In this document: positions 1 through 30,671 of the stretch, one piece after another
How the letters are laid out: every line of letters starts with the position of its first letter
How positions within the stretch are numbered: position 1 is the first letter of the stretch
DNA from: a virus
DNA length: 30,671 nt
Direction: 5' to 3' (one strand)
Virus record (IMG/VR): IMGVR_UViG_3300007539_000119
Coordinates: 1-30,671 of that record
Made by a program: the position numbers and the translations under genes
The notes under the pieces: model-generated
Databases searched by the model: none
Told to the model about the DNA's origin: nothing
Seen by the model: the letters and a program-made list of their open reading frames with translations, nothing else

Positions 1-147
1 AGTAGCAGCATCCTCAGCAGCCCAAGCAGCAGTAGCATAAGCCTCAGCATAAGCAGCAGCAGCCTCAGCATTAGCCTTCAGCTCCTCCTGTGTCACCGAC
101 TCAGGGTCTGCAAGCCATTTCTTCACAAGCTCAATGTGTTTATTCAT
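1..147 (-). CDS. Ala-rich low-complexity phage protein (3' part cut by window edge)
   Basis: Reading leftward from the ATG at 147, the protein begins MNKHIELVKKWL and passes into a tract dominated by Ala with Glu, Tyr and Trp (such as AEAAAAYAEAYATAAWAA). It is still open at position 1, so the C-terminus is missing. The start is well supported: a GGAG Shine-Dalgarno lies 6 bases upstream and the ATG shares one base with the TAA stop of the preceding gene (TAATG). Proteins with Ala/Tyr/Trp repeats of this style are common in tailed phages and I know no firm function. The repeat is probably helical. The gene looks like the downstream end of a translationally coupled leftward operon. Confidence 0.75.
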   Translation of the reverse strand, partial: MNKHIELVKKWLADPESVTQEELKANAEAAAAYAEAYATAAWAAEDAAT

Positions 148-620
148 TACTTCTCCAGCCATGTTGGTTTACTTCGTCTAGTCCAGCGCATATCGATCTC
201 ACCCATACGCTCAGCGTAGTAGGTACGATAGGCATGCACCACATCAGGGTGACGGCAATCGTCATACATACACTGCGGTGGCTCGGTCATGTCATCGTCT
301 GAGATGTCAGGCACGTTATCCAAGATAGGGATGAGACGCGATGTCTTATGCACCTTGTTGTAACGATACGTGTACTCAGAGAGCAGAGCCTTTAGGTGCT
401 CCAGTGCCCACAGGTAGTTGCCCTTGTTCTCTCGTACCCACACTGCGCTCGGGTGGTTCTTATGAGTGGCCTTGTACAGGGCAGGTGCATGAGGCGACCC
501 GCTGATGTGGTGTGCGGTGCTGAGAAGCTGAGCTGTCTCGAGCACCATCTTCACAACGTGCTTGTCACACTGATACTCTGCCGCTGTACGTGGGTTGTCA
601 TGTAAATAAAATATGTTCAT
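147..620 (-). CDS. Conserved phage protein, possibly pyrimidine-dimer DNA glycosylase-like
   Basis: 157 residues starting MNIFYLHDNPRTAAEYQCDKHV. The segment with KHVVKMVLETAQLLSTAHH and the later THKNHPSAVWVRE is typical of a protein family widespread in marine and cyanobacterial phages, usually left as hypothetical. The KHV element near the N-terminus and the C-terminal RSKPTW resemble features of T4 endonuclease V (pyrimidine-dimer glycosylase, which has a PTWY C-terminal motif), so a role in repair of UV damage is possible. This link is inference from short motifs, not clear homology. The ATG directly follows the TGA of the upstream gene with GGAGAG just before it, which fixes the start and indicates translational coupling. 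Confidence 0.8.
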   Translation of the reverse strand: MNIFYLHDNPRTAAEYQCDKHVVKMVLETAQLLSTAHHISGSPHAPALYKATHKNHPSAVWVRENKGNYLWALEHLKALLSEYTYRYNKVHKTSRLIPILDNVPDISDDDMTEPPQCMYDDCRHPDVVHAYRTYYAERMGEIDMRWTRRSKPTWLEK

Positions 621-824
621 TCACTCTCCGTTGTATGAGTAGAAGGATTCATCGAATTGATACTCGAACGAATCACGATAGAGATCCACCATCTTCATGC
701 CTAGCTTGGCGTAGAAGTTGGGGTCCATTGTCTCATTGAAATCATAGAGATCGAAATGATTCTCGATCTCCTGCCTAAAGAAATCCCTGTGGAATTCCAT
801 ACGTTGTAGCTTAGATGGTTTCAT
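621..824 (-). CDS. Small acidic/aromatic hypothetical protein
   Basis: 67 residues, rich in Phe, Tyr, Asp and Glu (for example HRDFFRQEIENHFDLYDFNETMD). No signal peptide, membrane segment or metal motif is visible and I do not recognise the family. The ATG overlaps the TAA stop of the DUF932 gene by one base (TAATG), so its translation is probably coupled to that gene. Small acidic phage proteins sometimes inhibit host nucleic-acid-binding enzymes, but nothing in this sequence shows that. Confidence 0.75.
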   Translation of the reverse strand: MKPSKLQRMEFHRDFFRQEIENHFDLYDFNETMDPNFYAKLGMKMVDLYRDSFEYQFDESFYSYNGE

Positions 825-1813
825 TATGCTGCCTCGCTGAACCAGTTAGTGTTAGTTGCCATGAACTTGCGCAGATCCTGCTCACGGTTAAGTTGAGCAG
901 ACTTCTGTGCATTCATGTTGTCTCCACGGGTACGAACCTGACGGTGTGTACTCATGTGAGTGAGTGCATTATACAGACTCCATCGGTTCCTGCCAAGTAC
1001 CTCGACCTCACGCTCCCATTGGCGCTGGTAGTCGAGCAGCATCTTGGCTTTGCTATCATCCGAGAGCTTGCGTCCCTTGCAGTGAGCTTTTACCAGTCTC
1101 TCGAACAACAGGGTGCCATCGACTACATCAACTGGTGTATCAGCCCATCGCTTGTACAGCTCAGCGTGATCGCAGTATACATCAATCGCTCGCTTGATCT
1201 TCTCGATGGCTGTCTCCACTACTAGGTTCTGCGTATGCTTGCCAGCGTAGAATGCAATCGGGTCAGCTGTCACCATGCTATTGGTACACACCAGCCTGAC
1301 GCTGTCAAAGGTGGTAGAGAACATGGTCTGCCCGTCGTACCCATTGATAGCACCACATGACAGGCGCACCGTATCACCTACCACTCGGTCGGTAATGGTT
1401 GTCTCGTAGGCAGGGAACGAGTAGTTCAGGAACGTCTTGCCACCCTTGCCCATCTGATAGATAGTCTTGTATGCACCAGTGAGGTCGATGTTAGACTCGG
1501 CCAGTGCGTTATCGAAAGCATTGAACACTTCCTGATTGGTCACCACCTTGTACCGATCAGATACAATAGACAGCACCTCACCATTCTCAGGATTGACGAT
1601 AGCCTTGCGACCCTCGATAGGTCGGGTGTCGCCATCGACGTTGATCAGGATGGGAGTCTCCACTGGTGTGAAGAACTCCGCTACCTCTGTCGCTGCCAGC
1701 TTGGTGTAAGCCGAGTTGATGGTGGTGTCATGTTCCTGCTTACTACTGCGCTCGAAAGTCTGCAGGTTGTTTAGTTCTTTCTCTCGTTTCTTGTTGAAGA
1801 AGTTGATGATCAT
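824..1813 (-). CDS. DUF932 family phage/plasmid protein
   Basis: 329 residues. The central part, containing NPENGEVLSIVSDRYKVV, then NQEVFNAFDNALAES, then LSCGAINGYDGQTMFSTTFDSVRLVCTNSMV, is the hallmark of DUF932, a family common on phages and plasmids with no settled function; it often sits near replication or recombination genes. The length fits the family. The first 40 or so residues are polar and charged. The start ATG overlaps the TGA of the upstream coiled-coil gene (ATGA) and its own stop overlaps the next start, so it lies inside a tightly coupled operon. Confidence 0.9.
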   Translation of the reverse strand: MIINFFNKKREKELNNLQTFERSSKQEHDTTINSAYTKLAATEVAEFFTPVETPILINVDGDTRPIEGRKAIVNPENGEVLSIVSDRYKVVTNQEVFNAFDNALAESNIDLTGAYKTIYQMGKGGKTFLNYSFPAYETTITDRVVGDTVRLSCGAINGYDGQTMFSTTFDSVRLVCTNSMVTADPIAFYAGKHTQNLVVETAIEKIKRAIDVYCDHAELYKRWADTPVDVVDGTLLFERLVKAHCKGRKLSDDSKAKMLLDYQRQWEREVEVLGRNRWSLYNALTHMSTHRQVRTRGDNMNAQKSAQLNREQDLRKFMATNTNWFSEAA

Positions 1814-2172
1814 GATTGTGCCTCCTGATTGCCTTGCCTAAGTTCTTTAAGTTGCTCTTCGAGTTCAGTGTTCCTCGCCTGCAGCACTTGTATACGCTGC
1901 AAGTATGCGCTTCTTTCGAGTTGAACCTGATCGACGTAATCTTCGAGAGCGTCTGCGAAGTCGTAGCTGTCGATCTCTTGCTGCCGCACAGCGTAGATGA
2001 ACGCATCCGGGTCATCCTTAATGCTCACCCTCTCGATATCTACGAACTCCTCTATAAATTGCTTCACGTATCCCTGCATCTGTTCAACGGCATACTCTAA
2101 AGCCTCTTCTCTAGAGGAAAAGCTGTGACCATTAGAGATGGAATCAATGTAGTGGCTTTCAATTTTAAACAT
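1810..2172 (-). CDS. Hypothetical protein with C-terminal coiled coil
   Basis: 120 residues. The N-terminal two thirds is acidic and mixed (ALEYAVEQMQGYVKQFIEEFVDIERV). The last 40 residues, about 80-118, contain QLERSAYLQRIQVLQARNTE followed by LEEQLKELRQ, a heptad-like Leu/Ile pattern expected to form a coiled coil, so the protein is probably oligomeric. A good Shine-Dalgarno (CAGGAG) lies just before the ATG. It overlaps the DUF932 start by ATGA. No function can be assigned; an oligomeric partner of the DUF932 protein is possible but unsupported. Confidence 0.8.
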   Translation of the reverse strand: MFKIESHYIDSISNGHSFSSREEALEYAVEQMQGYVKQFIEEFVDIERVSIKDDPDAFIYAVRQQEIDSYDFADALEDYVDQVQLERSAYLQRIQVLQARNTELEEQLKELRQGNQEAQS

Positions 2173-2188
2173 GTTTGTTTCTCCTGAA

Positions 2189-2797
2189 TTAGTGTTCGCG
2201 ATACGCTACAGTTTGAGTGCTGTCATTCCAGCATTCTCTGCAGTCGCCGCACTTGCCTTTGTTCTCCGGTGCATGGCACAGTTGAACATCGGATTCGGTC
2301 GCGATGATACCCGCTGGTATCACCTTGCTATTGGTAAAGCCCGGCACCTTTGGTGCTGGACCGCCTACTGTGTCACCCGATAAACGAACCACACAGTTTG
2401 GTTGGTTGTTGATCTCACGCAGGATGGGTAAGAACTTCTCGAACTTATGCATCCGGGTTGGCATCCAGAACTGAGTGTTCGGGCATCCCTTCACCACCTC
2501 GAGTATCTTAGCTGCCAGCCTGACGTCATAACAGTCGCCACTGTCAAACCACCTGAAGAACTTGAGCTTGCTTAGGGCTGCTATCATATCAGCTGCCCAT
2601 TCATCACGCTTCCAGTCCTGCATATTGTGCTCACGCGGTGCCTTGACGGAAGGCATGTGATAGTATCCCTTAGTCGCGTAGCAATTCTGGCACACTTCTA
2701 CCAACTGACCGCCTTCCCTTGCACCGGGACACGTAGCGATAGCAGGCAGGGACCACGACTTGCCCGGCATCTTGCTAGTCTTGCTTAGCTTTATCAT
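2189..2797 (-). CDS. GP88-family phage protein, Cys-rich, possibly Fe-S/radical-SAM-like fold
   Basis: 202 residues resembling the phage 'gene product 88' family. Cysteines cluster in an N-terminal CPGA followed by CQNCYA (about residues 24-41) and in a C-terminal CGDCRECW (about residues 183-190). Between them are segments reminiscent of a TIM-barrel (FFRWFDSGDCYD, then NTQFWMPTR, then CVVRLSGDTVGG). The CxxCY motif recalls cluster-binding loops of radical-SAM-related phage proteins, so an iron-sulphur cluster is plausible, but the exact CxxxCxxC signature is absent. Enzymatic activity is therefore inference. The start is supported by GAGGA 8 bases upstream; the gene overlaps the upstream gene by 23 bases. 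Confidence 0.85.
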   Translation of the reverse strand: MIKLSKTSKMPGKSWSLPAIATCPGAREGGQLVEVCQNCYATKGYYHMPSVKAPREHNMQDWKRDEWAADMIAALSKLKFFRWFDSGDCYDVRLAAKILEVVKGCPNTQFWMPTRMHKFEKFLPILREINNQPNCVVRLSGDTVGGPAPKVPGFTNSKVIPAGIIATESDVQLCHAPENKGKCGDCRECWNDSTQTVAYREH

Positions 2798-2942
2798 TTC
2801 GAAATTCCTCTATCTCTTCGTACGTCATGTGGCGGTACTTAGCCACCGCGTTACGTGTGAAGGTGTATGACTTATGACCTAAAGCCTCTCGGTCCTGAGT
2901 CAAAGCACGCATGCAGTAAAAATCTATATCATCGCTGCTCAT
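2775..2942 (-). CDS. Small hypothetical protein (55 aa)
   Basis: Starts MSSDDIDFYCMRALTQDREA and ends KAKQD. I chose the ATG at 2942 over an in-frame TTG seven codons upstream because AAGGGA lies about 9 bases before the ATG and it keeps a short 14-base overlap with the preceding gene. The protein is charged, soluble in appearance and not recognised. It overlaps both neighbours, as is usual for this operon. Confidence 0.65.
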   Translation of the reverse strand: MSSDDIDFYCMRALTQDREALGHKSYTFTRNAVAKYRHMTYEEIEEFRNDKAKQD

Positions 2943-3270
2943 TCCAATACTTCCCTTCTTCAATTAGTTTCCAACCACTACGTGTAGGCTGGCGTTCAAC
3001 GTCCGGCGGATAGTCTGCTATCCGTGGTACACGTTGCGTAGTGTACAGGTAAAACGTCCGGCATGCCATACCATCGGCGCAACTCTCACGCCAGCAACAG
3101 TTGTCGCATGGGCTGGGCTCATGTAACAATGCCAGCTCGAGTGCCTTGGTCGCTTCCGGTGTGTTGTCTCCCGGTCCTTCCTGCAGTTCCAGTGCAGGTG
3201 AGAAGGGAGTGCCGACGGATCGACCCTCCACTTCCTCTAGCTCATCAACGTAATCCTCATACTCGAGCAT
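2929..3270 (-). CDS. Small Cys-rich phage protein (CxxCC...C...C)
   Basis: 113 residues. Residues about 51-75 carry PCDNCCWRESCADGMACRTF, a spaced-cysteine cluster of a kind found in many small phage proteins, usually followed as here by an aromatic FxLY stretch. It suggests a zinc or iron-sulphur site; which metal cannot be told from sequence. The N-terminal 25 residues are strongly acidic (YEDYVDELEEVEG). The start is placed at the ATG at 3270, which overlaps the preceding gene by 14 bases. Function unknown. Confidence 0.75.
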   Translation of the reverse strand: MLEYEDYVDELEEVEGRSVGTPFSPALELQEGPGDNTPEATKALELALLHEPSPCDNCCWRESCADGMACRTFYLYTTQRVPRIADYPPDVERQPTRSGWKLIEEGKYWNEQR

Positions 3271-3532
3271 CGTTCACCTCCACTACTCCGAAGGTGAACC
3301 CATTCACTGAGATGTAGAACGGTTCACTGTCGACCGAGTGCAGCACGTTTTCGGCTGCACCATCGTAGTTGACCGCCACTTGCTTCAGGTAATCCGACGG
3401 TTTGCGGTCATTCATCTGGCGCATGCGGTCAGCCAGACCGCGCAGTTCCTCAGCCAGTCCGATAATGGTGGCGTTCCAGTCTCCGCCGATGTTGATGCGA
3501 CGTTGAGTGCTCATTGCTTTGAAAGTTTTCAT
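3257..3532 (-). CDS. Hypothetical protein (91 aa)
   Basis: Starts MKTFKAMSTQRRINIGGDWN. The middle contains a helical, charged segment (LAEELRGLADRMRQMNDRKP) and the C-terminal part looks beta-rich (PFYISVNGFTFGVVEVND). The ATG at 3532 overlaps the upstream TGA (ATGA) and has GAGG upstream; a second in-frame ATG at residue 7 is an alternative. Family not recognised. Confidence 0.7.
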   Translation of the reverse strand: MKTFKAMSTQRRINIGGDWNATIIGLAEELRGLADRMRQMNDRKPSDYLKQVAVNYDGAAENVLHSVDSEPFYISVNGFTFGVVEVNDARV

Positions 3533-3726
3533 TTGATATATACCTCTTCAATTTCAGATGCTTTGCGCAGCGCAATATACACTGCAAGTTTAAGATCATG
3601 GCCGACATGCAAGCTAGTCCAGCTGGCATCCTCGATCATACGAAAGAGAGCGTGATACTCCACGCCCTCACGTTCCACGACTACCTGATAACCTACACGG
3701 TCACCAGTGATTGTGAATTGTGTCAT
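3529..3726 (-). CDS. Hypothetical protein (65 aa)
   Basis: Starts MTQFTITGDRVGYQVVVERE and continues through EYHALFRMIEDASW to EEVYIK. A longer in-frame reading exists upstream, but the ATG at 3726 is preceded by GGAG at 6 bases and overlaps the upstream stop as ATGA, so I take it as the start. The short beta-rich N-terminus followed by a helix suggests a small globular protein. Not recognised. Confidence 0.7.
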   Translation of the reverse strand: MTQFTITGDRVGYQVVVEREGVEYHALFRMIEDASWTSLHVGHDLKLAVYIALRKASEIEEVYIK

Positions 3727-4028
3727 GACATTCTCCTGCACCATACACTGGTGCGTGTTAGTGGTTGTGATGCATCGGGATTGGCAAACTGCCTGACGTA
3801 ATGGCTGGCGACGCGCCTCGCACGATCTGCCCCCAACCATTCACTTTCATCATCCGCCAGACAATGGTCCATCGCATGGTCGTGTGCATTCGTAGCGTGA
3901 TTAATCAGCAGCTGATTCAGGGGCAGCACCATCTCACGCCACCATATATGCCGACCGTGGCGCAATGCACCTTCCCAGTTCTTACCTACACGCTCGTCTT
4001 TGAACGCATCAAGTCTTGCTCTATCCAT
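3723..4028 (-). CDS. Hypothetical protein (101 aa), His/Trp-rich
   Basis: Starts MDRARLDAFKDERVGKNWEG. It is rich in His, Asp and Trp, including HATNAHDHAMDHCLADD (about residues 44-60), which could bind metal, although no known metalloprotein signature is complete. The Shine-Dalgarno is good (GAGGA before the ATG). It follows the 30-residue membrane ORF after about 10 bases. No family assigned. Confidence 0.7.
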   Translation of the reverse strand: MDRARLDAFKDERVGKNWEGALRHGRHIWWREMVLPLNQLLINHATNAHDHAMDHCLADDESEWLGADRARRVASHYVRQFANPDASQPLTRTSVWCRRMS

Positions 4029-4038
4029 TACTCTTTCC

Positions 4039-4131
4039 TCAAATAAAATAGTCAGCGAACATTAGCACCATCGCAGCCGCAAGTAAATACGGCGCAAGGT
4101 GTACTTCGATTCTGGTACGTGGTCCTGTCAT
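4039..4131 (-). CDS. Tiny putative membrane protein (30 aa)
   Basis: Reads MTGPRTRIEVHLAPYLLAAA then MVLMFADYFI and stop. After a basic N-terminus, residues about 11-30 are almost entirely hydrophobic, consistent with one membrane-spanning helix. It starts directly downstream of the first hammerhead cassette with a GAGAG element about 6 bases before the ATG, in the same position relative to the cassette as the two other genes with this leader. The next gene has its own Shine-Dalgarno overlapping this stop. Small phage membrane proteins can act in lysis or exclusion, but nothing shows which applies here. Confidence 0.6.
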   Translation of the reverse strand: MTGPRTRIEVHLAPYLLAAAMVLMFADYFI

Positions 4132-4151
4132 ATTCTGTCTCTCTGTTGTAT

Positions 4152-4203
4152 AGTGTTTCGCCGTTACTGCGGCTCATCAGACCGGCTGGTAGCCGATGAC
4201 ACC
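4152..4203 (-). ncRNA. Type III hammerhead ribozyme, copy 1
   Basis: Read on the minus strand: the stem III strand and cleavage triplet GGTGTC (4203-4198), stem I ATCGGCT / loop ACC / AGCCGGT (7 bp with one G-U), catalytic CTGATGA (4180-4174), stem II GCCG / loop CAGTAA / CGGC, catalytic GAAA (4159-4156), then CACT closing stem III (5 bp counting the core A-U and a G-U). Self-cleavage is predicted 3' of C4198. All invariant hammerhead core bases are present. The ribozyme lies between the 86-aa gene and the 30-aa membrane ORF. The arrangement closely parallels classic satellite-RNA hammerheads. Activity is not proven; the short stem III is the weakest part. Confidence 0.9.
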
Positions 4204-4204
4204 T

Positions 4205-4220
4205 GCCCCCTTTCGGGGGC
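4205..4220 (-). other. GC hairpin with GNRA loop upstream of ribozyme copy 1
   Basis: On the minus strand GCCCCC, loop GAAA, GGGGGC: a 6-bp GC stem capped by a GNRA tetraloop, one base before the ribozyme and 8 bases after the stop of the 86-aa gene. There is no U-run after it in this direction, so it is not a standard terminator. After ribozyme cleavage it would sit 7 bases from the new RNA 3' end and could block exonucleases. Confidence 0.8.
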
Positions 4221-4228
4221 GTTGTGGG

Positions 4229-4489
4229 TTATGCGTCAAACATTATCCTCAACTCAACGCTGTTGCCGTTCTCATCAAAGGCCCGAATCGTCTTGACCTT
4301 CAGGTCTCGACCATCAATCCAGAGCTTCTCTGTTTTCTGGCTCAGGTCCATATCCTTGCAATGCATTCGGATAGACAGGTGAGATGTCTGCTTGCCGTCG
4401 TTGGCCTCGGAATCCTGCGTGATTGTTTGTATGTGTCCGTTGTTCGTTCGCGCGCTGTCAGTGGTTGTTCGCGACTTGTCTGTGATCAT
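4229..4489 (-). CDS. Hypothetical protein (86 aa) downstream of ribozyme copy 2
   Basis: Starts MITDKSRTTTDSARTNNGHI. The N-terminal 35 residues are Ser/Thr/Asn-rich and probably disordered; the C-terminal half looks like a small beta fold (SHLSIRMHCKDMDL, WIDGRDLKVKTIRAFDENG, VELRIMFDA). I chose the ATG at 4489 because the GAGAG leader shared by all three cassette genes lies directly before it; the open reading further upstream runs through the ribozyme. Function unknown. It is flanked on both sides by hammerhead ribozymes, so its mRNA should be released as a monocistronic piece if both cut. Confidence 0.7.
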   Translation of the reverse strand: MITDKSRTTTDSARTNNGHIQTITQDSEANDGKQTSHLSIRMHCKDMDLSQKTEKLWIDGRDLKVKTIRAFDENGNSVELRIMFDA

Positions 4490-4510
4490 GTCTCTGTCTC
4501 TCTGTTGTAT

Positions 4511-4562
4511 AGTGTTTCGCCAATACTGTGGCTCTTCAGTACAGCTGCTAGCTGTAGACACC
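4511..4562 (-). ncRNA. Type III hammerhead ribozyme, copy 2
   Basis: On the minus strand: GGTGTC (4562-4557), stem I TACAGCT / loop AGC / AGCTGTA (7 perfect pairs), CTGAAGA (4539-4533), stem II GCCA / loop CAGTAT / TGGC, GAAA (4518-4515), then CACT closing stem III. Predicted cleavage is 3' of C4557. Compared with copy 1, stem I differs at several positions on both strands yet still pairs completely, and stem II changes G-C to A-T with pairing kept. This compensatory variation is strong evidence for selection on RNA structure rather than on a DNA site. It lies between the 65-aa and 86-aa genes. Confidence 0.92.
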
Positions 4563-4564
4563 TT

Positions 4565-4580
4565 GCCCCCATTTGGGGGC
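4565..4580 (-). other. GC hairpin upstream of ribozyme copy 2
   Basis: GCCCCC, loop AAAT, GGGGGC on the minus strand, two bases before the ribozyme and after the stop of the 65-aa gene. It matches the hairpin before copy 1 in stem sequence and placement, with a different loop. Both hairpins are preceded by the same CCACAACG, so hairpin plus ribozyme plus leader form one repeated cassette. Confidence 0.75.
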
Positions 4581-4596
4581 GTTGTGGTTTATTTTT

Positions 4597-4794
4597 TTAT
4601 CGGGTGATGGCGTTCATTACCAGCGTTGAGATGCCGTCTCCAATTACCCGGAGGCGGTAGCCGCCATCGACCGAAAGGTTCCGCCCCCAATGATACCGCT
4701 CGATCACAATTCGGGTGATCGGGGTCCATCCGCACGGAGACCGCACTTCAGTGCATCCTGCAATCCTTTTCTTATCAAGTTCAATTCCGCTCAT
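4597..4794 (-). CDS. Hypothetical protein (65 aa) downstream of the incomplete ribozyme copy
   Basis: Starts MSGIELDKKRIAGCTEVRSP. Beta-rich and basic (ITRIVIERYHWGRNLSVDGG, YRLRVIGDG). The ATG follows the conserved GAGAG-containing leader by a few bases, as in the two other cassette genes. Not recognised. It belongs to a series of three short unrelated genes that share 5' leaders but not coding sequence. Confidence 0.7.
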   Translation of the reverse strand: MSGIELDKKRIAGCTEVRSPCGWTPITRIVIERYHWGRNLSVDGGYRLRVIGDGISTLVMNAITR

Positions 4795-4798
4795 TGTC

Positions 4799-4845
4799 TC
4801 TGTCTCTCTGTTGTATAGTGTTTCGCTCTTACTGGAGCTCTTCAG
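4799..4845 (-). ncRNA. Incomplete hammerhead (core and stem II kept, cleavage strand absent), copy 3
   Basis: On the minus strand it has CTGAAGA (4845-4839), stem II GCTC / loop CAGTAA / GAGC (4 perfect pairs, a third variant of the stem), GAAA, CACT and the conserved leader. Upstream of CTGAAGA there is no GTGTC and no partner for a stem I; the sequence is TCAATCAACA preceded by a hairpin. So it cannot fold as a self-cleaving hammerhead from what is seen. It is either a decayed copy, a trans-acting half-ribozyme, or a retained leader structure for the downstream gene. That stem II has stayed paired argues against complete decay. Confidence 0.7.
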
Positions 4846-4855
4846 TGTTGATTGA

Positions 4856-4887
4856 GGCCGAACCCATAGTTACCCATAGGTCCGGCC
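4856..4887 (-). other. 9-bp hairpin before the incomplete ribozyme
   Basis: On the minus strand GGCCGGACC pairs with GGTTCGGCC (one G-U) around a 14-base loop that holds the direct repeat CTATGGGT twice. On the plus strand the wobble becomes an A-C mismatch, so the structure favours leftward RNA. It takes the same place as the GC hairpins before copies 1 and 2, between the stop of the 153-aa gene and the ribozyme core. Confidence 0.65.
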
Positions 4888-4893
4888 ATTCGA

Positions 4894-5355
4894 TCACTCA
4901 GCATCCTCAGCTGCAGCCTCATCAGCCACTGTCTGCAGGACAGCCAGCATCTCTTCAACACTCAGTCCACCTTTGACGGCAGATCTGGCTGCTGATTCAA
5001 ACTTTTCGGCAGCAGATTTAGGCTGTGATTCCGTGACGTACAGCGTCCAAAAATCGTTCGCCAGTTGATCACGGTTTATCTTCAGTTTCTTGGGCACTGA
5101 GATGGTGCCTTCTTTCTTGTCAAACTCGAGGCCAATCTGCCCGATGTAATCCAGCATGTTGGCTCGGGTCAATCCTTTCGGCTTGCCAGCAATACCGGAC
5201 AGCGCCTCGAGGATCACCATCAGCGGCGTAGTGTTGCGATGCTCAGCCAGTTGATCGAAAGCAAAACCAGTAGCCTCGATCATGGTGGTTTCGGTCGCTG
5301 CTTTGCTTACTCGCTTGAGTGCATTCTTCAGAGTTTTGATAGTTGAAATAGCCAT
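4894..5355 (-). CDS. Hypothetical protein (153 aa)
   Basis: Starts MAISTIKTLKNALKRVSKAA and ends in an acidic helix (SVEEMLAVLQTVADEAAAED). The middle (GLTRANMLDYIGQIGLEFDKKEG then TISVPKKLKINRDQ) looks globular. No signal peptide or membrane segment. I chose the ATG at 5355 because AAAAGGA lies 8 bases upstream; an in-frame TTG eight codons earlier has no ribosome site. It is the first gene of the leftward group that holds the ribozyme cassettes, and the 25-base inverted repeat at 5391-5415 just upstream may control it. Family not recognised. Confidence 0.75.
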   Translation of the reverse strand: MAISTIKTLKNALKRVSKAATETTMIEATGFAFDQLAEHRNTTPLMVILEALSGIAGKPKGLTRANMLDYIGQIGLEFDKKEGTISVPKKLKINRDQLANDFWTLYVTESQPKSAAEKFESAARSAVKGGLSVEEMLAVLQTVADEAAAEDAE

Positions 5356-5390
5356 AATAAAATTTCCTTTTAGATTCAATAAGTTATAAG

Positions 5391-5415
5391 GAAAGTGCTA
5401 ACCATTAACACTTTC
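5391..5415. promoter_or_regulatory. Inverted repeat upstream of the 153-aa gene (operator candidate)
   Basis: GAAAGTG and CACTTTC form 7-bp arms; an inner TAA/TTA pair set with one mismatch gives a nearly perfect 25-base palindrome around CCA. It lies 36 bases upstream of the ATG at 5355, where a leftward promoter would be expected. A TATAAC-like -10 is visible at about 5383-5388 on the minus strand, with no good -35. A repressor or activator site is likely; an RNA hairpin is the alternative. Confidence 0.5.
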
Positions 5416-5427
5416 TCAATAACTCAT

Positions 5428-5869
5428 CCTATGCCAGTGTTGCAGCATCCTTGGCTTGACCGTCAGCTGATGCCGACAGTCTCACCATATCAGCCGCCAG
5501 AGACCGGCATAGGCTAACCAGCGATAGGGATACACCCTAAGGCCAGAAATGTGATATTGACCGATATTATCTGCAGCGTTTCATCTGCAGTACACCCTAG
5601 AAGCCCCGTGGCTTGCTAGGTGACCCTTGAGTAGATTCCGTAGGGTACGGTCGGCCTCGATTGGGGCTTACCGCTTCACATCGCTACCACCTCATCCCAT
5701 CCTGCGTTCAGACTGCCAGCTGTTGCCGGAGCCGTTCTGCTATCAGAGCATGTTGCCCGATGCTAGGCCAGAGTGTCGTAATCCGGGGCGCTGGTCCTCG
5801 CCACTTGTCAAACTTGTATTTAGAAGGGCACTCTATCCGAATGCCCAACTAGATGCAAGCCTTTTTTTT
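5428..5869 (+). ncRNA. Candidate structured rightward noncoding RNA ending in an intrinsic terminator
   Basis: No convincing gene lies between 5356 and 5867, yet the plus strand is dense with pairing. An outer helix CCTATGCC (5428-5435) / GGCATAGG (5506-5513) encloses GCATC/GATGC (5445-5449/5469-5473) and GTCTC/GAGAC (5479-5483/5500-5504), forming a three-way junction. Further hairpins are TAGGG/CCCTA (5525-5539), CTGCAG/CTGCAG (5571-5590), CCTAGAAGCC/GGCTTgCTAGG (5596-5620), CCGTA/TACGG (5638-5650), GCCTC/GGGGC (5654-5667) and AGCAT/ATGCT near 5750. The run ends at a terminator that works only rightward. I could not match it to a known RNA class; tRNA and RNase P features are absent. The 5' end and promoter are not identified. 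Confidence 0.45.
5813..5869 (+). terminator. Strong rightward intrinsic terminator
   Basis: CTTGTATTTAG (5813-5823) pairs with CTAGATGCAAG (5849-5859) over 11 bp including two U-G wobbles; inside, GGGCA pairs with TGCCC. The hairpin is followed by CC and eight T (5862-5869). On the minus strand the wobbles become C-A mismatches and no T-run follows, so it acts rightward. The T-run overlaps the stop codon of the convergent leftward gene. Confidence 0.85.
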
Positions 5870-6092
5870 ACAATTTCTTAACCAGAAACAGGTTATCCAT
5901 CGCTTCGTAGTCAAACTGGTAGCCGAGGTACTCTTTCACACGTTGAGTGGTCCAATATCCCGGCACTGTCAGCTGCATTGATCCTCCAGCTTCGTTGTGC
6001 TGCGTGCACTTCCAAAAGTTGCCGCACTTCACTTCGCCTCGGTAGATGTAGTCTCCATCTACTTTCTCGATGGTGGCTCTGTTGTACTCCAT
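5868..6092 (-). CDS. Hypothetical protein (74 aa)
   Basis: Starts MEYNRATIEKVDGDYIYRGE. Short, with two Cys (VKCGNFWKCTQH, about residues 22-31), a Trp/Tyr-rich middle (GYWTTQRVKEYLGYQFDYEAM) and a basic end (LVKKL). No membrane segment. There is no strong Shine-Dalgarno; an ACGGAT lies about 9 bases before the ATG. It is the first leftward gene beside the large control region, so it is probably transcribed early. Not recognised. Confidence 0.65.
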   Translation of the reverse strand: MEYNRATIEKVDGDYIYRGEVKCGNFWKCTQHNEAGGSMQLTVPGYWTTQRVKEYLGYQFDYEAMDNLFLVKKL

Positions 6093-6155
6093 GTTTGTTG
6101 ATCCGTTGTGTTACTTGATGAGGTGAAGATTAGACGGTCCGGTCAGAGATGTCTA

Positions 6156-6208
6156 ATTAGAATTTCTAATAACTTGATAAGCCACACCTAATGATGATTA
6201 GGTATAAA
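6156..6208. promoter_or_regulatory. Paired ATTAG/CTAAT operator-like palindromes with TATAAA box
   Basis: ATTAGA-ATT-TCTAAT (6156-6170) and CCTAAT-GATG-ATTAGG (6187-6202) share the half-site CTAAT, which also overlaps CTAATTAG at 6153-6160. TATAAA (6203-6208) follows directly as a possible rightward -10; no good -35 is found 17 bases upstream. The spacing suggests two dimeric sites for one regulator between the leftward gene at 6092 and a rightward promoter. Confidence 0.5.
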
Positions 6209-6283
6209 AGGTGGCAGCACTCTCCCTATCACATCCCGGCCCGGAATGCAACAGCTGAACATGAAATATATTCATGTAAAACC

Positions 6284-6346
6284 ACTGGATATACATCCAC
6301 CACTGTATGAAAAACCATGTGATTTTTGTAGTGGTCTCCAGTTTTT
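6284..6346 (+). terminator. Terminator- or attenuator-like hairpin in the control region
   Basis: ACTGGA (6284-6289) pairs with TCCAGT (6337-6342); inside, ACCACT (6299-6304) pairs with AGTGGT (6330-6335), and AAAAA with TTTTT (6310-6314/6323-6327). TTTTT ends at 6346. A competing small hairpin TGGAT/ATCCA (6286-6299) uses part of the outer arm, so two alternative folds exist. On the minus strand the structure is followed by only four T. If a rightward transcript starts near 6210, this is in its leader. Confidence 0.45.
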
Positions 6347-6543
6347 AAGCCGTCTCTGAAGCCGTAGGGGAGGCGATAGCAAACTGAATAGCCCAGCCTT
6401 ACCTACTGGGAAACGGCCCACAGAAGCCCACAGGAAGCCTCAGGGGAATATTAGAACATTATAATGTGCTGAAAGCCCCGTGTTCTCTGGGCTGATGTAG
6501 ACAGGTGACAACATCACTTCCTGACCATTTGGTCAAGTGTAAA

Positions 6544-6619
6544 TGAGAATCATTCTTATTTGAGAATCATTCTTATTTAGCCTGAGCCTGTCCTGAGATG
6601 TAAATGAGAATCATTCTCA
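6544..6619. promoter_or_regulatory. Three Fur-box-like palindromes
   Basis: TGAGAATCATTCTTA occurs at 6544-6558 and 6561-6575, and TGAGAATCATTCTCA, a perfect 7-1-7 palindrome, at 6605-6619. The 7-1-7 ferric uptake regulator consensus is TGATAATNATTATCA; these sites differ from it only by symmetric T/A to G/C changes at the fourth and twelfth positions, plus one more base in the first two copies. The first two sites start 17 bases apart. They lie in the noncoding region with no iron gene in view. Binding by a phage-encoded regulator is the alternative. Confidence 0.6.
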
Positions 6620-6633
6620 ATTAGCCTGAGCCT
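6577..6633. repeat. 13-bp direct repeat TTAGCCTGAGCCT following the Fur-like sites
   Basis: The same 13 bases occur at 6577-6589 and 6621-6633, each immediately after a Fur-like site; the preceding TGTAAATGAGAATCATTCT is also shared by the first and third sites. The whole unit of about 60 bp therefore appears to be a partial duplication. Confidence 0.8.
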
Positions 6634-6679
6634 ATGTTAGTATCCACTCACGTTATCTTATTAGGATATGAGAATGTTC

Positions 6680-6743
6680 GAATGTATGAATATTAGAATA
6701 TATGAATATCCGAATGTATGAATATATGAATATTATAATATTA
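6680..6743. repeat. AT-rich 16-bp tandem repeats (possible unwinding element)
   Basis: Four units in register begin at 6680, 6696, 6712 and 6728, all starting GAAT and matching GAATGTATGAATATTA closely, with a partial unit before them at 6672. More AATATT/TATTATA sequence follows to about 6758. Such AT-rich iterated sequence next to a control region is typical of replication origins or promoter clusters. Confidence 0.7.
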
Positions 6744-6758
6744 GTATATTATAATATT

Positions 6759-6783
6759 GGGGGTAGGGCTGGGGGTATGGGGG
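6759..6783 (+). other. G-quadruplex motif
   Basis: Runs of 5, 3, 5 and 5 G are separated by TA, CT and TAT, a textbook four-run G-quadruplex pattern on the plus strand. It directly abuts the AT-rich tandem repeats, so the junction of easily melted DNA and G4-forming DNA suggests a replication or transcription initiation site. Confidence 0.75.
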
Positions 6784-6848
6784 TTTCTTTTATTCCTTAA
6801 AGCCCCTCGACATTTTCTCACAATTTTTTCCTACAATGGGGAAGACCC

Positions 6849-6975
6849 CTGAGGTGATGCCTGAGAACGCATTCTGAGCCGATCTGAGAGGTTTTAGGGA
6901 TATAGGCTAGGCTACCCTACCAGGTTAGTGTCAGCTTGCTGACAGCCTCCCTGAGAGCCTCTGAGGGCTTCTGAG
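6849..6975. repeat. Helically phased CTGAG array
   Basis: CTGAG occurs at 6849, 6861, 6874, 6884, 6951, 6961 and 6971, with spacings of 10-13 bp inside the two clusters; three more copies lie at 6582, 6593 and 6626. This far exceeds chance for a 5-mer in 400 bp and the spacing places copies on one helical face, as for a cooperatively binding protein. Confidence 0.55.
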
Positions 6976-7076
6976 GAGCTTTCTAGTATATGCACCAAAA
7001 TGGTGCAAGGGAGTATGTCAGGGGGACGAAGTAGAACGCTAGAAGTGAGAGTATACGTCGGTGCGTAAGCCCGACG
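6929..7076. repeat. Cluster of three perfect hairpins
   Basis: TGTCAGC-TT-GCTGACA (6929-6944), TGCACCA-AAA-TGGTGCA (6991-7007) and CGTCGG-9 nt-CCGACG (7056-7076). Each is a perfect inverted repeat with 6-7 bp arms. None is followed by a T-run, so they are not simple terminators. They may be operator sites or RNA structures in the leader of the rightward transcript. Confidence 0.6.
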
Positions 7077-7146
7077 CCTATGTACACACTAGCTCCTTCA
7101 CCCCTCTCTCTGATGTAAGAAATATGTAGTAAGTTGTAAGGAATAT

Positions 7147-7188
7147 GTAAATGCTTGTAACATTTACCCCTCTCAACCAGTATATAAT
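7147..7188 (+). promoter_or_regulatory. Likely rightward promoter region with inverted repeat
   Basis: GTAAATG (7147-7153) and CATTTAC (7161-7167) form a perfect 7-bp inverted repeat, followed by a consensus -10 TATAAT at 7183-7188. The best -35 candidates (TTGTAA at 7155, TTTACC at 7163) are at non-ideal spacing, so an activator or phage factor may be needed. It precedes the whole virion gene block. Confidence 0.4.
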
Positions 7189-7227
7189 AAGTATATTATA
7201 TATATTTAATAAGAATAAAAAGAGAGA

Positions 7228-7284
7228 ATGAAAAGTTATTTAATACATATGTCTAGACATATACTGAGAGGGGATAAAGAATGA
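7228..7284 (+). CDS. Putative leader peptide (18 aa)
   Basis: Reads MKSYLIHMSRHILRGDKE. AAGAGAG lies just before the ATG, and the TGA overlaps the start of the next ORF (the next ATG is at 7281). It spans a perfect 16-bp palindrome at 7247-7262. It is too short to judge as a protein; a coupled leader ORF is plausible, and chance is possible. Confidence 0.35.
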   Translation: MKSYLIHMSRHILRGDKE

Positions 7285-7391
7285 TTGAATTGATTAGTGT
7301 AGCCATCATCTCATTTGCAGTGGGCTACTATGTCTGCTACCGATACAACGATGCTATCGATAAAGCGTTCCGTGACATAGGGAACAAGTGA
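7281..7391 (+). CDS. Small membrane protein (36 aa)
   Basis: Reads MIELISVAIISFAVGYYVCY then RYNDAIDKAFRDIGNK. Residues 3-20 form one hydrophobic segment, followed by a basic/polar tail, suggesting a single-pass inner-membrane protein with cytoplasmic C-terminus. GAGGGG lies about 8 bases before the ATG. Its TGA overlaps the next ATG (TGATG), tying it to the virion operon. Too small to name; it could be a lysis or spanin-like accessory, but no lipobox is present. Confidence 0.6.
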   Translation: MIELISVAIISFAVGYYVCYRYNDAIDKAFRDIGNK

Positions 7392-7648
7392 TGCCTACCA
7401 AGGAAGCCTACAACTCAAACAAGGCTCGCAAGGATGCGAGAAAGATCATCAGTAATGCTGACACCAAAGCAGCTGAGATGGTAGCTGTCAAGGCGGTTGA
7501 TGGTGAGACAGGTAAGCGTAAGCTGATGAGGGGAGATTATGTCCTTCACGCCAACGTGGAGCGGTCTTCTCTTAACCAGCTTGATGGTGGTAAGCGTAAA
7601 CTGATAAAAGTTAAATCAGCTCGGAAGCGGAAGCCCTATGGCAACTAA
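7391..7648 (+). CDS. Small basic hypothetical protein (85 aa)
   Basis: Starts MPTKEAYNSNKARKDARKII. About a quarter of residues are Lys or Arg, including KSARKRKPYGN at the end, so it probably binds nucleic acid or DNA in the capsid. A GTG one codon upstream is in frame, but the ATG at 7391 overlaps the preceding stop and is preferred. Overlaps the next gene by 11 bases. Family not recognised. Confidence 0.75.
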   Translation: MPTKEAYNSNKARKDARKIISNADTKAAEMVAVKAVDGETGKRKLMRGDYVLHANVERSSLNQLDGGKRKLIKVKSARKRKPYGN

Positions 7649-7892
7649 GCCAAGAAAGGGAAAGGCCAAGGTCAAGGTGACAGCTTCCGGTAAGAAGGTG
7701 AGCTACGGTCAGGCAGGTAAGGCTAAGGACGGCTCAGCCCGTGTACAGCCCGGCACCAAGAAAGGAGACGCCTACTGCGCTCGGTCAGCTGCACAGATGA
7801 AGAAACACCCAGCAGCAGCTAAGAACCCCAACTCACCTCTGCGTCTATCACGGAAGCGATGGAAGTGCGAGGGCACAAAGTCTAAGAGGTAA
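7638..7892 (+). CDS. Conserved small basic phage protein (84 aa)
   Basis: Starts MATKPRKGKAKVKVTASGKK. The stretch YGQAGKAKDGS, then GTKKGDAYCARSA, then KNPNSPLRLSRKRWKC is a pattern I associate with a conserved small protein of podoviruses and related phages; its role is not known to me. Strongly basic, with two Cys. It lies between the basic protein and the tail fibre genes, consistent with a virion or DNA-binding role. The two neighbouring basic genes may act together, but that is inference. Confidence 0.75.
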   Translation: MATKPRKGKAKVKVTASGKKVSYGQAGKAKDGSARVQPGTKKGDAYCARSAAQMKKHPAAAKNPNSPLRLSRKRWKCEGTKSKR

Positions 7893-7894
7893 GT

Positions 7895-8677
7895 ATGCCA
7901 GACAAGATTAGCTTAACTAGTATCCTAAGCGGGTTCAACCTCGCCAACATTAACAGCAACTTCCAGAAGATCGAGGACTACATCAATGATAGGGTTCTTT
8001 CTCGTGACATAGACACGGGCGAGCCTAACGAGATGCTCGAAACGCTGGACATGAACAGCAACAGGATCATTAACGTACCCACCCCGTCTCTCTCTTCAGA
8101 GGCGGTGAACAAGGCGTATGTGGATGCCCGTATCAATGTTGACACGAGTAAGACGGTGAACACGGTACAGGAATCCTTTGTCGCCACCCAAGGCCAGACG
8201 GTCTTCACCCTCGCCACCGAGACGTATACACCGGGGAGCCTCAACCTCGATGTGTACGTCAACGGTGTGCACCAAGACACAGGTGACTATGCTGAAACCT
8301 CTGAGAGCGTTGTGACGTTCGGTGAGGGGCTGGAGTCAGGCGATAAAGTGTTGTTTAAAATTAACCAGAGGTCGGTTAACGCAGACGCTCTAGCTCCCGG
8401 TGCGGTGGTAGCAGCCCTCAACGGACAGAACGTCACGCTAGGAAACATCACCTTCACAGCAACAGGGAATGTCCAGACGGGCGTCAATGACGGAGACAAG
8501 GTAGAGTTCAAGGCATTTGACGTAGACGGCGCCAGCTACACAGTGTTCGCCACCCTGACTGCAGGCAACACTCCCACGTTCGATCTAGCCGCTGGCACAA
8601 CAGTGGGCGGCAACACAATCCTCACATCGGTTGACGATTACACATCAGCCCGTAAATTCTTCTTAGGACTTATCTAA
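7895..8677 (+). CDS. Tail fibre / fibre-adaptor protein
   Basis: 260 residues. Residues about 45-75 (LETLDMNSNRIINVPTP then EAVNKAYVDARIN) are the trimeric stalk motif found in many phage tail fibres. It is followed by a beta-rich domain (ATQGQTVFTLATETYTPGSL then YVNGVHQDTGDYAETSESVV) also common in tail proteins. The start sits a few bases after the stop of the basic protein with AAGAGG upstream. It is likely to attach the receptor-binding proteins encoded next to the tail. Well short of T7 gp17 (553 aa), so it is not a complete single-gene fibre. Confidence 0.75.
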   Translation: MPDKISLTSILSGFNLANINSNFQKIEDYINDRVLSRDIDTGEPNEMLETLDMNSNRIINVPTPSLSSEAVNKAYVDARINVDTSKTVNTVQESFVATQGQTVFTLATETYTPGSLNLDVYVNGVHQDTGDYAETSESVVTFGEGLESGDKVLFKINQRSVNADALAPGAVVAALNGQNVTLGNITFTATGNVQTGVNDGDKVEFKAFDVDGASYTVFATLTAGNTPTFDLAAGTTVGGNTILTSVDDYTSARKFFLGLI

Positions 8678-8982
8678 TGGCGACCAAATCAGTAGGCATT
8701 AATCTAACAGCAGGTGCTCCCGCAAGCGTGGGTCAGGCTGGAATCAATGGCGGCACGTATGTCGTCCACATCCTCAATCGCGGTGCAGGTGCTGCTGTCG
8801 TAGAGGTAGGCGCTTCCACAGTGGATGGTACTCTCCAGAACGTAAGACGTTTTGTCAAGCAGAGCGTAGCAGTGGACGAGGAGTTGTCCTTCGGCCCGGT
8901 AGTCCTGAACGCCAACGACTACATCATTGCAGAGAGTGACATCGCCAACGTCACTGTAATTATGATGGGGTATGACGACTAA
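8677..8982 (+). CDS. Small beta-rich virion protein (101 aa)
   Basis: Starts MATKSVGINLTAGAPASVGQ. Alternating hydrophobic and polar strands (TYVVHILNRGAGAAVVEVGA, DYIIAESDIANVTVIMMGYD) suggest a jelly-roll or Ig-like decoration or fibre-tip subunit. The start overlaps the fibre stop (TAATG) and its own stop overlaps the next start, so it is co-translated with both fibre proteins. No family recognised. Confidence 0.65.
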   Translation: MATKSVGINLTAGAPASVGQAGINGGTYVVHILNRGAGAAVVEVGASTVDGTLQNVRRFVKQSVAVDEELSFGPVVLNANDYIIAESDIANVTVIMMGYDD

Positions 8983-10085
8983 TGGCTATCGGTCTCAGTG
9001 GATTTTCATCAGGGGGCGGCAACCCTGTCGTCCCAGATATTGAGTGGATTCTCTCTACTTCACGGAGCTGGTCACCTCCCTTCAAGTGTAAGGTGCTGGC
9101 CTTTGTCATCGGAGCAGGTGGCCTTTCAGGTAAAATTGCGGGTACTACGGGTAACCGCACCTATGTCTCTTCTGGAGGCGGTGCAGGAGGGTGTGCAGCG
9201 AGTATCCTTACACTAGACCCAGCTGTAAGCTATACAGCTACAATCGGAGCTGGAGCTAGTCACACTCTCTCCGGGGCACTGCCGGGAGCAGCAGGAGGAA
9301 ACACTACTTTCTCTGGCAGTGATATAGACACCATGACCGGGAACGGTGGTGGAGCTGGAGTAACGGCATCAGGAAGTGGGACACGAAGTGTAGCAGGTGG
9401 AGCAGGTGGCACCGCATCAGGCGGCAACCTGTTTAATGCTACTGGCGGCGCAGGGGGTAATGCAGACAACACGGTGGGGACCGCCTCGGCTGGTTCCAGC
9501 AGTGGGTCACGATTTGCCGGAGGCGGTGGCTCTGTTGGCATCCTCGGTGAAGGCTACAGAGGAGGCCACGCCACCAGCACAACAGGAAGCCCTAGTACAG
9601 TCGACTGTGCAGCAGGCGGGGCCGGGGTTGGAGGACGAGGGGGCGACCTAGACGTCCAACGAGTTTCAGGCGGGGCAAGTTTCGCATCAGGCGGTGGTAG
9701 TGCATACGGTCCGGGCGCTGACGGGATCGGTAACCTTAGCGCCAGCAACACAGACGGAGGGGTAGGTCGAGAAGGTGTCTCCATCATTGCAGGCCGAGAC
9801 CCTTCGAGTAGTATTTTGCTGCTCACATCAGCGGGACGAACTGGCAACACTGGGTCGACAGCTTCAATAGGGGCTGGTGCAGGCGCAGAGGGTCAAAGGA
9901 CTAACGGTGTTCTGTCACCGGGTATCTTCGCAGGAGGCGGGGGTGTTGTAGATTCTAGGACCGCCGCTGCAAAAACTTACTTCGGCGGTGGAACAGGTGG
10001 TCATGCCACTGACTCTTCTACTTCTTCTGGTTGCAAGGCAGGAGACGGTGTAGTCATCATCAAGTTAGTGGAGATTATCGAATGA
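8982..10085 (+). CDS. Gly-rich tail adhesin (receptor-binding candidate)
   Basis: 367 residues. After about 45 residues (IEWILSTSRSWSPPFKCKVL) the protein becomes extremely Gly-rich, with repeated GGGAGG, GGAGGTASGGN and FAGGGGSVG blocks to the end. This style resembles phage Gly-rich fibre domains, including the polyglycine-packed receptor-binding gp38 adhesins of T-even-like phages. Role inferred: outer-membrane receptor binding at a fibre tip. No catalytic motif. Such Gly-rich regions often differ between close relatives and evolve fast. Confidence 0.7.
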   Translation: MAIGLSGFSSGGGNPVVPDIEWILSTSRSWSPPFKCKVLAFVIGAGGLSGKIAGTTGNRTYVSSGGGAGGCAASILTLDPAVSYTATIGAGASHTLSGALPGAAGGNTTFSGSDIDTMTGNGGGAGVTASGSGTRSVAGGAGGTASGGNLFNATGGAGGNADNTVGTASAGSSSGSRFAGGGGSVGILGEGYRGGHATSTTGSPSTVDCAAGGAGVGGRGGDLDVQRVSGGASFASGGGSAYGPGADGIGNLSASNTDGGVGREGVSIIAGRDPSSSILLLTSAGRTGNTGSTASIGAGAGAEGQRTNGVLSPGIFAGGGGVVDSRTAAAKTYFGGGTGGHATDSSTSSGCKAGDGVVIIKLVEIIE

Positions 10086-10456
10086 AGATTCACTTGAAGA
10101 AAGGTGGTGAAATACAGAACACCATCGACGCTACCCTAGAGTTCGCTCAAGAGCACTACACGCAACTAGAGGGGTGGGAAGTTGAGGTGGCACCTGAAGC
10201 CCCTGCTCCCACCCACAAAGAGACGTTCTCCCCTAGAGAGCTGTACAACTCTTTCACCGCTGACGAAGCCATTGCTTCCTTCGCCCACAGCAATCCCGCT
10301 GTCGTGGCTCAGGCACAGTTGCTGTCGGTAGGAAGGGACGTAGCTATCAGCGTGGACGATGCAGGCTACCAGTCAGCTATCAACCTCTTAGAGAGTGAGG
10401 GCGTACTGTCAGCAGAGAGAGCAGCCGATCTAAGGCTGGGACTCCCCCTCGACTAA
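10082..10456 (+). CDS. Small tail-associated or fibre-chaperone-like protein (124 aa)
   Basis: Starts MKIHLKKGGEIQNTIDATLE at an ATG that overlaps the adhesin stop (ATGA). The N-terminal beta segment and EGWEVEV resemble small proteins coded next to tail fibre genes in many podoviruses, sometimes proposed as assembly factors. A Pro/Ala linker (APEAPAPTHK) separates it from a helical C-terminal domain (QSAINLLESEGVLSAERAAD). Function unproven. Confidence 0.6.
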   Translation: MKIHLKKGGEIQNTIDATLEFAQEHYTQLEGWEVEVAPEAPAPTHKETFSPRELYNSFTADEAIASFAHSNPAVVAQAQLLSVGRDVAISVDDAGYQSAINLLESEGVLSAERAADLRLGLPLD

Positions 10457-12063
10457 TGTTCCCCTGTCTCAAACGACTATTCAGAAAGAAGAAACAATCA
10501 CCAGTTCCAACAGAGAAGGACACAAGCATGGTAACCAGAGTTAAAGGTTCGGTCTTCGACTTTGACGACAACAAGTCATCTTACAACATCTACGATGTCT
10601 GTAACGCAAAAGGCGATGGCGTCACTGACGACAGCGCAGAAATCAACGCGGCAATAACAGCCGTTGCAGCCATCGCTGCCGCTGACGACCGTACCGTCTA
10701 TCTAGACTTCGACTCAGGTGTGTTCGCTTGTAAAGAGATCACCCTGCGTAAGCTGGTGGTACTCCGGTTCAATGGTTCACGCATGCTCTTCAACGGGGTA
10801 GCGGGTGAGTACCTGATCAACACCAGCGTCGACGAGGTTGTGTATGACAGTGGCGTCATCAACCTGCAGGCGGAGTTGGGTGTAGGCAGTGGTCTGGATC
10901 TGCACTCTGTTGCATCCAGCATCTTCGACATCAACGTCATCACCAGTAACTCAACCACCAACACTATCCTCCGTTGTGTGGCTGACAGCACATCAGGTGC
11001 TTCACGCACAGGCACTCGTAACTTTGCTGCTAATCTGTTCACCCGCCTCCACCACACAGGTACGTGCGGCACTGCCGTATACCTTGAAGGTCGTGACTCA
11101 GGTGCACCTAGCTACTCTCAGCGAGCTGTTGTTACGCTGAACACTTTCACCAACTTCATCTTCGACTACGTCTCCGTCATCGGGTACGAGTTAAGCAAGT
11201 GGGTTGACTCCAACGACTTTAACGGCATCCACCGTGTAGACACACGAGCAGACAACGCCCTTGGTGCACGATTCGGTATCAACCACCAGTCAGGTGTACG
11301 TGGTGTGTACAACAACACGTTCCAGTCTCTGGCCGTTGACCAGTTCGGTGATCACGTAGGCCGTAAGGGTCTCGTGTTCTGGACCTCTCGTAACAACCGT
11401 GTGTATAACTTCCACATGGACGTTGGCAATGTGTCCGATCCTATCTACATCGACGACGCCGTCACTTGGGACAGCGACGAGACGACCTCGTTCTTCGTCA
11501 ACCATCAGGGCCGTAACACAAGTTACTCCTCTGGTAAGAGCATGGTTATCGAGCGTGGTATCCAGCACATCGGTGACTTTAAGTACACCACTATCGGTAC
11601 GGGCACTGGTACCACCTCGGGCACTACAGAACTCACCCTGAAGTTTATCACCAAGAAGTTCGACCACGGGTTGGGTTACACAGTGTCAGGTGCCACTCCC
11701 GGTTTCCCTGCTACAGATATAGACAACTACGACCCGACTACGGGCCAGTACACTGTACCGCTAACAGGCATCTACCAGTTCATCGGGAATATCAATGGCA
11801 CCCAATCGAACGCTACGGATTCGTTTTACTTGGACATAGTTGTTAAGGGCAGCGGTGGTGGTGTCGCCTTCAGAGACAAGCAAATACTGTCTGCCGACGC
11901 GCAGGGTCTTGTCAGTAAGTCCATCTCTGCTCTGTATGACCTAGTGGAAGGCCAGACAGTAGAACTGACAGTCCAGCGTCGTGCTGGCTCGGGTACTATC
12001 TCCCTTACGGAAGTCGATGGTTCTCAGTGTACCTTCGCTGGTTTCCGGTTGAGAGGTAGCTAA
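10456..12063 (+). CDS. Tailspike with right-handed beta-helix and C-terminal C1q/TNF-like domain
   Basis: 535 residues. About residues 50-70 carry GDGVTDDSAEINAAI, the N-terminal signature of pectate-lyase-like tailspikes; repeated beta segments to about residue 375 fit a right-handed beta-helix. The last 130 or so residues (FDHGLGYTVSG, YDPTTGQYTVPLTGIYQFIG, EGQTVELTVQRRAGSG) look like a C1q/TNF-like trimerisation or binding domain. Likely a trimeric polysaccharide depolymerase or receptor spike, although catalytic acids cannot be assigned. The annotated ATG overlaps the upstream stop (TAATG) but lacks a Shine-Dalgarno; the ATG at 10528 has AAGGA 8 bases upstream and may be the real or a second start. 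Confidence 0.85.
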   Translation: MFPCLKRLFRKKKQSPVPTEKDTSMVTRVKGSVFDFDDNKSSYNIYDVCNAKGDGVTDDSAEINAAITAVAAIAAADDRTVYLDFDSGVFACKEITLRKLVVLRFNGSRMLFNGVAGEYLINTSVDEVVYDSGVINLQAELGVGSGLDLHSVASSIFDINVITSNSTTNTILRCVADSTSGASRTGTRNFAANLFTRLHHTGTCGTAVYLEGRDSGAPSYSQRAVVTLNTFTNFIFDYVSVIGYELSKWVDSNDFNGIHRVDTRADNALGARFGINHQSGVRGVYNNTFQSLAVDQFGDHVGRKGLVFWTSRNNRVYNFHMDVGNVSDPIYIDDAVTWDSDETTSFFVNHQGRNTSYSSGKSMVIERGIQHIGDFKYTTIGTGTGTTSGTTELTLKFITKKFDHGLGYTVSGATPGFPATDIDNYDPTTGQYTVPLTGIYQFIGNINGTQSNATDSFYLDIVVKGSGGGVAFRDKQILSADAQGLVSKSISALYDLVEGQTVELTVQRRAGSGTISLTEVDGSQCTFAGFRLRGS

Positions 12064-12467
12064 TGAGCTGGACGCAAGCCATACCGTTGATCGGGGATCT
12101 CCTAGACAGGGTCATCCCCGACGTCAACGAAAGAAAGAAGGCCAAGGAAGAGTTGGCTCAGTTGCAAATGAACGGGGAGTTGGAAGGACTCCTCGGTCAG
12201 CTGAAGATTAACCTAGCTGAGGCTCAGAGCCACAGCGTCTTCGTATCAGGTTGGCGCCCTTTTGTGGGGTGGACTTGCGGTATCGCCTTGGCATATAACT
12301 TCGTAGCATATCCTATTCTCAAGTTTGGGGCAGTGCTTTTCTTCGATGTCGATTTGACCGAGCTTCCTCAGCTTGAAGCGAGCGAACTGATGACGGTTCT
12401 GCTGGGGATGCTTGGACTCGGAGGCATGAGGAGTTACGAGAAACGGAATGGAGTAGCAAGGAAGTGA
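12063..12467 (+). CDS. Holin of the three-TM GTA type
   Basis: 134 residues. The pattern EAQSHSVFVSGWRPFVGWTC then GIALAYNFVAYPILKFG then LLGMLGLGGMRSYEK matches the family called 'holin of 3TMs, for gene-transfer release'. Hydrophobic segments lie at about residues 68-100 and 108-122; the N-terminal third is a charged helix. It would permeabilise the inner membrane at lysis. No endolysin is recognisable next to it, so the muralytic partner must be elsewhere in the genome or unrecognised. It sits between the tailspike and terminase, overlapping both neighbours. Confidence 0.85.
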   Translation: MSWTQAIPLIGDLLDRVIPDVNERKKAKEELAQLQMNGELEGLLGQLKINLAEAQSHSVFVSGWRPFVGWTCGIALAYNFVAYPILKFGAVLFFDVDLTELPQLEASELMTVLLGMLGLGGMRSYEKRNGVARK

Positions 12468-12964
12468 TAGACAAGAAACGATTCAAGGGGGGTCAGGGCG
12501 TCTGGCTGACCCACTCCCTGTTCTTAGAGATGAGTAACTACGACACAGAGTTGGCCGTATACACGCTCAAGGACGACGACCACGAGTTCAAGGGGAAGCT
12601 CTACCCTTCCCTTAAGAAGCTCTACCTCGAAGTAGGTGACCCTACAGAGTATGAGTTTGCTCAGCAGCACCTCGGCGGGTGGGACCACTGGAAGAGAATC
12701 CTGAACCACAACACACTGAGGGAAGACTACATCTCGAAGTGGAGAGAAGAACTCTCAATGCGGTTCAGATCAGAAGCAGTTCGAGGAATGGTTGGGGCAG
12801 CTACTGGAGAGCGCCCCTCCTTCCAAGCAATTAAATGGCTTGCTGACGCAGGATGGGATATGGACGGGGGCAAGGGTTCTCAGAAGAGAAAGAAGGCTGA
12901 GAAGAAAGCCGCCGTTGTTGCCATCAAATCAGAATACGAGAATGATATCGAAAGGATGAAGTGA
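12464..12964 (+). CDS. terS: Probable terminase small subunit
   Basis: 166 residues beginning at a GTG that overlaps the holin stop (GTGA). Assigned mainly from position directly before the large terminase and its overlap with it. The protein is helical and ends in a very basic segment (GSQKRKKAEKKAAVVAIKSE). The central part contains LGGWDHWKRILNHNTLREDY then MRFRSEAVRGMVGAATGERP. The role would be recognition of packaging DNA and regulation of the large subunit. Longer than T7 gp18 (89 aa). I do not see a clear helix-turn-helix. Confidence 0.7.
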   Translation: MIDKKRFKGGQGVWLTHSLFLEMSNYDTELAVYTLKDDDHEFKGKLYPSLKKLYLEVGDPTEYEFAQQHLGGWDHWKRILNHNTLREDYISKWREELSMRFRSEAVRGMVGAATGERPSFQAIKWLADAGWDMDGGKGSQKRKKAEKKAAVVAIKSEYENDIERMK

Positions 12965-14550
12965 TGTCCGACTGGCTTGACCAAAGCTACGAGAAGATCA
13001 AGAACATGCCGCCGGAGGCTAAGGCTATCCGAAAGCAAGCCAAGGAAGACCTGTACTACTTCGCTAGACTGGTCAACCCAAACTACGTTTACGGAGACAT
13101 ACACAAGCAGACGTTCAGGTGGCTGGGTGAGTACCGCCTGTACAAGGACTCGAACGACGACGACGCTAACAACAAACTCCTCATGTTCCCACGGGCGCAC
13201 CTGAAGAGTCACATGGTAGCTGTCACCGTTGCATGGTTGATCACCCGTCACCCTGAGATCACAGTCCTGTACCTGTCAGCTACAAGTGGACTGGCCGAGA
13301 TGCAGCTCTACGCTATCAAGGCCATCCTCACCAGCGACGTGTACATGAGATACTTCCCAGAGTATGTCAACCCAGAAGATGGTAAGAGGGCTAAGTGGAC
13401 GGAGAGCAAGATTATCATCGACCACCCAGCCCGAGCGGAAGAGGGCGTCCGAGATTCCACAGTCATCACAGCTGGCCTGACTACCAACACGACAGGCTGG
13501 CATGCTGACGTCATTGTCTCGGACGACATCGTTGTACCGGAGAACGCATACACGGAAGAGCAGCGGTATTCGGTGAAAAAGAAGGTGAGTCAGTTCACCT
13601 CTATCAGGAACCCCGGAGGGTTTACGTTAGCATGTGGTACACGCTACCACCCCTCTGATATCTACGGTACGTGGAAGAAGCAGACCTACTCAGTCTACGA
13701 CGAGGAAGGTATGTTCGTTGAAGAGCGTCCTGTCTGGGAGATCGAAGAGCAGGTTGTCGAGAAGGACGGCGTGTTCCTTTGGCCCAGAACAGTGAGAGGC
13801 GACGGTAAGGCTTTTGGTTTCAACAAGAGCATCCTCGCCCGTATCTACTCTGAGTATGAAGACAAGGAGCAGTTCTACGCTCAGTATTATAACAACCCCA
13901 ACAAGCTGGGTGCTCACCGCATAACAGCGGAGAACTTCCAGTATTACGATCAGAAGATGGTCACAGTTGGGGACGGTGTGTTCCACAAGGGTAACAAGTT
14001 GAACGTCTGTGCAGCAATAGACTTCGCCTTCTCCCTGTCGAACGCAGCAGACTACACCGCCATCGCAGTAGTTGGCATGGACTGGCAGGGGGATGTCTAC
14101 ATCCTAGACATAGCTCGATTCAAGACCAACAAGATAGCGGAGTATTTTCAAGAGGTCATGGCCCTCCACACTAAGTGGGAGTTTAGGAAGCTCATAGCTG
14201 AGGCTACAGTAGCTCAGTCCCTAATCGTGGAGGATCTAAAAGACCACATCCAGAAGAGTGGCAGGAAGGTTTCGGTTGTACCTTACCGCCCGTCAGGTAA
14301 GAAGGAAGAGAGGATCTCAGCCGCCCTCGACTTCCGTTACGAAGACCTTCAGATGTGGCACTTCAAGGGTGGGCTGACGCCTGTATTAGAAGAAGAACTG
14401 GTGTCGGCTCACCCTCCGCACGATGACGTCAAGGACGTAGTGGCTACAGCTGTAGCTCACCTCACTAAACCTGCTGCCCCCCGACAGGGCGCACAGAAGA
14501 ACAGAAAGAAACGCTTTAACGGACGCTTCGGCGGAAGGAGATTTAACTAA
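12964..14550 (+). CDS. terL: Terminase large subunit
   Basis: 528 residues. The N-terminal ATPase has a Walker A-like FPRAHLKSH (about 75-83; atypical P-loop as in several podoviral terminases) and a Walker B ADVIVSDD (181-188). The C-terminal RNase H-like nuclease begins with AAIDFAFS (about residue 350), followed by DYTAIAVVG, and a late acidic HDDVKDVV. The tail is very basic (RKKRFNGRFGGRRF). It cuts and translocates DNA into the prohead. The start is placed at the ATG overlapping the upstream TGA (TGATG) with AAGGA 7 bases before; a GTG one codon earlier is in frame. Confidence 0.95.
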   Translation: MSDWLDQSYEKIKNMPPEAKAIRKQAKEDLYYFARLVNPNYVYGDIHKQTFRWLGEYRLYKDSNDDDANNKLLMFPRAHLKSHMVAVTVAWLITRHPEITVLYLSATSGLAEMQLYAIKAILTSDVYMRYFPEYVNPEDGKRAKWTESKIIIDHPARAEEGVRDSTVITAGLTTNTTGWHADVIVSDDIVVPENAYTEEQRYSVKKKVSQFTSIRNPGGFTLACGTRYHPSDIYGTWKKQTYSVYDEEGMFVEERPVWEIEEQVVEKDGVFLWPRTVRGDGKAFGFNKSILARIYSEYEDKEQFYAQYYNNPNKLGAHRITAENFQYYDQKMVTVGDGVFHKGNKLNVCAAIDFAFSLSNAADYTAIAVVGMDWQGDVYILDIARFKTNKIAEYFQEVMALHTKWEFRKLIAEATVAQSLIVEDLKDHIQKSGRKVSVVPYRPSGKKEERISAALDFRYEDLQMWHFKGGLTPVLEEELVSAHPPHDDVKDVVATAVAHLTKPAAPRQGAQKNRKKRFNGRFGGRRFN

Positions 14551-16316
14551 TGAGCGACACAGTTGTAGAGATCGATAGCCTGTTTGATCAGGACGACATC
14601 GCCCAGTGGGTAGGCCAGCTTTGGGATAAGTGGAATGACGCCCGTCACCCACACCGAGCTGAGGTTCAAGAGATGAGGAACTTCCTCTTCGCTACGGACA
14701 CACGGTCCACCTCTGTCGATGAGAACACGGACTGGAACAACAGCACGACCTACCCTAAGCTCTGTCAGATCAGGGACAACCTCAACAGCAACTACATCGC
14801 TGCTCTGTTCCCCAACTCTGACTGGCTCCAGTGGAAGGCGGCTTCGCGAGAGGATGCTGTCCTCCGCAAGAACAAGGCCATCGAGTCGTACATGAAGGTT
14901 AAGCTCAACCAGCGTGGCAGTGAGTTTAAGACTGCCATCAAGCGAGCCATCCTCGACTACATCGATGAGGGCAACGTGTTCATGACGGCTAAGTTCGTAG
15001 AGCAGGTTCGAATGAATGCATTGGGCGACGAGGTAGTTAAGTACCGAGGCCCAGTCGCTGTACGCATCGCCCCGTCCGACATCGTGTTTAATCTCCGGGC
15101 TAACTCCTTTGCCTCGGCTGACAAGGTAGTACGATCTGTTTGTACTTTAGGTGAGCTGATCCTGCGGGGAGAAGACGAGCCTGAGATGAGGGAAGCCATC
15201 CAGAAAGCTCTGGCCTACCGGGACGAGATCCTTAAGCAGACCGCCTCGTTTGACAGGTCTGACTGGGACAAGCATAAGGCGTTTGCCATTGACGGCTTTG
15301 GTGACCTGAAGGAATACTTCATGTCCAACACGGTAGAGATCCTAGAGTTCTACGGGAACTACTACGACTCAGATACTAACCAGCTGTACACCAATCAGCG
15401 CATCGTGGTCATGGACCGTATGCACGTACTGTCGAAGGGTAACCTGCCCGGCTGGATGGGATCTGTACCGATCTACCACGTAAGCTGGAGACAGCGAGAC
15501 TACAACCTGTGGGGTATGAGTCCTCTGGCTAACCTCGTAGGCATGCAGTACCGTATTGATCACCTTGCCAACCTCCGAGCTGATGCTATGGACTTGGCCG
15601 TTGATCCTCCTCTGGGCGTCCGAGGCGACGTCGAGGAGTTCATCTTTGCTCCCGGAGAGCGTGTTGAGATGGGTGAAAGCGGAGACGTCATTGAGCTGGG
15701 CAAGAACCTGAACGGTGTCATCGTTGCTGATCAGGAGATCGCTCAGCTGGAAGCCCGAATGGAAATGATGGCAGGCGCTCCTCGTGAGGCTATGGGTATC
15801 CGATCTCCCGGTGAGAAGACTGCCTTCGAGGTGAGCAAGCTGGACAATGCTGCCACCCGAGTGTTCAAGGAAAAGATCACACAGTTTGAAGAGGAAGTGC
15901 TGGAGCCGTTGCTCGACTACATGCTCGAGCTGTCCGTCCGATATATGTCGGGTAACGAGACAGAGAACTTGGTAGTCAACGAGAACAACCGCACTGAGTT
16001 CCGCTCTATCACTAGGGACGACCTGATGGCGTCCGGTCAGTACAAGGCGGTAGGCTCTAAGCACTTTGGCGATCAGGCTCTGTTGGTACAGAACATCAAC
16101 AACCTAGCCAACTCCCGCATCTTCGATATCGTAGCCCCTCACATCTCTGGGGTTCAGATGTCCAAGATGATGGAGACCGCACTGAACATCGAAGACTTCG
16201 GTGTCTTCAAGGAGAACGCTGCCATTGAGGAACAGATGGAGACGCAATCAGTTGCCAATGCAGCCCAAGAAACCCTAGCAGCGCGTGACGCTACGGAGGG
16301 TGACCTTGAAGTCTAA
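14550..16316 (+). CDS. Portal (head-to-tail connector) protein
   Basis: 588 residues, T7 gp8-like in size (536 aa) and position after the large terminase. Recognisable features are a Trp-rich N-terminus (DIAQWVGQLWDKWNDARHPH), the segment GSVPIYHVSWRQRDYNLWGM followed by PLANLVGMQYRIDHLANLRA, and the AMGIRSPGEKTAFEVSKLDN motif typical of podoviral head-tail connectors. Forms the dodecameric ring at the unique vertex. The start overlaps the terminase stop (TAATG) with GGAG upstream. Confidence 0.92.
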   Translation: MSDTVVEIDSLFDQDDIAQWVGQLWDKWNDARHPHRAEVQEMRNFLFATDTRSTSVDENTDWNNSTTYPKLCQIRDNLNSNYIAALFPNSDWLQWKAASREDAVLRKNKAIESYMKVKLNQRGSEFKTAIKRAILDYIDEGNVFMTAKFVEQVRMNALGDEVVKYRGPVAVRIAPSDIVFNLRANSFASADKVVRSVCTLGELILRGEDEPEMREAIQKALAYRDEILKQTASFDRSDWDKHKAFAIDGFGDLKEYFMSNTVEILEFYGNYYDSDTNQLYTNQRIVVMDRMHVLSKGNLPGWMGSVPIYHVSWRQRDYNLWGMSPLANLVGMQYRIDHLANLRADAMDLAVDPPLGVRGDVEEFIFAPGERVEMGESGDVIELGKNLNGVIVADQEIAQLEARMEMMAGAPREAMGIRSPGEKTAFEVSKLDNAATRVFKEKITQFEEEVLEPLLDYMLELSVRYMSGNETENLVVNENNRTEFRSITRDDLMASGQYKAVGSKHFGDQALLVQNINNLANSRIFDIVAPHISGVQMSKMMETALNIEDFGVFKENAAIEEQMETQSVANAAQETLAARDATEGDLEV

Positions 16317-16545
16317 ACTCTCGAATGGGCTTAGTGCTCAGGACAAGAAGGAGATGGAAGCCAGCTTTCACGCTGGTGACATCTTCCGCCGAAAGCTAAA
16401 GGAGGTGATCCTAGAAAAAGCCGAGGCTAATCATAAGGTTAGCCTCAATACTGATGGGTATGGAGAGCCTTGTTGGCCGTACAAGCAGGCCGATTCTGTA
16501 GGGTACCAGAGAGCCTTGTATGAAATTATCTCATACTTGGAGTAA
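16306..16545 (+). CDS. Small hypothetical protein between portal and scaffold (79 aa)
   Basis: Reading from the TTG at 16306 gives MKSKLSNGLSAQDKKEMEAS. I chose this TTG because GGAGG ends 6 bases upstream; GTG codons at 16285 and 16300 are in frame but badly placed relative to the ribosome site. It overlaps the portal end by 11 bases. Charged helical N-terminal half, then GYGEPCWPYKQADSVGYQRA. Not recognised; small genes here in podoviruses often have structural or regulatory roles. Confidence 0.65.
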   Translation: MKSKLSNGLSAQDKKEMEASFHAGDIFRRKLKEVILEKAEANHKVSLNTDGYGEPCWPYKQADSVGYQRALYEIISYLE

Positions 16546-16596
16546 CATTTAAGTCGCTCAGACAGTATAAATATATAAGCAAGATTCACTTTTAAT

Positions 16597-16613
16597 AACC
16601 TAGACCAAAGGTT
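16597..16613 (+). promoter_or_regulatory. Possible ribosome-site-masking hairpin before the scaffold gene
   Basis: AACCT (16597-16601) and AGGTT (16609-16613) can pair around a 7-base loop and would cover the AAAGG that is the only Shine-Dalgarno candidate for the scaffold. An AT-rich TATAAATATATAAG at 16566-16579 upstream could contain a promoter -10, without a good -35. Confidence 0.3.
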
Positions 16614-16624
16614 TGAATTACAAT

Positions 16625-17389
16625 ATGACGCAAGAAACTGACCAAAGTATCTTCGGACAAGGTGGCGAACAGCCGCCAGCAGAAAGCCCGGAAACCGTAG
16701 CTAATCCTTTTGCCGACAAGCTCAAGACGATTACACGAGAAGATGGCACACCAAAGTATGATTCAGTTGAGGCAGCACTTGATGCTATCCCCCATGCTAA
16801 TCAGCACATCAGCACTCTCGAAAAAGAGCTGGCTGCCCTCCGAGAGGAGAAGGAAGCCCAAGCCGCTGAACTCCAGAGAGCCAAAGGTGCGTTAGAAGCT
16901 GTTGACCGTTTGGTGCCCCAAGGACAGCCCACTCCCGTTAATGCAGAACCACCCGCAGCTGCACCCGTACAGGAAGAAGCAGTCGACGTAACTGAGATCG
17001 CCCGACAGGCTGCACTCGAAGCAGTCAATCAGGACAGAACAGTTGCGGTTGAAAAGGCAAACCTAGAATCAGTGGTAAACCAGATCAGCCAGCAGTTCGG
17101 TGAAAGCGCCGAGCAGCGGTTCTACGGTAAAGCTGAAGAACTGGGTATGTCGAAGGAAGAAATCAATGCGCTGGCACGAACCAAACCCAAGGCTGTGTTA
17201 GCTCTGTTTCCAGAAGTGAAACAAGGCACAGTCAACGTCGGTTCCTCTACGTTGTCAGTCCCTGCTACGAAGTCACCTGAGCGTAACGCTGACGGTAGTC
17301 TCCCTCCTCCAGAACGATCTGTATTGGTCGGAGCTAATAGCAAGGACTTGGTCAATGAGTGGAAACGACACAAGCCAGCTAACGACTAA
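16625..17389 (+). CDS. Scaffolding protein
   Basis: 254 residues, acidic and helical, directly before the major capsid gene, as in T7 (gp9, 307 aa). Residues about 55-90 contain HISTLEKELAALREEKEAQA, a strong coiled coil, followed by a Pro/Ala linker. The C-terminal part is basic (LVNEWKRHKPAND), as expected for capsid binding by scaffold tails. It guides prohead assembly and is then lost. The start is at the ATG at 16625; the TTG four codons upstream lies too close to the Shine-Dalgarno. Confidence 0.85.
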   Translation: MTQETDQSIFGQGGEQPPAESPETVANPFADKLKTITREDGTPKYDSVEAALDAIPHANQHISTLEKELAALREEKEAQAAELQRAKGALEAVDRLVPQGQPTPVNAEPPAAAPVQEEAVDVTEIARQAALEAVNQDRTVAVEKANLESVVNQISQQFGESAEQRFYGKAEELGMSKEEINALARTKPKAVLALFPEVKQGTVNVGSSTLSVPATKSPERNADGSLPPPERSVLVGANSKDLVNEWKRHKPAND

Positions 17390-17410
17390 ACTTTTTAAAG
17401 GAATTGTGAA

Positions 17411-18352
17411 ATGAGTCAAAACACTCAAAACAGCTCTGCCTTCATCGAAGCGCAGCAGTACAGCTCTTTTATCCTGTCTAACCTGCACGACGGTCTTCTG
17501 CCGGGTCAGTTCTACCGAGACGTTTCCGACTTCGGTTCTGGTACTACCCTGAATGTTAAGTCCATCGGTAGTGCTACGATTCAGGATGTTGCTGAAGAAA
17601 CCCCTCTCGTGTACAACCCGATTGACACTGGTACAGTTACCATGTCTATCACTGAGTACGAAGGTGATGCATGGTCAGTATCTGACGACCTGCGTGAAGA
17701 CGGTAGCCAGATCGAACAGCTGATGGCTGCTCGTGCTGCTGAAGCCACTCGTCTCCTCCAAGAGTCTTTCGAAAGTAAGTTCCTCGCAGCTTGTAACAGC
17801 GTTCAGACTGACGCAAACCCGAACAACGTAAACGGTTTTGCTCACCGAATCGCTTCTGGCGAAACGAACGACATCATCACTCTGGACCATCTGGTTGAGA
17901 TGAAGCTGGCTTTCGACAAGGCTATGGTTCCTTCTGGCGGTCGTGTCCTGATCGTTGACCCTGTTGTTGCAGCTACGCTGGACAAGCAAGTCAACATTGG
18001 CCGTGACGTTACTGACTTCGGCAAGATGATTCTCGAAGGCGGTTGGGCACGCGATCACGACTTCATCATGAACATCTACGGATGGAACATCATCACCTCT
18101 AACCGACTGCCGACTGGTACGTTTGGTGACGGTACTAACTCTGTAACTGGTGTTGTGAACGTAGCTCTGTCTGTTATCGATGACAACCACAACGCAGTTA
18201 TGGCAGCATGGCGTCGTATGCCTTCTACTGAAGGTCGTCGTAACATGCCTAAGCAACGTGACGAGTTCCAAGTAACGGCTCGATACGGCTTCGGTAGCCA
18301 GCGTGCAGACACTGTCGGTACGATCATCACCTCAGCCACTGCTACGGCTTAA
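17411..18352 (+). CDS. Major capsid protein
   Basis: 313 residues, HK97-fold size (T7 gp10A is 345). Starts MSQNTQNSSAFIEAQQYSSF; includes YEGDAWSVSDDLREDGSQIE and VPSGGRVLIVDPVVAATLDK, segments typical of podoviral capsid proteins. A strong AAAGGA Shine-Dalgarno precedes the ATG in a 21-base spacer. Codons are visibly more uniform (for example CTG, GGT, CGT) than in neighbours, as expected for the most highly expressed gene. Forms the icosahedral shell. Confidence 0.9.
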   Translation: MSQNTQNSSAFIEAQQYSSFILSNLHDGLLPGQFYRDVSDFGSGTTLNVKSIGSATIQDVAEETPLVYNPIDTGTVTMSITEYEGDAWSVSDDLREDGSQIEQLMAARAAEATRLLQESFESKFLAACNSVQTDANPNNVNGFAHRIASGETNDIITLDHLVEMKLAFDKAMVPSGGRVLIVDPVVAATLDKQVNIGRDVTDFGKMILEGGWARDHDFIMNIYGWNIITSNRLPTGTFGDGTNSVTGVVNVALSVIDDNHNAVMAAWRRMPSTEGRRNMPKQRDEFQVTARYGFGSQRADTVGTIITSATATA

Positions 18353-18366
18353 TAGGAGACTGACTA

Positions 18367-18840
18367 ATGACTATGTCTAAAGAAACTGATGCAATCCGTG
18401 GTACTTCAAGTGTCTATGGAGCTGTTGAACCGGGTCGCGCTTTTGGTGTTGTTAGCACTGAAGGCGTTAAGGTTGAGTACCGACTCGACCTGACTGGTCA
18501 ACTGCTGTCTGACCTCGTCATCCTTGACGCTGTCATCCCAGCTGACACGGCTGTACTGAAAGCAGTTATCGTTGTTGAAGAAGCCTTCAACCTCGCTGCC
18601 TCCTCTGTTGTTGAGGTTGGCACTGACGGTTCAGAAGCTACCAACGGCGTATCTATCCTCGAAGCAAACCTCGAGTCAACTGGCCGCACCGACATTACGT
18701 CGCAGCTGGCTGGCACGTTCGATGCTGAGGCGGTACTTGCTGCTGACACGACTATCGGTATTGCCTTCTCTGCAGGCAGCGTTTCTGACGCTTCTGTCGG
18801 TAAGGCTCGACTCCTGCTGGAGTGCGAAAAGGTACGATAA
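18367..18840 (+). CDS. Probable head decoration or capsid-associated protein (157 aa)
   Basis: Directly after the major capsid gene with its own GGAG 8 bases upstream, and ahead of a strong terminator, so it is probably made in high amount like the capsid. The sequence is beta-rich and low in aromatic and basic residues (LSDLVILDAVIPADTAVLKA, TIGIAFSAGSVSDASVGKAR, LLLECEKVR), fitting a decoration or fibre protein. No direct homology recognised. A second in-frame ATG at codon 3 is an alternative start. Confidence 0.7.
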   Translation: MTMSKETDAIRGTSSVYGAVEPGRAFGVVSTEGVKVEYRLDLTGQLLSDLVILDAVIPADTAVLKAVIVVEEAFNLAASSVVEVGTDGSEATNGVSILEANLESTGRTDITSQLAGTFDAEAVLAADTTIGIAFSAGSVSDASVGKARLLLECEKVR

Positions 18841-18860
18841 GTTCGTATAGCAACCTACGA

Positions 18861-18895
18861 GGCGGGACGGGAGTAATCCTCTCCCGCCTTTTTTT
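18861..18895 (+). terminator. Intrinsic terminator after the capsid genes
   Basis: GGCGGGA pairs with TCCCGCC around a 14-base loop, followed by seven T (18889-18895). It has the same position as the terminator after gene 10 in T7, separating abundant capsid transcripts from the later tail genes, with partial read-through expected since no clear promoter follows. Confidence 0.92.
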
Positions 18896-18912
18896 ATTTC
18901 TAAGAGGAACGT

Positions 18913-19557
18913 ATGACTAACCACAAAGACTTACCCGCAGCGGAACTGCACGAGGCAAAGCAGATTAAGACTGCTACTGCTGCTCAGGCCGGACAGGTCA
19001 TCACGCCTTCTAGTGTTGACAACGAAGGCGAGCTTCGAAACCTCGCTCTCGACGAAATTACTATGGACAGCAAGAGGTTCGCAGCTACAGGCTGGGCGAA
19101 CTATCAAGATAGCACCTACACTCTGGGGTCGCCTCTTGCGGTCACATCATCTACTCGAACCAAGCTGACCATAGACGGAGCTGGTAGCGAGAGTACCTCC
19201 ACCTACCGAGCTGACGGTGATGCGGAGTATTGGAACACATCCACCAACAAGATTACAGCCGAGGTTATAGGGGACGCCTTCATGGTGAGACTGGCTTTCG
19301 TCGCTGCTACAGCCGTTGCTCTTCCTGTCTTCTTGGACATAGAGTTTGACGTTGGTGGCGGTCTAGGGGCTGTCCTGACAGATACGAGATCCCTTACTAG
19401 AACATCAAGTTCACCCAACCCTATGGTATTCTCTTGGCCCACCTTCGCTCGATCTGAGCTTGTGACCAACGGCGGTGAGCTGTACGTTACACCTTCAGCT
19501 AACGTAAATCTCTACAACTTTGAGTTGTTCATCACCAAGATACACCAGCAGGGGTAA
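18913..19557 (+). CDS. Beta-rich virion protein (214 aa)
   Basis: Starts MTNHKDLPAAELHEAKQIKT with GAGGA 5 bases upstream, directly after the terminator. The N-terminal LPAAELHEAK and the following AGQVITPSS resemble head-proximal or tail-shaft proteins of some phages; the rest looks like a jelly-roll (FMVRLAFVAATAVALPVFLD then IEFDVGG). Its position between capsid and tail tubular A suggests a head fibre or collar protein. Function not established. Confidence 0.65.
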   Translation: MTNHKDLPAAELHEAKQIKTATAAQAGQVITPSSVDNEGELRNLALDEITMDSKRFAATGWANYQDSTYTLGSPLAVTSSTRTKLTIDGAGSESTSTYRADGDAEYWNTSTNKITAEVIGDAFMVRLAFVAATAVALPVFLDIEFDVGGGLGAVLTDTRSLTRTSSSPNPMVFSWPTFARSELVTNGGELYVTPSANVNLYNFELFITKIHQQG

Positions 19558-19560
19558 GCC

Positions 19561-20358
19561 ATGAGCAAGATGACCCTGCTTGAAATGACTCAGTCGATCC
19601 TCGCCATGACAGATGGTGATGAGGTCAACGACATTAACGACACAACGGAGTCCATCCAGATCGTCACCATTCTGCGTGATGTCTTCTATGAGTTGCTCAG
19701 TCGTAGGAACTGGCCTCACCTGAAGAAGTTCATCACTCTGGAGAACGTGGGTGATGTGACTAGGCCCACACATATCCGTCTCCCTGATGAAGTGCAGGAG
19801 ATCATGACGGACTCCGTCCAGTATGACAAGAGGCAACCGGGAGAGACCCGTTCCTCTTACGAGAACGTCAAGTGGCTGGACCCTGATAGTTTCCTTCGTA
19901 TGACCAACTCTCGTGATACGTCAGCTGACAACACACTTGAGGTTACGGACTTCGACGGAGCTAAGATCATTGTACTGACGGACACGGCTCCCAACTACTA
20001 CACCTCATTTGATGACGACTACATTGTCACTGACTCCTACGATGCAGATATCGATGACACGGTACAGAACTCTAAGTTCCAAGTCAGAGGCTACGTCCTG
20101 CCGGGATGGGGTATCACCAACGACTTCACACCAGATCTACCTGCCGAGGTATTTCCTACCTACCTAGCCGAAGCCAAGAGCGAATGCTCTATCATCCTGC
20201 AGCAGCAGGCTAACCCCAAGGCTGAACAGAAAGCTATGAGGGGCGACAGGCGGATGGCTAGGAAGGCATGGAAGACCAGCAAGGGTGTCATGCGGCCTAA
20301 CTACGGGAGGAACTCCCACAAGAGCCGATCAGGCAACCCGCCGTTTAACGATAATTGA
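19561..20358 (+). CDS. Tail tubular protein A (T7 gp11-like)
   Basis: 265 residues. The N-terminal helical pair (TLLEMTQSILAMTDGDEVND and VTILRDVFYELLSRRNWPHL) followed by ITLENVG and RPTHIRLPDEVQEI matches the gatekeeper/tail tubular A family; T7 gp11 is 196 aa, so there is an extra acidic insert (SFDDDYIVTDSYDADIDDTV). The C-terminus is basic. It forms the ring joining portal and nozzle. It starts 4 bases after the preceding stop and is followed by a short gene and tail tubular B. Confidence 0.88.
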   Translation: MSKMTLLEMTQSILAMTDGDEVNDINDTTESIQIVTILRDVFYELLSRRNWPHLKKFITLENVGDVTRPTHIRLPDEVQEIMTDSVQYDKRQPGETRSSYENVKWLDPDSFLRMTNSRDTSADNTLEVTDFDGAKIIVLTDTAPNYYTSFDDDYIVTDSYDADIDDTVQNSKFQVRGYVLPGWGITNDFTPDLPAEVFPTYLAEAKSECSIILQQQANPKAEQKAMRGDRRMARKAWKTSKGVMRPNYGRNSHKSRSGNPPFNDN

Positions 20359-20375
20359 TAGGGACCACCTAACTT

Positions 20376-20651
20376 ATGCAGTATAAAGATTTTGTTATTG
20401 ACCGAAGCATCGTCCTCCCCTCTATGTGGGAAATCAAGAATGAGAATGGAGGCAACATCTCCAACGATCTTAAAGGGCTTTGGTCCTCACTGGCAGTAGC
20501 ACAACAACACATCGACGCCTACCTCATCCGCAAAGAAGAGAAGGCAGAGGCGAAGAAGGAAGCGAGGAAGGTAAAAGATGCCAAGGTCAAGACAAGTAGC
20601 GAAGGTGACATCGTTCCTGAAGGGGAGGCTAACGGAAGCAAATCCGGTTGA
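20376..20651 (+). CDS. Small hypothetical protein overlapping tail tubular B (91 aa)
   Basis: Starts MQYKDFVIDRSIVLPSMWEI. The first half is globular in character; residues about 50-70 form a charged helix (RKEEKAEAKKEARKVKDAKV). AGGGA lies 11 bases before the ATG. The last 74 bases overlap the start of the tail tubular B gene in another frame, an unusually long overlap for this genome. It is in the place where T7-like phages often carry a small nonessential gene. Not recognised. Confidence 0.65.
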   Translation: MQYKDFVIDRSIVLPSMWEIKNENGGNISNDLKGLWSSLAVAQQHIDAYLIRKEEKAEAKKEARKVKDAKVKTSSEGDIVPEGEANGSKSG

Positions 20652-22947
20652 CTTCCCTCCAGATGCTTTGCTGTCTGAACGCAACTTCGTACTGAACAGG
20701 GACGGCACAGCCAGCCGTCGACTCGGCATGGACAGGGTGAGTGGTGCTGCTACAGTTGACTGCAGCCTTGATTCAGCCTTACGTCAAAGCCAAGCCTTCT
20801 CCACCTTCGAGTGGGAAGGGGCAGGCGGTCAACCTAACACTACCTTCGTTGTCTTCCAACTAGGTAGCGACCTGTTCTTCTACGATCAGGAAAGCGTACC
20901 CCTTACTGACGGACTCATCTCCAAGCAGTCACTGTCGATCTCCCCTAGCGTGGTGGTCGACTATGCTTCCGTGGACGGCGAGCTGGTTGTCGTTGCTGGT
21001 CAACGTAATGTACTGTTCTACGACTGGGACGGTACCACTCTCACCAGTCGGACAGATAACCTCAAGATTAGAGACACCTTTGGGGTAGAGGACATAGACC
21101 CTGATACAGGCAAGGATTTGTTCTCACCCGGAGATGTCACTTATCGTCCCAAGCAACTGTCTGACCCGCACCTGTACAACCTGCGGAACCAGACCTTTGG
21201 CCCCGCTGTCTCCTCTATCGGGGGCAGTGCAAGCTACGATCCTATCGAGGCGTTCTACTCATTCGAGAGCTATGACCGTTATCCGAGCAACGCTGACAAT
21301 ACAGCCGAGGCTATGGAGAGCAACCCTGAGCTGGACCCTGTCCCTGCTGAGCAGTACAACCCTCAGACCCACCACAACCAAGACCCCTTCAACTTCGAAG
21401 CACCTCGCGGCTACTTCATCATTGATGCGCTGGAGCGTGGTGACTCCCGTGAAGAAGCTCACAACAAGAACTTCGACAACACACAGGACAGGGGACTGGG
21501 TGGGGCAACAGGTACAGCCGAGCGATCCTTGAGCTATGCCTTTTCAGGTGCTAACCTGCCGAGAGATATCACTCCCGGCGGGGCCACCTGTGTTGCCAAC
21601 TACTCAGGCCGAGCTATCTACGCCGGATTCTCCTCTGAGATCATCGAGGGCGACAACCGTTCTCCGAAGCTGGGCAGCTACCTGCTGTTCAGTCAGATCG
21701 TATCTCACCCAACAGAAATTACCAAGTGCTACCAAGAAGGTGACCCCACCTCCCGAGAGACCCAAGATCTCGTAGCTTCTGACGGTGGCACCCTACGAGT
21801 CAACGGTGCATTCAACATCCAGAAGCTGATACCTCTGGGTAAGAAGCTGTTCATCATTGCAGAGAACGGTGTATGGTCTCTGGCGGGTGACGCTGGTGGT
21901 GCCTTTAGTGCAGACAAGTTTGAGCTGGAGGAAATCTCCCGTATCGGTACCACCCACAAGAGGTCCATCCTCGAAGCCGACGGTAGGATCTACTACTGGA
22001 CGGACGATGGCATCTACGTGATTGGCGCTAGTGAGCTGGGCGACTACAAAGTGACGTCCCTCACAGAAGCTACGATCAAGTCATACTTCCGTGATCTGGT
22101 TAAGGATGGAGTACAGGGCCAGTTCGATGAGTTCACCCGTAAGATCTCTTGGCTGACAGGTGATAAGAGCCTAGCTGCTTCAGATGCAGGTACGGAGTTG
22201 GTGTTCGATACAGTGACTCAGTCCTTCAGCACGTTGGCTGTAGCTAAGATCCCCGGACAATCTTACCCCGTCCTGTTCGGTCAGATCAAGGCAGGGGCTT
22301 TCACCACGGACACATTGTCTGTTGAGGTGACTGAGACTTCAGGTGCAGTGATCACGGATACGTCAGGTGACCCCGTCACCCTCGACTCCTCTACCCGATC
22401 CACAGGGCTGCGCTCTAACAAGTACATTGCCCTCGTGTCATCTAACAGCGGCAAGGAGCAGTTCACTATCAGCTCTTACAACAACCTGTCCTTCAAGGAT
22501 TGGGAGAGCGTGGACAGTACAGGTGTGGACGCAGCAGCTCATCTCACGATGGGGTACATGACAGGAGGCGAGGTTGCCCGTCAGAAGCAGGCTCCTATTG
22601 TCACCTTCCACTTCGAGAGAACAGAGCAGGGTTTTGTTGAGGACGCCGTTACAGGTGCCATAGACTTCGACAACCCGTCTAGCTGCTTCCTCCAGTTCCA
22701 GTGGGATTGGGCTGACTCCGAGTCTAGCAATAGGTGGTCAGTGTCAAGGCAAGCGTACAGGCTGGGCAGGTATGTTCTCCCTGCTAACGTAGGGGACTCG
22801 TTCGATTATGGGTTCTCATCTGTGATAACGAAGAACAAGATCCGAGGGAAGGGCAGAGCGTTGTCCCTCCACCTTTCTACAGAGGAAGGGAAGGATTGTA
22901 AGGTGCTGGGTTACAGCATGGATATATTTGTGAATGGAGCAGTGTAA
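20578..22947 (+). CDS. Tail tubular protein B (T7 gp12-like)
   Basis: 789 residues, almost the size of T7 gp12 (794). Opens with TSFLKGRLTEANPVDFPPDA then LLSERNFVLNRDGTASRRLG, the conserved start of the nozzle family. The rest is beta-rich, as expected for the beta-propeller nozzle; GKKLFIIAENGVWSLAGDAG and TTHKRSILEADGRIYYWTDD fit propeller strands. The start at 20578 is chosen because GAGGAAGG lies 6 bases upstream, despite the overlap with the gene before. It forms the tail nozzle. Confidence 0.92.
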   Translation: MPRSRQVAKVTSFLKGRLTEANPVDFPPDALLSERNFVLNRDGTASRRLGMDRVSGAATVDCSLDSALRQSQAFSTFEWEGAGGQPNTTFVVFQLGSDLFFYDQESVPLTDGLISKQSLSISPSVVVDYASVDGELVVVAGQRNVLFYDWDGTTLTSRTDNLKIRDTFGVEDIDPDTGKDLFSPGDVTYRPKQLSDPHLYNLRNQTFGPAVSSIGGSASYDPIEAFYSFESYDRYPSNADNTAEAMESNPELDPVPAEQYNPQTHHNQDPFNFEAPRGYFIIDALERGDSREEAHNKNFDNTQDRGLGGATGTAERSLSYAFSGANLPRDITPGGATCVANYSGRAIYAGFSSEIIEGDNRSPKLGSYLLFSQIVSHPTEITKCYQEGDPTSRETQDLVASDGGTLRVNGAFNIQKLIPLGKKLFIIAENGVWSLAGDAGGAFSADKFELEEISRIGTTHKRSILEADGRIYYWTDDGIYVIGASELGDYKVTSLTEATIKSYFRDLVKDGVQGQFDEFTRKISWLTGDKSLAASDAGTELVFDTVTQSFSTLAVAKIPGQSYPVLFGQIKAGAFTTDTLSVEVTETSGAVITDTSGDPVTLDSSTRSTGLRSNKYIALVSSNSGKEQFTISSYNNLSFKDWESVDSTGVDAAAHLTMGYMTGGEVARQKQAPIVTFHFERTEQGFVEDAVTGAIDFDNPSSCFLQFQWDWADSESSNRWSVSRQAYRLGRYVLPANVGDSFDYGFSSVITKNKIRGKGRALSLHLSTEEGKDCKVLGYSMDIFVNGAV

Positions 22948-23393
22948 TGGAATTCTTACTGGCCGCATTTATCGCAACAGTAGTAGGAACCACAGCCTCG
23001 GTTGTCCAAGCCAAGAAGGCTCAGGAGCAACAGGAAGAGGCACAGGATAAGCAGGATGCTATCGCCCTCAGCAGGAGACAGGCTGAGCGGCGTCGTGCTG
23101 TACGTAAGGCACGTATCCTGAGAGGTCAGCAGGAGCAGGGAGCAGTTACCTCTGGTGTAGCAGCAAGCTCCTCTGCTGTATCTGCTCAAGGTACGACGGG
23201 TTCTAACCTGTCTGACTTCCTTGGTCAGTCTGCCTTCACCGACCGCATGGCTGCTGGTATCTCTGCTGACCTCAAGTCTGCAGGCGATGCTCAGTTCCGT
23301 AGCTCAGCTTACAGGGCTACAGGTCAACTCGCTTCCAAGGGTTTCCAGTTAGGGGATTCCATCTTCAGCACTGAGGCCGAGGCTGATGACTGA
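22947..23393 (+). CDS. Internal virion protein, T7 gp14-like
   Basis: 148 residues. Hydrophobic N-terminus (MEFLLAAFIATVVGTTASVV, one membrane segment) followed by a long charged helix (QAKKAQEQQEEAQDKQDAIA then RRQAERRRAVRKARILRGQQ). This layout and position match T7 gp14 (196 aa), which is ejected and forms a pore in the outer membrane. The ATG overlaps the tail tubular B stop (TAATG). The C-terminus contains Ser/Ala-rich stretches. Confidence 0.8.
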   Translation: MEFLLAAFIATVVGTTASVVQAKKAQEQQEEAQDKQDAIALSRRQAERRRAVRKARILRGQQEQGAVTSGVAASSSAVSAQGTTGSNLSDFLGQSAFTDRMAAGISADLKSAGDAQFRSSAYRATGQLASKGFQLGDSIFSTEAEADD

Positions 23394-26300
23394 CCATTAC
23401 GATACACCGACCAATGACGAGGCCGCTCTTGAGATCATGGAAGAGCAGGGCTTGGGCGAAACCTCTACCGCAGACGAGGCAAGAGATCGGATAGAGCAGA
23501 AGAGGCAGCGTGATGCTATCCCTGCTCAGCTCTCTCCTCGCGCACAGGAGGCCCGATCTGTTGACAGCCTCCTTTCAGATGCAGTGCCTGTGCCTGTAGA
23601 TGATCTCATGCCCGACTATATTCCACCCACTGTGGACGCCAAGTCGGCAGATGTACTGGCTACCAAGATTGCCCTTCAGAGCGGAGACCCCAAACTGGCC
23701 TTCGACTCTTCTCGCGCCCAGCTGGAAGAGGGTGAGTACGAACTGACCGCCCTTGAAGCCATCAAGGCAGAGGAGCAGGGTCTGATGCGGGAGACTAAGA
23801 TCGACATTCTCGCTGATGAGAGCCTCACGGATGAACAGAAGGCTGAGGCTATGCGTACAGCGGCTGAGGACGAGCTGTCTATCGACCAGCGCCTGTCCCT
23901 TGACGCCCTAGCTAACGCACAAGAGGGTGCATCAGAGGCCAAGATAGAGTCTGTTGGCATGCTTGCCCCTCAAGTTGACGCAGTCCTGCAGTACAAGAAG
24001 TATCAGGACAGCGTAGCTACGTCCGTCCGAAGCTCCACAGACATAGGTTGGACTTCAGGGCTGATGGATCTGCTAGAGATAATCGTTCCGGGGCTGGAGC
24101 AGGGATCTGTTGCCTTACTGAGGGACGATATTGCTGTCCTCCTCGGCTCAGAAGATCCGTATGAGAGGGCGCTGGGTGCTGCTAAGTCATTCGCCTTCAT
24201 GGGATCAGGGCGTCAGGACATCCGTGAGCGTCTTCAGGCTATGCCTCTGGAGCAGAGAAAAGAATTCCTGCCCAAGTTTATTGAAATTATTCAAGGCGGC
24301 AGCAACATAGTCAGGGATGAGAACGATCTCCTCTTGTTGGCTAACCTGAACTCCGCTCTCGGTAACGACTTTGACGAGATGGGTTGGGAAGCACTGGACA
24401 CAGCCACATCTGTGCTCGATGCCGCTGCTGTAGCCGGTATGGTTGTGGGTGCAGCTAAAGGAATAGGCCGTATCTCTGGAGCCATCGAGGCATCTAAGGG
24501 CGTGACCATTGAAGGTAAGGTGCTGGACGAGGCCATCACAGCAGAAAGCATAGCGGAACGTCTACAAGAAACAGCACCCGCTGGCTCGAAGACCACAGTT
24601 CAAGTGGGTAACGAGTCGGTCACTGTCGGTCCTATGGAGCGAGCTGTCCGTCAGATGAAGGACGTTGAGGCTCCTGACGAGGCAGCTGATGTTGCTGAGG
24701 TGGCCGCTCGGGATAACATGAGACGCTCTGTTGTCTCGGAGGAAGTTCCTACCTCTGCCAAAGAAATATACAAGGTCACTGATGAGGCCAGCCACAACTC
24801 TATCATCAAGGCGATCGATGATGGAGGGGATGAAGCCGCTTCTAAGTTGGCGGGTACAACCCGAGTGGAAGCCCTAGCCGCAGCTCACCTGCCGGACGTA
24901 GCCTCTGTATCTGGTTCGGTTAAGTCCAACCCGTGGATCGGTACGGTTGATCAGGCGGTCATGGACACAGCCCGAACAGGGGGCTTGTTAGATTACACGG
25001 CAGAAGAGATTGCTGACATGACCCGCAGGGTACTGGACCGTGTAGGGGCCGAGCCGAAGGTTAAGGGTCTGGCTATCCGTCAAGCGCCTGTCAAGGTGAA
25101 GGCAGATGACGTCGTAGAAGAGAGGGAGATGGCCTTCGAGATGGTCGTGGGTACAGACAACTTCACCTCCTTCGATCCTGACAGACTGATGGACACAGTG
25201 GCAGCTGCCTATGCCAAGCATGGCATCGACAGGAGTCAGCTCACTCTCGTAGAGAAGGTGGGCGATGAGTTCATCCCTACTGGGACAGACATCCGTCGTG
25301 CTGCCCCTGAAGGCGTAGAAGAACTCAGCCCCATGATGAGGGAGCTGAGGGGTATTGTCGACGCGCCCAAGAACAAGGAATACTTCGTCAAGGTGGAGAG
25401 CCGTCATAGGTTCATGCCGAGTGACTTGGGTAGTGATGAATACTTTGATGTATCAAGCTCTCTCTTCGGTGGTGCCGTAGGTGGCGACAGGAACAGTGGA
25501 ACGTGGAGCGCGGCTCGTATGTTCACAAGTCCCAGCACTTTGTTTGGGGACAGCCTGTTCACTCCAGCTCTCCGAGCAGTGGACCGAGAGTCCCACGTAC
25601 AGAACAGCCTGAAAAAGCTGGCTACCGACTTCACTAAGCCCTTCTCCAAGCTGAAGGAAGAGAAGAGGAAGGCCATCACCAACCTGTTGTTCAAGCACAA
25701 CGACAAGGGTGTGCGGATCAAAGAGAAACACATGGTGGAGATCGGCCTGACTGAGCACGAGCAGAGCATCATTCGCTCCTTCCAGACCTACTGGGATACA
25801 GCCTTCAACCTTGAGAACCTGTTCCTCTCACGAGCTTTAGGCGGAAGAGGCTGGGGCTTCTTGACAAGCAAGGCTCAGGACACTAAGCTCTTGGCTAAGC
25901 CCATTGGCATTCAGGAGTTTGCTAAGACAGGGAAGGAGAAGAAGTTTTTCAACCCTGACACAGACAAGGTTGAGCCGCTCAGCCAGAAGAAACTGGATGA
26001 ACTGTACGAGAATGGTGGCACCATCGTTGAGCTGCGTGAACCTGTTGTCATCAAGAACAAGAACAAGAACGACAACCATGTCCGTTACGCCATTGCTAAG
26101 TCGGAAGTGGACAGCAGCTACTGGCGTCCCCTCAAGGAAGGCGATCAGGTGCTGCAGTACAGGGAGGGTTACTTCCCTCGAGTCTACACCTCCAACAAGT
26201 TCATCGTCATCAAGGACCAAGACGGCTTCGAGGAGGTGATCGGTACGTCTGCCTCGTCTGCAGGTGCGCGAGCTGCTATGATGGACGAAGCAGCTAAGCG

Positions 26301-28458
26301 TGGTCTGAAGCCGGGCAAGTATGAGGACTCGGACTGGGAAATATCCTTCCGTGGTGACAAGGACATGGATCTGTCTGTCGATGAGCTGGACGACTACATG
26401 AGCATGAACCGTGGACGCATGAACCAGAGACGCCGTGGTGAAAAGCTGGCTAACTTCGATGACATGGTCAGGAGCCTTGACACGGGCGACCTTCACATGA
26501 AGAGTCCTATCGACACCATGATCGACAGCACTCGTTCACTGGCACAGCGGGTAACGCTAGGAGACACCTTTGAGGTGATGAAGGCCAAGGCTATGAAGCA
26601 GTGGCCGAAGGCTTTCCCTGCTGGCAGCTGGCCCTCTAGGGCAACAGAGGTTGGGGTTAATGGCCAGATGGGACAGAAGTATTCTCGCGACGCCAGAGCT
26701 ACATGGGAGTACATCACTAGCCTTGAGACCGTTAGAGTGAATGCTGTGGATGCAGGGTTCAAGACAGTCTTGAACACCCTAGCTCTAGGTTTGGGTAAGG
26801 CTAACAACAAGGCTCTGTCATCAGCGGAGCAGGGAGTCCTGTGGGCCGCTAAGAACGTAACCCCTGCGGCCCTGTCTCGTAACCTCGCATTCACGGCTCT
26901 GATCGTAATGAACCCGCTCCGTCAGCTGGCGCTGCAGGGTAGCCAATCCCTCATCTTGGGAGCTAGGTTCCCTGACCAGATCGCCTCGCTGCCGAAGGAC
27001 ATGGCCGTCGTCTTGGGTACTGCAGCAAAGAACAAGTTTGCAACGACCAAGATGGGCAAGGGAGCCACGATATCAGACTCAGAAGCGGCTAAGATACTGG
27101 ATGAGTTCGTCTCTTCCGGTCTGTCTGACGCAGTTGATCAGCATGTTCTTGTCCGTGGTGCTATTACGCAGATGACGAACGATGCTGAGATGGTGGCAAC
27201 GGGCAGGAGTATTGTAGGTAAGGGAGTGGGCGCTGTCCGTAAGGCTGGCTTCGCTGCTGGTGAACGCTATCAGCTCCTCGCATCTTACATGGCTCACAGG
27301 AAAGCCTTCATCAAAGGCGGAGGGGAGATGTCGCCCAAGGCTGTTGAGGAGATAGCAGCTCAGGCACGTAACTTCACCCTCAGCATGAACAAGGCTGGCG
27401 AGATGGGAATGAATCAGGGTACGCTGGGTCTCGTCTACCAGTTCATGACGGTGCCTCACAAGGCTATCGTAGAGAACTTCAGTAAGTCGCTGTCTTGGAG
27501 AGACAAGGCTGCTCTCACTTCCTCCACGGTAATGTTCTACGGGGTGCCTGCTTGGGTGGCTTCCAGTGTTATCGGGAGTGAGTCGCTCGAGGCTATGCCT
27601 GAGCCTGTCAAGGAAGCGGCTGAGGAGGGGATCGTTGGGTACACGCTGAACGGTCTTATGTCTCAGATCACAGGAGAGGAGACTAGGGTCAACTACCAAG
27701 GCATGGGTATCATGGATGCTTATGGTATGTACGAGTTCACCAAGACCCTCATCAGCTTGTCTCTGATGGACATGATTGAGAAGACTCCTCTTGCCGCCAG
27801 TTGGGATAGGATACTGCAACCCGCTAAGACAACCCTCGCCTTACTGAACCCCGCTCATGAGATGCACGATGTGGTGACGCCTCGTAACGTCATGATTGAC
27901 ACGGCTAACATTTTCGGATTCCTTAGCCCGTTCTTCAAGCACAAGTACATCGATGGGGTGACTAAGGCATACTCTCGCTCTGGCAGCGAGATGGACGATG
28001 AGGTGTCCTCTGGTGAGGAGATCATGGCGATGTTCGGCCTGCCAACGATGGATGCCGAGATGATCCGCTACCTGAACAACAAGGACTACGTCGAAAGCAA
28101 GGCGTTTAAGGACGATGTCAGGGGGATCTACAAGGAAGCCAAGCGTATCCTTGGACAGCAAGACGTTGTTTCAGGCACCCTTGACTACACGGCAGAGATG
28201 GCAGCCTTGGCTTCAGCTATCAGCGTGTACAAGGACACACCTCAAGCGTTTGCTGAAGAGTTTATGAAGAACCTCGACAGGGACCAGCGTGATGGCGACC
28301 TCTCCTTGTTCAACAGCATCATGCACCTGTCCAACATTAAGACACCAGCTGAGATACGAGCACGTATCAACGCTGACCCACGAATACCAGACGAGGACAA
28401 GGAGTCCTTGGTGGATTTCTTTGACACGGTAGATTCACTACAACCGGAGGCCCAGTAA
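23386..28458 (+). CDS. Giant internal virion protein (1690 aa)
   Basis: Overlaps the gp14-like gene by 8 bases. Its place corresponds to the ejected internal core proteins of T7 (gp15 747 aa, gp16 1318 aa), but it is larger than gp16 and I see no clear lytic-transglycosylase motif. Mostly helical and charged; hydrophobic stretches occur near residue 1190 (ALSRNLAFTALIVMNPLRQL) and 1380 (ALTSSTVMFYGVPAWVASSV). A central EGYFPRVYTSNKFIVI motif recalls large phage polyproteins. Probable role: part of the trans-envelope DNA ejection channel. It may fuse more than one T7-type function. Confidence 0.75.
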   Translation: MTDHYDTPTNDEAALEIMEEQGLGETSTADEARDRIEQKRQRDAIPAQLSPRAQEARSVDSLLSDAVPVPVDDLMPDYIPPTVDAKSADVLATKIALQSGDPKLAFDSSRAQLEEGEYELTALEAIKAEEQGLMRETKIDILADESLTDEQKAEAMRTAAEDELSIDQRLSLDALANAQEGASEAKIESVGMLAPQVDAVLQYKKYQDSVATSVRSSTDIGWTSGLMDLLEIIVPGLEQGSVALLRDDIAVLLGSEDPYERALGAAKSFAFMGSGRQDIRERLQAMPLEQRKEFLPKFIEIIQGGSNIVRDENDLLLLANLNSALGNDFDEMGWEALDTATSVLDAAAVAGMVVGAAKGIGRISGAIEASKGVTIEGKVLDEAITAESIAERLQETAPAGSKTTVQVGNESVTVGPMERAVRQMKDVEAPDEAADVAEVAARDNMRRSVVSEEVPTSAKEIYKVTDEASHNSIIKAIDDGGDEAASKLAGTTRVEALAAAHLPDVASVSGSVKSNPWIGTVDQAVMDTARTGGLLDYTAEEIADMTRRVLDRVGAEPKVKGLAIRQAPVKVKADDVVEEREMAFEMVVGTDNFTSFDPDRLMDTVAAAYAKHGIDRSQLTLVEKVGDEFIPTGTDIRRAAPEGVEELSPMMRELRGIVDAPKNKEYFVKVESRHRFMPSDLGSDEYFDVSSSLFGGAVGGDRNSGTWSAARMFTSPSTLFGDSLFTPALRAVDRESHVQNSLKKLATDFTKPFSKLKEEKRKAITNLLFKHNDKGVRIKEKHMVEIGLTEHEQSIIRSFQTYWDTAFNLENLFLSRALGGRGWGFLTSKAQDTKLLAKPIGIQEFAKTGKEKKFFNPDTDKVEPLSQKKLDELYENGGTIVELREPVVIKNKNKNDNHVRYAIAKSEVDSSYWRPLKEGDQVLQYREGYFPRVYTSNKFIVIKDQDGFEEVIGTSASSAGARAAMMDEAAKRGLKPGKYEDSDWEISFRGDKDMDLSVDELDDYMSMNRGRMNQRRRGEKLANFDDMVRSLDTGDLHMKSPIDTMIDSTRSLAQRVTLGDTFEVMKAKAMKQWPKAFPAGSWPSRATEVGVNGQMGQKYSRDARATWEYITSLETVRVNAVDAGFKTVLNTLALGLGKANNKALSSAEQGVLWAAKNVTPAALSRNLAFTALIVMNPLRQLALQGSQSLILGARFPDQIASLPKDMAVVLGTAAKNKFATTKMGKGATISDSEAAKILDEFVSSGLSDAVDQHVLVRGAITQMTNDAEMVATGRSIVGKGVGAVRKAGFAAGERYQLLASYMAHRKAFIKGGGEMSPKAVEEIAAQARNFTLSMNKAGEMGMNQGTLGLVYQFMTVPHKAIVENFSKSLSWRDKAALTSSTVMFYGVPAWVASSVIGSESLEAMPEPVKEAAEEGIVGYTLNGLMSQITGEETRVNYQGMGIMDAYGMYEFTKTLISLSLMDMIEKTPLAASWDRILQPAKTTLALLNPAHEMHDVVTPRNVMIDTANIFGFLSPFFKHKYIDGVTKAYSRSGSEMDDEVSSGEEIMAMFGLPTMDAEMIRYLNNKDYVESKAFKDDVRGIYKEAKRILGQQDVVSGTLDYTAEMAALASAISVYKDTPQAFAEEFMKNLDRDQRDGDLSLFNSIMHLSNIKTPAEIRARINADPRIPDEDKESLVDFFDTVDSLQPEAQ

Positions 28459-30170
28459 TGGCTGACTTTTCTACAACTAACTTAGGCGAAAGCCCTTCAG
28501 GTCCATCAGTAAGAAGCCCTGTAACTACGCTGGACTCAGCTATCACTCAGGGTATTGGCGATGTGGCGGGGGCTGTCAGCGATTTGGAGCAGGGCTTCCG
28601 AGCTAAGAAGACTTCCTCTCTGGCAGCGTCTAAGTATGCAAAGACCCTTGATGACGAAGAGAAGGCGGATGTTACCGAGAGGGCTGTGAACGTCCAACTC
28701 ACTAGCCTCCTCGAGAGGGGGAAAGCTGAGGGGTGGTCGTCTTCTAAGATGCAGATGAACATGAACAAGCTGACAACAGATTTCTACAACGATCCCAAGT
28801 TGGACCCCACTGTTGTTGGCACCGTCATCAAGGACTTCCGATCAGGGCGAGGTAAGACTTCCTTGGAGCTGACGCCAGCCGAGAAGTTCGATCAGGAAGT
28901 GGAAGTTATCATGGCTCGGGAAGGGGTTAGTAAAAAGACAGCCGCTACAGCCCTTCGGACTAAGGAGAGGGAAACGCGCTTGCTGGAAACGATGCAACGT
29001 CGGGAGTCGATGAATGAGATAGAGAGGAAGAGCAACACTCGTGATCTGGACTTCGCCCAAGCTGAGTACATTGAGGGGGCTAGTGACTTCTTCATCTCTG
29101 GTATTAGGGAGGAGATATCTCAGAACGGAGACAAGCTGTCCAACCTGTCACCCGAAGAAGGGTCTGCCGCCATCCGTAATATGGAGCAAAGCGCGGAGCA
29201 GTTCAAGTCTCAGCTGGGCAGCTTCGCCCAAGAGGGGACGGACTACGACATGACCGCCAAGTCTATGGAGAGACAGGTGGCAATGATCGATAAGCAGGTA
29301 GGCATCTACAAGGATGCTGTGCTGGGCGTTACGACTAAGGATATTGCTAACGCAAGGATCGATGCTTTCAACAACGAGAACCAGATGAGAGCTATCGATC
29401 TTATCCAAGAGAGCAGCAGCCCCGGCTTGCGTGTCCAGTTGGGCGTAGCTGGCATTGTCGGTCGGACTAGCCCTTCCCTCGAAGTATCGATGACTGGCAC
29501 CTTGGCAGAGGTAATGAGGGCTGCGAAGGCTATCCAACCTGCCGAGGGGGAGAGTACGCCTATCAAGCCCAACACGTTGACAGAGGTGGTGGCCGCTGTC
29601 GAGAAGAACCCGGCCAACACGGTTGAAGAGAAGACTGCGTTGGCCCAATCCCTCGTCAATGCAGCAGGCCATCTCGCTCTGTACCATGACTTCCCGGAGC
29701 ATGACCCAGAAGAGTCAGGCAAGAAGCGTCAGGATATCCTGAGAACCTATGCCGCCCCCAAGGTAGGTAAGTATCTCGAGGACAACGGAGTCACCCTGCC
29801 GGGAGGTGTAGTGAAAAGACACAAGGCTATGCAGTCTGCTCACTTACATGACGTACTCCTTCCGTCTATCGAGAGAGAATTCCACAAAGGGAGCCCCCTT
29901 AAGCAGGCTGACGGAAGTATCGTGGTAAGGCGAGGCAGGGAACACGCCAAGCTAGACATCGGCAGTGACGGCCTGATCCGGTTTGACCCATTGAATGAAC
30001 AGTCTGACGCCGATGTCGTGAGAGGTCTCAATAACAAGGTGGCCCTGCTCCTCAATGAGTGGATCAGAGGCACTACCCACATGCTGGGAAGCACAGACTA
30101 CACTCTCTGGACGCAGAACCCAGCAGATGTACAAGCAATCAACGACTTATTTCAAGCCGCATCGGAGTAA
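28458..30170 (+). CDS. Internal virion protein (570 aa), possibly T7 gp15-like
   Basis: Starts MADFSTTNLGESPSGPSVRS at an ATG overlapping the previous stop (TAATG). N-terminal flexible region, then charged helices (LEQGFRAKKTSSLAASKYAK, KERETRLLETMQRRESMNEI). Mixed helical throughout, no membrane segment. Size and position make it a second internal core protein; order is reversed relative to T7, where the smaller gp15 comes before gp16. Assignment rests mainly on context. Confidence 0.7.
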   Translation: MADFSTTNLGESPSGPSVRSPVTTLDSAITQGIGDVAGAVSDLEQGFRAKKTSSLAASKYAKTLDDEEKADVTERAVNVQLTSLLERGKAEGWSSSKMQMNMNKLTTDFYNDPKLDPTVVGTVIKDFRSGRGKTSLELTPAEKFDQEVEVIMAREGVSKKTAATALRTKERETRLLETMQRRESMNEIERKSNTRDLDFAQAEYIEGASDFFISGIREEISQNGDKLSNLSPEEGSAAIRNMEQSAEQFKSQLGSFAQEGTDYDMTAKSMERQVAMIDKQVGIYKDAVLGVTTKDIANARIDAFNNENQMRAIDLIQESSSPGLRVQLGVAGIVGRTSPSLEVSMTGTLAEVMRAAKAIQPAEGESTPIKPNTLTEVVAAVEKNPANTVEEKTALAQSLVNAAGHLALYHDFPEHDPEESGKKRQDILRTYAAPKVGKYLEDNGVTLPGGVVKRHKAMQSAHLHDVLLPSIEREFHKGSPLKQADGSIVVRRGREHAKLDIGSDGLIRFDPLNEQSDADVVRGLNNKVALLLNEWIRGTTHMLGSTDYTLWTQNPADVQAINDLFQAASE

Positions 30171-30173
30171 GAG

Positions 30174-30671
30174 ATGACTAACCAAGTTAAGACAGATTTC
30201 TTGAGGAGCCTCGGCAGTGACCGAGCTATCAATGAAGCTGAATACGACTACCTTAACGGCCTCCTCTCCTCCTCGGGCCGACCTGTGCCCCTGCCTCAGC
30301 GTTGGGGACAGTTGCTGGACCAAGAAGGGGTGCTCTCTGGTGCGTTCAACAAGCGTATCAGGGAATACTTCCTGTCCTTGGGCATTGCTGAGGGCAGCAT
30401 CAACAGGATGTGGAGAGACTATTGGGAGAACCGTCCCGCTTTCCAGCTCGACCTCACCTCGACCCTTAACGTAGTGGGTGGGGTGTCGACTCCCTCCTTC
30501 ACACGCGCCACAGAAGCCACCTACCACGACCACGAAGGCCTCGTCAGGACTGCTAAGAGCGGTCAGGCTAGGATGGTAGGCAGCAGGGTTGTAGAGAACC
30601 TGATCACTGCCTCAGAGGATATGACCAATGGGGCTTATGCCGCTTTCAATAATGCCGTTGTTGACTCCGCA
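30174..30671 (+). CDS. Virion/tail protein cut by right window edge
   Basis: Open from the ATG at 30174 to the last base (166 codons, no stop). Starts MTNQVKTDFLRSLGSDRAIN; GAG lies just before the ATG. Residues about 105-145 (STPSFTRATEATYHDHEGLV then RTAKSGQARMVGSRVVENLI) are a motif common in phage structural proteins, often ahead of a carbohydrate-binding beta-sandwich (F-R-A-T-A-T-Y...G...R...G...NL). It is likely a tail fibre or other receptor-contact virion protein; the C-terminal part is outside the window. Confidence 0.7.
   Translation, partial: MTNQVKTDFLRSLGSDRAINEAEYDYLNGLLSSSGRPVPLPQRWGQLLDQEGVLSGAFNKRIREYFLSLGIAEGSINRMWRDYWENRPAFQLDLTSTLNVVGGVSTPSFTRATEATYHDHEGLVRTAKSGQARMVGSRVVENLITASEDMTNGAYAAFNNAVVDSA

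Follow-up and report, generated by a model that had tools for sequence, protein, structure and literature searches.

What would a phage gain from placing self-cleaving ribozymes, one after another, in front of small genes that are read in the same direction? The question is raised by a 30.7-kb viral record (30,671 nucleotides; the window, by which we mean the whole stretch of DNA analyzed) that comes from a podovirus-like phage and is divided into rightward and leftward gene blocks. The rightward genes include a 529-aa terminase that, in protein comparison, is ∼60% identical to those of Salinivibrio phage CW02, Pseudomonas phage PA11, and Zobellviridae Vibrio phages, and the leftward small genes span roughly positions 6100 to 1. 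Three minus-strand genes of the leftward block are central here: a 30-aa gene with a hydrophobic stretch (MTGPRTRIEVHLAPYLLAAAMVLMFADYFI; 4039-4131), an 86-aa gene (4229-4489), and a 65-aa gene (4597-4794). Searches of PHROGs and Pfam returned no match for the 86-aa and 65-aa genes, nor for the 101-aa and 153-aa genes, and the 30-aa gene had no match in PHROGs. The leftward and rightward genes are separated by ∼1.3 kb (6100-7380) that lacks an ORF of at least 50 aa and contains AT-rich stretches and repeated GAATGATTCTCA units, possibly a control or replication region. A 157-aa protein encoded at 147-620 on the minus strand matches Pyr_excise (pyrimidine dimer DNA glycosylase, PF03013) and phrog_624.

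Two complete hammerheads and a broken third copy

The initial annotation described two complete type III hammerheads on the minus strand, with cuts 3' of positions 4198 and 4557, and both the elements and the cleavage positions were recovered by a structural scan. Copy 1 occupies 4149-4205. Read along the minus strand, it consists of one strand of stem III (4203-4199), the GUC site with the predicted cut between 4198 and 4197, stem I (4197-4191/4187-4181), the core sequence CUGAUGA (4180-4174), stem II (4173-4170/4163-4160), GAA (4159-4157), and the second strand of stem III (4156-4152), and is followed by the ATG of the 30-aa gene at 4131. Copy 2 (4508-4564) repeats this order, with a stem III strand at 4562-4558, the predicted cut between 4557 and 4556, stem I at 4556-4550/4546-4540, CUGAAGA at 4539-4533, stem II at 4532-4529/4522-4519, GAA at 4518-4516, and the ATG of the 86-aa gene at 4489. 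Stems I, II, and III are 7, 4, and 5 bp long in both copies, although stem I, drawn with 7 bp and a 3-nt loop, can alternatively be drawn with 6 bp and a 5-nt loop, and the stem II loop is a CAGUAA or CAGUAU hexaloop. Both copies combine the CUGANGA ... GAA core and a UH cleavage site with loop-closed stems I and II, an open stem III, and intact core-adjacent pairs (1.1-2.1, A-U or U-A; 10.1-11.1, G-C; 15.1-16.1, A-U). By structure, these two minus-strand segments are type III hammerheads, and they are predicted to cleave themselves.

The sequences on either side of the two elements are also alike. Directly upstream of copy 1 is a 6-bp GC hairpin (GCCCCC-GAAA-GGGGGC; 4205-4220, minus strand), whose 3' end lies 7 nt before the predicted cut, and copy 2 is preceded by a second 6-bp GC hairpin (GCCCCC-AAAU-GGGGGC; 4565-4580, minus strand) ending 8 nt before its cut. 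Downstream, the leader that connects the hammerhead core to the start codon (ACACUAUACAACAGAGAGACAGA...; 4132-4157 for copy 1, minus strand) is nearly identical after these two copies and after a third one described below. The two complete copies bracket the 86-aa gene on one strand, the arrangement that defines clustered phage hammerheads, in which at least two elements flank individual genes.

The third copy (4814-4866, minus strand) had been overlooked in the initial annotation, whose count of two holds for the complete elements. Its core (4845-4820) and stem II are perfect, with CUGAAGA and GAAAC intact, and it lies upstream of the ATG at 4794 that opens the 65-aa gene, but stem I and the GUC site are lost and the cleavage strand is mismatched. 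A 14-bp hairpin located directly upstream of the copy (4887-4856) takes up sequence from which the cleavage strand and stem I would otherwise be built. We rejected a clean deletion as the origin of this copy, since the alignment and the fold reveal remodeling into the hairpin. Its stem II matches the one in copy 1 of L028, a related contig, at every position, and the broken copy scored 28.1 bits in one covariance model and 23.4 bits in a model built from 16 other phage hammerheads. The broken copy looks like a remodeled, cleavage-dead descendant that has retained its leader.

Support for the fold

Whole-window dinucleotide shuffles (n = 400) produced a total of 8 hammerhead-like matches, most of them weak, and only one with at least 16 stem bp, compared with two matches with 16 stem bp in the real window. 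Across all retrieved loci (1.75 Mb, including the window), 223 matches were found in the forward sequence and 0 in the reversed sequence. The covariance model trained on 16 other phage hammerheads, from which the window and its relatives L028 and L062 were left out, gave the two complete copies 71.2 and 65.1 bits, with the next background match at 7.7 bits.

The initial annotation had also noted that paired positions change together while the core stays fixed. This observation is well supported in an ungapped alignment of 21 phage sequences, where 97.8% of the pair cells form standard pairs, 79 cells are changed on both sides compared with a shuffled mean of 21.8, and the covariation score is 0.713 versus 0.161 after shuffling, collapsing once the partner is slid by one column. 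Covariation is present in all three stems, and the loops are conserved as well, with an A at column 16 and CAGNAN in loop II of most of the aligned sequences. Since the 21 sequences were chosen by a scanner that demands pairing, the unbiased test is a pattern scan of IMG/VR in which the fixed positions were limited to the core, the first base pair of stem II, and a portion of loop II. That scan returned 22 loci, and each matched site also had stem I, a UH cleavage site, and stem III; the elements were type III at 20 loci and type I at two, and most were directly before an ATG. Structure, two covariance models, and covariation therefore support the assignment of type III hammerheads to the 5' leaders of these small genes.

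The search with Rfam type III models proposed in the initial annotation was only partly successful. No match was found in the window at gathering thresholds, and at a relaxed threshold RF00008 (Hammerhead_3) reported copy 1 (34.8 bits, E = 5.4e-5), which is below the curated cut-off of 48.5 bits, and did not report copy 2. The window elements share the architecture and core of RF00008 but differ from it in the short loop of stem I and in the hexaloop of stem II. Because they fall below the gathering cut-off, routine annotation misses them.

Relatives and layout of the cassette

Clustered hammerheads of types I to III around single small phage genes, both bacterial and prophage, are described in the available text of Perreault et al. 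(2011; PMC3088659), who proposed that they process transcripts into single-gene mRNAs; the same text places a phage hammerhead of haloviruses HF1 and HF2 13 nt upstream of a start codon. A broader pattern scan of IMG/VR returned at least 120 stretches, and type III elements in this collection number well over 100. The suggestion that a tandem set of type III forms is unusual is accordingly not supported, in view of the 2011 clusters, the HF1/HF2 element, and the IMG/VR stretches. The window resembles the 2011 clusters in having several hammerheads that flank single small phage genes, and is unlike them, as they are described in the text available, in the hairpin that abuts stem III and the fixed spacing to the start codon. 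It also resembles the HHphage variant of HF1/HF2 and an element in Pseudomonas phage PaP3 in that only a few nt separate the hammerhead from a downstream phage start codon. The PaP3 element before orf71, in which by eye the start codon comes 5 nt after GAAA, shows a U-U pair at the stem II base, whereas both window copies have a canonical core; the PaP3 elements were recognized by eye, having been missed by our strict scanner and left unreported by model R1.

To describe the layout more generally, we surveyed non-redundant elements. The next ATG was 12-40 nt past GAA in 83% of 109 type III elements, compared with 19% of random positions. A hairpin of at least 7 bp ending within 12 nt of the cut was present in 47 of 104 type III elements (45%), compared with 17% of hammerhead-free intergenic windows (Fisher p = 8e-9), and in 32 of the 47 its end was 0-2 nt from the stem III boundary. 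The same register was seen in 5 of 34 type I (15%) and 3 of 22 type II (14%) elements, a comparison between types that rests on incidentally recovered type I and II elements, since the loci were gathered with patterns mostly favoring type III. A comparable hairpin can be found somewhere in 46% of hammerhead-free intergenic regions, so the special feature is the position of the hairpin and not its presence. The two window hairpins, with 6 bp, are just under the survey threshold of 7 bp. We found no description of the hairpin register or of its type III bias in the open-access literature, as far as the available texts go, and it may have been described elsewhere.

Several observations on other contigs accompany the survey. 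A hairpin around GTGTCTTCAAAGACAC, which itself reads GTGTC like a cleavage strand, recurs directly before type III hammerheads in L086, L093, L104, L108, L124, L164, L166, L167, and others. Hammerhead types can also be mixed on one contig: L069 carries types III, III, II, and I on the plus strand within ∼2.2 kb (4964-7200), L074 carries types III, II, and I, and L070 carries types III and II.

L028, L062, and L081 have hammerheads that closely resemble the window copies. The 86-aa gene has a 45% identical counterpart in L062 that is also downstream of a hammerhead, and the 30-aa gene has a 73% identical counterpart in L028 that lacks a preceding one; L028 carries the cassette before other genes. 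The cassette thus shifts its position relative to genes. No terminase was found in the partial records that hold L028, L062, and L081, and kinship to the window therefore rests on the small genes and leaders. Protein searches of IMG/VR for relatives of the 86-aa and 101-aa genes returned none, and an exact 16-mer, GAAACACTATACAACA, was discarded as a probe after it gave mostly chance matches in IMG/VR, L028 alone being real. L028 (1-1000) and L062 (4300-5440) also share ∼1 kb of mutually similar DNA upstream of the first hammerhead, in which no obvious gene but repeated GATTGACC/TTTGACC units are seen.

Early-region DNA of the window showed no similarity to named phages in near mode; distant mode gave a single match of 60-75 nt, located around 500-572. 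A TerL search gave relatives at about 60% identity, and 12 of these loci were scanned with model R1, which reported no hammerhead in any of them, nor in CW02, PA11, Vibrio phages 1.235.O and 464E53-1, or PQ867842. By this model, the element is not a family-wide trait.

Probable message splitting and its alternatives

We consider it likely, from sequence and layout, that type III hammerheads divide co-transcribed phage mRNA between small genes, giving trimmed messages with structured ends. A leftward polycistronic transcript would be made, and each hammerhead would fold during transcription and cut itself after GUC. The upstream message would then end in the GC hairpin plus 7-8 nt with a 2',3'-cyclic phosphate, and the downstream message would open with a 5'-OH where stem I begins, with stem II, the short leader, and the ATG coming next. 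The type III architecture would set the new 5' end flush against a closed stem I hairpin and would free the strand just before the start codon. Each small gene would have a separate trimmed mRNA, structured at its ends and not dependent on the upstream leader. Such ends should resist both 5'-monophosphate-dependent attack by RNase E and 3' exonucleases.

The spacing to the ATG and the register of the hairpin fit co-transcriptional self-cleavage. In addition, the minus strand between 3500 and 7400 yielded no sigma-70-like promoter, as expected if the genes are transcribed together, in a scan that other types of phage promoter would escape. The broken third copy stands against message splitting, since it still leads a gene while lacking a cleavage strand, which indicates that cleavage is not indispensable at that gene. 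According to the available text of PMC3088659, phage hammerheads arranged in tandem are active in vitro, and cleavage in E. coli is also described for one set. RiboJ, a synthetic insulator made of the sTRSV hammerhead and a hairpin, is a type III hammerhead leader that raises transcript and protein levels in E. coli, roughly doubling transcript abundance, and its terminal hairpin has been suggested as a possible reason (PMC6206723). RiboJ leaves a structured 5' end before the ribosome binding site, as the window elements would, but it is engineered, and its extra hairpin is downstream of the ribozyme whereas that of the window is upstream. Some 5'-hydroxylated RNAs are cut less efficiently by RNase E, but direct entry of RNase E without a 5' monophosphate is possible and common (PMC4191395), so protection by the 5'-OH may be partial.

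If the ribozyme were instead a translation switch, an extended stem III would pair the ribosome binding site with sequence upstream of the cut, and cleavage would set the site free. Among 66 type III leaders with an SD-like motif, the predicted accessibility of that motif rose by more than 0.3 on cleavage in 14 and fell equally in one. In the window, however, cleavage has little effect on predicted accessibility (0.67 to 0.79 and 0.63 to 0.51), the leader is unpaired beyond the 5 bp of stem III, and the SD motifs are weak. We therefore rejected release of the binding site as the role of the window elements and regard the switch as an unlikely explanation, although the modeled accessibilities allow that release is possibly an extra role at other loci.

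The near-identical leader in front of three unrelated small genes, together with the presence of the cassette before the 30-aa gene of the window, its absence before the relative of that gene in L028, and its use before other genes there, could also mean that the cassette is kept through recombinational spread between phage leaders, the modular leader serving as a patch of homology and cleavage being secondary. As the explanation for maintenance this is rather improbable, because the stems covary around an invariant core across distant phages, which demonstrates selection on the ribozyme fold itself; as an account of how the cassette spreads, it is compatible with message splitting.

That the GC hairpins are intrinsic terminators, with the hammerheads merely trimming read-through RNA, is highly improbable and was rejected: strong hairpins do sit after the stop codon of the upstream gene, but none of the 47 type III-adjacent hairpins of at least 7 bp has 5 or more T in the next 8 nt, AGGUGUC and AAGGUGUC come after the two window hairpins on the minus strand, and a terminator scan found the hairpin at 4564-4581 on the plus strand only.

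Message splitting may extend beyond this phage. We tentatively propose that several phage lineages share a two-ended mRNA-maturation cassette, in which a hairpin abuts stem III of a type III hammerhead and the leader to the start codon has a near-fixed length; we hold this with less confidence than message splitting itself. If the proposal is true, both new RNA ends, 3' on the upstream message and 5' on the downstream one, are capped by a single self-cut. In phage T7, RNase III sites do the same job of maturing both message ends.

Elements of this kind have been known in phages since 2011, and the window is a sound further example. A 2017 review still regarded what hammerheads do in bacteria and phages as an open question (PMC6155905). 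The survey yields a specific prediction, that the cut lies right after a hairpin and a short distance ahead of a start codon more often in type III elements than in types I and II, a placement that would be expected if both new RNA ends need protection. The phage offers a built-in comparison of ribozyme presence and absence, since the 30-aa gene is found in both states and a third gene is led by a broken copy.
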